Origin: a virus
Strand: one strand, 5' to 3'
Length of the DNA: 46,741 bases
IMG/VR virus record: IMGVR_UViG_3300048838_001586
Span: 1-46,741 of that record
The notes beneath the pieces are model-generated. The model saw only the letters and a program-made list of their open reading frames with translations. It was not told the origin of the DNA and ran no database searches. Positions 1-46,741 of this stretch are shown here, one piece after another. A program made the position numbers and the translations under genes. The first letter of the stretch is position 1, and every line of letters begins with the position of its first letter.

Positions 1-71
1 GCTCCGCGTCGCCGCGGCGCCCTTCAGGAGCGTCTTCGTGTCGACGCTGTACTCGGGGATGTAGTACTTGA
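1..71. repeat. Left copy of the terminal overlap
   Basis: Bases 1-71 match 46671-46741 with two differences (position 30 G versus T, position 44 A versus G). The copy lies inside the head decoration gene, whose frame runs continuously from one end to the other once the overlap is merged. This is what a circular or circularly permuted genome looks like after linear assembly. Both differences change the protein (Leu/Ile and Val/Ala), which suggests strain variation rather than two separate genes. Confidence 0.85.
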
Positions 72-105
72 CCGCGTCCCCGCTTCGATTGGGTGCATTG
101 AGCAT
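1..105 (-). CDS. Head decoration protein, gpD-like (N-terminal part)
   Basis: First 35 codons of a gpD-type capsid decoration protein that trimerises on the outside of lambda-like heads. The ATG at 105 is preceded by AGGAG at 116-120. The frame leaves the window at base 1 and resumes at 46670, ending at 46392, which gives a 127-residue protein, close to lambda gpD in length. It lies between the protease/scaffold gene and the major capsid gene, the lambda order C-Nu3-D-E. Identification rests on size, composition and order; there is no catalytic motif to check. Confidence 0.8.
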   Translation of the reverse strand, partial: MLNAPNRSGDAVKYYIPEYSVDTKTLLKGAAATRS

Positions 106-138
106 GATGCTGTGGCTCCTTGAGTGTTGTTCCGGCGG

Positions 139-522
139 CTACTGCGGCCGGCCGGGCAGTCCGTAGCTGCGGGCTTCGCGAATGAACGCCTCGGGATCGA
201 GCGCCCCGTGCCCGGGCTGTCCGGGCTGCACCCGCGAGGTGATCTCCTCGCCGGCATTGCGGGCGACAATGGCCTGCTGCAGGTCCTCGCGGGCCTGCTG
301 CAAGCTCATGCCGCCGGCGATGTAAGTCGCCGCGCGCTCCGGCATGCCGGCCAAGAGGCAGGCGTGCGCGATCTCCGCCGCCTCGCTCTGCGCCTGCGGC
401 GCGGGCGCGGCGGTCGGCTGCGGATTCTGCGGCGCGGGCGGGTTCTCTGCGGGGGTCTGCTGCGATTCCTTCGGGGCTTCGGGATTCGGCGCGTGCGCCG
501 GGGTGTTGGGGTCGGTACCCAT
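139..522 (-). CDS. Nested capsid scaffold (Nu3-like), in frame inside the protease gene
   Basis: The ATG at 522, in frame with the protease, is preceded by GGAAGGAG (plus-strand 533-540), eight bases away. That is one of the best ribosome sites in the head region and has no purpose unless an internal start is used. The product would be 127 residues: a Pro/Ala/Gln-rich half followed by a helix-forming half, typical of phage scaffolds. In lambda, Nu3 is made the same way from within gene C. What I see is the site and the composition; the scaffold role is inferred from lambda. Confidence 0.75.
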   Translation of the reverse strand: MGTDPNTPAHAPNPEAPKESQQTPAENPPAPQNPQPTAAPAPQAQSEAAEIAHACLLAGMPERAATYIAGGMSLQQAREDLQQAIVARNAGEEITSRVQPGQPGHGALDPEAFIREARSYGLPGRPQ

Positions 523-1449
523 TTCAATGTCTCCTTCCGGGAAAGTGGTAGTGGGTATCTGAAACTCGCCGCGCTGGTAGGCGGCAAGAAACTGCGTGAA
601 GTCCATCTGCGAGTCGGCGAATCCGGCCGCGATGCCGGCGGCGCCGTAGTAGAGGTTGGCCTCCGTGGCGCGCACCGCCGCGGCGTCCATGCCGCGGTTG
701 CGCGCGACCTTTTCGACAAACAGGTCGTAGAGTTGATCGATGCGCGTCTTGACGGCGGCGTAGGCCTCCGTCGAAAGCGGCGCGTGCGGGTTGCCGTCGT
801 CCTTGCGGGCGCCGGCGAAGATCGTGGTGTAGCGTACGCCGATGCGTTCATCCCAACCGGAAAGGTCGACGTGTTGCGTGAGTACCCCGACGCTGCCAGT
901 TCCCGACGTCTGTCCGACGACAACCCGGTCCGCCGCCGATGCGATGAGGTAGGCCGCGGAGTAGGCCATCTCGTTGGACACCGCCACGAGGGGCTTGTGC
1001 CCCCGCAGGCGGTAGACGTGTTCCGCGGCTTCGTAGTTGCCGTGGACCACGCCGCCGGGCGAATCGCTGCGGAGGAGCACGCGCTCGACCTCGCCGTCCG
1101 CCATGGCCGCGTCCAGCGCCAGCATGATGTCCGCGTAGGTCTGATTCGGCATCTCGCCCCACGGGTCCCAGTCGAAGCGATGGAAGCCGAGCGGCCCGAA
1201 GATGTCCACGAGGCCGACGGCGCCGAGCTTCCAGTAACCGGCGAAGACTCCCCAGCGCCCCGGGCCCGGCGTGAAACGGGCCGCCGCGATGACCTCGCGG
1301 GCTTCAACCTTCACGTCTTCGCCGCGCTGCCGCGTGCGGTCGCCGCTGTCCTGCAACCCGGCCAGCCAGGCCTCGAGGAACGACGGCGCGATGGCCAGCG
1401 GCTGGTTGACGATCTGCTCGAGCCTGGGTTTGCGCCGGCGCGTGCTCAT
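139..1449 (-). CDS. Capsid maturation protease, S49/SppA family (lambda gpC-like)
   Basis: A 436-residue S49-type peptidase that should process the prohead. The oxyanion segment SDSPGG is at 128-133, the predicted nucleophile is Ser164 in MAYSAAY and the predicted general base is Lys216 in FAGARKDD, the usual S49 dyad. After about residue 300 the protein becomes Pro/Ala/Gln-rich and then helical, as in lambda gpC, where this tail is also made separately as the scaffold. The start ATG at 1449 overlaps the portal stop as ATGA and has AGGAGG ten bases upstream. An internal ribosome site and ATG at 522 support a nested product. Confidence 0.93.
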   Translation of the reverse strand: MSTRRRKPRLEQIVNQPLAIAPSFLEAWLAGLQDSGDRTRQRGEDVKVEAREVIAAARFTPGPGRWGVFAGYWKLGAVGLVDIFGPLGFHRFDWDPWGEMPNQTYADIMLALDAAMADGEVERVLLRSDSPGGVVHGNYEAAEHVYRLRGHKPLVAVSNEMAYSAAYLIASAADRVVVGQTSGTGSVGVLTQHVDLSGWDERIGVRYTTIFAGARKDDGNPHAPLSTEAYAAVKTRIDQLYDLFVEKVARNRGMDAAAVRATEANLYYGAAGIAAGFADSQMDFTQFLAAYQRGEFQIPTTTFPEGDIEMGTDPNTPAHAPNPEAPKESQQTPAENPPAPQNPQPTAAPAPQAQSEAAEIAHACLLAGMPERAATYIAGGMSLQQAREDLQQAIVARNAGEEITSRVQPGQPGHGALDPEAFIREARSYGLPGRPQ

Positions 1450-2999
1450 GCCGCCTTTGCCTCCTTGCCGTCCTCGTCCTCCTCGTCGTCGTCCTTATCG
1501 TCCTCCGGCGCCGCGGCGGCGGCTGCCGGCGCCTTGCTCTTGTCGGCGATGCCCTTGCGCTTGCGCCGCTCCTGGTCTTCCGCGATCAGGTCGTAGACCT
1601 CTTCCGCGTCGAAGCCGAGTTCGGCCATGGTCTGGCTGGGCGCCTTGAGGTTGTTGTCGACGAGGATCACCTCGCCGTTGGCGTCCTTCACCGGGTCGAG
1701 CCACTGCCAGTGCGGCGGGATCCACTGCACGTCGAGGAACTCGCGCCGGCGCGCGCGGTATTCCGCCAGGCTGACGGTCTTGAAAACTCCGTTCAGCGCC
1801 GCCGCGTCCATGAACCAGGCCCACACCGGCCGGCACAGCTGAAAGACCATGATGTGGTGTTGCAGCATTTCGCAGCGGCGCCGGAACTCGAGCAGGGCGG
1901 CGCGCGTGCGGCTGTAGTTGCCGCCGGAGTAGTCGCCGGTGAGCTGCTCGTAGGTCATGCCCACGCCGGCGGCGCACGCCCGCAGCTCATGCTTGCACCA
2001 GGACTCGAAGGAGGCCTCCGCGCCGGGCGGCTGCGACCAGGTGATGTCCTCGTCCAGGCCAAGTTCGGCGATGATGCCCGGCTGCATCTCCATGGTGGCG
2101 TTGCCAAAGTCGTCCTTCGTGGTGTCGCTCTTGGCGCCGAAGTCCGCGCCGCCGGTCATCTTCTTGATGAAGGCGAGAAAGTTGGCGGACTGGCGGTTGC
2201 GCTCCATGGTGGCGTCTTCGTAGCTGTCGAGCATGTGCAGGCGCACGATCATCGAGGCCAGCCGCGAGACGCCGCGGCGCTGGCCGGGGCGGGTCACGTT
2301 GAACACGTGGCAGATCTGGTCGGCGGGTACGCGTACCGTGCCAAACCCGCCCGCCGCGCTCATCACGCTCTGGTCGCCGGGATGTTCCCGGCTGAGGTGG
2401 TATGCGACACGCCGGCCCATCCGGTCGTACTCGATGCCCATCTCGACGCGGTTGCCGTTCCACCGCTCCGGCGCGTCGCCGCTGTCGAGGTGGTCGGGTT
2501 CGAGGATCTGCAGCTGCAAGGGAACCACGAGGCCGTCGGAACGTTGCCGGTCGCGTCTGCGCACGAGGACCTCGCCGCCGGTGGAATAGCCGCGCGCGGC
2601 CAGCTGTTGCAGGCCGTAGAAGTCGAGCGCGCCCGAGGCGTCCGCCTCGTCCGTCCACCACTTCCAGACGCGCTGGATCTCCTCTTTCTTCTCCGGCTCG
2701 CCGGGCAAGTTGAGGCGCGGCACGATGCCCGTGCCCACGAAGTTGGCGACGAAGCTCTCCTCCGCGTTGCAGGCCCAGGCGTTGTTGGCGACCAGGTCGC
2801 GCGCGCGGTTGCGCAGCAGGACGGCCGAGCCGCCTACCGCCGAGTTGGGCCCCACCGTCGAGGCGCGCAGGTTGCCCATGCGCCGGCCGCTGCGAGCGCC
2901 CTCGAAATACGCCTCCTGCACGAGAGGCAGGGCGGCGCGAATCAGCGCCTGGCGAAGCGGCCGCATGAGAGCGTTGCGAACCGAGGCGAGTGCGCCCAT
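1446..2999 (-). CDS. Portal protein (lambda gpB-like)
   Basis: A 517-residue portal of the lambda family (Phage_portal_2). Such proteins form the dodecameric ring through which DNA enters and leaves the head. Characteristic stretches are the N-terminal NAWACNAEESFVANFVGTG, the middle GVSRLASMIVRLHML and the conserved YEQLTGDYSGGNYSRTRAAL region (residues about 370-390). The last 40 residues are a Lys/Ala stretch followed by a very acidic tail, common in this family. It overlaps gpW by one base upstream and the protease by four bases downstream, so the head genes are translationally coupled. Confidence 0.95.
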   Translation of the reverse strand: MGALASVRNALMRPLRQALIRAALPLVQEAYFEGARSGRRMGNLRASTVGPNSAVGGSAVLLRNRARDLVANNAWACNAEESFVANFVGTGIVPRLNLPGEPEKKEEIQRVWKWWTDEADASGALDFYGLQQLAARGYSTGGEVLVRRRDRQRSDGLVVPLQLQILEPDHLDSGDAPERWNGNRVEMGIEYDRMGRRVAYHLSREHPGDQSVMSAAGGFGTVRVPADQICHVFNVTRPGQRRGVSRLASMIVRLHMLDSYEDATMERNRQSANFLAFIKKMTGGADFGAKSDTTKDDFGNATMEMQPGIIAELGLDEDITWSQPPGAEASFESWCKHELRACAAGVGMTYEQLTGDYSGGNYSRTRAALLEFRRRCEMLQHHIMVFQLCRPVWAWFMDAAALNGVFKTVSLAEYRARRREFLDVQWIPPHWQWLDPVKDANGEVILVDNNLKAPSQTMAELGFDAEEVYDLIAEDQERRKRKGIADKSKAPAAAAAAPEDDKDDDEEDEDGKEAKAA

Positions 3000-3229
3000 C
3001 AGAGGCCTTTCCCGGTGCGGTTGGCGGTGAGTTTGATGCGCGACCTGGTGCTGTCCGCGTCGTCGATCTCGCGCAGCATCTCCGCCCGCAGGCTGCGGAG
3101 CTTGTCCAGGTCCGCGCGCGTGTAGGCGATGGTCTGGCCGGAAAACGACGCCGATACCACCGCCTGGCCATTGACCAGCGCCATGATGGCGGTCTGTACG
3201 GCGGTGAGGTCGGCTTCGCTCCAGGCCAT
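2999..3229 (-). CDS. Head-tail joining protein gpW-like
   Basis: A 76-residue protein with the gpW pattern: an N-terminal helix (WSEADLTAVQTAIMAL), a short beta hairpin around VSASFSGQTIAYTR, and a second helix LDKLRSLRAEMLREI. gpW plugs and extends the portal after DNA packaging in lambda. The start ATG at 3229 lies two bases after the stop of the upstream exported protein, and the stop shares a base with the portal ATG. There is no close ribosome site, so coupling to the upstream gene is likely. Confidence 0.88.
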   Translation of the reverse strand: MAWSEADLTAVQTAIMALVNGQAVVSASFSGQTIAYTRADLDKLRSLRAEMLREIDDADSTRSRIKLTANRTGKGL

Positions 3230-3231
3230 GG

Positions 3232-3888
3232 TCAGCGCCCGCGCCTCCCCACGAATCGCACCGCGTAGACGCGGAAGGTGTCGCTGCCAGACTCGCGCCA
3301 GAGGCGGAAGGTGGCGACCTGGCCGCCGCTCCACGGCGCCGCGCTGGTGATCGGCAGCGTGAGGATCGCCGTGCACCCGCTGGTCGCCGGCATGACCAGC
3401 GTCGCCGTCGCGTTGTCGATGGCGGTCGCGTCGATTACGGCGTCGCCGTTGATGAGGAAGTCGAAGTCCACCACGGTACTCGTGGTCGTCGCCTCTTCGG
3501 TGGATCGGCAAAGCAGTTCGACGGACTCCATCGATGCGGCGACGATCCAGTCCGGCAGCCAGAGGGTCGTCCAGGCCATGTACCCGGTGCCGTCCTCGCC
3601 CGAGGCCCACTCGATGCAGGGCCCGATCTCGTACTCGCTGGCGGAGTTGGGCGCGGTCGTCGCGGTGAGGACCTCGCCGCCGGCCAGGAAGGAAGCGAGC
3701 GGCAGGTCGACGTGGAAGGTGCTGTCGGCAATCTCAAAGTCGCCGACCACCTCGGCGTGGATGTACTTGCCGGCCCACACCTTCGGCTCGACGGGCGTGT
3801 CCTGGGCGTGCACTTGCGAAAACGCCACGACGGCCAGTGCCACAACCGCCGCTGCCATTCGGATGAGAGCGTACTTGCGTTCGTTCAA
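3232..3888 (-). CDS. Exported protein of unknown function in the head module
   Basis: I do not recognise this 218-residue protein. The best start is the TTG at 3888, with AAAGGAG seven bases upstream. It opens a classical Sec signal peptide: Arg/Lys-rich start, hydrophobic run AAAVVALAVVAFS, and a probable signal peptidase site after VHA. The mature part is beta-rich with many Thr/Ala/Ser residues and four Cys, as in a small secreted or surface domain. A signal peptide between terminase and gpW is odd, because virion proteins assemble in the cytoplasm. An ATG-started version at 3858 would shorten the signal. Confidence 0.7.
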   Translation of the reverse strand: MNERKYALIRMAAAVVALAVVAFSQVHAQDTPVEPKVWAGKYIHAEVVGDFEIADSTFHVDLPLASFLAGGEVLTATTAPNSASEYEIGPCIEWASGEDGTGYMAWTTLWLPDWIVAASMESVELLCRSTEEATTTSTVVDFDFLINGDAVIDATAIDNATATLVMPATSGCTAILTLPITSAAPWSGGQVATFRLWRESGSDTFRVYAVRFVGRRGR

Positions 3889-3931
3889 GGCGGGCTCCTT
3901 TCGAGGCGAGCAATCAAGTTCTTCGGAAGGT

Positions 3932-3946
3932 CTCAACAGATTGAGA
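3932..3946. other. Short inverted repeat upstream of the exported-protein gene
   Basis: TCTCAA-caga-TTGAGA (about 3931-3946) is a six-base perfect inverted repeat in the 113-bp spacer before the TTG start at 3888. It may be an operator or a weak hairpin. Too short to assign a function. Confidence 0.3.
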
Positions 3947-3977
3947 ATAGGCAGGATGAGGCAGTGAGGGGGAGTGG

Positions 3978-4007
3978 CCCTATTGGGTCCCTATTGGGTC
4001 CCTATTG
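3978..4007. repeat. 11-bp tandem repeat, 2.7 copies
   Basis: CCCTATTGGGT occurs twice in tandem and again as a partial CCCTATTG. Each unit carries a CCC...GGG symmetry. The last unit includes the stop codon of the small HTH gene. The spacing equals about one helical turn, as for sites that bind a protein on one face of the DNA. It sits just downstream of the terminase genes and upstream of the next gene. Confidence 0.8.
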
Positions 4008-4181
4008 TGACCTTTTGCGGGCAGGGACTCGCTTCAGGGCGGCCAGCAGCTCGTTTCTGTGCGCTACCAGCGTGCCGCCGGAATTGTGAATCGGCAGGTA
4101 CTTGCGGATATTGCGGAACCGTTTGCGACCGCAACGGAGCGCTTGCATGATTTCCTTCTGCCCGACTAGCAGCTCGTTCAT
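4002..4181 (-). CDS. Small putative DNA-binding protein, HTH-like
   Basis: A 59-residue basic protein. The pattern VGQKEIMQALRCGRKRFRNI followed by a short Gly turn and a second helix (HRNELLAALK) resembles MerR/excisionase-like winged helices. The start ATG at 4181 overlaps the large terminase stop as ATGA and has GGGAGG seven bases upstream. A 70-residue protein at 8443-8655 has the same layout (G-K-x-I-x-x-A-L, F-R-x-x-R-x-x-L, then G-R/T-L-x-A). The two look paralogous. The function is unknown; tandem repeats at its 3' end could be a target. Confidence 0.75.
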   Translation of the reverse strand: MNELLVGQKEIMQALRCGRKRFRNIRKYLPIHNSGGTLVAHRNELLAALKRVPARKRSQ

Positions 4182-6049
4182 GATCGGCCTCCCAGGCGCC
4201 CTCTTACACGTAACTCTCGCTTGCGTCGCTGCGGCTGTACCGGCGGCTTCGTCTCGGCCAGCGAGGCGGCGATGCCGGCCAGGTCCGGGTTCAGGATGGC
4301 CAGAGCCGCGGTCGCGTAGACGCGGCAGTCCAGCGCCTCGTTGCGCGCGCCGTCCGGCTTCATCCACACCCGCACCGCGTGTCCCTTGTTGTACTTGGTG
4401 ACCTGCCGCTCCACCGTCAACTGCCGGAAGTACTCCTCCGTCCGCTCCATCGGGAAGTGGCAGTAACCCGGCCCCGCCGCCGGCAGCCCCAGGCGCGAGT
4501 AGAGGCTGTCCTTCGCCGTGTCGGTACCCACGGTGAAGAGCGGGCACTTGCCCGGCTTCGGCTTGGCCGGGCGGGTGATCAGCGGCCGGCCGGCGCCGGG
4601 CATGCCCTTCAGCGCGTAGACATGCCGGCTCCAGCGCGCGCGGCAGAAATCGTGCACCTGCTGCGTCTTGTAGCCGGTGTCCACCCCCGCCGCGGCGACG
4701 CTGAGCACGTTGCCGCTCTCGTGCGGGTAGGTGCCGAGGAGCGCGCGGTCCAGTTGCTCCCAGACCTCCCCCTGCTCCGGGTTGCCGAAGAAGACCTGGT
4801 AGTCCACGCTCCACGATTCGTGGTCGATGCCCCAGCCGACGATCTCCACCTCCAGCCGGTCTTTCTGCACGTCGACGCCGGCGATGAGCACCGCGGCGCC
4901 CTGGGGGACTGTGCTGTTCCACTCCTCGCGCCGGCCGTGCAGTACCTGCCAGTCGACCTTCTCGCCCTCTTCCTCCCACGTCTCCCCGAGCGAGGTGTTG
5001 ACCCAGACCTGCAGCGACTTCGCCCCCTCGCGCACGGCCTTGACGTGATTGCCGGCGATGTAGCCGAAGCTGCTGTTCGCCCAGGGCGCGTACATCTCGT
5101 TGAGGTGGAAGCCGCGCACGCTCGGCCTTGGTGGTGCCGGCGTCTCCGGGTTCTCCTGCCAGGTCGGCCGCCACTCCCCCGCGGCGAGCATCTCCGGCAG
5201 GTCGGCGTCCATGATCACGCTGCCGCACTGGTCGCAGATGTAGTAGGCCTCCTCCGGCTTGCCCTTCGGCCACTCCACGCACCCCCACATGAAGCGGATC
5301 ATCTCCGCGCAATGGGGACACGGCACGAAGTAGCGCCGCTGGTCGCTGGCCAGGAACTCCGTCTCGATGCGGCTGCGGCCCTTCACCGCGGGGGTGGACA
5401 CGAGCACGATCTTGCGGTCCCAGAAGGTGAGGGTGCGCTTCTCCGCCAGGCTGACCGGGTCGCCCTCGTCGCCGGCGCTGTCCTCGAACCGGTCGACCTC
5501 GTCGCAGAGCACGATCTTGATCGGCTTTGACGCCAGCCCCGCCGGCGCGTTGGCTCCCACCAGCGTGAGGTGTCCGCCCGGGAAGATCTTCTTCAGGATC
5601 GTGTTGTTGCTGTCGCGCCGCTTGTCCCGCACGATCTCGGCGAGGCAGGGCGTGTCCCGCAGCATGGGCGCCAGCCGCTCCTTGCTGAAGTCCTCCGCGG
5701 TCCCCTCCGTCGGGTACACGAGCAGCATCGGACAGGGCGCGACGTCCATGTGGTAGCCGATGACGTTGAGCACCACCTCGGTCTTGCCGACCTGCGAGGA
5801 CGACATGACGATCACGCGTTCCACCTCCGGATCGGAGACGGCGTCCATGATCTCCCGCAGGTAGGGCGTCCGTTCAGTCCTCCACCTTCCGCGCGCGGCG
5901 CTTGCCTCCGGCGACAGCACGCGCTTTGCGTCGGCCCACTGGCTTATTGTCAACTTTGGCGGCGGCGCCCACGCGGCGGTGAGGCCGGCGAGGAGCACGA
6001 GCAGGACCGGCGGCATCGGCGGCGGCGTCATCTGCTGGAACGCTGTCAT
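4178..6049 (-). CDS. Terminase large subunit (lambda gpA family)
   Basis: A 623-residue packaging motor. The Walker A-like SSSQVGKTE is at 83-91, Walker B is CDEVDRFED near residue 185, and a CPHC...CDQC zinc ribbon typical of the gpA family follows near 245-275. The nuclease half contains GVDVQKDRLEVEI and AAGVDTGYKTQQV. The highly conserved entry segment SPEASAARGRWRTERTPYLR confirms the family. The ATG at 6049 lies just inside the end of the small terminase reading frame and has no good ribosome site, so translational coupling is likely. gpA-type enzymes usually cut cohesive ends. Confidence 0.96.
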   Translation of the reverse strand: MTAFQQMTPPPMPPVLLVLLAGLTAAWAPPPKLTISQWADAKRVLSPEASAARGRWRTERTPYLREIMDAVSDPEVERVIVMSSSQVGKTEVVLNVIGYHMDVAPCPMLLVYPTEGTAEDFSKERLAPMLRDTPCLAEIVRDKRRDSNNTILKKIFPGGHLTLVGANAPAGLASKPIKIVLCDEVDRFEDSAGDEGDPVSLAEKRTLTFWDRKIVLVSTPAVKGRSRIETEFLASDQRRYFVPCPHCAEMIRFMWGCVEWPKGKPEEAYYICDQCGSVIMDADLPEMLAAGEWRPTWQENPETPAPPRPSVRGFHLNEMYAPWANSSFGYIAGNHVKAVREGAKSLQVWVNTSLGETWEEEGEKVDWQVLHGRREEWNSTVPQGAAVLIAGVDVQKDRLEVEIVGWGIDHESWSVDYQVFFGNPEQGEVWEQLDRALLGTYPHESGNVLSVAAAGVDTGYKTQQVHDFCRARWSRHVYALKGMPGAGRPLITRPAKPKPGKCPLFTVGTDTAKDSLYSRLGLPAAGPGYCHFPMERTEEYFRQLTVERQVTKYNKGHAVRVWMKPDGARNEALDCRVYATAALAILNPDLAGIAASLAETKPPVQPQRRKRELRVRGRLGGRS

Positions 6050-6052
6050 CGG

Positions 6053-6532
6053 CTACGCTGCCTGCCGGCTTCCAACCGGCCAAGTCCTGAAGCGCGTAGC
6101 GGATCTCGTCTTCGAGTTTTTTTTTACCTTCGCCGGCGACTTCTCTCGCGCGAGGATGTCGGCGAGGGATGAGGGCAGGCCGAGCAGGTGCGCCTTGGCG
6201 GCGTGCACGAGGTCGCCGACCGCCTGGCGCACGAGGGACACTTCGAGCAGTTCGCCGCGCTTCTTCGCCAGATCCAGTTCGCGCAGGCGCCTGTTGGCGC
6301 GGGTGAGCGCGGCCCGCTCCTGGTTGAAACTCTCCGGCTGGTCGCTGCCCTTGCTCTGCCGGCGGATGAACTCGATGTACCACTGCACGCATTCGACCAG
6401 GTCGTAATGCCCGGGCGCGACGCGCGGCATGCCCTGCTCCTTGACGAGGCGATTGATCCACCGCGGCGTCAGGTTGAGTAGGTACGCGAGTTGGTCCAGG
6501 CCGATGAGATTGCGCGCGCCGTCGTCCGGCAT
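6053..6532 (-). CDS. Terminase small subunit (Nu1-like), interrupted at an A9 tract
   Basis: As read, 159 residues. The N-terminal winged HTH (LIGLDQLAYLLNLTPRWINR) binds DNA, and a long helix follows. The ATG at 6532 has GGAGG five bases upstream and overlaps the preceding gene as ATGA. At 6117-6125 the sense strand has nine A residues. After it this frame gives a basic tail and stops at 6053, whereas the neighbouring frame continues KKLEDEIRYALQDLAGW and stays open to 5874, which fits the family better. Either a homopolymer miscount or transcriptional slippage would give a 219-residue protein. Confidence 0.88.
   Translation of the reverse strand: MPDDGARNLIGLDQLAYLLNLTPRWINRLVKEQGMPRVAPGHYDLVECVQWYIEFIRRQSKGSDQPESFNQERAALTRANRRLRELDLAKKRGELLEVSLVRQAVGDLVHAAKAHLLGLPSSLADILAREKSPAKVKKNSKTRSATRFRTWPVGSRQAA
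6117..6125 (-). other. A9 homopolymer, possible slippage or indel site
   Basis: Nine consecutive A residues on the coding strand inside the small terminase gene. Adding one A (or losing two) joins the N-terminal frame to an open frame ending at 5874, which overlaps the start of the large terminase by 176 bases. Confidence 0.6.
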
Positions 6533-6927
6533 CAATTCCTCCGCGGCACGTCGACGGTGAAGTTGAAGCGGCCGTGCGGGATCTCGTCCGCGGTACGGCC
6601 GCGGCTGCCGGCTTTCTCCTGTTTGAGCCCGAGCAGGCTGTTGATCTCCCTTTGGACGGCGAGGCAGGTTTTGTAGTCCTGGATGTTCAGACTGAGCGCG
6701 TAGAGTCTGTTCAGGCGCTCCAGGGCCTTCGCGAGTTCCACCTCGCTGTCGACGGCCTGCCGCGTGAAATGCGCCAGCGCCGCGGCCAGGTGCTCCTCCA
6801 TGCCTTTGTCGGTGAGGTGCCACTCTGTCTTTTCGGAGTTGATGTAGGCGTGGATCTCGCGCGGCGCGGCGCCGTCACGCAGCATGTCCACGATCTTTGC
6901 AAGAGCCGCTTCAATCAGTTCGCTCAC
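6532..6927 (-). CDS. Conserved-looking phage protein upstream of terminase, unknown function
   Basis: A 131-residue, mostly helical protein that I do not recognise. It starts at a GTG (6927) with AAGGGA seven bases upstream and overlaps the PLD-like gene by 17 bases. Its stop overlaps the small terminase ATG as ATGA. The N-terminal part (IVDMLRDGAAPREIHAYINS) resembles a small helical DNA-binding or oligomerisation unit, and residues 60-100 form a likely coiled coil. The position suggests a packaging accessory protein, by context only. Confidence 0.72.
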   Translation of the reverse strand: MSELIEAALAKIVDMLRDGAAPREIHAYINSEKTEWHLTDKGMEEHLAAALAHFTRQAVDSEVELAKALERLNRLYALSLNIQDYKTCLAVQREINSLLGLKQEKAGSRGRTADEIPHGRFNFTVDVPRRN

Positions 6928-7579
6928 GTTTCTGTCCCTTCTTGAACATGCCCTCCATCCACTCGCGGTGGAAGTCGTAGAGGCCGCGGTGGTGGGTGAG
7001 CACGTACTGCTCGACGCGCGGGTTGGCGTTGAAGTTGGCCGAACCTTCGACAGTCAGGTAGATCTCCCGGTCGTGCCGGCAGAGCAGGGTAATCTTGGCG
7101 TGGTTCTCGAAGGCCACGTAGCGCTGGCCCCGCGCCTGCAGGCCTTCGAGCAGGGTGGCGTAAACCGCCGTCTCCCGGCGCTTGAAGTAGGTACCCGTCA
7201 TCATGGTGATCTGGCCGATCGTGCCGGCGTCAAAGAGCTGCAGCATCTCGCGCGCGTTCGGCCGGGAGAGGGTCCAGGTGGATCCGAAGAACTCGTCGGC
7301 GCGGCCGCCCATGAGTTCTATCAGCACGGGGATCCACGTCCAGAAATCATAGCGGCCGTTGCTGACCATGTGGATGCTCTGGCCAGGCTCCGGCAGCGCG
7401 TCGAGCACGTCGCGCAAGTGCTCTTTCCGCATCATGTTGATCAGCCGTATCTTGCTGTCACGGATGAACTTGAGGCCGCTGGGCGCCATGTCCTGCGATT
7501 CAATGTCGTTCTCGTCGTCCAGCCAGGTGGCTTGACGGTCGTCCGGGTTGAGAAAGTCTAGGGCAGATGATTCCGGCAA
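6911..7579 (-). CDS. Phospholipase D-like (HKD) nuclease-fold protein
   Basis: A 222-residue protein whose C-terminal third carries one PLD-type active-site signature: His160-x-Lys162 in ENHAKITLL, then GSANFNANPRVEQ (179-191), which matches the GS-N-(x)n-E part of the motif. Single-HKD proteins of this kind act as dimers, usually as nucleases. No signal peptide is visible, so it should act in the cytoplasm. The TTG at 7579 (GGAG about ten bases upstream) gives the longest form; the ATG at 7489 is an alternative. It sits just before the terminase genes, so a role in DNA end processing or recombination is possible but inferred. Confidence 0.75.
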   Translation of the reverse strand: MPESSALDFLNPDDRQATWLDDENDIESQDMAPSGLKFIRDSKIRLINMMRKEHLRDVLDALPEPGQSIHMVSNGRYDFWTWIPVLIELMGGRADEFFGSTWTLSRPNAREMLQLFDAGTIGQITMMTGTYFKRRETAVYATLLEGLQARGQRYVAFENHAKITLLCRHDREIYLTVEGSANFNANPRVEQYVLTHHRGLYDFHREWMEGMFKKGQKRERTD

Positions 7580-7741
7580 CGTGCGAATTCTCCGATGGAA
7601 TGGAACTGTACTTTTGGGGATTCGTATCTAGAGGGTTTCCGCGAGTCCGCGCACCCGTCAGGCCCCTCCCCGGGGTAAGGACCCGTCCCACCGGCGGGGG
7701 CGCGCCGGATGTCCTGCGCCACAGCGCCGGGTGGTAGGGGG
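7580..7741. other. 162-bp spacer before the packaging genes; possible cos region
   Basis: No gene is visible. It contains a perfect GC-rich inverted repeat CCGGCG-GGGGCG-CGCCGG (7691-7708) and a CCCC-t-CCCCGGGG motif (7664-7675). In lambda-like phages the packaging site lies upstream of the terminase genes, and symmetric GC-rich sequence is common there. The only larger gap upstream of terminase is this one. The identity of the site is not shown. Confidence 0.3.
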
Positions 7742-8446
7742 TCATTGGGACCTCCGGCGTGTCGCGCCGCGGCTCTTGAGGCTCTGATAGTTCGCCTCGG
7801 CGCGCAGGTTGCCGACCATGCGCTCCTGCGTGAACGGCTGAAGGGTGTCCAGTTGGTTGTTGAAGGAATCGAGCACCGTGGTCGTGAACAGCTCTCGGAT
7901 CGGCAAGCCGGATCGCTCCCGCGCCGATGCCTTTTCCGGTTTCCGGTTCTCCCAGCCTGGCTCGCGAACCCATACACCGCGATGGCCGCTTTGCGTTTTT
8001 GCAATGAAGGCGTGACGAAAGGTAATCGCGCCTCGGTTTTTCTTGACGCGCACTCGCACCCCGCGGCGCCGCCCGCCCTGCTGCTCGGCCGTCGTGAGAA
8101 AGTCCCAGACGGGCACGCCACGCGCGCGGCGGTTCTGGCGTTGCGGTCGGACGTGCACCTCGGCAACCTGCCGTTGGCCGGTGGCGTGGCGTACGCTGAG
8201 GTGTTCCTTGACGATCTTGGCTGGCAGGTTCAACTCGGCGCGGATAAGGCGCGAGGCTTGCACTTGGACCTGGTCGGCTGTTCGGTTGAGCGCTCGCGTG
8301 GTCGCTTTCTCGATCTCGGTAGAGAGGAGGTCTCCGAAGTTGGTGCCGGGCCTGCCTGTGACTAGATCGACTGTGATCTTCATCGTATGCCAGAAATCTA
8401 AAGCACGATAACCTGCGTGAATAGATGCCTTGTTGTGCCGAATCAT
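7742..8446 (-). CDS. Minor tail protein Z-like (gpZ family)
   Basis: A 234-residue basic protein. The segment ATTRALNRTADQVQVQASRLIRAELNLPAKIVKEHLSVRHA is typical of the prophage gpZ family: conserved ALNRTA, then a helix pair and the RRAT-like strand. gpZ is needed to complete the lambda tail. The ATG at 8446 overlaps the upstream stop as ATGA; the ATG at 8383 (MKITVDLVTG) starts the family-like part and may be the true start. The place is unusual, because gpZ normally lies between portal/head joining genes and the tail tube, not upstream of terminase. Confidence 0.78.
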   Translation of the reverse strand: MIRHNKASIHAGYRALDFWHTMKITVDLVTGRPGTNFGDLLSTEIEKATTRALNRTADQVQVQASRLIRAELNLPAKIVKEHLSVRHATGQRQVAEVHVRPQRQNRRARGVPVWDFLTTAEQQGGRRRGVRVRVKKNRGAITFRHAFIAKTQSGHRGVWVREPGWENRKPEKASARERSGLPIRELFTTTVLDSFNNQLDTLQPFTQERMVGNLRAEANYQSLKSRGATRRRSQ

Positions 8447-8655
8447 GCCGCTCGCTCATTTCGTGGTGCCGCCGCGGCCTCCAGGATGCGGTCGAACGCC
8501 TCGACCAGTTCATCCTCGTAGGCGCACAAGCGGCCGTTGGGCTTTCGCCGGATGGCCGCGCCCAAGTCCTCGCGCAGCGTGCGGAACTCCTTCGGCCCCA
8601 GGCCGAGCGCGTCCCGGATCGCCTTCCCGCCATGCAGAATGCGCCGGCGTATCAT
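8443..8655 (-). CDS. Small putative DNA-binding protein, HTH-like (paralogue of 4002-4181)
   Basis: A 70-residue protein with HGGKAIRDALGLGPKEFRTL, a second helix REDLGAAIRR, a turn PNGRLCAY and a closing helix EDELVEAFDRIL. The same spacing occurs in the small HTH gene after the large terminase. The ATG at 8655 overlaps the nuclease stop as ATGA and has GGGGAGG just upstream. The function is unknown; it may be a regulator of late genes or a packaging accessory. Confidence 0.72.
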   Translation of the reverse strand: MIRRRILHGGKAIRDALGLGPKEFRTLREDLGAAIRRKPNGRLCAYEDELVEAFDRILEAAAAPRNERAA

Positions 8656-9140
8656 GTTCCTCCCCACACGGTAGCCAGGTTGTCCACGCGGTAGGGTGCT
8701 GCATCTGCCGGCGTGATGCGCTTCCAGCGGTCGATGTAAATGGAATGGAGGATCTCGCCATGGAGCAGGAACTCCCCACTGGGGCAACGCCAGAGCAGAT
8801 AGACGGGGCGACCGTCCCGATACCGCATGGCCAGGAATTGCAGTTGGTGCGGCTTCAGGCCCTTGTCGTCCACGTCCAGTTGATCGACCTCTGTCCGCTT
8901 GATCTCCAGGTAGGCGATACTGCCGCGGATGTCGAGTATTGCGTCGCAGCCCGTCTTGCCCGTGGGGATGATGATGGTGCGGTCGTCCTTTGTGATGCGC
9001 CGGGAGGGCGGGATCCATGGGTACAAGTACACTCCCTGGCGCGCCCAGATCGCCGCGACCTGTTCCTCGATGGTCCGCTGGTATCCCATGTCCTGGCGCT
9101 TGCGCCGGCTGGCGCCAGTGGGCTTCCATTTACCGTGCAT
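8652..9140 (-). CDS. RecU-like Holliday junction resolvase / PD-(D/E)XK nuclease
   Basis: About 162 residues. The catalytic pattern is complete: Asp in GCDAILDI, then YLEIKRT (the E-x-K strand), then HQLQFLAM, whose Gln is typical of RecU-type enzymes and VRR-like nucleases, followed by a YLLW strand. RecU cleaves four-way junctions during recombination. I chose ATG 9140 because GGAG lies six bases upstream; ATG 9155 is an in-frame alternative. It sits with a SNF2 helicase and another nuclease, which points to a phage replication and recombination module. Confidence 0.82.
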   Translation of the reverse strand: MHGKWKPTGASRRKRQDMGYQRTIEEQVAAIWARQGVYLYPWIPPSRRITKDDRTIIIPTGKTGCDAILDIRGSIAYLEIKRTEVDQLDVDDKGLKPHQLQFLAMRYRDGRPVYLLWRCPSGEFLLHGEILHSIYIDRWKRITPADAAPYRVDNLATVWGGT

Positions 9141-9594
9141 TGCGGACTCCATCAAAGCGGAGTGTCACCAAGTCGTGAACCTGGGTGGCCAGGTTGTAGA
9201 TTTCTTGCCAGTTGGGCTCACGCGTGGCTGCCAAGGCTTCCAGGCGCTTTATGACTTGGTAGTTAGCCATGCGGATGTCGCGCAGCACGTCGTCTCTACT
9301 GTCATTCATACTCTCGGGCGGGAGGTTCTCGGGCGGCCCCACAATCGTCCCGCCGTCGAGCGGTACGTATCCCGCTCCGGCTTCCTCAATGGCAATCCAG
9401 CGCTCCAGCACGTGTGCGCACTTCTTGAGGTCGGGCAAGGGGTCCGCGGTTTTATGACCAGCGCGCCGCCCGTACTTCAGCACGAATCCACGACAACAAC
9501 CTCTGGCCTCCTCCAGGCTCATCTGTTGGAGGCAGTCCAGCACGTCGTGGCCAGGGGCGAAAAGGTAGTAGTGCGGCGTCTTTTCATCGGCCAT
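9130..9594 (-). CDS. DUF3310-type protein
   Basis: A 154-residue protein with the DUF3310 signature: HYYLFAPGHDVLDCLQQM, then GFVLKYGRRAGHK and PDLKKCAHVLERWI. This family is common in phages, often near nucleotide or DNA metabolism genes, and its biochemical function is unsettled. The C-terminal half (residues 85-154) is helical and not part of the domain. The ATG at 9594 has GGAGG seven bases upstream. Confidence 0.85.
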   Translation of the reverse strand: MADEKTPHYYLFAPGHDVLDCLQQMSLEEARGCCRGFVLKYGRRAGHKTADPLPDLKKCAHVLERWIAIEEAGAGYVPLDGGTIVGPPENLPPESMNDSRDDVLRDIRMANYQVIKRLEALAATREPNWQEIYNLATQVHDLVTLRFDGVRNAR

Positions 9595-9615
9595 GGCAAG
9601 TCCTCCGGAAAATAT

Positions 9616-9637
9616 AACCGGATTCCATAACCCGGTT
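9616..9637 (-). terminator. Small inverted repeat after the helicase gene
   Basis: AACCGG and CCGGTT separated by ten bases, in the 64-bp gap between the helicase stop (9659) and the DUF3310 start. On the sense strand it is followed by ATATTTT. The stem is short, so it is only a weak terminator or pause candidate. Confidence 0.25.
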
Positions 9638-9658
9638 TTCTTGACGTTCGATCAGTTT

Positions 9659-11404
9659 CTATGCGGCCTGCTGCAGGCGCTCGATTATCCGTCCCAGGTG
9701 TTCCGTGGCCGCTCGCTGCGCCAGCATACGGTCCTCGTGGCTTTCGGCGTGGTCGCCCATGAGGCCCACAAACTGGCCTACCTTGATTCCGAGCGCGTCC
9801 TGGATGGTCTCGTCCGTTCCCGTTGCGGCGACGCAGTAGTAGCAGAGGATCGACTCCGCCGTCGCGCCGATCCGGTGCAAGCGGTCCTCGCACTGCGCAT
9901 GGATTGCCGGGCTCCAGTCGAGCTCCGCGAACACCACGCACGTTCCAGCCTCCTGCAGGCCGTCGAGTCCAGCAGCCGTCCGCAGCGAGAGTTGGAGCAC
10001 CGCCGCGTCGCCCGCAATAAACCGGCGGCGCGCTTCTTCCTTCTGGGTTTCGGTTTCTTTGCCCGTCAGCCTGGCCGCGGTAACTTGCAGGTACTCCGAG
10101 ATCGTATCGTGCACGTCGTGGTGCCAAGCGTACACCAGCGGCCGTTCGCCGGCTTCGACCAGCCCGCGCACGAACGCAGCGACGTAGGGCGCCTTACTGA
10201 CCCCAGTGGCAAGCCGCGCGTAGGTCTCGATCAGGCGGCCCGTCTGTCCCTTCTCCTGCCAGTTTCGAATGTCGGCGTAGCGGCCCGCCAGATCCTTGGC
10301 TGTTGCCGCCAGGCGGTCGTAGCAGGCTTCGTCGTGGTCGACGGTCCACACCACGCGCCTCTTCGGCGGCAGCTGGGTCTGGACGTCCTCCTTCCGCCGC
10401 CGAATCATCAGTCCCTCGCGGCGCAGGTACTCGCCCAAAACCTCCGGCTGCCGGACGCGCTGTTTGCCGTAGCCGTCGCACCACTCGCGGGAAAAAGAAT
10501 CGAAGTCTCCCAAGCAGTGGTAGTCGAGAATGTTAAGCACAGACCACATTTCGGCCCCGTAGTTGTAGATCGGAGTCCCCGACAGGCCCCAACAGTACTG
10601 CACCTCGCCGGCGAGGTACGATGCAGCCGTGTACTTCATCGTGCCGGTGTTCCGCAGCTCCTGGACCTCGTCGAATACGACCGCGCGCGGATCGGCGCCG
10701 AGAAGGGTCGATTTCCACGCCGCGAGAAGCCCGTAGTGGATGAGATAGAGCGAGGCATTGGGTAACTCCTTTGGCGGCGTCAGTCCGCGGCTGATGTACA
10801 CCGTCGGCGCCGGCGACAGGAACGCAGCACTCATCCGTTCCCATTGCCGCAGGACGTTGGGGGGACACACGACGACGACCGGCCAGGCGCCGACGTGGGC
10901 GAGGGCTGCGAGGGCCGTGACCGTCTTTCCGAGTCCCATGGCGTCGGCCAACAACGCGCGCTCGTTGGCGGCCAGGTAAGCCACGCCCTCAGCCTGATAC
11001 GGGTAGAGCGTCCCCGAGAATCCCGCCGGCGTCGCGACGGGTGCGAGGGTTTGTTTCTCCTCACGCCGGAGGGCATGTTGAATCGCTTTTTCTCGGTCGG
11101 CCCCGAACCTCTCCGGGCATGCGATCTCCATGGGGTAGCGCAGGAGTAGCCAGTTGAGCTCTCCCACCATGCGCCGCGTCCCGGCGAAGCGGATCTCCTG
11201 CAGGAGGTTCATGCGCTTGGTGGCCGTGCACCCTGGAAAGACGCGCTTGGCGAATTGCAGCACTTGCGGAGCGGCCCGTAGGATGTACTGCTGGGTAGCC
11301 TCGTCCCATTGCACCGTGCCATTGGAGCGGCCGGTTACGGTCGGCTCGGCGAGGTACAGCGGAAGATTATCGGGTTTCGATAATTCGATAATCGGCTGAT
11401 TCAC
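9659..11404 (-). CDS. SNF2-family helicase (DEAD/DEAH superfamily 2)
   Basis: A 581-residue ATP-dependent DNA translocase. Motif Q/I is GTLYPYQAEGVAYL then ADAMGLGKT (154-161). The Walker B variant is FDEVQ (244-248), motif III is GLSGTPI, and the second RecA lobe has motif V TAAGLDGLQEAGTCVVF and motif VI QCEDRLHRIGA. Residues 1-130 are a HARP/SMARCAL-like or unassigned N-terminal region. It starts at GTG 11404, overlapping the nuclease stop as GTGA. With the adjacent PD-(D/E)XK protein and the RecU-like enzyme it likely drives annealing or fork remodelling during phage replication. Confidence 0.93.
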   Translation of the reverse strand: MNQPIIELSKPDNLPLYLAEPTVTGRSNGTVQWDEATQQYILRAAPQVLQFAKRVFPGCTATKRMNLLQEIRFAGTRRMVGELNWLLLRYPMEIACPERFGADREKAIQHALRREEKQTLAPVATPAGFSGTLYPYQAEGVAYLAANERALLADAMGLGKTVTALAALAHVGAWPVVVVCPPNVLRQWERMSAAFLSPAPTVYISRGLTPPKELPNASLYLIHYGLLAAWKSTLLGADPRAVVFDEVQELRNTGTMKYTAASYLAGEVQYCWGLSGTPIYNYGAEMWSVLNILDYHCLGDFDSFSREWCDGYGKQRVRQPEVLGEYLRREGLMIRRRKEDVQTQLPPKRRVVWTVDHDEACYDRLAATAKDLAGRYADIRNWQEKGQTGRLIETYARLATGVSKAPYVAAFVRGLVEAGERPLVYAWHHDVHDTISEYLQVTAARLTGKETETQKEEARRRFIAGDAAVLQLSLRTAAGLDGLQEAGTCVVFAELDWSPAIHAQCEDRLHRIGATAESILCYYCVAATGTDETIQDALGIKVGQFVGLMGDHAESHEDRMLAQRAATEHLGRIIERLQQAA

Positions 11405-11799
11405 AGCGCAACTCCCCCCAGGCGGGACAGCGCCAGGTACCGCACCGGCTTGCCGTGGATTTCCGAGGACGGCGGTACAAACGCGCAGCGCTCGACAATC
11501 ACGAGCAGGGCATCCAGACTCGGAAAGGCGGCGTAGCGTTCCACCTGGGCCTCCAGTCGGCCGCTGTTGGGCTTCCCCTTCTTGACCTCAATGCCAACGT
11601 TCCCATCGCAGCGGAAATCGATCCGCGCGCGCGGCCCAAGTCGGAACTCGTGTTCGAAATGGATATCCCACAAGCGCAACCCGAACTCGATCTGCAGGTG
11701 CAGTTGATGCTCGATGGAGTAATATCCGCCATCGAGGCAATGCAGCAGCGCCTTCTCGACCCGCTCCAGCGCGGCGATGCTCACAACCGACGCAATCAC
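11401..11799 (-). CDS. Small PD-(D/E)XK nuclease-like protein
   Basis: A 132-residue single-domain protein. FEHEFRLGPRARIDFRCDG ends in the catalytic Asp strand, GIEVKKG is the E-x-K strand, and LEAQVERYA gives the following Gln/Tyr helix; then LDALLVIVE is the next strand. This is the core restriction-endonuclease-like fold. It starts at GTG 11799, overlapping the initiator stop (GTGA), and its own stop overlaps the helicase start. A helicase-coupled recombination nuclease is the likely role, by context. Confidence 0.78.
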   Translation of the reverse strand: MIASVVSIAALERVEKALLHCLDGGYYSIEHQLHLQIEFGLRLWDIHFEHEFRLGPRARIDFRCDGNVGIEVKKGKPNSGRLEAQVERYAAFPSLDALLVIVERCAFVPPSSEIHGKPVRYLALSRLGGVAL

Positions 11800-12674
11800 G
11801 CCCCCACCTCCGCCCGTGTCTCAATCTCCCGCCGCTTCTGCGCCAGAAACCCGGCGCTGAGCCTCTGCAACGCGAGCGCGCAACTCGACCGTTCCAGCGC
11901 TCCCGCCTCCGTCACGTGCTCCACGTGCTCGCGAAAATCCCACCCCAGGCCCTCCGGTGGGTCCCGGTAGCCAAGCGCCCGCAACTCCGAGAGCAGCGGC
12001 TCCGCGGCCCGCGCCTCCTTGCTCGAGACCGGCAGCGCCGGTATCTCCTCCAGCCGCCCAGGCTGCGCATAAAAACCCCGCACGCAGTCTCGCGCGTCCT
12101 CGCTGGGCGGCGTCCGATCCCGACGAGCCTGTCCGTTGCCACGCGCATTCCCCCCCGCAGGGGGGGGAAGGGGGGGATCTGGAAAGGATAGGATAGGAGA
12201 GGAAGGGAGAGGGGTATTACTACTGTGATTCTCTCCGTATACGGCGCGTATACCTCCCGTATTCTCGGGGCGTTCCACAACCGCGGGTCGGGTATTCCCC
12301 CGCCCCGCCCGGTTCCGGTCCCAGCGAGCCTGGATCGCCTTCTGCGCCCGCTCGGAACGTTCCTCCGCGCCGGCGACCCACGGCTGGCGCTTCTCCCAGT
12401 TGTGCAGGCACAGGCCCTCGGGAGTCTCGTCAATCCACCGCCGATCAATGAGCGTCCGCACGAACTGCTCAGGATCTCCGTCCCACCCGGCGGCGACGGC
12501 GATATCAATCGCGTCCCGGTTGGAAAGATTGCCGTCCCGGTTGTTATTGGCCGCGAACATCCACAGCCGCTGCAGGTGGATGGGAGCCAGCGGCCCCAGC
12601 TCCCTCGCCAGCCGTTGCGTCTTTGGATGGTCCCAAAAATCCACGGCGATCCGGATGTCCTCAATCTGCGCCAC
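11796..12674 (-). CDS. Replication initiator / replisome organiser-like protein
   Basis: A 292-residue protein. Residues 1-100 form a winged-helix-like domain typical of phage replisome organisers (DFWDHPKTQRLARELG, then LQRLWMFAANNNRDGNLSN, then FVRTLIDRRWID and LCLHNWEKRQPW). A disordered Pro-rich linker follows (about 135-185), then a helical C-terminal domain. Lambda O has the same plan, with the origin inside the gene. The linker DNA here is also strikingly repetitive (12150-12260). The ATG at 12674 lies nine bases after the previous gene. Helicase loading by the C-terminus is inferred. Confidence 0.72.
   Translation of the reverse strand: MAQIEDIRIAVDFWDHPKTQRLARELGPLAPIHLQRLWMFAANNNRDGNLSNRDAIDIAVAAGWDGDPEQFVRTLIDRRWIDETPEGLCLHNWEKRQPWVAGAEERSERAQKAIQARWDRNRAGRGNTRPAVVERPENTGGIRAVYGENHSSNTPLPSSPILSFPDPPLPPPAGGNARGNGQARRDRTPPSEDARDCVRGFYAQPGRLEEIPALPVSSKEARAAEPLLSELRALGYRDPPEGLGWDFREHVEHVTEAGALERSSCALALQRLSAGFLAQKRREIETRAEVGA
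12150..12260. other. Candidate replication origin inside the initiator gene
   Basis: The linker-coding DNA holds a C7-GCA-G8 inverted repeat (12150-12167), a second G7 run (12170-12176), a purine-only stretch built of GGATA/GGAGA-type pentamers (12181-12215), an AT-richer patch (12215-12230) and two GTATAC palindromes (about 12237-12253). Such base asymmetry and repeats inside an O-like gene are what lambdoid origins look like. No iteron set is proven. Confidence 0.4.
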
Positions 12675-12683
12675 GAAACCCTC

Positions 12684-13247
12684 CTACTTTCCTACACAGC
12701 GGCTACAAAGATCCGCTTCAACCCACGAGCAACCTTCTTCACACGCGCGGTCATCGGTGCATCCGCACACTCTGCAGCGCCGCTCTGGGCTGTTCGGTTC
12801 GGATCCGATGAGGCATAGGAAGCGGCCCGGCAGTTGCAGGATCGGTTCCGGATCGCTCGCCGGCGTCGTGTGCCAGTTGGCGGCAGTAAAGGCAGCAGCG
12901 ACGAAGCGAGGATCGCAGCACGCCTCGATGGCGCCGTCCGGAAGCGGCGGCTGCATAGCCATGATCTCGGTAGCCTCTACCATTTGGGACAGCGTGTAGC
13001 GCGAGAGGTCCGGGCAATGATCGCGAAGTCCCTCGCTGAAAAAGAACACGCGCACCAGGTCGGCGTTGATCTGGCGCGCGACGGACAGCGGCATCGAGCC
13101 GTGATGCACGATCTGTTCTCCGATGAGGAGCGGTAGAGTCGCCATTCCTCTGACACCGCTGGCCAACCCCACCTCGCGTATCCGCTTGTCGGCTGACTTG
13201 ATGAGCACGTAGTAGGGCGCGTCTGGTGGAAGGCTGATGCTACTCAT
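12684..13247 (-). CDS. Unknown phage protein with C-terminal Cys-rich zinc-binding motif
   Basis: A 187-residue protein. The last 27 residues carry seven Cys in a C-x2-CGC...C-x3-C...C-x2-C arrangement (CRVCGCTDD, EEGCSWVEADLCSRC), a motif I know from other phage and bacterial hypothetical proteins and which probably binds zinc. The N-terminal 150 residues show no family I recognise. The ATG at 13247 has GGAGG six bases upstream and overlaps the ParB-domain gene by eight bases. A role in replication or DNA binding is suggested only by its position. Confidence 0.75.
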   Translation of the reverse strand: MSSISLPPDAPYYVLIKSADKRIREVGLASGVRGMATLPLLIGEQIVHHGSMPLSVARQINADLVRVFFFSEGLRDHCPDLSRYTLSQMVEATEIMAMQPPLPDGAIEACCDPRFVAAAFTAANWHTTPASDPEPILQLPGRFLCLIGSEPNSPERRCRVCGCTDDRACEEGCSWVEADLCSRCVGK

Positions 13248-15117
13248 CGCCATCCTCCAGCGTGTCGTCTCCCGCAGCCGCATGCATGCGATCGCGCTTC
13301 GGCGTGGTCTTCTTCGCGCCCTTCTTCCCCAGCTTCCCGTTGTCCGCTCCCGCCTTCTTTGGCGTCCCGTCCTCGTTCAGGCTCTCCCACGACTTCGGGT
13401 ACGGCTTTTCGGCCTCCGCGGCGCGCGTGAGAGCTTCGAAATCGATCCCGAGGCAGCGGCAGATCAACTTCACTTCCTCGCAGGCGTCGGGCTCCACACC
13501 GCTCCACGCGCCCAGGCTGTTGCGCGTGCCGCAGATCGCGGTCCGGAGATGCGGCAGGCAGTGCCGGGCCAGCCGTTCCGTGCGCGCCCGATCATCCATC
13601 AGGCCGCGCGCCTTCTCGTAGATCTCCCAGGCATCGTAGTAGTCGCCGTCCCACTCTCCACGTTCGACCCCGTACGCCAGCACGAGGCAAAGCACCACGC
13701 CGCGCCATTCATCGCTGGTGTTCGCGCTGCACAGGACGGCGTGCAGGTCCTCGGAATCCTCCAGATCACGGATCCGCTCCTCGATCTGATCGAGCACGAT
13801 CTTAAACCGCGTCTTGGCGTACTGCGCCCGGCGCTCCTTGAGGGGCTTCGGCGCCGGCTTGCCGTCGGCCGTCGTGCTCGACGTGGAGTGCGCCGATCCC
13901 ACGCACCCCCAAAACCACGAGCCCGCCTTCGGGCCGTCGACGTGGATGATCGGCCTCGCGCCGCGGGCGCTCTTCGGGCATCGACTGACCATGTGGTCGC
14001 GATAGATTCCCGCCTCCTTGTTTTCGCTGCGCCAGTCATTCGTGATTCTCAGGGGCTCTTTGCCGGTCTTTGCGCGCAGTTCGGCCTGCTTGATATCCAC
14101 CACCGCCGCGGCCTTCTCGGCCCAGCATTCGGGATCCAGGCAACGGGCATCCTCGGCGATGGCAGAATCCTCGGTCAGGCCAAGATCACCAGCGTCCCAC
14201 AGCCGCGGCTCCCGGTCGCTGCGATGCGGGCACTCCCTACATGCGCCGCACGCGGGCACGAGGGTGGCGTCGTCCAGCTTCCACGGCGCCGCTGCCAGCG
14301 CGTGCAGGTAGCCGGAGATTTCACGCCGCAGATCCGCCAGGCTGCAACGCAGCACGGTATTGTGATCGCGAAAATTATAGTAGTAGTGGCCACGTTCACG
14401 ATTGCGCCAATCGAAGACCTCGATCAGGCGATCCTGCGACTGCGTTGGAAACCGCGCGATGAGTTCGAGGTGCGCGGCGCTCCAACCCCCAACCCCGATC
14501 TCAGGATCTGCGATCAACGCCTGCCAGCGCTCCGACAGTTCCGCCAGCCGCGCCCGTCGCGCCGTCCATGTGGCGCTCATACCCAGCTGCGTCGCTGCCT
14601 GCTCGAGCGTCCAGCCCCGCTCCAGCATCAGCGCGATCGCGCGTCCCTGCTCCAGCGGGTGCAAGTCCTGCCGCTGCAGGTTCTCCACCACCGTGATCTC
14701 CAGCGCGGTGCGATCGTCCATCTGCCGGACCAGCGCCGGGATCGTCTCCCGGCCGGCCAGGCGCGAGGCGAGCAGCCGGCGATGGCCGGCGCGCAGGTCG
14801 TAGTGTCCGGGCAGGTCCGGATGCGGGCGGACCAGCGCCGGCTCCAGCACGCCGATCTGCCGGATGCTGTCCGCCAGTTCGAGGAGCTTCGGGTCCCGCT
14901 TCCAGTCCTTCGGGATGATACGCGTGTTGTCCGGTGTCGGGTGCACGCGGTCGAGCGGGATCTCTCGCAACTCGACGCCCACTGCGTCCATGGGTACGAG
15001 AGTGGGATACCCCACCTCCTGCGGGAGATCCTCGAACTCGTCTCTCGGATCCTCCGGCGCCGTGATGATCGGCTTCTTCCCCCTCTTGTTCTTAGTCGCT
15101 TGCGGAGCGGTAGTCAT
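13240..15117 (-). CDS. ParB/Srx-domain protein with HTH and Cys cluster
   Basis: A 625-residue protein. Residues 50-130 form a ParB N-terminal domain (IPLDRVHPTPDNTR, then LELADSIRQIGVLEPALVRP and the GHRR box at 111-114). ENLQRQDLHPLEQGRAIALM and an HTH (TLEQAATQLGMSATWTARRA) follow. A CGACRECPHRSD...CLDPECW cluster near 300-345 suggests a zinc site. The C-terminal 250 residues are not familiar. ParB folds bind and hydrolyse CTP in partition proteins, but phages also use them as regulators or nucleases. AGGAGG lies eight bases before ATG 15117. No ParA is present, so plasmid-like partition is unlikely. Confidence 0.88.
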   Translation of the reverse strand: MTTAPQATKNKRGKKPIITAPEDPRDEFEDLPQEVGYPTLVPMDAVGVELREIPLDRVHPTPDNTRIIPKDWKRDPKLLELADSIRQIGVLEPALVRPHPDLPGHYDLRAGHRRLLASRLAGRETIPALVRQMDDRTALEITVVENLQRQDLHPLEQGRAIALMLERGWTLEQAATQLGMSATWTARRARLAELSERWQALIADPEIGVGGWSAAHLELIARFPTQSQDRLIEVFDWRNRERGHYYYNFRDHNTVLRCSLADLRREISGYLHALAAAPWKLDDATLVPACGACRECPHRSDREPRLWDAGDLGLTEDSAIAEDARCLDPECWAEKAAAVVDIKQAELRAKTGKEPLRITNDWRSENKEAGIYRDHMVSRCPKSARGARPIIHVDGPKAGSWFWGCVGSAHSTSSTTADGKPAPKPLKERRAQYAKTRFKIVLDQIEERIRDLEDSEDLHAVLCSANTSDEWRGVVLCLVLAYGVERGEWDGDYYDAWEIYEKARGLMDDRARTERLARHCLPHLRTAICGTRNSLGAWSGVEPDACEEVKLICRCLGIDFEALTRAAEAEKPYPKSWESLNEDGTPKKAGADNGKLGKKGAKKTTPKRDRMHAAAGDDTLEDGDE

Positions 15118-15144
15118 GGCTGAATCCTCCTCATGTGTAGTTAG

Positions 15145-15161
15145 GGCTTTAACCTAAAGCC
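15145..15161 (-). promoter_or_regulatory. Hairpin between the triple-HTH and ParB-domain genes
   Basis: GGCTTTA-ggt-TAAAGCC on the sense strand, a perfect seven-base stem with a three-base loop, in the 63-bp spacer. It could be an operator for one of the flanking HTH proteins or an RNA hairpin. No U-run follows, so it is not a standard terminator. Confidence 0.45.
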
Positions 15162-15180
15162 ATAAAAGATGGCTGTGTTT

Positions 15181-16428
15181 TCAGGCGGCAACTTGCTGCC
15201 CGAGGTCGATCTGCAGGACCTCTGCGAGCCGGTCGCGCAACGCCGGCGCAACGGGAAACCGATTGTCCTGCCATCCGCGCAGGGTGGCGGGAGATATCCC
15301 AATAGCGGCCGCGATCTCCTCCTGGCTCCGCCCGTCCAGTTCGCATCGGGTTCGAATCCGGCAGGCCAGCCGAGCGCGCGCGCGATCGTCGGCATCGCGT
15401 ACCGGCGCGCGATCGTCCTCGGGCATGTTTTGCTTGCGACCACGTGTGCGGGTACGCCTATCAACGGAAATCGGAGCAGTCTCGTCGTCAACGAGCGCCT
15501 CGTCGTCAGAGTCGGCCTCATGGTCGTCATTGTCATCGTCATCGTCTGTGTCGAGTTGAGCAGGCGGCGGCCCCTGCCAGGGGTTCGGGCTCTGGAGGGA
15601 CGGGTGGCCGCCTTGGCCATCGAGGGTGATGCCGAGCACCTGTTCGAGATCGTTTCGGTATCGCATCGCCACTCGCGTAATGCCGCACCGCCAATTTGTG
15701 ATGCTTGAGGGGCTCGCCCCCAGTTCCCGTGCGACCGCGGCGACGCTCAACCTGAGCCTGGACATCGCCTCGCGGATGATCTGCCCCTGTCTCACGAGTT
15801 CCGGCGACGGTTCAACCGCCGCGTGGGGATCCACCGGTGTGAGTATCACGCCAGCTACGGTGATTTCGCCCGCCTCCTCGTCGTCCTCCAGTGCGCCACC
15901 AGGATTGACGTCGAGCAGATCGGCGCGCGCTGCCATTGGCTCGGACTCAGAGACGGGCTGGCTAGGGCCATCGTCGTCGACGGGCAACTGGAGCCCGAAC
16001 ATCTTGTTTAGGGTGCGCCGGCGCGCGCGCGGGATCGGCTCGCGCCCGCGCCTCCACGAGGCGACTTGCGTGGGGTTCGCGCCCAACTCTGATGCCAGTT
16101 TGGTGTTGCTGACACCCCGGTCGGTGAGCGCCCGGTCGAGCGCCTTGGCTTCAATCATCCGTTGCGCCTGCGGGATTCCGTGCTTACCCGCCTTCGGTCT
16201 GGGTTTCGCATCGGCCTTCGATCCAAGTTTGGACCTTCGGTCTTGGTTCGGAAGGGCCTTTGGGGTGCGCTCCGAAGTCGTCGACTCCTCCAGCTCCTCC
16301 AGGAGATCCCCCATATCGGCTGTGAGATCCCGCAACCGGACCATGATCCGCTCTGTCAGCGCATGCACTTGAGGCAGCACGAGTACATACTCCACACCAT
16401 CCAAGGTCAGTCGTCGAACGTTGTTCAT
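15181..16428 (-). CDS. Triple-HTH (XRE/Cro-like) DNA-binding protein
   Basis: A 415-residue protein with three separate HTH units: residues about 93-147 (NTKLASELGANPTQVASWRR), 212-268 (VAAVARELGASPSSITNWRC) and 352-410 (QEEIAAAIGISPATLRGWQD). Each has the A-x-x-L/I-G-x-S/N-P pattern of a Cro-type recognition helix and a following basic helix. The linkers are acidic, one with a run of Asp at 294-302. I chose ATG 16428, with AGAGG ten bases upstream; the open frame continues further upstream only as a shadow of other genes. Three DNA-binding domains in one phage protein is unusual; it may bridge or loop DNA. Confidence 0.82.
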   Translation of the reverse strand: MNNVRRLTLDGVEYVLVLPQVHALTERIMVRLRDLTADMGDLLEELEESTTSERTPKALPNQDRRSKLGSKADAKPRPKAGKHGIPQAQRMIEAKALDRALTDRGVSNTKLASELGANPTQVASWRRGREPIPRARRRTLNKMFGLQLPVDDDGPSQPVSESEPMAARADLLDVNPGGALEDDEEAGEITVAGVILTPVDPHAAVEPSPELVRQGQIIREAMSRLRLSVAAVARELGASPSSITNWRCGITRVAMRYRNDLEQVLGITLDGQGGHPSLQSPNPWQGPPPAQLDTDDDDDNDDHEADSDDEALVDDETAPISVDRRTRTRGRKQNMPEDDRAPVRDADDRARARLACRIRTRCELDGRSQEEIAAAIGISPATLRGWQDNRFPVAPALRDRLAEVLQIDLGQQVAA

Positions 16429-16442
16429 TTCCACAGCACCTC

Positions 16443-16658
16443 TCAGTTGTTGGTTGGTCGACCGATATCTTGCAAGGCGTCCAATGATTTCTTGGTGTCT
16501 GACGGCCCCAGCGTCCTCGTCCAGCAACGCAGGACGCAAAGCACCGCGCGCAGGACACACACCAGGAGCCACTCCGCACAGCGACGGCGCCAACTCAGTC
16601 GCGGCCTTTCGCGCTCCGGAGCGGTAGTCAGCATCTGGCGTACCATGTGTTGGGTCAT
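16443..16658 (-). CDS. Small membrane protein, unknown
   Basis: A 71-residue protein with one hydrophobic segment WLLVCVLRAVLCVLRCW (about 31-47) flanked by basic residues, so it is probably a single-pass or membrane-associated protein. The ATG at 16658 overlaps the previous stop as ATGA, which supports it as a real gene. No family is recognised. Confidence 0.55.
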   Translation of the reverse strand: MTQHMVRQMLTTAPERERPRLSWRRRCAEWLLVCVLRAVLCVLRCWTRTLGPSDTKKSLDALQDIGRPTNN

Positions 16659-17068
16659 TTGCGCCGCTCCCGGTCATAGATGCGCCGCGCCACGGCTTCC
16701 TCCCGCGAGCGTAAGTAGTCGCGCACGCGGGAGCCGGCCGCGTAGGCGCGTCGGTCTGTGAGATATGTTTCCGTGGCTTCCTTGAGGAGATTTGCGCCGC
16801 GCCAGATCCGCCATCCCCAACAGGTACCACTGCCATATGTTTGGACTCGCATCGGCAATTCGCGCGGCGGCCGCAGGAGGCGCTCGCGGCGCCCAGCCGT
16901 CGTCGCATTGTCCCAACGTCGGCGTTTGCCGCGGGCCACGTCCTGCGGCGTCGGGCCTCCTGCAGGCCAATGAACGCCCATGAGCCCATGGCATTGGGGG
17001 CAGCGCGGGTTGACGACCAGGTCGTCGCCCTGGGGCAACCCCTCGAAACCACAGTCGCGGCAGATCAC
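16655..17068 (-). CDS. Zinc-ribbon protein, unknown
   Basis: A 137-residue protein beginning CRDCGF...NPRCPQCHG, a two-CxxC zinc ribbon, followed by a basic helical C-terminus (REEAVARRIYDRERRK). I chose GTG 17068, which overlaps the preceding stop as GTGA; the upstream open frame lacks such coupling. The small size and the zinc ribbon suggest nucleic-acid or protein binding. Unknown function. Confidence 0.65.
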   Translation of the reverse strand: MICRDCGFEGLPQGDDLVVNPRCPQCHGLMGVHWPAGGPTPQDVARGKRRRWDNATTAGRRERLLRPPRELPMRVQTYGSGTCWGWRIWRGANLLKEATETYLTDRRAYAAGSRVRDYLRSREEAVARRIYDRERRK

Positions 17069-17505
17069 GACGCACCCCGTGGTACCGGCGCGTCGGCCGG
17101 CAGGACGTCGGGCATGGGCTTTATCTGCCGCATCCGAGAGGTGAACTCGGCCCAGGTGAATGCGCGCACCACATCGGGAATCTCGACGACTTGCATACCG
17201 GTGCACTCAACCAGTCCGTCCCGTTCCACGGAAAAGGGTTCGTATAACTGGCCGTCCCCGTCCTGGTAGATGCCGCAGAGGGTGACGTGCTGCAGCCCCG
17301 GAGCACCGTCCTGGCGCTGCACCTCGGCGAAGCCGTGGCGGCTGGTCCGCCGCTCGCGCTCATAGTTGGCGCCTCGCGCGAGGGCCTCCGCTATGGCGCG
17401 GGCGAAGCGGCCGCCCGGGTCCTCGGACTTGTACTGCGCGACGGTACGGTTGTAGGGGTCCAGCACGTCGCTACGGTTCTCGAGCTGCACCACGCGATAC
17501 CTCAT
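17065..17505 (-). CDS. Hypothetical early protein
   Basis: A 146-residue protein, MRYRVVQLENRSDVLDPYNRT at its start, with an alpha/beta composition and no motif I know. The ATG at 17505 has GGAGG six bases upstream and overlaps the previous stop (ATGA). The stop is coupled to the zinc-ribbon gene. Confidence 0.7.
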   Translation of the reverse strand: MRYRVVQLENRSDVLDPYNRTVAQYKSEDPGGRFARAIAEALARGANYERERRTSRHGFAEVQRQDGAPGLQHVTLCGIYQDGDGQLYEPFSVERDGLVECTGMQVVEIPDVVRAFTWAEFTSRMRQIKPMPDVLPADAPVPRGAS

Positions 17506-17756
17506 CTCCGTCCTCCGTGTCGTTTGCCGCGCGTGCGGCGTTTGTTCCCTCGACGCGCCCACTCGCGACGCTTGCGCCGGCGCCAAGCGGTAAATACGTC
17601 GTGGGCCTCAGTTCTGTCGGCGTAGCCTCGCGTTGAGCGGGCGATCACGTCCTCGCCCTGCAGCGCCTCCCACCACACGAGCCCGTCGCGCGTGTGAAAG
17701 CGAGGTGTGATTGGAATTCGCAGCCGGAAATAGACCTCAAGGCTGGCCCCACTCAT
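17502..17756 (-). CDS. Small basic hypothetical protein
   Basis: An 84-residue protein with a beta-rich N-terminal half (LEVYFRLRIPITPRFHTRDG) and a very basic C-terminus (WRRRKRREWARRGNKRR) that could contact nucleic acid. The ATG at 17756 overlaps the stop of the small membrane protein as ATGA. Unknown function. Confidence 0.65.
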   Translation of the reverse strand: MSGASLEVYFRLRIPITPRFHTRDGLVWWEALQGEDVIARSTRGYADRTEAHDVFTAWRRRKRREWARRGNKRRTRGKRHGGRR

Positions 17757-17977
17757 CCCAGCCACCCCACCAGCCACAGGCCGCCGATAGCACCGGCCGC
17801 TCCCGCAAACACCCCCACGACAACCCACCACGAACTCAGGCGGCGACAACGTCGCTGGCGTAGAAAGATCAATTCCTCCACGATTGCCTCCATCGGTTTG
17901 TCGTCTCCGCGCAGCGACGCAATCAGCGCCGACCGCTTTTCCCTCCAGGTGGTCGAGCACCCGGGCGCCTCACGCAT
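17753..17977 (-). CDS. Small single-pass membrane protein
   Basis: A 74-residue protein with a C-terminal membrane segment WWVVVGVFAGAAGAIGGLWL. The N-terminal 48 residues are charged and helical and would stay in the cytoplasm. It starts at ATG 17977, overlapping the protease-like gene by eight bases. The function is unknown; superinfection exclusion is one possibility for early membrane proteins, without direct evidence. Confidence 0.62.
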   Translation of the reverse strand: MREAPGCSTTWREKRSALIASLRGDDKPMEAIVEELIFLRQRRCRRLSSWWVVVGVFAGAAGAIGGLWLVGWLG

Positions 17978-18494
17978 CGGAGGGCTCGATCTCGAGGACG
18001 TGCGTCGGATGCCACAGCCCGTTGGCCTTCGGCATCTGGTCGGTGATAGCCGGCACGATCACGCGCTGCCATTCGGCAAACGACACCCATCCGGTTGTGT
18101 TGTTGAGGCAATTGACGTCCCACACCCCGCGGGCCTCACCCGCCGTGGCGGCGCCTATCCAGTGGGTGTAGCGGCACTTGGCGCGCCACGGCGCGCTCGC
18201 CGCCGTCCACGGCCCCTCCCACTGCACACGCACGAGGCCCCACGTCGGCCAACGGCTGGCAGGGACCAGCCTCCAAGCGCGGCCGTGTCCAGCTGCTTTC
18301 AGGTAGTCCAGAATCCAATACATCAGTTGCGGATTGGTGTACTTCTTCTGCTCGAATTCCCCGAGGTAGGGCCGCACCTCGTCGAGCGTCAAGCGCAGCA
18401 TCGCGGCGATCGCGCTGGGCCCGCAGTTGCAGCCCCATTCGCGCCAGGCACGTTCGGCGTCCTCGTAGGTGAAGCGGACCTTTAACGGGGTCAC
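17970..18494 (-). CDS. Predicted papain-like cysteine protease or related transferase
   Basis: A 174-residue protein. It has the order expected of a papain-like fold: Cys24 at the start of a helix (WGCNCGPSAIAAML), His111 in a strand (CRYTHWIGA), and Asp126/Asn128 after the next strand (GVWDVN). A helix-rich left half and beta-rich right half also fit. It starts at GTG 18494 with AAGGAG seven bases upstream. No signal peptide is visible, so the target would be cytoplasmic. I have seen similar phage proteins without assigned function; the catalytic assignment is inferred from motif order. Confidence 0.6.
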   Translation of the reverse strand: MTPLKVRFTYEDAERAWREWGCNCGPSAIAAMLRLTLDEVRPYLGEFEQKKYTNPQLMYWILDYLKAAGHGRAWRLVPASRWPTWGLVRVQWEGPWTAASAPWRAKCRYTHWIGAATAGEARGVWDVNCLNNTTGWVSFAEWQRVIVPAITDQMPKANGLWHPTHVLEIEPSDA

Positions 18495-18506
18495 GGCGTC
18501 ACTCCT

Positions 18507-18767
18507 TTATCGTGGCAAAGACGTATCGAAATGGAAGTGGATGCGCACCTTCTTGATAACCAAGCCTCCGTGGCAGCGCAGTAGGTGTTTGGCCTCGGCG
18601 TAAGTGCGCCGCCTGAGCGCTCCGCGGATGCCGACGCGCGGTCGCGCCTGCCAAGTGTCTCCCACGTTGAATCCATGCAGGAATCGCCTCTTACCTGACT
18701 TTGTCGGCGTGCACTCGACCACGTAAAAGGCATTGGGGTCGCGCTCTACCGAATCCATGTTGCTCAC
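18507..18767 (-). CDS. Small hypothetical protein
   Basis: An 86-residue basic protein (MSNMDSVERDPNAFYVVE at the start). GTG 18767 overlaps the previous stop (GTGA), with GGGGAGG eight bases upstream. The frame is better supported than the overlapping open frame ending at 18491. A two-strand-helix-strand pattern around RTYAEAKHLLRCHGGLVIKK suggests a small alpha/beta fold. Unknown. Confidence 0.65.
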   Translation of the reverse strand: MSNMDSVERDPNAFYVVECTPTKSGKRRFLHGFNVGDTWQARPRVGIRGALRRRTYAEAKHLLRCHGGLVIKKVRIHFHFDTSLPR

Positions 18768-19000
18768 GTGAAGAGCCTCCCCTGCCGGTCGTAGTACTCG
18801 ACCTGGACGTCCCAGACGTGCGCGATACCAGCCGTGCGCGGCACCCACCCGACCACTGCAATCAGAAAGCGGCGCGCCCCGCGCAGGGCGTCATGCCTCC
18901 GGTTGTAGGAGTCCGTCGACCGCGCCGGCTCCTGGCGCGGCGAGACGATCTCCCACGTCCAATTATCCTTGCCGGTCTGTTGAATCACGATCCGCAGCAT
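18764..19000 (-). CDS. Small hypothetical protein, possibly DUF1508-like
   Basis: A 78-residue protein. LRIVIQQTGKDNWTWEIVSP followed by a STDSYNRRHDALRGARRFL helix resembles the beta-strand plus helix of the short DUF1508/YegP repeat, though the match is weak. GGGAGG lies six bases before ATG 19000. It overlaps the next upstream gene by 38 bases. Confidence 0.62.
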   Translation of the reverse strand: MLRIVIQQTGKDNWTWEIVSPRQEPARSTDSYNRRHDALRGARRFLIAVVGWVPRTAGIAHVWDVQVEYYDRQGRLFT

Positions 19001-19199
19001 GCTTTGCCTCCCACATCCTTGCCTTGATGCGCCTCAGCAGCACGAACTCAGCCTTGATGTTCGCTTCCATTTCCGCCACGGTCTGGCGCCGTTTCCGGCT
19101 GCCGGGATAGGGCAGCACGTTCAACCAGTGCCGCAACTGCAGGATGTCCGCGCGCTCAATCTGTTCCGCCGTGGGATAGCGCACGAGCCCCCGCCGCAT
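18963..19199 (-). CDS. Small helical phage protein
   Basis: A 78-residue helical protein: AEQIERADILQLRHWLNVLP, then GSRKRRQTVAEMEANIKAEF. I recall similar small proteins in early regions of other phages, none with a known function. The ATG at 19199 shares its last base with the previous stop (TGATG). The C-terminus overlaps the next gene by 38 bases. Confidence 0.65.
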   Translation of the reverse strand: MRRGLVRYPTAEQIERADILQLRHWLNVLPYPGSRKRRQTVAEMEANIKAEFVLLRRIKARMWEAKHAADRDSTDRQG

Positions 19200-19534
19200 C
19201 AGCGCTCCGTCTCCATCTCCTCGATCTCGCGCTGCAGCCGTGTCAGCGTCTCCCGCCTTGTCTGCGCCCCGGCCTCGAGCTCCGCCGTAGTCCGATGCGG
19301 CAGGAATACCTCGTCGAACGAACGGGCCCCGAGATTCCGACAGAACTGGTAGATCCGCCGCGCTACCGCGCGCGCCTCTGCCCGGTCCCGGTACCCGATC
19401 CCATCCATCCCGCACGCGATGTGCTCCTGGCCATCCCAGAATTCGAGGCGGTACGACTCCGGCGTCTCCCGCGGCGTCCCCCGCTCCACAATCCAAGCCT
19501 TCGGCTTAGGCCCAAACATCGGCTTCTTCTTCAC
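19199..19534 (-). CDS. Hypothetical early protein
   Basis: A 111-residue protein: a beta-rich first half (AWIVERGTPRETPESYRLEF) with a helix YRDRAEARAVARRIYQFCRN, then a C-terminal coiled coil (ETLTRLQREIEEMETER). It starts at GTG 19534, overlapping the Gp37/Gp68 gene stop as GTGA, with GGAG eight bases upstream. Unknown. Confidence 0.65.
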   Translation of the reverse strand: MKKKPMFGPKPKAWIVERGTPRETPESYRLEFWDGQEHIACGMDGIGYRDRAEARAVARRIYQFCRNLGARSFDEVFLPHRTTAELEAGAQTRRETLTRLQREIEEMETER

Positions 19535-20511
19535 AATTCCAACTCCGGCCACTCGTCCCACGTCCGCCCGTCCAACACGCGCCCCGCCGTGTGCTTTCCA
19601 ACGCGCGCCATTTCAGCGCCGTCAAGGAACCGATGCATGGCGTCGTGATTGATCCCGATACAACTCAGCTGCTCGACCGGGATATACCCACCCCACTGCT
19701 TGAAGTAGAACGGCACGCGGGCCTCGTTGCACTCGTCGCGCAAATCCCGCGCCCACTGGGGATGCATCGGTCGCGCCCCGGGTCCCGACTCACCGCCCAC
19801 GATCACGCCGTCGATACCTGATCCGCGCTGCCCGTTGGGCGGATTGAACTCGTGCGATCCGCACCAGTAATTGGTGCGCCCGCATGCCGGGCACGTCTCT
19901 TGCCACGGGTCGGGGAAATATCCGCGACAGCCGGAGCACTGCCAGGCGATGTGCATCCAGCCCCGCAGGTCCACCGGCCCCAGCAGCGGCTCCGCACTGA
20001 CAATCCGCCGCGCCGCCGGCGTCGCCAGCAGGAGCGGAATCCGCGCATCCGCGCTCGCCTGGTCCTCCACGGAGACGCCAAGGATCACGTTGCGGAACAT
20101 CTCCGCCGTCTTGTCCGCCTGGCCGAACGACTCCATGTAGGCGCGCATTCTCTCCGGCCGCTTGGTCAGCACGATGAATTCATGCCGCCGCGCGCGATAC
20201 ATCACCGAGAGCACCCGCGCAATAAACTCCAGCGGCACGGCCTCGTGGAACAGATCGCTCATCGAATCCACGAACACCCGCCGCGGCCGCTTCCAGCGCA
20301 GGGGAATCTCCAGCCGCTCCGGCCAGATCCGGACCTCACCGAACGACGTGTGGTAACACTCGGGCATCGGTTTGCCGGCGAGGTGGCCCTTATGCCGGCG
20401 CTCGTGCGTGCGCTCTGCGAAGCAGTTCCGACAGCCCTCCGAGACCTTGGTGCACCCCGTAGTGGGGTTCCACGTCTCCCCACCCTCCAGCCACTCAATT
20501 GCGCTCGGCAT
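19531..20511 (-). CDS. Phage Gp37/Gp68 family protein (DUF5131), radical-SAM-like
   Basis: A 326-residue protein. WNPTTGCTKVSEGCRNCFAE carries the three-Cys C-x6-C-x2-C signature of the Gp37/Gp68 family, which may hold an iron-sulphur cluster. VFVDSMSDLFHEAVP, LTKRPERM, GVSVEDQ, GVIVGGESGPGARPM and PFYFKQWGG are the other family blocks. Between them is an extra zinc ribbon (CSGCRG...CPACGR, about 190-215). The family is widespread in phages; its reaction is not established as far as I know. AAGGAG lies seven bases before ATG 20511. Confidence 0.9.
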   Translation of the reverse strand: MPSAIEWLEGGETWNPTTGCTKVSEGCRNCFAERTHERRHKGHLAGKPMPECYHTSFGEVRIWPERLEIPLRWKRPRRVFVDSMSDLFHEAVPLEFIARVLSVMYRARRHEFIVLTKRPERMRAYMESFGQADKTAEMFRNVILGVSVEDQASADARIPLLLATPAARRIVSAEPLLGPVDLRGWMHIAWQCSGCRGYFPDPWQETCPACGRTNYWCGSHEFNPPNGQRGSGIDGVIVGGESGPGARPMHPQWARDLRDECNEARVPFYFKQWGGYIPVEQLSCIGINHDAMHRFLDGAEMARVGKHTAGRVLDGRTWDEWPELEL

Positions 20512-20800
20512 GCGGGTTCTCCTTGCGGTTACGTGTCTCGGTCCAGATCCGGACGGCTTCGCGGGCCTCGACGGGCACGGCGCCGCGGCGGATCGCTAGG
20601 CCGCGCATGAACGGCGTCAGATCGTAGTGCGCGACGAGTGCGTGATCCTGAAACCACGCCCGCTTTAGCCCCATCGCCGCCGCGAACTGGTGCAGCTCCA
20701 CGACGGTGTCGGCGAACAGGTGGCAGGCCTGTCCATACGGCCAGCGCCGCGTCTTTGGGTACGACCGGAGGGAATCCACGTAGACGCTCATGGGGTACAT
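20495..20800 (-). CDS. DUF4031-type protein
   Basis: A 101-residue protein with the DUF4031 pattern: VYVDSLR, then CHLFADTVVELHQFAAAMGL, WFQDH, HYDLTPFMRGLAIRRGAVPV. This family occurs in phages and mobile DNA, with no proven role. The ATG at 20800 follows AAAGGAG closely; the ATG at 20791 is the alternative. It overlaps the Gp37/Gp68 gene by 17 bases. It is the first gene after the 421-bp structured spacer. Confidence 0.82.
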   Translation of the reverse strand: MYPMSVYVDSLRSYPKTRRWPYGQACHLFADTVVELHQFAAAMGLKRAWFQDHALVAHYDLTPFMRGLAIRRGAVPVEAREAVRIWTETRNRKENPHAERN

Positions 20801-21221
20801 GATCTCCTTTTCGCGGCCTACTCTCTCTTCACGCCCTCCGGTTGGCGGGCGCCGAAGGAGACGGGCGAGCGTCAATCTCGCCCGCTCCCTTCGTCGATGG
20901 GGCGACCAAACCCCGGAGCGAATACCCGTCTCTCCGGGCCGCTACACCACTTGCTCTCGCCTGGCAGGTGTCGCCTCGCTCGGAGAATTCCACTCCGGCC
21001 CCCTCAACTTCGTCTCCGGTCTCCAAGTAGGAAACCGCGCGTGAGGTCGCGGGCATCCAGCCATCTCACCACTCAAGATAGGGCAGGTGTCGCCCTTACC
21101 GGTCTCTCCCGGCCGTCACGCCGCGTATTTCCCCAAGGTTATGGGCACCGCTCGACGCTTCGGGTAGCCTTTCCTGTAACCCATCGGGTTACACCGTATC
21201 CTCGTCTCCCGCGCCCTCTGC
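20801..21221 (-). ncRNA. Candidate structured RNA in a 421-bp gene-free spacer
   Basis: No convincing gene lies here, although all neighbouring genes overlap or nearly touch. Read in the operon direction it contains many hairpins: TGTAACCC-gat-GGGTTACA (21175-21193), CCCGGAG...CTCCGGG (20913-20940 region), CGGAG...CTCCG (20979-20997 region), CCGCG...CGCGG (about 21035-21053), and a two-part stem CGAAGG...GGGCGAG-attgacg-CTCGCCC...CCTTCG (about 20853-20893). The 13-mer GGCGACACCTGCC occurs twice, 119 bp apart (20963-20975 and 21082-21094). This is consistent with a stable RNA or a long leader. The strand is inferred from the operon. Confidence 0.45.
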
Positions 21222-21404
21222 CTACGCCTCTCCGTGCACGTCCGCGGCCGTTGTTCGGTAGCGCTTTCCTTCTACTTCGAAATACATCCACCGGCGTCCC
21301 TTCTTCACGAGCGTCATGGGGCGGTCGTAGCGGCCCCGCCAGAACACGAGGTAGACCTGCCCTACCTCCAGGTCCTGTTTGATGCGATCACTCGCGGACG
21401 GCAT
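21222..21404 (-). CDS. Small hypothetical protein
   Basis: A 60-residue, beta-rich protein (LEVGQVYLVFWRGRYDRPMT, then KKGRRWMYFEVEGKRYRTT), similar in feel to SH3-like small domains. The ATG at 21404 has GGAG eight bases upstream; the GTG at 21410 is too close to it. It is the last gene before the long structured spacer. Confidence 0.65.
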   Translation of the reverse strand: MPSASDRIKQDLEVGQVYLVFWRGRYDRPMTLVKKGRRWMYFEVEGKRYRTTAADVHGEA

Positions 21405-21792
21405 CCGCACGGCTCCTCTCGTGCGCTTCCAGAAAGGCCAGCGCGTCGTCGGCCAGTTCCCACGTGCGGACGAATCCCCACCATCCGTCCTGGTACTCCA
21501 TCAGGAACCGCAGCATGCGCGGCAGCCGGTCGTGGCTGCGGAGCGATTCCAGGAAGGCCTCCTGCGCGTCGTGGCCGGCGTGCTTGAGCGCATCGGCCGC
21601 GCGCTCGTACGTGGTCGGGTCGGTCATGGCAGTCTCCTTGCGTCCTTCGTCCCAGGCGGCCAGGCACTGCAGCCGGAGCGCCTCGGGCATGTAATCCACC
21701 ACGGCGTAGAGCGTGTACGGGTTGGCGTCGCAGGCCCTCGCCCGCCGCCCCCATTCCCGCGCGCCACGGACGTCGTCGGGCGGAATCACCAT
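21388..21792 (-). CDS. Rmf-like N-terminal domain protein
   Basis: A 134-residue protein. Residues 10-55 (GAREWGRRARACDANPY..., then AWDEGRKE) look like ribosome modulation factor: small, basic, with the NPY and final W-x-x-G-R. Rmf-like units also occur as small phage proteins. The second half is helical and acidic. ATG 21792 overlaps the upstream stop. A second ATG at 21627 (MTDPTTYERA) has GGAG six bases upstream, so the helical half may also be made alone. A ribosome target is inferred only. Confidence 0.6.
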   Translation of the reverse strand: MVIPPDDVRGAREWGRRARACDANPYTLYAVVDYMPEALRLQCLAAWDEGRKETAMTDPTTYERAADALKHAGHDAQEAFLESLRSHDRLPRMLRFLMEYQDGWWGFVRTWELADDALAFLEAHERSRADAVRE

Positions 21793-22316
21793 TCATTCCT
21801 CATGAAATCGGCTCTCACTCTTTCCAGAGCCTCCGGCAACCGGTCCAACTCCCTGCTTATGAACCCCAGCACCATCGGTGCGTTCCCGATATCCGAACTG
21901 AGGGTCTCGATCTTCTTCGTCAAGTTGTGCAGCTCGATCTCAGTGTCGCCCAACGTCGTCTGCGCCTCAGTAAGCGACTTGTAGATGGACATGATCCGGT
22001 CGGCCGTCTCCGAAAGATCGTCCTGCAGGAGAGACACGCGCGCTTGAAGCCGCTCTGACTCCATCGCTTGATTGAGGCTTCGTTCAGAACGCCCGGATTC
22101 CCACTCGTCCGCCAAGGCATCGATTTCGTCGACGCTGAGGTGCTCTAGAAGTCGATAACCCAGGTAGGGGTTAGGTGAATCTGTGCTCGCAGTTCTTCCG
22201 AATCTCCGGGCGTCCTTAGGATCCTCCGACGGCACCACGTATCTCGGTGCTACCTCATCATCAAAGTCGTCCAATTCCTCGACCGAGTCGTTTGCTTGAG
22301 CGATGTCTTCGTTCAT
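21786..22316 (-). CDS. Coiled-coil hypothetical protein
   Basis: A 176-residue acidic protein. It has an NPYLGYRLLEHLSVDEIDAL ... EWESGR segment reminiscent of the Rmf-like pattern in the next gene, followed by a long coiled coil (about 85-150, SLLQDDLSETADRIMSIYKS). ATG 22316 overlaps the previous stop as ATGA. Unknown function. Confidence 0.68.
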   Translation of the reverse strand: MNEDIAQANDSVEELDDFDDEVAPRYVVPSEDPKDARRFGRTASTDSPNPYLGYRLLEHLSVDEIDALADEWESGRSERSLNQAMESERLQARVSLLQDDLSETADRIMSIYKSLTEAQTTLGDTEIELHNLTKKIETLSSDIGNAPMVLGFISRELDRLPEALERVRADFMRNEW

Positions 22317-22771
22317 CGTCTTCCCTCCATCTCCTTTTGGTTCCCCGCCAAGAGCGCGGCTTCCCGCCTCTCCAGCCGGGCGATGCGTTCCTCCAGCCGG
22401 GGGCGGGCGTGGCGGACCAGTGCGTCCAAGCTCTGCCGTTGCCAGGCGTCGTCGGCGATGTCCCGCCGGTAGCCGTCCTTGAGCAGCCCGATGGCCTCCC
22501 GCAGCTCGAGCGTCTCCGCCCGGGCGGCCGGGTTCAGCTCCATGTGGTGCAGCGTCCGCTGCGCCTGCTCGATGCCCGGCGCGTAACCCCGCTCCTCCGC
22601 GGTGCGGTCGTTTGCGAGAGTCGCCTCACCGTCCTCGATCAGGCCGTTGATCCAGACCAGCTCCTGCCGGATCATGGCCAGATCGGAGCGGACGGTGCAC
22701 AGCGCCTCGCAGCGGTCCTCGATCACGTCGCGCAGATGGTCGGGTTCGGGGGCCAGCATGATCTCAGCCAC
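22313..22771 (-). CDS. Helical hypothetical protein
   Basis: A 152-residue, nearly all-helical protein with long charged helices (DVIEDRCEALCTVRSDLAMI, then ERIARLERREAALLAG). It starts at GTG 22771, with GGGAG ten bases upstream. The 153-bp spacer upstream (22772-22924) shows no gene, and I see no clear promoter in it. Unknown. Confidence 0.65.
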   Translation of the reverse strand: MAEIMLAPEPDHLRDVIEDRCEALCTVRSDLAMIRQELVWINGLIEDGEATLANDRTAEERGYAPGIEQAQRTLHHMELNPAARAETLELREAIGLLKDGYRRDIADDAWQRQSLDALVRHARPRLEERIARLERREAALLAGNQKEMEGRR

Positions 22772-22924
22772 GGTTGCGATTCTCCCGGCAAGTTTTGCCT
22801 CGGCGCCGCTCCTGCGGCCGCGCGGTCGGTTTCAGTGTTACGGTTTGCGTACGTGTCTCACGGGCCAGCGCTGCCTGGTGGATACGCCGAGCGAGGAGGG
22901 GGTTGTATGGATCCCGATGGTTCG

Positions 22925-23515
22925 TCACCGTTTTGCCTCAACTCCGCATTCGAGGTCGTTTGTGCGATCAACGATGTCCTGCCAGTCCAGGCCCGCGACG
23001 TTCATATGTGTCACCTGTTGGCGATAGACCTGCGCGGTGAAGTCGAGCACGTCGAGGAGGTGGGACACGTCGGCGCGCGTGAGCCGCAGGTGCGGCGGTG
23101 GCAGCTGGCAGTGGGTACGCACTGTCTCGGGAATTGTGAAAACCGGCCGCAGTGCGCCGTGGCGCGCGAGGGCGTGCAGGATCTCGCCGACCGTGCTGCC
23201 GGAACCGTTGCACGTCGGCGTCACGGTGCGCCGCTCCGGCTCCGCAGGCCCGACCGGCCGCGGGAACGCCTCAGCGCTGTATGCGCCCGAAAGCAGGGAC
23301 ACAAGACAGGCGACGTTCTGCGGCGTCAGAGCGCCGCACACACGGTAGAACGTCCGCACGTCGTCGGCGAAACGAGCCGTGACACGCAGGCCGGCGATGG
23401 CATGTACAATGAGCCGGACCTCGGCAATCGTCATGCCGTGTTCGGGCGGAACGATGTCGAGTCCGCTTCTGGGCGGGCGCGTTTCTCCGGTGTAGTCGGT
23501 GGCGCGAGAGTTCAT
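22925..23515 (-). CDS. Hypothetical early protein
   Basis: A 196-residue protein with helical segments (MTIAEVRLIVHAIAGLRVTA, then LTPQNVACLVSLLSGAY) and a DVSHLLDVLDFTAQVYRQQV stretch. AAGGAGG lies eight bases before ATG 23515. No family is recognised. Confidence 0.68.
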   Translation of the reverse strand: MNSRATDYTGETRPPRSGLDIVPPEHGMTIAEVRLIVHAIAGLRVTARFADDVRTFYRVCGALTPQNVACLVSLLSGAYSAEAFPRPVGPAEPERRTVTPTCNGSGSTVGEILHALARHGALRPVFTIPETVRTHCQLPPPHLRLTRADVSHLLDVLDFTAQVYRQQVTHMNVAGLDWQDIVDRTNDLECGVEAKR

Positions 23516-23640
23516 GGGCGTAGCCTCCTTCTGGGAGTAAATGCGCCGGCGGCCTCCGACGACACGATTGCGGAGACCGCCGGCTCGGGGCGGGCACGGT
23601 AGGGGCACAGCATGGATGTCCGCCTGCGGAGCAGGGTCAT
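23512..23640 (-). CDS. Very small basic protein (42 residues)
   Basis: A short gene: ATG 23640 has AAGAGGT seven bases upstream, and its stop overlaps the next ATG as ATGA (23512-23515). The product starts MTLLRRRTSMLCPYRARPEP and is very basic. The coupling and ribosome site are the only evidence that it is translated. Confidence 0.45.
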   Translation of the reverse strand: MTLLRRRTSMLCPYRARPEPAVSAIVSSEAAGAFTPRRRLRP

Positions 23641-23675
23641 GGCAGGTACCTCTTCTCAAGGCTCGGGCGCGTCGG

Positions 23676-24194
23676 TCAGGTCGTGTCGTCCGTGTCGTTC
23701 GGCGCGTCCGGTCTCATGGTTTCGGGTTCGGGTATTTCAACGCGGGGCAGGCTGTCGGCCCACGCGAGGATTTCGGAGGCGATCCAGAGATATGTCGGCG
23801 CGGCAGCGCTGCCCTCGGCGTCGCCGATCCGCAGCGGCGCGGGAAAGCGCCCAGCTCGCATGCGGCGGTGGATGGTGCTGCGCGAGACGGGCACGAGGGC
23901 GCGCAACTGGTGGATGTCGAGCAGCCGCTCCAGCCGGGAGGTATCCGGCGCCGCGGGTGGTTGGATTCCTTCGCCACGCGGCACGCTGTGGATCCAGGCG
24001 GCGATTTCCGCCGGACACCACACCCATGCCCCGCCGATCCGCCGCGGGCGCGGGAAGCCGCGCTCCAGCATCCAGCGGTTGAGGGTGCGGGCGCCGGTCG
24101 GCACGTATTCGAGCACGTCGGACCGTCGCAGCAGCCGACGCGCCGCCAGGGATGGCGGCAATGGCCGTATGTGGCGCGCAGGGCAGGCAGGCAT
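23676..24194 (-). CDS. Double AlpA/excisionase-like DNA-binding protein
   Basis: A 172-residue protein with two winged-helix units of the AlpA type: residues about 20-70 (LLRRSDVLEYVPTGARTLNR, then GFPRPRRIGGAWVW) and 88-150 (LLDIHQLRALVPVSRSTIHR, then GRFPAPLRIGD). Each has the typical R-x-x-x-x-G-x-F-P turn. ATG 24194 shares a base with the cro-like stop, making it the second gene of the early operon, where lambda has cII. It could be the excision factor, an activator or both. Confidence 0.8.
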   Translation of the reverse strand: MPACPARHIRPLPPSLAARRLLRRSDVLEYVPTGARTLNRWMLERGFPRPRRIGGAWVWCPAEIAAWIHSVPRGEGIQPPAAPDTSRLERLLDIHQLRALVPVSRSTIHRRMRAGRFPAPLRIGDAEGSAAAPTYLWIASEILAWADSLPRVEIPEPETMRPDAPNDTDDTT

Positions 24195-24427
24195 CAGACC
24201 GCCACCTCTGACTGTGGTGCGTCTTGCGCGGGATCCGGTCGGAAATACAGAGGTGGCTTCCGCAACGCTTGAGCAATGACGTCGATGGTTTCGAAGGCGG
24301 GGCGACGAGTTACATCGTTTACCAGGTCCGAAATCGTAGGTTGGCTAAGGCCCGTCATTGCAGCGAGTTGGACTTGGTTGATGCCCTTCGCTTTCATGGC
24401 GTTTTTTATCTTCTGTCCGAGAGTCAC
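24194..24427 (-). CDS. Cro-like repressor (XRE HTH)
   Basis: A 77-residue HTH protein: KIKNAMKAKGINQVQLAAMT, then GLSQPTISDLVNDVTRRP, a textbook Cro/CI-type helix-turn-helix, followed by a short C-terminal helix. I chose GTG 24427 because GAGGTGA lies five bases upstream; an earlier GTG at 24436 overlaps that site. It is divergent from the repressor gene and sits directly behind the strong promoter at 24446-24474. Confidence 0.87.
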   Translation of the reverse strand: MTLGQKIKNAMKAKGINQVQLAAMTGLSQPTISDLVNDVTRRPAFETIDVIAQALRKPPLYFRPDPAQDAPQSEVAV

Positions 24428-24445
24428 ATTAATCACCTCGGACGG

Positions 24446-24474
24446 ATAATAGCTTCTCCTATTTTATCTGTCAA
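24446..24474 (-). promoter_or_regulatory. Early leftward promoter (PR-like)
   Basis: On the minus strand TTGACA (24469-24474), a 17-bp spacer and TATTAT (24446-24451), nearly a consensus sigma-70 promoter. Operator 1 (24449-24462) lies across the spacer and -10 box, so binding should block it. It starts the cro-like gene and the early operon. Confidence 0.85.
24449..24462. promoter_or_regulatory. Operator 1 (ATAGC-N4-CCTAT)
   Basis: One of three copies of the palindrome ATAGG-N4-CCTAT, here with one mismatch. It overlaps the -10 box of the early promoter. Confidence 0.72.
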
Positions 24475-24499
24475 CAGCAAAAATAGGATACCCTATATT
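24471..24499 (+). promoter_or_regulatory. Weak repressor-maintenance promoter (PRM-like)
   Basis: TCAACA (24471-24476), 17 bp, TATATT (24494-24499). The -35 box is poor, as in lambda PRM. A transcript from about 24506 would begin 20 bases before the repressor ATG. Operator 2 overlaps its -10 box. Confidence 0.45.
24483..24496. promoter_or_regulatory. Operator 2 (ATAGG-N4-CCTAT)
   Basis: Perfect copy of the 14-bp palindrome (ATAGGATACCCTAT), centred between the two promoters, 34 bp from operator 1. Confidence 0.75.
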
Positions 24500-24526
24500 T
24501 TTATCCTTGCTGGCCGTTTGCGCCTG

Positions 24527-25304
24527 ATGTCTGATATAGGCCAACCTATGAATAGCCTAGCGCAAAGAGCGCGTCGTGAAATACTTAGGCGTTTGGGCAC
24601 TCCGGTTCCCAAACAGGAAGCGATAGCCGCGGGGACGGGTTTTTCACAGCCCACGATCCACGCGCTCTTGAAGGGGGCGCGCCCGAAATTGGATTCCCTC
24701 GAGGGTTGGGCTAGGTACTTCGGGTGCGAGCCTTTCGAGCTCCTTCTGGAAAAGCCGATACCGGAGCATGGTCCGCGTTTCCCGGTGGTGACGCAGGCCG
24801 AAGGCCGGAAACTGGCTGAAGATACGGCGGATGAGTTGGTTGCCGTACCCATCATCGGCGGACGGATCGCGGCAAGTGTGTCCGGTAGCCAGCATGTCCG
24901 GGAGCGCGACATCGAGGACTACGCCGTCATCACTCGCAGGTGGTGTCGGGATCCAAAGCGCTACACCTGCATCCGAGTCATGGGGGAGTCCATGTGTCCG
25001 ACACTCTGCCCGGATTTCATCGTGGCCATTAATCACGGCAACCGCGACGCCCGGCTGCTCAAAGATCACATGGTGGCCATTCGGGTCTCGGACGACGGCG
25101 CCTCAGTCAAGCGGTTGCGCTGGCCCAAAGGGGAACAGATCGCCTTCCTGACGTCCGACGGCGACCGCCTCCACGGCGACTTTCCCCCGATTGCGGTTCC
25201 AGCCGACGAGCTATGGCGGCCAGTACATCGGGCGAACCATGGGATATCTTTCATCCCACTACGTCTACGTGCAAAACGGCGTAGTGACGGGCTGGTCAGA
25301 CTGA
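24527..25304 (+). CDS. CI/LexA-like repressor (HTH plus S24 peptidase domain), apparent frameshift
   Basis: HTH in residues 12-60 (KQEAIAAGTGFSQPTIHALL), linker, then an S24 domain with Ser155 in VMGESMCPTL and Lys195 in GASVKRLRW, the self-cleavage dyad. The expected Ala-Gly cleavage site appears as IAAS-VSG, so RecA-induced cleavage is uncertain. At 25217-25222 the frame goes wrong: read as it stands, it runs on to 25702 across the integrase. One base fewer in GGCGGCC gives ELWRQYIGRTMGYLSSHYVY and a stop at 25302-25304, five bases before the convergent integrase stop. ATG 24527 may be near-leaderless; ATG 24548 is an alternative. Confidence 0.85.
24536..24549. promoter_or_regulatory. Operator 3 (ATAGG-N4-CCTAT)
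   Basis: Perfect copy of the palindrome (ATAGGCCAACCTAT). It lies in the first codons of the repressor gene, or just before it if ATG 24548 is the start, so binding should repress the repressor itself. Confidence 0.72.
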
Positions 25305-25309
25305 CCAAC

Positions 25310-26611
25310 TCACGCGGATGTTTGCAGCACAATGATCTCCCCGATCTTCCCGGCGAGGATATCCTCCAGACGCTGCGCCCACCAGGCCAACGCCTGGATC
25401 TTCTCGCGGTCGTAGGCGTAGCGGTCGTAGACGGCCGTCACGTCGCCCGGCTCGTGATTCAGGATCGCTTTGACTACATCCCGCGCAACCCCGCCCTGGC
25501 GCATGTGGGTGGCTGCGGTCCGTCGCAGATCGTGAGGCCGGAACGGCTGCACGCCCCACAGGTTCACCCAGGTCGGAGCCTTCCCGCGTTCCTTCCGCCG
25601 CGCGCGCAGGTTGCGCCGCACGGCGTGGCTGAGCGAGCTCTCGATCAGGTGCAGCGCGGCTCCCGTCTCGGCGGGAAAGACATGATCGCCGCTTCGGGGT
25701 AGGGAATCGAGCAGCGCCTGGGCCATGGGGCTGATCGGGATCCGCTGTGGCTGCCGGTTCTTGGACCGCTCCGAGGGAATGACCCACCAGTCCTCTTCGA
25801 CGGCCAGTTCATCCCACGTCATACCGACCACCTCGCCCGGGCGTTGCGCGGTCGCGAGGATCATCTGGAGCGCGCGGAAGGCCAGGGCTCCGCGGGCATC
25901 GCAGAACCTCCAGAAGGCCCGGATCTCCTCTCCGGTCAGAACGCGCTCGCGCTGCCGCTCGACGGCAGGGCGGCGGATCGCCTGGCAGGGGTTGGTTTCG
26001 AGTAGGTCGTATCCGATGGCCCAGTTGAACATGCCGCGGATCACGGCGAGGGTGCGGTTGGCAGTCGTGGGTTTGGGCGGGATGGCGGCGGCGTTCTCCG
26101 TGGCCTCACGCCCGCGGGCGAGGTCATCCAGGAGGGCCCGGATTTCCGCGCGGGTAAGTTCCGCCGCTGGCCGGGCGCCCAGCGCCGGCAGTACGTGGAG
26201 CGCGACGATCTGCTCGACCTGCGGACCCCATCGAAGCGTACTCGCGTGCCGCGCGAGGTATTCCCGCGCGAGGCGGGCCACCGTCAGGGCCTCAAACCGC
26301 GAGGGCTCGCGGCGGGGTGATAGCACCTCCCCTTGGTCGTTTGCGGCGCGCATTCGGCGGGCGGCCTGCCTGGCGGCGAGGATCTTCATTTTCCCCTCAC
26401 CGTCGCCGTATTCCCCGAGGCGGTGTCGGCGCACGGTGCGCTCGCCGTGGCGCCGATAGAGTAGATACCACGTCCGCGTTCCGCCGGCGTGGATTCTCAG
26501 CGTGAGGCCCTTTTCTGTGTCGCGGTGTTCGATCCAACCGTTTTCAGGAGGCTTGAGCGCCCGCAGCCACTTGTCTGTCATCTCGACCTGTTCGAGGGTC
26601 TTTCGGGGCAT
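25310..26611 (-). CDS. Tyrosine recombinase (P4-type integrase)
   Basis: A 433-residue integrase. The N-terminal domain (about 11-90: MTDKWLRALKPPENGW, then GLTLRIHAGGTRTWYLLYRR) is the P4-type arm-binding DUF4102 fold. The core-binding domain is at 105-205 and the catalytic domain has Arg257 (AQRPGE), Lys284, His360-x-x-Arg363 (RPHDLRRTA), His386 (LNHEPGD) and Tyr395. ATG 26611 has GGAGG five bases upstream; longer in-frame starts do not. The attachment region lies immediately upstream, and the repressor gene converges from the other side. Confidence 0.95.
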   Translation of the reverse strand: MPRKTLEQVEMTDKWLRALKPPENGWIEHRDTEKGLTLRIHAGGTRTWYLLYRRHGERTVRRHRLGEYGDGEGKMKILAARQAARRMRAANDQGEVLSPRREPSRFEALTVARLAREYLARHASTLRWGPQVEQIVALHVLPALGARPAAELTRAEIRALLDDLARGREATENAAAIPPKPTTANRTLAVIRGMFNWAIGYDLLETNPCQAIRRPAVERQRERVLTGEEIRAFWRFCDARGALAFRALQMILATAQRPGEVVGMTWDELAVEEDWWVIPSERSKNRQPQRIPISPMAQALLDSLPRSGDHVFPAETGAALHLIESSLSHAVRRNLRARRKERGKAPTWVNLWGVQPFRPHDLRRTAATHMRQGGVARDVVKAILNHEPGDVTAVYDRYAYDREKIQALAWWAQRLEDILAGKIGEIIVLQTSA

Positions 26612-26623
26612 CAGGACCTCCAA

Positions 26624-26644
26624 TTGACAACCATTTGACAACCA
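26624..26644. repeat. Integrase arm-type sites, integrase-side pair
   Basis: TTGACAACCA at 26624-26633 and 26635-26644, 11 bp apart. The same decamer occurs as a second pair beyond the tRNA-like core, which is how arm sites of tyrosine integrases are arranged. This pair also overlaps the integrase leader, so it may autoregulate. Confidence 0.75.
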
Positions 26645-26783
26645 TATACCCTGCGCTAGGCCGGTAGTCAATGAAAGAGTGTGGCCTCAGAAGTCCTTGA
26701 AATGACAGGGAATCGAGGATAGGCCACTGCGACGCACAAGGCCATTTTCGGGCGCGGCGGGCCGCTGTATGGCACCATCGGGG

Positions 26784-26829
26784 GACTATTAATCAGTTGG
26801 TTGAAGGTTCGATTCCTTCCAGGCCCACA
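26784..26829 (+). other. attP core: 3' half of a tRNA gene (tRNA-Lys-like)
   Basis: A T-arm GAAGG-TTCGATT-CCTTC (26803-26819), 3' acceptor strand CAGGCCC (26820-26826) and discriminator A are preceded by GACTATTAATCAGTTGGTT, close to the anticodon loop and variable region of tRNA-Lys. The 5' half is missing and the left anticodon stem does not pair beyond two bases, so this is not a tRNA gene but the segment that restores one after integration. The anticodon reads ATT here, so the host tRNA is uncertain. Confidence 0.8.
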
Positions 26830-26862
26830 ATAGAATCAACCACTTAAACAATGCTCTATCGA

Positions 26863-27090
26863 TCACTTGATCGAAGTCTCCACGTCTTGACAACCATTTT
26901 GACAACCACTTGGGCCAAGCGTCGCCTGCAGCCGGGCTCGTGCCATTTCGTAGAATATCTGCTTCTTCTCAATCCCTATGAATCGCCGGCCGGTCTCAGC
27001 GCACGCGACGCCCGTCGTGCCGCTCCCGACGAATGGATCCACCATGAGGCCGCCGGCGGGCACGACCGCCTCCACGATCAGGAGCGCATC
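26863..27090 (-). pseudogene. Remnant of a DNA methyltransferase (N4/N6, C-terminal part)
   Basis: The minus frame reads VPAGGLMVDPFVGSGTTGVA, then GRRFIGIEKKQIFYEMARARL, which is motif I (DPF-x-GSGTT) and motif X of a beta-class methyltransferase, and ends at 26863. The catalytic motif IV (D/N/S-PPY), which should lie upstream in this class, is absent, and the frame upstream of about 27090 is the antisense of the HsdM remnant. It cannot be active. Its 3' end overlaps two integrase arm sites. Confidence 0.7.
26887..26908. repeat. Integrase arm-type sites, distal pair
   Basis: TTGACAACCA at 26887-26896 and 26899-26908, 12 bp apart. With the pair at 26624-26644 it flanks the tRNA-like core at 26784-26829. 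Confidence 0.75.
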
Positions 27091-27309
27091 CCGCTCAAGC
27101 AGGATATCGACGAGTACTTCGCGAGAGAGGTGCTGCCATTCGCTCCCGACGCTTGGATGGATCGCAGCAAAGACCAAGTCGGTTACGAAATCAGCTTCAC
27201 GAAGTATTTCTACGAATATCAGCCTCCGCGTGCCTTGGCCGATATCCTCGCCGACCTGGAAGCGCTCGACGCCGAGGCCGAGGAACTGCAGGAGGAGTTG
27301 CGCGCGTGA
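27079..27309 (+). pseudogene. Remnant of type I methylase HsdM (C-terminal 77 residues)
   Basis: The plus frame reads IDEYFAREVLPFAPDAWMD, then VGYEISFTKYFYEYQPPRAL and a closing coiled coil, the conserved C-terminal end of HsdM-type adenine methylases. The whole catalytic part (motifs I and NPPF/Y) is missing. It abuts, head to head, the methyltransferase remnant on the other strand at about 27079-27090. No start codon or ribosome site was found. Confidence 0.72.
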
Positions 27310-27363
27310 TCGGCCGCCAGTGCGCCATTCAGTACAGGAGTGGGAGCGGGAGCATTTTCGTCC

Positions 27364-27398
27364 CTGATTTTTTCTTGATTTTTCCCTTGATTTTTCCC
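27364..27398 (+). repeat. 12-bp T-rich tandem repeat
   Basis: TTGATTTTTCCC at 27375-27386 and 27387-27398, with an imperfect copy at 27364-27374. The last copy supplies the -35 box of the Abi promoter. AT-rich compared with the surroundings. Confidence 0.7.
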
Positions 27399-27416
27399 GG
27401 ATTCTCACTGCATAAT
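27387..27416 (+). promoter_or_regulatory. Promoter of the Abi gene
   Basis: TTGATT (27387-27392), 18 bp, CATAAT (27411-27416). It points toward the only plus-strand protein gene besides the repressor, so the Abi gene can be expressed from a prophage when the minus operon is silent. Confidence 0.55.
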
Positions 27417-27422
27417 CTAGCC

Positions 27423-27538
27423 AACAACGCCCCCCACGCCTCTCAACGATGCGCACCAGGGGGGTTTCTCTTTGCCCATCCGCCGCTTCACGGTGAAGCG
27501 GAAGGCGTCACCTCCACCGGGCCTGCCCGGAGGATCAC
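27423..27538 (+). ncRNA. Structured leader of the Abi gene (possible abiF-type RNA)
   Basis: About 115 bases from the predicted transcript start to the GTG. Three hairpins can be drawn: CCCCCC...GGGGGG followed by TTTCTCTTT (27430-27473), terminator-like; CCGCTTCA-cgg-TGAAGCGG (27483-27501), an eight-base perfect stem; and CCGGGC-ct-GCCCGG (27517-27530), which covers part of the GGAGG ribosome site. Rfam has an RNA motif named for abiF genes; whether this is a member is untested. Confidence 0.4.
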
Positions 27539-28306
27539 GTGAGATTCAACAAGCCGGCATGCACCTATCCCCAGCAGTTGGAGATCCTTAAGAATCGCGG
27601 CTTGGTTGTGGACGATGAGCCGTTTGCCATGCACTGCCTGGAGCACCTCAACTACTACCGCCTGTCGGCGTACCGCTTCCCCTTGGCCGTGCAGGGCGAC
27701 CCCGATACGTTTTTGCCGGGAACCACCTTTGACGAGCTTTGGGCGCTCTACCACTTCGACCGCACCCTTCGCCGGCTGGTGCTTGACGCGTCCAAGCGCG
27801 TCGAAATCTCGGTCCGCTCCAAGTGGGCATACCTCCTAGGCCACAAGTATGGTCCCCAAGCCTACGAGGACCCTAGCCTCTTTGACGACCGGCGCGCGTA
27901 TGACAAGATCATGCAGAACCTGGACAAGGAGCTGCAGCGCAGCCGAGAGGATTTTGTGAAGCACTTCAGCAGAAAGTACGGAATGCGACGTCCTCCGATC
28001 TGGGCAGCGTGCGAGGTGTGCTCCTTCGGGCAGGTTTCCCATTTCTTCAAGGCACTGAAGGCACCCGTAGACCGACAAGCCATTGCCACATGCTATAACC
28101 TCGACGAGAGAATCCTCGGTTCCTTCCTGCACCACCTGACGGTGGTCCGCAATCACGCTGCCCACCACGGCAGGTTGTGGAATCGAAAGTTTCCGCTCAC
28201 ATTCGTCCTTCCGAGGAATGCGGATTTCAAGCGCCTGTTCGAAGCCTTCGTACTGGAGGAGTTCAAGAAGAACCTGAATCTGGAGCGCCCCGCCGCAGGT
28301 TGCTAG
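27539..28306 (+). CDS. Abi_2 family abortive infection protein (AbiD/AbiF-like, HEPN motif)
   Basis: A 255-residue protein. Its start, TYPQQLEILKNRGLVVDDE, then HLNYYRLSAYRFPL, ALYHFDRTLRRLVLDASKRVEIS and the end VVRNHAAHHGRLWNR are the blocks of the Abi_2 family. RN-x4-H (RNHAAHH) is a HEPN-type ribonuclease motif, so the likely action is RNA cleavage that stops growth of an infected cell and protects the lysogen from other phages. GTG 27539 has GGAGG five bases upstream. It lies between attP and the lysis genes, the usual place for lysogenic cargo, on the strand opposite to the late operon. Confidence 0.92.
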   Translation: MRFNKPACTYPQQLEILKNRGLVVDDEPFAMHCLEHLNYYRLSAYRFPLAVQGDPDTFLPGTTFDELWALYHFDRTLRRLVLDASKRVEISVRSKWAYLLGHKYGPQAYEDPSLFDDRRAYDKIMQNLDKELQRSREDFVKHFSRKYGMRRPPIWAACEVCSFGQVSHFFKALKAPVDRQAIATCYNLDERILGSFLHHLTVVRNHAAHHGRLWNRKFPLTFVLPRNADFKRLFEAFVLEEFKKNLNLERPAAGC

Positions 28307-28331
28307 GAAGCCGCATGCAACCCGGACAGCA

Positions 28332-28363
28332 CGCCCCCGGCCAGAGAATCCCGGCCGGGGGCG
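28332..28363. terminator. Strong hairpin between convergent genes
   Basis: CGCCCCCGGCC (28332-28342) and GGCCGGGGGCG (28353-28363), a perfect 11-bp stem with a 10-base loop, between the Abi stop (28306) and the late operon stop (28388). It can work in both directions. The U-run is weak on both sides. Confidence 0.7.
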
Positions 28364-28387
28364 ATGCGATTCATTCCACGTTGTCTG

Positions 28388-28762
28388 TCACGCCACCCGC
28401 GGGCTGGCGCGGGCGACGCCGTCGACTTTGTTGCCGAGTTGGGCGACCGCCTTTCCGAGGTCCTTGCGGATGCCCATGGCGTCGGCCCTCGCGATGGCCG
28501 CTTGCGCCGGTTCCTTCTGCTGGTACCTCGTCCAGGCTTGCTGGATGCCGTAGGTCGCCGCGTCGAGGTAGCGCCAGAGCTTGCGGTTGTCCGTCTTCGC
28601 CTGGACCGCGACCACCGTCGCGACCAGAGTCGTCGTGGCGAGGATCGCCTCGCCGACCTGGTCCTCGGCCAGGGTGCCCGAGGCGATGGCCGCTCCGACC
28701 GTCAACAGCGCGAGCAGCGCCGTGACGAGCGCCTTCTTGTTGTTCTGCAGGAGTTGCAGCAT
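28388..28762 (-). CDS. Putative holin or lysis-region membrane protein
   Basis: About 124 residues, with hydrophobic segments ALVTALLALLTVGAAIASG and AILATTTLVATVVAVQA near the N-terminus and a helical, charged C-terminal half. Two short membrane segments plus a soluble tail fit a small holin. AAGGAGG lies ten bases before ATG 28762; ATG 28771 is too close to the same site. It is the last gene of the late operon. The holin call is by size, topology and neighbourhood only. Confidence 0.6.
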   Translation of the reverse strand: MLQLLQNNKKALVTALLALLTVGAAIASGTLAEDQVGEAILATTTLVATVVAVQAKTDNRKLWRYLDAATYGIQQAWTRYQQKEPAQAAIARADAMGIRKDLGKAVAQLGNKVDGVARASPRVA

Positions 28763-28763
28763 T

Positions 28764-29063
28764 CTATTCATCCCTCCTTTCGTATCCCGACTGTTGGTTC
28801 TGCCTGGTTGCCCAGGCGTTGTACTCGTTCACGATGGCCCGGTACTGCTCGGCGTGCTGCTTGAGAGCCACGTCGCGTTGCACGAGGCGGGCCCGGATCT
28901 CCGGCGATACGCCGGCGAGATCGGCCGGCGCGACGGCCTCCAGCCGCGGCCGCTCCGGATGTGGCAGGATCGGCAACAGCGGCCCAACGTAGGCCGTGCG
29001 GCCCATGCAACCGGCCACGAAGAGGGCCAGCGCTATCGCGGCGAGGTTACGTCCAACCTTCAT
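28764..29063 (-). CDS. Lysis-region lipoprotein (spanin-like)
   Basis: A 99-residue protein with a lipoprotein signal peptide: KVGRNLAAIALALF then the lipobox VAGC at 16-19, with Met at +2. The mature part is Pro-rich, then helical and charged (EIRARLVQRDVALKQHAEQY). Outer-membrane spanin subunits (Rz1-like) are small lipoproteins found next to the endolysin, so a spanin role is likely. It points to a diderm host. GGAGGG lies eight bases before ATG 29063. Confidence 0.72.
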   Translation of the reverse strand: MKVGRNLAAIALALFVAGCMGRTAYVGPLLPILPHPERPRLEAVAPADLAGVSPEIRARLVQRDVALKQHAEQYRAIVNEYNAWATRQNQQSGYERRDE

Positions 29064-29346
29064 CGTCAAAGCCCTCCTCTCCGTGGGTTGCTGTCCATGC
29101 GGTTCCGGTCCATTCCATGACGACGCCGCTGCGTGGATCAATCCAGCGCTCGCCGATGCGCGGATTGCCCGGCGGCGCGCCGGCAATCTCCTGTAGGCGG
29201 GCCTCGAGCTCTCGCGCCTCGCCGACCGATTCCACCTGGCCGCGGCGGGCGCCGGCCTCGCTGGCGGCGCTCTCCTGCTGCTCCGCCTTCAGCCAGGAGC
29301 GCAGCGCGTCGATGATTGCGGCGAGGATCGCGGTCAGGACGCTCAT
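29047..29346 (-). CDS. Lysis-region protein with N-terminal hydrophobic helix
   Basis: A 99-residue protein: VLTAILAAIIDALRSWL, then a charged coiled coil (about 22-58) and a small GERWIDPRSGVVMEWTGTAW beta domain. It overlaps the lipoprotein gene by 17 bases. The overlapping pair could be an Rz/Rz1-type spanin, but the hydrophobic segment is short for a membrane span. ATG 29346 overlaps the endolysin stop as ATGA. Confidence 0.6.
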   Translation of the reverse strand: MSVLTAILAAIIDALRSWLKAEQQESAASEAGARRGQVESVGEARELEARLQEIAGAPPGNPRIGERWIDPRSGVVMEWTGTAWTATHGEEGFDDEGWT

Positions 29347-29801
29347 CGCTTGTCGAACCGCCGCGGGTAGTCGTAGCCGCGGCCGTCGTCGACGTGGGCG
29401 AAGCCGCGCCGCCAGTAGCGGCCGAGGCCGGCATTCGGGAAGCCCTTCAGCGCCGTGTTGCACACGTCGAAGAACTCCTCGCGGCTCATGCCGAAAGGCA
29501 CGAGCAGGTCGAGCGCGCTTCCGACGTGCGTGCCCAGCTTCGGAACGTGCAAGCTGTTGACGGTGTCCGTCAGGCCGCGCTTCTTGAGCGTGTGCTGGTA
29601 GGCTAGGCAGCGCACGCCGCTGGAGATCTGGATCCCCCGCTCCGGCAGCCCGGCGGCCGCGCGCCGGCGGTTCATTTCGGCGCGGATCGCCTCGAAGATC
29701 TCGAGCACGGTGGGCGAGACTTCGTAGAGGTCGCATTGCTGGCAGCGGCAGCGCGTCTCCTTGGCCACGACGTGCGCCGACAGTCGTTTCGTCAGATCCA
29801 T
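29343..29801 (-). CDS. Endolysin, peptidase M15 family
   Basis: A 152-residue M15-type peptidase. It has the metal-binding set His92 and Asp98 in THVGSALD and His137 in FAHVDD, plus RCRCQQC near the N-terminus and GIQISSGVRC, all typical of the M15A/C5-like peptidoglycan hydrolases that cut stem peptides. No signal peptide, so release needs a holin. GGGAG lies seven bases before ATG 29801. Confidence 0.9.
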   Translation of the reverse strand: MDLTKRLSAHVVAKETRCRCQQCDLYEVSPTVLEIFEAIRAEMNRRRAAAGLPERGIQISSGVRCLAYQHTLKKRGLTDTVNSLHVPKLGTHVGSALDLLVPFGMSREEFFDVCNTALKGFPNAGLGRYWRRGFAHVDDGRGYDYPRRFDKR

Positions 29802-30046
29802 CAAAAGGCTCCCTTGATGATCCAGGCGACGCTGGCGGTAATGACTCCCGCCAGTGCCCAGAACGCCCGACTCTCCCAGTTGAGGATGAGCACGCGGTCT
29901 TTCAGGCCAGGCCGGTTGTCCTTGCCGAACAGCGTCACGTGGTGCTCCTCCACCGTCTTCTCGATGCTCATGAGCCGATGATTCCCCTCTCCGACCATGT
30001 CCTTGATGCGGTCGATTTCGTCAGACTTCGGGCAGTTGACTTCCAC
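29801..30046 (-). CDS. XhlA-like small membrane protein (holin-associated)
   Basis: An 81-residue protein: helical, charged N-terminal half (SDEIDRIKDMVGEGNHRLMS) and a single C-terminal membrane segment FWALAGVITASVAWIIKG, the plan of haemolysin XhlA-type proteins that work with holins. GTG 30046 has GGAGGGG six bases upstream and precedes the endolysin with TGATG overlap. Confidence 0.7.
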   Translation of the reverse strand: MEVNCPKSDEIDRIKDMVGEGNHRLMSIEKTVEEHHVTLFGKDNRPGLKDRVLILNWESRAFWALAGVITASVAWIIKGAF

Positions 30047-30080
30047 AGCGCACCCCTCCGGCAGCAACGTCGTTGAGTTC

Positions 30081-31394
30081 TTATTTCGGGATGAGTTCGG
30101 CCGGCGCGACAATGCAGCCCTCCCCTCTCACGCGCAGCGTGGCTCGCAGTTCGTATTCCCGCTCCGGCAGCGCCGGCGGTTCGGGCGGCAGGTCGAAGCC
30201 CGCCTTCCGCCACTCGCCCCGCGTCATATGCCCGTTGGTGGAGTAGTAGCCGTCGTTCCCGCCCACGATGGCGTTGTCTCGCACCGTCGCTTTGTCTCCG
30301 AACCAGTAGTAGCTGTACCCGCCCGCCGCGGGCATGAGCGCGTTGCCCGTTATGATGGCCGCTCCCCGCAGGCCGAAAAGCACCTCGCAGTTGTAGTCGG
30401 GGCCGTGCGCGTCGCCGTTGCCGTTCTGCCAGAACATGTTCCCTTCGACGCGGTTGTTGGCTGCCGTCTCCGCCCCGCCGCCGCTCGAGACGGTGATGCC
30501 CGAGTCGTTCCTGTAGACCAGGTTGCCGTAGACCCAGCAGGAGTCGGCGTTGTAGACGTAGATGCCCTTGCCCCAATTCCCGTAGATCACGTTCTCCATC
30601 ACGGTGGCCCGGTTCGCGTTGTAGTCCACCGCGATCCCGCCCGAGTCCTCGTTCTTGGGACTGGCCGGCGCCGCGCAGGCATACACCGTGTTCCGCTCCA
30701 CGTTCCAGGGGATGAAGGGCTTCGCCGGGTCGACGCCGCTCTGTGCACCGTCGTTGAGGTGGATGCCGCAGGCAGAGTTGCCAAGCGCCCCCGGCGTCCC
30801 CGCGAGGCGGTCGCAGGTGGAAACGTCGTTGCCGCGAATCCGCCCCCAGCCCTCCCCGCGCGTCTTGTACGCGCTGATCCCGGCCTGCCCGCAGCGGGCA
30901 AGGGTGTTACCCTCGATGTTGTAATAGTCCCCGAGCGCCGTCTCGCCAGTCAGCAGGATGCCCATGCCGCCCACGTCGGCAATTGTGTTGCCGCGGATCT
31001 CGGTCTTGCCGGCGCCCACGATCTTGATGCCATCCGAGTAGAAGCTGCGGTCGCTGTCCGGCTGATTCGCGCACGTCCCCAGGATGGTGCAACCGATGAC
31101 GTGCACATCCCGCCCTCGCGAGTGGATGGCCCGGTAGGCGCTTCCGTCGAAGGTGCAACCAATGATCCACACGTCGCTTGCGTAGCTGGCGACAATCAGG
31201 TGCGCGCCGCCATCCCCAACGGTCGTCGGCCCGCCCGTGAACGTGCAGTTCTCCAGCGTCACTCCGACCACTCGCCCGACGACCACCTGCCCGTCAAAGG
31301 CCCGGTCGCGGATGATTCCCGGCTGCTTGATCTCCACCGCTCCGGCCAAAGTCGCCAGCATCGCCAGCGCAAGTACTGCCATTCTCGTTTTCAT
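30081..31394 (-). CDS. Secreted right-handed beta-helix protein
   Basis: A 437-residue protein. ATG 31394 (GGAGG five bases upstream, inside the end of the previous gene) opens a Sec signal peptide KTRMAVLALAMLATLAGA. The rest is beta-helix repeats with many N-x-V/I turns (GNTIADVGGMGILLTGET, NRVEGNMFWQNGNG), as in pectate-lyase-like and tailspike folds. No catalytic residues can be assigned. A signal peptide on a phage tail-region protein is odd: it suggests export to the cell envelope rather than assembly into virions. Confidence 0.82.
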   Translation of the reverse strand: MKTRMAVLALAMLATLAGAVEIKQPGIIRDRAFDGQVVVGRVVGVTLENCTFTGGPTTVGDGGAHLIVASYASDVWIIGCTFDGSAYRAIHSRGRDVHVIGCTILGTCANQPDSDRSFYSDGIKIVGAGKTEIRGNTIADVGGMGILLTGETALGDYYNIEGNTLARCGQAGISAYKTRGEGWGRIRGNDVSTCDRLAGTPGALGNSACGIHLNDGAQSGVDPAKPFIPWNVERNTVYACAAPASPKNEDSGGIAVDYNANRATVMENVIYGNWGKGIYVYNADSCWVYGNLVYRNDSGITVSSGGGAETAANNRVEGNMFWQNGNGDAHGPDYNCEVLFGLRGAAIITGNALMPAAGGYSYYWFGDKATVRDNAIVGGNDGYYSTNGHMTRGEWRKAGFDLPPEPPALPEREYELRATLRVRGEGCIVAPAELIPK

Positions 31395-33760
31395 CGTATC
31401 CTCCATCTCTCCGCGACCCATGCGTCGATGGGCACGCGCCGTTGGTTGCCATCAAGCTCGAATTGAAACACGAGGGAGACCACGTCGCCGGGCTCGCCGT
31501 CCGGCGTGGTCAGATCGACCTGGTAGAGCCCCACCGCCAGCGCGGTCACGTCGCAGACCGCGGCGGCGGTCGCCGCGTCGACGTAGAGCGCGGCCGTCGC
31601 CGATTCCACGGCCGCTGCCTGCCCGTCGACGGTGACCTCGACCAGCCAGCCGAAGGCCTCGCCGCCCCCGTGCCAGCGCGCCGCGCGCACTACCACCAGC
31701 GGCGGCCCCACGTCGGCAACCATCTCGTAAGGTCCGATATCCGTGGCGTCGGAAAACTCCCGCAGCAGGTAGTCGACGGTGACGTCCACAAATCCGCTGC
31801 CGGCGTCAATCAGCGGTGAATCCGCCTGCGGGCGAATGCTGGTCACGGGCCCCCAGCTGTCCGCCGAGGTCCATTCCACCCCGGAGGGTTCTGTTCCGCT
31901 CCAGGTGTAGAGATACGATCCCGTCAGATACCAGTCTCCGGCGACCGCCAGCGCGGCCTTGCTCGCGGCGAGCGTTCCCACCTCGCCGTCGAACTCCACC
32001 CGGTAGGGCGTCTCCGGCATGCCCGTGGCATACCAGATGGAACTGGCGACGCTGGTCGCCTCCTCGATGGCCGCCAGCCAGCAGATCAGGCCCGCCTCGC
32101 TGCCGTAGTCGACGGTCTGCGTCTGCGAATCGTCGCTGCCAATCAGCGCCTTGTAGTAGCCGTTGGTACTGCTTTTCTGCCGGACGTATATCGTCCCGCC
32201 CGCGCCCGTCCAGAAGGAGACGAGGTAGGAGGCGTCCGCGTCGATGTCGAAGTCGAACCAGTCCGAATACACCGTCCCCGACTGCGGCAGCGTCACGGAA
32301 TGCTCGCCGTTGTTGAACGTGACGCGTGTCGGCGTGGTCGTGAAGTCGTCGTTGGACGAGGCGACCAGCCCCGCCTTGGTAGCGAAGCCCACCCCGCCGA
32401 ACACGACCGCTCCGGCGGTACTGCCTTCAAACTTCAGCCGGATGCGCGTGGCATCTTTCGTGATGTTGGCCGCGTAGATTTCGGTGCGCCAGTTGTCGTA
32501 ACTCGCGCTCGACCAGTTGCCCGTCGTCGCGAAGGACAGGATCGGGTCGCCGTTTTCCTCCAGCGTCCAGGCGGCGATCTCCGTCGCGCTGGTGAGTACC
32601 GTCGCGCCGGCCAAGAGCGGGTCCGCCGTGATGTCCGAGGCGTCCGGCGCGAACTTGCCGCCGAAGGTATGAACCGGTCCGAAGCAGCACGACGCGGAAG
32701 TGACGTACATGTTGGCGTGGTCGCGCTCGTAGACCGAGCCCGTCCCGTTGGCGAGGATCAGGCAATTGACGAGCGAGAGATAGAGCACGCCGTCCGCGCC
32801 GGCCGCGTTGGTCGCGTAGACACCCCAGCCGCCATTGTTCCAGAGGGCCGAGTTGCGGACCCACTCCCCGGCGTACTCGACATTGGTGCGAATGTCCTCG
32901 TGAAACCCGTCTTCGCGGTTGTCGTGGATCAGGCAGGTATCCAGGTGGAGATACCCGACCGCGCTGCTGTAGTGGTGGTAGACGCCGTGGCGTCCGTTCC
33001 ATGCGATCTCGCAGCGCTGAAAGTAGCCGGGTGCGACCGCGCCGTTGCTGCCGGTGTGGACGCCATGCTCGGCGTTCCAAGTGAAGGAGCAGTCGCGGAA
33101 GTAGAAGTCGTTACAGCCGAGATTGAAGTTGCCGTCCCGGCCGAAGCGGAAGTCGAGATGGTCAAAGCGGGAGCCGGTCCACACCTCGACGCACTTGTCC
33201 CGCGCGCACACCTCGACGGGTACTAGGGGCGGCGCGCCCAGGTTGATGCACAGGCTCGCGCCGTCGTAACTCCACTCCCCGGGCGCCGGCGCGTTGGTCG
33301 CGCCGCGCACCAGCGCCGCCACGGTGTCGCCGTCGACCGTCCACACGCCGCGCGCGCCGGCGTCCGGCAAGGTGGGCAGGATGGCATGGGTATCGGTGTA
33401 CGACACCGCGTAGATGGTCCCGGTGTAGAGCGTCCACGAAGCGGGGGCGATCTGTTCGCTGCCCAGGATCTGCGGATCCGCTCCGCTCCCGTAGGCGGCG
33501 TGGGTGATGTGCAACCCGCCCACGTTGTTGGACAGCGCCTCGCGCCATACCTGGCCGCGCTTGAAGTAGATGGTCGCGCCGTCCCCGTAGGACTCGGCCA
33601 TGACCCGGGCGATGCTCTTCCAGGCGTCGAGTTCACTGTAGCCGGTGTTCGAGTCGCTGCCGTGGGTGGCATCCACGTAGAAGGCGTCCGCGGCGCCGTG
33701 CGCCGGCGAAAGCAGCACCAGCACGAGCAGCGCCAGCGGCAACCATCCGGCCCGTCTCAT
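31391..33760 (-). CDS. Secreted multidomain beta-helix protein
   Basis: A 789-residue protein with a signal peptide (RRAGWLPLALLVLVLLSPAHG). Residues about 30-400 are a right-handed beta-helix with the common FYVDATHGSDSNTGYSELDA entry of secreted polysaccharide-active or adhesive proteins. A beta-sandwich (about 410-560) follows, then a linker. The last 110 residues are homologous to the small secreted protein upstream (both end RR-x-PID-x-W-V-x-ER). ATG 33760 overlaps the previous stop as ATGA. A depolymerase or envelope adhesin are the likely roles. Confidence 0.82.
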   Translation of the reverse strand: MRRAGWLPLALLVLVLLSPAHGAADAFYVDATHGSDSNTGYSELDAWKSIARVMAESYGDGATIYFKRGQVWREALSNNVGGLHITHAAYGSGADPQILGSEQIAPASWTLYTGTIYAVSYTDTHAILPTLPDAGARGVWTVDGDTVAALVRGATNAPAPGEWSYDGASLCINLGAPPLVPVEVCARDKCVEVWTGSRFDHLDFRFGRDGNFNLGCNDFYFRDCSFTWNAEHGVHTGSNGAVAPGYFQRCEIAWNGRHGVYHHYSSAVGYLHLDTCLIHDNREDGFHEDIRTNVEYAGEWVRNSALWNNGGWGVYATNAAGADGVLYLSLVNCLILANGTGSVYERDHANMYVTSASCCFGPVHTFGGKFAPDASDITADPLLAGATVLTSATEIAAWTLEENGDPILSFATTGNWSSASYDNWRTEIYAANITKDATRIRLKFEGSTAGAVVFGGVGFATKAGLVASSNDDFTTTPTRVTFNNGEHSVTLPQSGTVYSDWFDFDIDADASYLVSFWTGAGGTIYVRQKSSTNGYYKALIGSDDSQTQTVDYGSEAGLICWLAAIEEATSVASSIWYATGMPETPYRVEFDGEVGTLAASKAALAVAGDWYLTGSYLYTWSGTEPSGVEWTSADSWGPVTSIRPQADSPLIDAGSGFVDVTVDYLLREFSDATDIGPYEMVADVGPPLVVVRAARWHGGGEAFGWLVEVTVDGQAAAVESATAALYVDAATAAAVCDVTALAVGLYQVDLTTPDGEPGDVVSLVFQFELDGNQRRVPIDAWVAERWRIR

Positions 33761-34149
33761 CGCGCCCTCACTCTCTCGGACACCCATCCGTCAATCGGCG
33801 TCCTCCGCGTCGCCGCGCCCGCGGTCGCCTCCAGTACGAGGCTGCACACGTCGCCAACCGCCACGTCGCCGGAGGCCTCCGGCGGTATGACTATGTGCAC
33901 CTGTACCAGCCCGGTCGCCCCGGCGATGTTGGTCGCCGAGACCACCGAAGAGGCCGAGGCCACTCCGTTCACGTAGAGCGCGGCCGAGACGGCGACCGGC
34001 GTTACAACCGTCCCGCCTTCCGACACCTCCGCCAGCCAGCGGAAATCCTCGCTGGTTCCGTGTACCGTTTCGGGCGCCACGCAGGTAATCTCCAGCGCGC
34101 CCGCCGGCAGCGCCAGCACGAGCGCCGCGATCAAGAAGATGTGCTTCAC
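33757..34149 (-). CDS. Small secreted protein, paralogue of the beta-helix C-terminal domain
   Basis: A 130-residue protein with signal peptide KHIFLIAALVLALPAGA. The mature part aligns along its length with the C-terminal domain of the next gene: FRWLAEV matches FGWLVEV, SAALYVN matches TAALYVD, and RRTPIDGWVSERVRAR matches RRVPIDAWVAERWRIR. GTG 34149 has GGAGG nine bases upstream and overlaps the previous stop. It may be a partner or chaperone-like copy of the larger protein. Confidence 0.75.
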   Translation of the reverse strand: MKHIFLIAALVLALPAGALEITCVAPETVHGTSEDFRWLAEVSEGGTVVTPVAVSAALYVNGVASASSVVSATNIAGATGLVQVHIVIPPEASGDVAVGDVCSLVLEATAGAATRRTPIDGWVSERVRAR

Positions 34150-34418
34150 TGCTTTGCTCCTCCCTCTCCGAGGCGTGGATCTTCCACCACGCGCCCCGTT
34201 CTCGTCTGTTCCAGCCGCTCCTTGCGCGCGGTGCTTTCCGCGATCCGCGCCGTCTCCGCCGCGATCGCCGGGTCCAGGTAGGCGGCCTTGAGGTAGCGTT
34301 CGATGGCTTCCACCGCCGGCCCGTCGTCCGCCGCCTTGGCGGCGTCGATCAACTTGACGACCGCGACCGGCCCGGAGTCCTTTCGCAGCGCTTCGACAAT
34401 GTCCTCGTGCAATGCCAT
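34146..34418 (-). CDS. Small helical protein between tail fibre and secreted genes
   Basis: A 90-residue helical protein (HEDIVEALRKDSGPVAVVKL, then AVEAIERYLKAAYLD) with a charged C-terminus. AGGAG lies six bases before ATG 34418. Unknown function. Confidence 0.68.
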   Translation of the reverse strand: MALHEDIVEALRKDSGPVAVVKLIDAAKAADDGPAVEAIERYLKAAYLDPAIAAETARIAESTARKERLEQTRTGRVVEDPRLGEGGAKQ

Positions 34419-34427
34419 GGTGCACTC

Positions 34428-35666
34428 CTATGAACCCGACGACAGGTCGCCGGTCAGTACGTTGACGTAGGTGTCGAGAATAAACTTGAGGCAGAGCTTG
34501 GCGTTGCTGCCGGAGCCGGTGGTTTCGACTCCGATTTCATCGCCGGCCGCAAAGGTGTTGACGCCTTTCGCGGCCTTGCTCGCGAACTTGTTGGTCGCCC
34601 CGCTTCCGGTCATGGCGGTGCCTTCAATCTCCAGCCAGTCCGAGCCGTTTTTGGTGATCTTGATGGGGTTGCCGGGCGAGGTGTAATCCACCTGGCCGTG
34701 CGCGAGGATCAGGCTCCCCGCTCCCGGCGCGACGTAGGTGTAATCGCCGGCGGTATTCGACGCGGCGATGCTCCAGCGGTCGCCATCCAGAAGGCCGCGA
34801 CCGAGCCCGCGCAGGAAGGCATCGTCGCCATCCGCGTCGCCCGCCTGGAACCCTCCGTTGACCGTCAGGTTCTGGTTCAACGTCGCATTCCCGGCGTTGT
34901 CTACAACCACGGCAACCACGCGCGTATTGTTGTTGGTGACACACAGTCTGAGCCCGTAATCTCGCGTCGCCGCGTCCGCTCCCGTGCCAATGCGGTACGC
35001 TTGCACACAGGGCGCAACCGCCGCTCCACTCGACGGCCCCGGCTCAAGTATGAGCGAGGCGGTCTCGTCGGTGCTCCCCGCCGCGGCGCTGTTCAGGATC
35101 CGCGCATACACGTCGCCCCCGTCCACGGCCGAGAGAAGAACCGCGATGGCCGCGGCGGCCACGGCGTCGAGGTTGAGCGCGTTCCCGTACACGATAGACC
35201 AGCGGTTGCTCGACCCGCCCAGCGGGTACGTCGCGCTCGCAGTCGGAACGATAGACCGGCTGTTGAGCGTGCCCGTCAAGGTGCCGCCCGCCAGCGGCAG
35301 GTACGGCCCGCCGGCGGCGGCCGAGAACTCCGCCCAGGCCGCGCCGGTGTAGGCGTAGAGCAGGTTCTCGTCCGACACCCACACCAGCCACCCCTCCGCC
35401 GGCGTTTCGAACAGCCAGGCGGCGCCGTCCCACAGCGTGAACTCGCCGTCGTGGCCCGCCCAGGCGCCCGAGGCGCCGGCGGCGATGAGGTAGCGGTCGC
35501 CGGCGGTCGGCGCGCCGGGGGGTGCAGTGAGGTCCTTGTCGAGCGCGGCCGCGTGCAGGAGCGCGCCGATCCGCACGAGGTTCTCGTCCATGCCGGTGTG
35601 CCAGCCGCTCTCGCGGAAGTTCCACTTGTGGTTGAGCGCCAGGTTGGGGGTGGGGGTTGCGGCCAT
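34428..35666 (-). CDS. Tail fibre protein with DUF2793 domain
   Basis: A 412-residue protein. Residues 35-115 form a DUF2793 unit (TAPPGAPTAGDRYLIAAGAS, then GAWAGHDGEFTLW and GWLVWVSDENLLYAYTGAAW), common in phage fibres. A PLAGGTLTGTLNS fibre motif follows, then a Gly/Ala-rich beta region. It shares one base with the hub gene (TGATG). Host recognition is the likely role. Confidence 0.85.
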   Translation of the reverse strand: MAATPTPNLALNHKWNFRESGWHTGMDENLVRIGALLHAAALDKDLTAPPGAPTAGDRYLIAAGASGAWAGHDGEFTLWDGAAWLFETPAEGWLVWVSDENLLYAYTGAAWAEFSAAAGGPYLPLAGGTLTGTLNSRSIVPTASATYPLGGSSNRWSIVYGNALNLDAVAAAAIAVLLSAVDGGDVYARILNSAAAGSTDETASLILEPGPSSGAAVAPCVQAYRIGTGADAATRDYGLRLCVTNNNTRVVAVVVDNAGNATLNQNLTVNGGFQAGDADGDDAFLRGLGRGLLDGDRWSIAASNTAGDYTYVAPGAGSLILAHGQVDYTSPGNPIKITKNGSDWLEIEGTAMTGSGATNKFASKAAKGVNTFAAGDEIGVETTGSGSNAKLCLKFILDTYVNVLTGDLSSGS

Positions 35667-38659
35667 CAGTATCCTCCGTAGTACTCGCCGTAGAGCGCGC
35701 CGTAGCCGGCCATGTCGACTTCCCTCACCTGCGGTTCGGAAATGTGCTGCACGGCGCCCGTCCCGCTGGCGTCAGGATCGAAGCGATGCGCATACAACTT
35801 GAGTGTAAGCCGGTCGTTGAGGCGTCCAAGCGACGGGTTCACGCTGCCTGTGATGCTTTGCTCTTCGGCCGAGTCCAGCGTGAACGACGTGTCTGAGGCA
35901 TCGAGGTCGTAGATCGCCAGGGGCTCGTGGAGGTTCCCTTCGCCCCAGACCTCCAACGCATAAACAGTGGTCGAGGGCGCCCCGCCAAAGGGCGATGCGC
36001 TATTCGGCTCGGGTCCAGCGGGCACGGACTCGTCGTCCTGGTGAAGCACGTGGACTTGGCTTGTGCGATTGCGGTGCGCCCATTGCAGCACGACATCGAC
36101 GTCGCCCGTAAGGGCCACCGGCCATTCCGCGTCATTGACTCGGATCCTCCCCGGAGGATACGGACGAACCGCGCGCTGACTTGAGGCAAGCATGGTCAGG
36201 CGTAACGGTGTTGCGCTTTCTGCCGGCAGCACGCCACGACTGGTGCGCGGCAGGTATTTGGCGTCGATGACTACCAGGTCTTCGTGGGGATCGCGTAGCA
36301 CGCCCATGCCATAGGTAATGAACCAGATCGGAGTTCCTGCGGGGTGCGTCTTGGGCACGGTGTCAAGCAGGCCGCGCCACACGTCGGAGAGCGTCCACGT
36401 GCCGTCGCCGTTGGCGGTGATCGTCTCAAACGCGACGACTTCGTCGTATGGCTTGCCGTCGTCGTCGCCGTGGCCGATGAAGGCGAGGTTGGCTCCAGAG
36501 GTGCGTATCCAGGGAGAGCCACTGTTGCTCAGCCGCTCAATGTCGATGGCAGATTGAATCAGGAGGTTGCCAGACGCATCAATAGCATCGGTGTTCTTCG
36601 GGTATTCCGCGGCCAAAAGGGCGGCGGGCGTGAAGGTGAAGTTCTGGCCCTTGCGCTCATAGTCGGTACCGTCGAGGCTCAGGAGCACATCGTAGTGCGT
36701 ACATGACTTGTTTGATCGCGCCGCGACGCATCCCAGTAGGTTTTGCCTCTGCCAGTCTGGATCCTGGACAAAACGACGTGCCAGATAGAAGGGCAGATCA
36801 TAGATGCTTTGATAGATGGCCCGCTCCGGCGGCCGCACGGGATCGACCCAGCCGAGTTGCGGAATGGTCCCAGCGACGACGCTGCCGGCGGAGAAGTGGT
36901 CTTCGACGAGTGTCGCCGCAATCCACTCGCCGTCGCCGGCGTCGCCGTTGCCCGCGCCCTCGCCGGCGGGGGCGGGGTAGCCGACGTCGGTCACGCGAAA
37001 GACGACATTCGAGACCGAGAGCGGCGCGTAATCCCACACGACCACGCTGCCCTTGTGGAGTTCGTGGCCCTCCCGGTTGACGAGGAGCTCGGCGCCGGCC
37101 AGGGGAGACGAGGCCCCCTGCAAAGCCTCCTCGCCCTGCCGGCGCGCGAGCTCTTCGTTGCTCGTGCCCGGACGTGCGACTTCGAGCACGCGTACCTCGC
37201 CAAGCGCGGCCAGGTTGGCCGGATCGACTACCGGCGCGGCGGAAGTCTCCGCGAAGCCGTTCGCGCGCGAGAGGTAGGACACGCGCGCCTCGGTAGCGGT
37301 GTTCTCCGGGTCGCCCGGGGTGAACTTGACCAGCCGGCTGTTGCTCGGCGTGAGGTGGAGTACCTCCTCCAGGTCGTAATCCTCGCGGATCTCCTGGAAG
37401 GTGCACTTGCCGGTTGAGAGATCGGTGTAGGGCACGAGGTTGCAGTGGTTGGCGAGTTCCACGATGAAGTCTTCCACGCTGGGCGTCTCCACGAGGCCGC
37501 TCCAGCCGCGCTTCTCATTCTCGAACAGGGTCGCGAGTGAGAGCAGCTTGTCGGTGTCGATCATCGAGGGGGGAATCGCCATGCCGTACCACGGCGTGAT
37601 GGTGCCCGGAATCAGTTGCTCATGCTGGGGAAGCATCCCCGTGAGGCATTCGTAGAGGATCTCGGCCGGGTTGGCGTCGCCGTCGATGTCGTGCTTGCCG
37701 CTGCCGAGTGCTACCGGAAGGCGGCGCAGGACAAACTTGGGCGGCCGCAGGTTGGCGCCTTCGCCGACGTTGACGCCGACGGGAAGCTGCGTTGCCGGAT
37801 CGATGCGCCCGAACACGAGGCCGACGCGACCGCGCCAGGCGGGGATCTCCACGATCGCGCCCACGTCCTGCCAGGCCTCGCCGTCCCACTCGACGGTCGT
37901 CTCCTCGTCCTCCACGTAGACGCGCTCGTGCAGGTCGGGATGGCGGAAGCTCCACTCGGTGATCGGATCGATATCGAGCGGGTAGGCCATTTCGTCTTCA
38001 TGCCCGGCCCATGCTCCGGTCGCGGCCGCCGGCACGAGGTACATGTCGGTGATGATCTTGTTGGCCAGGTCGTAGTGGACCACGTCGCTTGGCGGCGTGG
38101 TGGTGGTGCGGGAGATCGCCGCCCGGCTGCTGGTGCCGGCGAAGATGGCCGCCTGCAGGTAGGCGTCCTTCGCCTGGTCGTAGCCGCCGGAGTAGATGCG
38201 CGCGTAGCCGGAGATGCCGCCGCCAAAGCCCTTGCCGCCAAAGAGGGCGGTCGCATTGATGAAGATCTCCGTGTCGAGTACCGGCGTCGGGCTCTGCCAG
38301 GCGGTTTTGTCTTCGAACTTGATCTCGAGCAGGCCGTCGCCATGGGCGGCGACCAGCGGCCCGAGGCAGGGCTGGTAGTAGAGGCCGAGCACGGACTGGT
38401 AGTAGACCACCTCGTCTTCGACCTTGGTGGCATCATGGGAGAGGTTGCCATACCAGCAGAGGTTGGGCGCGTCGGCCATGAAGGTGCCATATCCGACGGG
38501 GATCGCGCGGTCCTTGCTGGTGGTCGGAAAGTTGAAGTCCGAGAGTACCGGCTTCTTGACGCCGCTGCTCTTGGTACGAGCGCTGCTGGCCGCGGCCAGG
38601 GGGGCCCAGATCCAGTCGATGGCGATGATGGCCAGGGTTGCGATGAGATCCCACACCAT
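35666..38659 (-). CDS. Central tail hub / host specificity protein (gpJ-like)
   Basis: A 997-residue tail tip protein. The N-terminal part (GVKKPVLSDFNFPTTSKDRAIPVGYGT) begins the hub. Residues about 205-265 (LVPAAATGAWAGHEDEMAYP, then VYVEDEETTVEWDGEAWQDV) look like an inserted DUF2793 unit, the same kind found in the next gene. Later come phage_tail_3-like and fibronectin-type regions and a C-terminal ALYGEYYGGY. It receives tail tip, chaperone-made tube and fibre. ATG 38659 shares a base with the previous stop. Confidence 0.85.
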   Translation of the reverse strand: MVWDLIATLAIIAIDWIWAPLAAASSARTKSSGVKKPVLSDFNFPTTSKDRAIPVGYGTFMADAPNLCWYGNLSHDATKVEDEVVYYQSVLGLYYQPCLGPLVAAHGDGLLEIKFEDKTAWQSPTPVLDTEIFINATALFGGKGFGGGISGYARIYSGGYDQAKDAYLQAAIFAGTSSRAAISRTTTTPPSDVVHYDLANKIITDMYLVPAAATGAWAGHEDEMAYPLDIDPITEWSFRHPDLHERVYVEDEETTVEWDGEAWQDVGAIVEIPAWRGRVGLVFGRIDPATQLPVGVNVGEGANLRPPKFVLRRLPVALGSGKHDIDGDANPAEILYECLTGMLPQHEQLIPGTITPWYGMAIPPSMIDTDKLLSLATLFENEKRGWSGLVETPSVEDFIVELANHCNLVPYTDLSTGKCTFQEIREDYDLEEVLHLTPSNSRLVKFTPGDPENTATEARVSYLSRANGFAETSAAPVVDPANLAALGEVRVLEVARPGTSNEELARRQGEEALQGASSPLAGAELLVNREGHELHKGSVVVWDYAPLSVSNVVFRVTDVGYPAPAGEGAGNGDAGDGEWIAATLVEDHFSAGSVVAGTIPQLGWVDPVRPPERAIYQSIYDLPFYLARRFVQDPDWQRQNLLGCVAARSNKSCTHYDVLLSLDGTDYERKGQNFTFTPAALLAAEYPKNTDAIDASGNLLIQSAIDIERLSNSGSPWIRTSGANLAFIGHGDDDGKPYDEVVAFETITANGDGTWTLSDVWRGLLDTVPKTHPAGTPIWFITYGMGVLRDPHEDLVVIDAKYLPRTSRGVLPAESATPLRLTMLASSQRAVRPYPPGRIRVNDAEWPVALTGDVDVVLQWAHRNRTSQVHVLHQDDESVPAGPEPNSASPFGGAPSTTVYALEVWGEGNLHEPLAIYDLDASDTSFTLDSAEEQSITGSVNPSLGRLNDRLTLKLYAHRFDPDASGTGAVQHISEPQVREVDMAGYGALYGEYYGGY

Positions 38660-39468
38660 CAGTTGAGCCCCGAGACGTGCGGGTTGCGGGACGGTCCCCA
38701 GGGGTCGCCGGCAAACTCCGCAATGTTGTTGAAGGTGCCATGGCAGGTTTCACCGAGCCCGTTGCAGCCGGGGAACGCGGTGAGGTCCTCCGGCGCCGTG
38801 AATCCCGCCAGCGGGCGCATCAGTTCGACGCTGTCGCCGGCGTGGCGGCGGATGCTGGTCTGGCTGCCGTCGGCGCGTTCCACCTTGCCGCCGGCGAAGT
38901 AGCCGTCCGGCTTGGTCGCGAAGGCCGCGGCAGTGAGCATGCGGCCGCTGTGTCCCGTCGCCGTGACGGTGAGCGCGAAGTCGTCCAGGTCGACGTTGCA
39001 GCCGCGCACGCCGTCGCCGGTCCCCACGATGTGGTTGCAGGTCGGCTGCCACTTGTGGACCAGCAGCGGGCGCGCCAGTTGCGCCGTGATCGGCAGGACG
39101 ACCAGGTTGAGCATGCTCCGCTCCCACACCGGATGCGCCAGTCGGCCGACGAGCAGGGTGCGAAACTCCGCGTCGCCGTAGTGGAAGCGGTAGAGGGTGA
39201 GCCACACGGGGACCCGCGGCGCGGCGGTCTGGTAGAGCGCGGCGACCGCGTTGCCGCGTTCCAGCTGGAGCGAGAGTCCACCCGCGCTCCGCTCCTGGCC
39301 CTGCTGGATCTGGCCGCGCCTGAGATACTGCCGCGTGTAGTTCTCCTCGTTGTAGAGCACCTCCACGTCGAAGGGCGTCTGCGTCCAGATGCTCGTGCCC
39401 TGCACAAAGCGGTAGAGTTCGATCGGCTGGCCCGAGTAGGCGGAGAGTTCGTGCGCGTTGTACGTCAC
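38659..39468 (-). CDS. Tail tip protein, BR0599/DUF2163-like
   Basis: A 269-residue protein. The C-terminal Cys-containing end (FPGCNGLGETCHGTFNNIAEFAGD) matches the conserved end of BR0599/DUF2163 tail proteins, in which the Cys may bind a metal. The start ELSAYSGQPIELYRF also fits. GTG 39468 has GGGAGG seven bases upstream and overlaps the small lipoprotein stop (GTGA). Confidence 0.83.
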   Translation of the reverse strand: MTYNAHELSAYSGQPIELYRFVQGTSIWTQTPFDVEVLYNEENYTRQYLRRGQIQQGQERSAGGLSLQLERGNAVAALYQTAAPRVPVWLTLYRFHYGDAEFRTLLVGRLAHPVWERSMLNLVVLPITAQLARPLLVHKWQPTCNHIVGTGDGVRGCNVDLDDFALTVTATGHSGRMLTAAAFATKPDGYFAGGKVERADGSQTSIRRHAGDSVELMRPLAGFTAPEDLTAFPGCNGLGETCHGTFNNIAEFAGDPWGPSRNPHVSGLN

Positions 39469-39611
39469 GGCGTCGCCTCCCGCTCCACGGGTCGCACCAC
39501 GCCGCCGCCGCGGCCGCCCTCGCGGGGTTCCGGCCCCGACACGAGATGCGGCCAGGGAAGGCAGGATCCGAAACTGGCGGTGATGAGCAGGGCCAGCAGA
39601 AGTCGCCTCAT
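39465..39611 (-). CDS. Tiny putative lipoprotein in the tail module
   Basis: A 48-residue protein starting MRRLLLALLITASFGSCLPW: a short signal peptide with a possible lipobox ending in Cys17. The ATG at 39611 and its stop both overlap neighbours (ATGA and GTGA). It may act in the envelope of the infected cell; superinfection exclusion lipoproteins of this size are known from other phages, but the role here is a guess. Confidence 0.5.
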   Translation of the reverse strand: MRRLLLALLITASFGSCLPWPHLVSGPEPREGGRGGGVVRPVEREATP

Positions 39612-40777
39612 GCGCCCAGCCCCCGGACGTTGAGTTGCACCTGCACCACGTCGTCGGTGAGCCAGGCCAGTTCGACGGCGTCGGCGTCGAGCACGCACTT
39701 GGTGAGGAAGCCCACCCGCCGGAAGCTGGCGGGCGGTCCGCCCACGCCGGGCGCGGCGTCCAGCGTGAGGATCTCCCGGTTGCCCGTGACCGTGTTCTCG
39801 CAGGCGATGATGCGCCGGTCCAGCGTCGTGCCGTCGCCGTAGACGAAGCGCAGGTCGCGGCGGGCGGGATGCAGGTTGAGGTGGTCCGTGTAGCCGGTGC
39901 GCTCGATGATGATCTCGGCATCCTCCGCGTCCACGTCGGCGGCCAGCACGAGGTTGTTGCGCAGCGGCGGCATCCAGAACGGCCGCAGGCGGCCGGCGCG
40001 CTGGTAGAGCCAGCGGCGGAAGTTCCAGATGGCCTCGCGGCCCACCAGCAGCCAGGTACAGCGCGTGAGCGTGTCGGCAAAGTCGGTTTTGGGGTCGCGG
40101 TAGCGATTGCCGAGCGGGTTGTCGAGTTCGAGGATCTCCCGGCGCAGGGTCTCTTCGACCTCCTCGGCGGCGCTTGGCAGAAGATCCATCACGTCGTGGG
40201 CCTGGTAGGTAGGCCCGAGCGTGCCGGGCGAGACCGCCGGCGCCGTGTCGCACTCGATGCGGATCGGCGCGGTCGTGGCGCGGTTGTCGAAACGCACGAC
40301 CGGCTGCTCCGGATTGCTCCAGCCGGTGGGGGCGGGCAGCACGCGCGTGCCCGCCGGCCAGGCCGTGGCGGTGGCTTCGGCCAGGTTGAGCACGCCGGCG
40401 CCGACGGTGTCGATCGACACGACTTCATACGTGCGGAAGTCAGCGATGAGGATCGCCTGGCCGCCCGCCTCCCACGAGTAGAAGTCGGTAGTCACGGGGA
40501 TCTGCGTCGCGCCGGCGGAGAGCTGCGCCGCCAGCCGCTGCGCGTCGGTCCACAGCGGGATCGTCATTGCCTCGTGCTGGCGCGCGAACATGAGCGCGTC
40601 AAAGGCCGCGGCCTCCATGTCCTGCAGGAACGGGGTAAACTCCAGCCCGCGGCGAGGCACGCGGCGAAAGCGCTGGCGCTGCTCGGCGCCGTCGTCGGCC
40701 CGCAGGATTCCCGTGCGGAACTCCAGCCGTTCCACCACGGGGTTCGCCCAGTTGGGACGGAAGGGCAGCACGGCCAT
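39608..40777 (-). CDS. Tail assembly protein between tape measure and tail tip
   Basis: A 389-residue protein of the phage tail-tip series. Conserved-looking blocks are PFRPNWANPVVERLEFRTGI, RRGLEFTPFLQDMEAAAFDA and RPFWMPPLRNNLVL. It holds the position of lambda gpM/gpL-like distal tail proteins. ATG 40777 shares its last base with the tape measure stop. Confidence 0.8.
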   Translation of the reverse strand: MAVLPFRPNWANPVVERLEFRTGILRADDGAEQRQRFRRVPRRGLEFTPFLQDMEAAAFDALMFARQHEAMTIPLWTDAQRLAAQLSAGATQIPVTTDFYSWEAGGQAILIADFRTYEVVSIDTVGAGVLNLAEATATAWPAGTRVLPAPTGWSNPEQPVVRFDNRATTAPIRIECDTAPAVSPGTLGPTYQAHDVMDLLPSAAEEVEETLRREILELDNPLGNRYRDPKTDFADTLTRCTWLLVGREAIWNFRRWLYQRAGRLRPFWMPPLRNNLVLAADVDAEDAEIIIERTGYTDHLNLHPARRDLRFVYGDGTTLDRRIIACENTVTGNREILTLDAAPGVGGPPASFRRVGFLTKCVLDADAVELAWLTDDVVQVQLNVRGLGA

Positions 40778-42900
40778 CAGCCCGCCTCCAGCACGCGCCG
40801 CAGGGAACGCGCGTTCTTGCGCACGAAGTTGAGCATGACGCGTTCGCCTTCCGACGAGGCCATCTCGTCATGCACCACGCGCCCGTCCCAGGCGTTGACG
40901 TTCTTCAGGTTGACGGCGACCTTCAGGTCGTCGGCATTGAGCGCCTCGGGCAGCGAGACTGCGGGCATCGGGGATTTCGTCAAGGGTTCGGCGAAGGCGG
41001 CGACGGCGTCGCTGTAGCCGCCGGCCAGCGTGCCGCTGGTGGTAGGCGGGTCCGAGGCCGTCCCGAAGAGACTCCCAAGGCCCTTCGTGAAGCTCGCGGC
41101 GAAGCCGCCGACCTTGCCCTCTTTGGCGAAGTCCGGGCCCAGAAAGAAGTTCAAGAGGCGCGCCGCGGCGATCTCCGCCAGCATGCGGCGGATGAAGCGC
41201 TTGAAGGACTCCAGCGCGCTGTCCGCGCCGGCCGAGGTCCCGGCTTCGATGGCGTCGGCCAGGCTGGTCTGGATGTTGCGGGCGGCCTGGATGGCGTACT
41301 CGGTCCAGCCGTCGATACCATCGGTGCCAAACGGCGAGGGGCCATCGCCGCGGATATAATCCTCGATGCTCTCGGCGGCCTTGCGGATCTCCTCATTGAG
41401 ATCGGCCTCACGCTTCAGCTGGTCCAGCCGGCGCGCGTTTTCGACATAGTTGCGCTTCTGCCACCAGTCCCAGTCCTTGAAGCGCCCCACTCCCGTCATC
41501 CACAGCGCCTTCTCCTCCTCGGTCTGCAGCTGCGACAGCTCGAGCGCCTCCCGCTGAGCCTCCTGGCTGTCGAGGGCGCTCTCGTATTGCTTCTGCCGCT
41601 TCTCCGCCAGTCCGGTCAGGAGCTCCAGTTCCTTTTCGATCTGTTCGATCAGGTCCTTTTCCGCCTGGGTCATTTCGCGGATTTCGATCTCGGGCTTCTT
41701 CTCGGGCTTCTTCGTCCCGCGCTCCGCGTTCAGGGCCTCCAGGCGTTTTGTGAGGTCGGCCAACCGGTTGCGCCGCTCGAGGATCTCCTGATCGATGGCT
41801 TCGACGACCTTGGGACCAGTTCCCCACAGTTCATTGATCCAGTCGTTGAGGTCCTCCCAGTCGCGCTTGATGTCCTCCCACGTGGAGCCCTGCGTCGCCG
41901 CCCCGCCGATTCGTTCGGCCTCGGCCTGGGACTTCCCTTCGAAGCGCGCCTGCAGTTCGGCCTGGGCGGCCGTGATCTGCGACGACAGCCTTTCGCCCAC
42001 CGTCTTAAACGCCTGTTTGGTCGTGGCGCCGCCTGCCGAGAGGATGCGGGTGGCTCCCGTGAGGAATTTGCCGATTTGGGTGGCTGCGCTCGCGCCGTTT
42101 TCGCCGGCCTCCAGCAGCGCCTCCGAGAGTAGGATCACGGTGGGAAGCAACTCACCGGCGATGGCGAGACCCGCGCCGCTGACCACGCCCTGCAGGCGGG
42201 TCAGGTTGTCGTTGAACTCCTCGGCGGCGTGGGCGGTGTTGGTGTCGATCTCCAGCCCGAGGTCGCGCGCCTCCTGCATCATCTTGCGCAGGCCCTCGCT
42301 GCCGGAGTTGAGCAGCGGGATCAATTCCGCGCCAGCGCGTCCAAAAACCTTCATTGCCAGCGCCATCTTCTCCGGGCCGTCCGGCATGGCGGTAAAGACG
42401 TCGGCCATGTCGATCATCACGTCCGTTGCGCGGCGCAGGTTGCCCTCCGAGTCGGTGAGGGCGATGTCCAGCACCTTAAAGGCGTCCTTCGCCTCGCCCG
42501 TCCCTCGGCGCGCGTCGAACATGTTGCGCGCAAGCATACCGATGCTCTTACCAATGGACTCGATGCTGACATCGGCGAGCTTGCCGGCGTGCGCCAGCGT
42601 GGAAAGGTCCTCGACGGCGACGCCGGTTCGCTGGCTCATCTTGGCCATGGCGTCCGCGGTGTCGATGGAGTGCTTCACCAGTCGCGTGAGCGCGCCGACG
42701 GACGCGATGCCCGCCAGCACGCCGACCAGCCGGCGCGTCTGCGCCTCCATGCTGGTGAGTTGCCCGGAGAATCCCTTGAAGCCGTCCTGCGCCTTTTTGC
42801 CGGACTTCTTCGCCTGGTTCTCGACCTGGGCCAGTTCCTTGCGCAGGGCGGCGGAATCCGCGGCAATCCGGTAGATGAGTTCGTCGACGACGGTGCTCAT
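40777..42900 (-). CDS. Tape measure protein
   Basis: A 707-residue tape measure. The N-terminal coiled coil (SAALRKELAQVENQAKKSGK) is followed by hydrophobic patches (RLVGVLAGIASVGALTRLV and AGLAIAGELLPTVILLSEA) and a second long coiled coil (about 380-500). It sets tail length and is ejected with DNA. ATG 42900 overlaps the end of the frameshifted chaperone as ATGA. Confidence 0.9.
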   Translation of the reverse strand: MSTVVDELIYRIAADSAALRKELAQVENQAKKSGKKAQDGFKGFSGQLTSMEAQTRRLVGVLAGIASVGALTRLVKHSIDTADAMAKMSQRTGVAVEDLSTLAHAGKLADVSIESIGKSIGMLARNMFDARRGTGEAKDAFKVLDIALTDSEGNLRRATDVMIDMADVFTAMPDGPEKMALAMKVFGRAGAELIPLLNSGSEGLRKMMQEARDLGLEIDTNTAHAAEEFNDNLTRLQGVVSGAGLAIAGELLPTVILLSEALLEAGENGASAATQIGKFLTGATRILSAGGATTKQAFKTVGERLSSQITAAQAELQARFEGKSQAEAERIGGAATQGSTWEDIKRDWEDLNDWINELWGTGPKVVEAIDQEILERRNRLADLTKRLEALNAERGTKKPEKKPEIEIREMTQAEKDLIEQIEKELELLTGLAEKRQKQYESALDSQEAQREALELSQLQTEEEKALWMTGVGRFKDWDWWQKRNYVENARRLDQLKREADLNEEIRKAAESIEDYIRGDGPSPFGTDGIDGWTEYAIQAARNIQTSLADAIEAGTSAGADSALESFKRFIRRMLAEIAAARLLNFFLGPDFAKEGKVGGFAASFTKGLGSLFGTASDPPTTSGTLAGGYSDAVAAFAEPLTKSPMPAVSLPEALNADDLKVAVNLKNVNAWDGRVVHDEMASSEGERVMLNFVRKNARSLRRVLEAG

Positions 42901-43492
42901 TGTCTGAGTCGGTCCAAGGTTCCTTTCAGGTTCTTGCCAAACAGCGCCAGCCGGATGCCCTCAATGAAGTCGGCGCGACCGCGCCGCTCCCGCTTTACGA
43001 CGTGCCGGTGGAGGAGGGCGAGTTGTCGCCGGGTGTAGCGGCGGAGCGCGTCCGCGGGAAAACCCGCGGCGACGAGTTCGACGGAGAGCTCTCCCCATCC
43101 GACTCCGCTCCCAGCAGCCTTCTTGTCAGCGCCTCCAGCCGCACGTCGTCGAGAAAAAAATCCGCGTTCACCTCCCAGAAGGTGAGCGCCAGCGCCCGGC
43201 CCTCTTTGCGGGAGAGCCCCTCGATCCAGGCGCGCGGTCGCCCGATGCTGCGGGCGACCAGTTCCAGAAACGCCTCCTGGTGCACTCCCAGCACGGCAAA
43301 CAGCGCCGAGCCCGCGGGCGCCTCGTCGGCCGTGGCCATGCTGGCGAGATCGGCGATGATCGGCGCCGCCAAGGGGGCCAGTTCCAGGCTTTCGGCGAAG
43401 CGAAACTCCCGGACCGTGATCTCCTCTCCGGCGAGAGTGAGCGTGCGGTCCGGGAGCAGGACGTTGAGTTCGTGCAGGGTGGTGTCTTTCAT
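42897..43492 (-). CDS. Frameshifted tail assembly chaperone (gpGT-like, long form)
   Basis: A -1 shift at T-TTT-TTT (43154-43160 on the plus strand as A7) joins residues 1-113 of the short chaperone to 85 more residues: SRRRAAGGADKKAAG, then ELVAAGFPADALRRYTRR, FIEGIRLALFGKNLKGTLDR, stopping at 42897 exactly over the tape measure ATG. That second frame has no start of its own and would otherwise be wasted. The long form would be 198 residues. Lambda makes gpGT the same way. Confidence 0.8.
42995..43492 (-). CDS. Tail assembly chaperone (gpG-like, short form)
   Basis: A 165-residue protein directly upstream of the tape measure, the position of lambda gpG. The normal frame ends in a Ser/Pro-rich tail at 42995. 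GAT-TTT-TTT codons in it form a slippery heptamer. It starts at ATG 43492, overlapping the tail tube stop. The fold is helical with an N-terminal beta hairpin (LPDRTLTLAGEEITVREF). Confidence 0.85.
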   Translation of the reverse strand: MKDTTLHELNVLLPDRTLTLAGEEITVREFRFAESLELAPLAAPIIADLASMATADEAPAGSALFAVLGVHQEAFLELVARSIGRPRAWIEGLSRKEGRALALTFWEVNADFFLDDVRLEALTRRLLGAESDGESSPSNSSPRVFPRTRSAATPGDNSPSSTGTS

Positions 43493-44244
43493 GACAGGTG
43501 GAAGATCTCCCCGACCTGCCCGAGCGCGCCCGCCGCCGACTTGGTACTGTCGAGCAGCGCCTCGCCCGAAAGCGTGAAGGTTCCGTACTCGTCCTGGATC
43601 AGCGGCAGCTCCGCCGGATCCACGCTGACCTTGTAGAGCCGCACAAGTACCGGATCGGGCGTGCCGTCATCGACGGCGATGTTGAGGCCCTCGAAGCGCA
43701 GGACGACAAGCTTGCTCGTCTTCGTCAGGAGTCCGGTTCCGGTCACGGTCGCGTAGGTGTACGCGGCCTTGATGGGCTGAGTCAGGCCGGCCAGGGAGAG
43801 GATTTCCACGCTTCCATGGTTGGCGTTCAGGCTGTAGTGCGTGTTGAGCGTCAGCGTTACCGGCGTCACGGGCGTGCTGTCGGTAAGCACCACGTCGGTG
43901 AGTTTGGGATGGACCAGCTCGACGAGGTCGCCGACTACCAGTCCCTCGGGAAAGCTCTCGGCCGAGACCGTGTCTCCCGTCACGCTCACCTGGTTGCCGT
44001 GCATCGCGAGAATGAGGTTCGCCAGGCTGTACGATTCAAGGTTGGCCGAGACGGTGATCTTGCGGCGCCGGCGCAGCGTCTGGTCCACGAGGTCGTTGCC
44101 GCTGTACATCTCGCGATGATCGGTCTTCTCCTCGCTGGGCGCGATCGACAGGCCGGTGCAATTGCCGAGCCAGCGGAACTTCTTGCTGCCGTGGTCGGCC
44201 ACGAGCACCTTGCCGCGGCCGGAAAAGAGCAGGTTCTCCCCCAT
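43489..44244 (-). CDS. Major tail tube protein
   Basis: A 251-residue beta-rich protein between the tail terminator and the chaperone, the place of lambda gpV. Characteristic tracts: LGNCTGLSIAPSEEKTDHRE, LTLNTHYSLNANHGSVEIL and LRFEGLNIAVDDGTPDPVLV. GGGAGG lies eight bases before ATG 44244. Confidence 0.85.
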   Translation of the reverse strand: MGENLLFSGRGKVLVADHGSKKFRWLGNCTGLSIAPSEEKTDHREMYSGNDLVDQTLRRRRKITVSANLESYSLANLILAMHGNQVSVTGDTVSAESFPEGLVVGDLVELVHPKLTDVVLTDSTPVTPVTLTLNTHYSLNANHGSVEILSLAGLTQPIKAAYTYATVTGTGLLTKTSKLVVLRFEGLNIAVDDGTPDPVLVRLYKVSVDPAELPLIQDEYGTFTLSGEALLDSTKSAAGALGQVGEIFHLS

Positions 44245-44532
44245 TTACTTGTCCTCCCGGGTCTTGGACTTGCGGCCGTTGCTCGCCGCGGCGGCTTCCA
44301 CCGGCGTCTCCGCGGGCGGCGCCGTCTCCGGTTCCACAACCGGCGCGGTCTCGCCGGGCGTCTCCGGCGTCTCCGCGGGCGGTGCGACGGGCGCGCTGTA
44401 GCCCCCCTCCGCGTCGATGCCGCGGCCGTGGTCGACGATCCAGCGGCCGTCGTGCTCGGGAACGATCAGGGTCTCGCCGGGTTTGTACTGCCGCCCGGCG
44501 TGGGTATGCGTGTGGGTAAAGGTGATGCGCAT
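44245..44532 (-). CDS. Small head-tail module protein, DUF7210-like
   Basis: A 95-residue protein: RITFTHTHTHAGRQYKPGET, then a Pro/Glu/Ala-rich tail. It resembles small phage proteins with an MxI(T/R)F...THAG start. AAGGAG lies six bases before ATG 44532; ATG 44547 is the overlapping alternative (ATGA with the terminator stop). Confidence 0.7.
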   Translation of the reverse strand: MRITFTHTHTHAGRQYKPGETLIVPEHDGRWIVDHGRGIDAEGGYSAPVAPPAETPETPGETAPVVEPETAPPAETPVEAAAASNGRKSKTREDK

Positions 44533-44543
44533 GAGGTTCTCCT

Positions 44544-45017
44544 TCATGAACTGGTGTACGGGTCCCCGTAGGGCTCCCGCGTGGAAACGCTGAATACCAG
44601 GCGCGCGCTGCCCACGAGGCTGCCCGGCTCCGGGTAGAACACCTCGTCCGAGAGCAGCCGCAGAAGGCCGGGCCCCTTGGCCAGGCCTCCCAGTGTGCGG
44701 TCGTGGTCGACGAGACAGGCGCGCTTGAGGTCGCCGACCAGGTCCTCGAGCGTGCCGGCCGCGTCCGTCTCAGCCGCGACGTGGGCTTCCACGATCACGG
44801 GCAGAGTGATGGCCAGGCGCGGCTGGCTGTCGTCCTTCACCGTCGTCTTGCCGCGGTAGACGCCGACAACGACGTCGCCATCCTCCAATCCGTCGACGCT
44901 CCGTAGCCCGAGCGCGACGTTCTCTCCGGCATCCGTGTTGAAACCGTCGTCGGTGGAGATCTCCTCCAGCCGGTCGACCATCGCTTCAAGGATGCGCTTG
45001 ATGAGGGTGTCGCTCAT
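44544..45017 (-). CDS. Tail terminator protein (gpU-like)
   Basis: A 157-residue protein at the lambda gpU position. It has an N-terminal helix (LIKRILEAMVDRLEEI) and a beta-rich C-terminal part with the VGSARLVFSVSTREPYGDPY ending. Such proteins cap the tail tube at the head end. ATG 45017 overlaps the previous gene by four bases. Confidence 0.75.
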   Translation of the reverse strand: MSDTLIKRILEAMVDRLEEISTDDGFNTDAGENVALGLRSVDGLEDGDVVVGVYRGKTTVKDDSQPRLAITLPVIVEAHVAAETDAAGTLEDLVGDLKRACLVDHDRTLGGLAKGPGLLRLLSDEVFYPEPGSLVGSARLVFSVSTREPYGDPYTSS

Positions 45018-45322
45018 TTCACGATTACCTGGGCGAGGATGCCGTCGCTGGCGATCAACCGGTCCACGGTGAACGTCTCGGGGCCCTTCACGATGACGGC
45101 GTCACGGACGGGCGTGCCGACCTCGGCCACGCGCAGCCAGACGAGGGTGCGCTTCTCAGTCACGGCGGAGTGGAATCCCTCCCCCGGTCCAATCAGCACG
45201 TCTCGCTCGACGTGCGCGGTGCACGCGACCGGTTCGGCATCTTCGGCGGGCGCGGTGTAAGTCGCCGGCCCGCCGAAGATCGCCATGAGCCGCTCCGCAT
45301 GGGGCTCGAAATCGATGGCCAC
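45014..45322 (-). CDS. Head-tail joining protein (FII-like)
   Basis: A 102-residue protein, beta-rich: VERDVLIGPGEGFHSAVTEK, then RTLVWLRVAEVGTPVRDAVI. Its place between major capsid and tail terminator matches lambda gpFII. GTG 45322 directly follows the capsid stop; no clear ribosome site. Confidence 0.72.
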   Translation of the reverse strand: MAIDFEPHAERLMAIFGGPATYTAPAEDAEPVACTAHVERDVLIGPGEGFHSAVTEKRTLVWLRVAEVGTPVRDAVIVKGPETFTVDRLIASDGILAQVIVK

Positions 45323-45323
45323 G

Positions 45324-46358
45324 CTAGTTGGTGGTCGCCTTCACGAGCGCCTGCGGCCGCATGCACAGCGGCAGAGGGCTGCTCTGCGTGTGCATCTTGA
45401 TGCCGCGGTTCATCTCCATCGGCGCCGTCTTGGCGTAGACGCGCTCGCCGATGGTGTTGGCCGTCTCGATGAAGTCGCCGGGCGCGCCGTACTGCCGGAA
45501 CGTGTCCGCCGAACCCACCGGGAAGAACTGGCACTCGGCGTCGCCGACAAACACCCGCTCGTTGCCGCGGTTGTCCGTCGCCTTGCCGACGTACTCCTCG
45601 AACACCAGCCCGCCGTACTCGAAGCGGCGCCGGTAGTCCTTGCCGGGGAAGTTGCCCTGGTTCCAGCGCTGGTACTCGTCCTTCACCTTCGGGTGGGTGA
45701 TCAGCTTCGTGAAGAACGTTGCCCCGCACAGCCCGACGATGCCGGCGATGGTGTCGCCGCCCATGTTGGCCTCGATGTGCCGCGACACCTGCATGGCCTT
45801 GTCGAGCACCTCGGTCGTCGCGGTACCCAGCGCGAAGGCGATGACCTTCTGGGTCACGCCGAACTGGGCAAAGAGGTCGTAGAGCAGCACGCCGTTGGGG
45901 CGGTAGATCTTCCCGGTGATGGCGCCGGCGCGCAGGAACTCGTGGGTGATGTCGTGCTTGTTGCGCATGCCGCGCAGCTTGCGGAGCGCCAGCGACTGAA
46001 GCGTGCGCAGCTGGTTGGTCCCCAGCTCCCGCACCCCCTGGACCTCGCCCGGCAGGACGATGTCGTCGAGCGGAATGAACGGGATGCGGAAACTGAGCAT
46101 CTTCTCGCCGTCCCGCTCGCCGAACTGGCTCGGACTGCCGACCGGCTGGAAGTCGAGCAGGTGGAGCTTGCCCTCGTAGAGGTCCAAGCTCACGTCGCGC
46201 GTGGCGATGCCCTCGTACGGGAACAGCTCGTAAGCCTGCCCGTTGATGATGAACGGCTGGGCGAGACGGCCGTAGAGGATCGGCATGTTCGAGATCGCCC
46301 GCGAGAGCGTCGCCATGTCGAACCCGTTGGCCGCGAAAACGTCGATGACTTCGGGCAT
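45324..46358 (-). CDS. Major capsid protein (lambda gpE family)
   Basis: A 344-residue capsid protein with the gpE-family start (MPEVIDVFAANGFDMATL) and typical runs VQGVRELGTNQLRTLQSLAL, YRPNGVLLYDLFAQFGV and FETANTIGERVYAKTAPMEM. AGGAG lies 11 bases before ATG 46358. It follows gpD in order, as in lambda. Confidence 0.93.
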   Translation of the reverse strand: MPEVIDVFAANGFDMATLSRAISNMPILYGRLAQPFIINGQAYELFPYEGIATRDVSLDLYEGKLHLLDFQPVGSPSQFGERDGEKMLSFRIPFIPLDDIVLPGEVQGVRELGTNQLRTLQSLALRKLRGMRNKHDITHEFLRAGAITGKIYRPNGVLLYDLFAQFGVTQKVIAFALGTATTEVLDKAMQVSRHIEANMGGDTIAGIVGLCGATFFTKLITHPKVKDEYQRWNQGNFPGKDYRRRFEYGGLVFEEYVGKATDNRGNERVFVGDAECQFFPVGSADTFRQYGAPGDFIETANTIGERVYAKTAPMEMNRGIKMHTQSSPLPLCMRPQALVKATTN

Positions 46359-46391
46359 GATACGTGGTTCTCCTCGTGTTGTGGTATGCGA

Positions 46392-46741
46392 CTACTTGTC
46401 GCGGGCAAGAATGCCCAGGGCTGCCAGTTCTCCCAGCGCGGTCGCGATCTGCCCGGCGGTGATGCCGTCGGGCCAGGTGAGGCCGTCCTTGCTGACGACC
46501 GCGTGCCGCACGACCACGGCCGCCTCTTCGTCCGCCGCGGTGGACGCCGAGACGGGATTGAGCAGGACGCCGGCGGCGGCGTCGCTGCCCGCGCCCTCGG
46601 TCGCGGCCAGGTTGAGCTCGACGTACTTGCCGTCCGCGGTGATCTTGCCGAGCACGGTCCCCGCGACGAGGCTCCGCGTCGCCGCGGCGCCCTTCAGGAT
46701 CGTCTTCGTGTCGGCGCTGTACTCGGGGATGTAGTACTTGA
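46392..46741 (-). CDS. Head decoration protein, gpD-like (C-terminal part)
   Basis: Continuation of the gene that starts at 105. After the merged 71-base overlap the frame reads SLVAGTVLGKITADGKYVEL, then GAGSDAAAGVLLNPVSASTA and ends ALGELAALGILARDK at 46392. The small size, Ala/Gly-rich surface and the final helix fit gpD-type decoration proteins. Confidence 0.8.
   Translation of the reverse strand, partial: KYYIPEYSADTKTILKGAAATRSLVAGTVLGKITADGKYVELNLAATEGAGSDAAAGVLLNPVSASTAADEEAAVVVRHAVVSKDGLTWPDGITAGQIATALGELAALGILARDK
46671..46741. repeat. Right copy of the terminal overlap
   Basis: Matches bases 1-71 with two differences. On the coding strand this copy encodes Ala and Ile where the left copy encodes Val and Leu. 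Confidence 0.85.

Follow-up and report, generated by a model that had tools for sequence, protein, structure and literature searches.

A repeated pseudoknotted RNA element from a phage early-operon spacer is widespread in phages and prophages and may control transcription termination

Results

A gene-free spacer in the early operon

The window analysed here, 46,741 nucleotides in length, is the entire IMG/VR virus record IMGVR_UViG_3300048838_001586. By our own reading of its open reading frames (ORFs), the early region runs in the series S24-type repressor, Cro-like protein, AlpA-type regulator, spacer, DUF4031 and DUF5131:

19531–20511, minus strand: DUF5131 gene (PF07505; "Gp37-68" in the preliminary description), next gene downstream of DUF4031
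20495–20790, minus strand: DUF4031 gene (PF13223), downstream of the spacer
20791–21221, minus strand: gene-free spacer with the elements described below
21222–21410, minus strand: 62-aa ORF bordering the spacer on the other side from DUF4031
23676–24194, minus strand: AlpA-type regulator (PF05930)
24194–24436, minus strand: Cro-like HTH protein
About 24.5 kb, plus strand: ORF containing the S24-type repressor

Elsewhere in the window, an abiF RNA (RF03085, E = 4.2e−6; 27430–27465, plus strand) lies directly upstream of an Abi_2 gene (PF07751; 27539–28306, plus strand), and together these are an AbiF-type defence module of the window's temperate phage.

ORF and codon-position GC checks of 20791–21221 revealed nothing that is likely to encode a protein: on the sense strand the two longest ORFs were 75 and 50 aa, and their GC pattern was non-coding. 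A protein-coding spacer was therefore ruled out, in agreement with the preliminary description. That description had called the operon gap-free, which is not fully so, as other gaps of approximately 150–200 bp occur in it (by rough gene calls). Inspection of the sequence located all of the hairpins it had named, and also its repeated 13-mer, GGCGACACCTGCC, at 20963–20975 and 21082–21094, with the spacing of 119 bp confirmed. The hairpins include a CCCGGAG/CTCCGGG stem and the following:

21175–21193, sense-strand hairpin: 8-bp stem with a 3-nt loop
About 20850–20896, minus strand: GGGCGAG/CTCGCCC nested in CGAAGG/CCTTCG, a strong hairpin between copy C (see below) and the DUF4031 start

The folding stability of the spacer was only mildly unusual (z = −2.3 for the sense and −2.8 for the antisense strand), so the hairpins alone prove little, and single-sequence folding was not decisive. 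A nucleotide search of phage and plasmid collections with the spacer gave nothing useful; searches via the adjacent proteins returned distant relatives only, with no related spacer except at one locus (L022). Moderate z-scores would suit an explanation in which the repeats arose by chance and the hairpins are functionless, ordinary GC-rich ones. However, conservation across phages with covariation, set out below, already refutes this reading, to which we give practically no weight.

The 13-mer is the 5′ half of an RNA element of about 60 nt

On the sense strand each 13-mer forms a mini-hairpin, GGC-GACACCU-GCC, whose loop is able to pair with a downstream GUGGUG, and the repeat proved to be the 5′ half of an RNA motif of approximately 60 nt. 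This motif consists, in order, of the S1 hairpin (GGC/GCC), a pseudoknot (S2) in which CACC of the S1 loop is paired with a downstream GGUG, the sequence YGAC, and the P3 hairpin with a GARAGA loop; the conserved 3′ side of the unit reads AGUGGUGUGAC-stem-GAGAGA-stem. One full and two partial copies are present in the window:

20919–20980, minus strand: copy C, full element (covariance model R1: 52.5 bits, E = 1.5e−13)
20963–20975, minus strand: S1 of copy C, GGC (20975–20973) with GCC (20965–20963), loop GACACCU
20944–20971, minus strand: S2 pseudoknot of copy C, ACACC (20971–20967) with GGUGU (20948–20944)
20924–20939, minus strand: P3 of copy C, CCCG-GAGAGA-CGGG plus one G-U pair
21067–21095, minus strand: copy B, partial, S1 and S2 box GGGCGACACCTGCCC...GTGGTG (R1 5′-half match at 21067–21089, 13.7 bits)
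21097–21118, minus strand: copy A, partial, 3′ half GUGAC-G-GCCGG-GAGAGA-CCGGU (R1 match at 21093–21130, 20.8 bits)

Copy C is itself among the 58 sequences of the model, so that its score arises partly by construction, and the calibration was short, which makes the E-values approximate. It carries UAGC in place of the usual UGAC. No P3 is recognisable in copy B and no 5′ half in copy A. A further weak R1 match at 3234–3290 of the window falls inside a coding region and is probably due to chance.

The proposal that the spacer holds a structured RNA is thus upheld, with the correction that the actual unit is a repeated one of about 60 nt and not a single RNA of 421 nt. As for the hairpins previously drawn, CCCGGAG/CTCCGGG could form in place of the conserved CCCG-GAGAGA-CGGG hairpin, and the nested stem at 20850–20896 is outside the motif. 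Within 20914–20938 (minus strand), P3 of copy C and the CCCGGAG/CUCCGGG stem exclude one another, and a two-state switch is possible.

Covariation supports all three helices

Alignment A1 contained 58 copies and was not fitted to the structure. Its covariation score was 0.248, versus 0.079 after shuffling (0 of 500 shuffles as high); it should be noted that the members are related and that the shuffles disregard this kinship. When the pairing registers were slid along A1 the score reached at most 0.075. In P3 all four core pairs vary on both sides.

Because the search pattern fixed most S2 pairs, the test of S2 was limited to the pair which had been left free. Among 86 copies with the CGA box this pair was C-G in 81 and A-U, A-U, U-A, U-A and U-G in the others, with no mismatches. 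Neighbouring elements in arrays, which were not selected on S2, have CACA/UGUG as S2, and ACGCC/GGCGU modules were seen in arrays by inspection. An independent set was obtained by searching for the P3 hairpin (TGACAGCNGGGAAAGACCNGC) with the upstream side unconstrained, which gave 109 GAAAGA hairpin sites. At 34 of these, the four bases before UGAC had an exact complement in the loop of an upstream hairpin (stem of at least 3 bp), versus 12.1 in permuted data (maximum of 20 in 100 permutations), and the excess peaked exactly at the nucleotides before UGAC. S1 had weak support in A1, with two constant pairs and one variable pair; in the leaders of a related form of the element (class A, below) its fourth pair was C-G in 29, G-C in 18 and G-U in 2, that is, paired in 49 of 49.

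Covariation thus supports all three helices, and we regard the existence and structure of the element as well supported, with the qualification that the seeds were chosen by pattern and the sequences are not independent. The covariation in homologues that the preliminary description had looked for was found for the pseudoknot built from the 13-mer and for the GARAGA hairpin, not for the hairpins it had drawn.

Distribution and novelty

A first pattern, GGCGACACCTGCC-N-GTGGTG, was run on viral contigs and matched many unrelated IMG/VR phages, in which the length and sequence of the linker between the boxes vary freely. A second pattern gave 100 stretches, and the first set of matches comprised 81 distinct copies. 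In total we found some 255 distinct elements, often in tandem, spread over about 200 sequences (197 loci) that are mainly viral contigs. A descriptor of this kind, combining (Y)GAC, a stem of 4 bp or longer and a GARAG[AU]-type loop, matched random sequence 0.15 times per 93 kb. Pattern matches inside genes (for example L088, L365 and L371) were considered chance because either the GCGA box or P3 was missing from them.

Named phages with the element include P1 (between trnI and ban), mEp390, Cronobacter CS01, Pokken, Alexa, a Planktothrix phage, Klebsiella P7641, Medea1, Marinobacter PS3, BUCT709, Phaeobacter MD18 (among tRNAs) and the Dibbiviruses (inside 1.5-kb gaps), and it also occurs on plasmids of Microbulbifer, Sedimenticola and Agarilytica. 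In bacterial genomes a strict pattern gave 27 stretches, of which about 19 were confirmed by R1 at high score, from gamma-, beta- and alphaproteobacteria, cyanobacteria and a Gemmatimonadetes MAG.

The preliminary description had recognised no known class of RNA here, and an Rfam 15 scan likewise gave no family match to the element at the curated gathering score. Searching the open literature for the motif sequence strings found no relevant paper; an earlier description elsewhere is possible. The element is a previously uncatalogued phage RNA element, and it is widespread, with carriers that number hundreds of phages and prophages.

Elements next to tRNAs and at gene ends

All 66 tRNAs within 300 nt of an element were on the same strand as that element (197 loci, 255 elements). 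The elements are RNA-level, being co-directional with transcription, and a DNA-level mobile repeat was rejected since the co-directionality with neighbouring tRNAs held in every case. Fourteen elements stop 3–12 nt upstream of a tRNA.

Such spacing before tRNA 5′ ends, together with the tandem copies, the compact pseudoknot and the occurrence in tRNA clusters, could be explained by a processing element or a small self-cleaving ribozyme which separates tRNAs and mRNAs in phage transcripts. There is a phage precedent for ribozymes at tRNAs in the HDV-like theta ribozymes of gut phages, which cleave no further than 5 nt from the 3′ end of a tRNA (PMC10879173). These too are small pseudoknotted phage RNAs adjoining tRNAs, but they have the HDV double pseudoknot and lie at tRNA 3′ ends, whereas our element has one pseudoknot plus a hairpin and lies 5′ of tRNAs (PMC10879173). 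Rfam searches gave no match of the element to the HDV family or to any other ribozyme family, and membership of the theta ribozymes was ruled out by this and by the position before tRNA 5′ ends. Moreover, tRNA 5′ ends are already made by RNase P, and at many loci the element lacks a neighbouring tRNA and is followed instead by a terminator ahead of a gene. A role in processing is accordingly quite unlikely.

Some arrays consist of 3–4 copies, such as those that immediately follow a putative major capsid gene. In a freshwater phage group (L163, L155 and L111), arrays of 2–4 elements begin right after the stop codon of such a gene. A few copies, in Marinobacter phage PS3 and phage Alexa, come last in a block of genes, on its 3′ side, with convergent genes opposite, a position for which antitermination makes less sense. 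The 3–4-copy arrays after the capsid gene in freshwater phages, the 3′-end copies in PS3 and Alexa and the tRNA-like packing would fit a stable structure at mRNA ends which acts as a barrier to nucleases, or else a small RNA or decoy that is released and works in trans. We consider this unlikely, as it leaves unexplained both the terminators just before downstream start codons, reported below, and the near-invariant YGAC and GARAGA across otherwise divergent phages. In type III toxin-antitoxin systems, tandem pseudoknot RNA repeats stand immediately upstream of a toxN, cptN or tenpN gene; the neighbouring genes listed for about 20 named loci included no annotated toxin.

We also noted a T content of 35–46% at positions +4 to +8 after P3 (255 distinct elements), which recalls hairpin-stabilised pause sites or weak terminators.

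Promoters, terminators and leaders

A scan for the class A form, the related lambdoid form found in enteric prophages, gave at least 120 stretches. A strong intrinsic terminator was present on the same strand within 600 nt in 19 of 43 usable distinct stretches, compared with 11 of 253 random stretches (4%), which are mostly coding and not other leaders; the corresponding controls were 2 of 47 upstream and 4 of 43 antisense. The terminator was often 4–17 nt before a start codon, and the downstream genes were diverse. Terminator enrichment at the first-set loci was mild (21% versus 13%) and equally high on the opposite strand, with 13 of 192 versus 14 of 711 in the first 50 nt.

Gene calls on the contigs were mechanical. 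In several cases the lambdoid form has a promoter-like site before it and, after it, a strong intrinsic terminator which directly precedes a gene. The cassette of the H10407 prophage runs from a promoter-like site through the element, tRNA-Arg and a terminator to a gene, while the BUCT709 series consists of a promoter-like site, elements, GCCCGGGCGCCCCGGGC-ATTTTTTT, further elements and genes. In mEp390 and the E. coli 21AR0133 prophage the element is placed after the repressor gene and ahead of the ParB operon, which is the nutL/putL position in lambdoid phages; the promoter scan found a site in mEp390 and none on that strand in 21AR0133. Leaders that work by antitermination or attenuation have this order of element, terminator and gene. 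A regulated leader was one option raised in the preliminary description, and it is partly supported: the order of promoter, element and terminator was seen in relatives, but in the window a scan of 18–24 kb, around the element, gave neither a promoter-like site nor a useful terminator-like one.

The conserved core, the tandem copies and the position before terminators would also suit a ligand-responsive, riboswitch-like attenuator for phage early genes. This appears improbable: the downstream genes are diverse, several copies precede tRNAs, and the S2 and S1 sequences vary freely, unlike those of most aptamers.

Other RNAs were observed in the same leaders. P1 (L219, 2338–2560), mEp390 (L221, 2080–2320), BUCT709 (L357, 2020–2170) and L363 (2990–3170) have in common a larger leader RNA, GGCACAU...GGUAGCCGGAAUGUGCAAG, which lies upstream of the class A element and resembles a second conserved domain. 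In lambdoid leaders a long hairpin, ACAACAUGA.AGCGCA...GGAGUGCGCU.CCAGUUGU, is found after or alongside the elements (L221, 2520–2620; L357, 2175–2260; L228, 2080–2160) and is a possible RNase III site. On the Microbulbifer plasmid (L225, 2496–2839) the element is followed directly by isrK (RF01394) and C4 antisense RNA (RF01695), in a P4/P1-like immunity leader. Both are prophage immunity leaders tied to transcription termination; they differ from our element in sequence and structure and are its neighbour at this one locus, not its homologue.

Discussion

The element often has a promoter or tRNA on one side and, on the other, a transcription terminator that stands immediately ahead of a gene, so that continued transcription by RNA polymerase is probably under its control. 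The closest known system is the putRNA (putL/putR) of phage HK022, in which RNA-only antitermination was established. According to the published account, it is an RNA-only antiterminator with a recently solved structure which binds the β′ zinc-binding domain of RNA polymerase and needs no protein factors to suppress pausing and termination; putL, of about 70 nt, has a 5-bp hairpin (3–7/15–19) with loop positions 10–14 paired to 30–34 and a second stem following at once (PMC9378689). In our recovery of HK022 putL from NC_002166, 28 of 28 quoted residues agreed. Set against this account, our element is alike in approximate size, the hairpin loop which pairs downstream, the second stem which follows at once, the phage origin and the A just before the loop helix, and some of its relatives also have the early-operon leader position (PMC9378689). 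It differs in that stem II of put is different and has no YGAC or GARAGA; tandem arrays, tRNA clusters and a wide host range belong to the new element and are not described for put in the part of this source that was consulted (PMC9378689). R1 gave a best E of 0.5 on 25.5–33 kb of HK022, where there was no YGAC-GARAGA hairpin, and homology to put by sequence was thereby ruled out. As there is no sequence similarity, we do not file the element as put; we propose that it works like put.

We find a put-like RNA element which controls termination in phage operons to be the best explanation, and rate this function as somewhat probable. The nascent RNA, folded into an H-type pseudoknot, YGAC and a short GARAGA-type hairpin, would act in cis on transcription elongation. 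In its simplest form it would be a put-like antiterminator, with which polymerase gets through terminators and through long regions without translation, tRNA clusters among them. For the window this would mean that the element may keep early-operon transcription (DUF4031, DUF5131 and beyond) going across the untranslated gap of 431 nt.

Even if its function is a different one, a covarying and abundant phage RNA which is missing from Rfam deserves annotation. If the element works as put does, RNA-only antitermination would be far more widespread, for the element is present in P1 before ban, in enteric prophages before leader terminators, in phage tRNA clusters, and in proteobacterial and cyanobacterial phages or genomes; the long gene-free leaders of many phages would then be explained, and many natural variants would be at hand for structure-function work. 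It is conceivable, if less probable than the put-like function itself, that there exists a large and so far uncatalogued superfamily of phage nascent-RNA elements (pseudoknot, YGAC and GARAGA hairpin) which reprogrammes RNA polymerase in several bacterial phyla, and that RNA-based antitermination is common in phages and no mere oddity of HK022 and the phages nearest to it.
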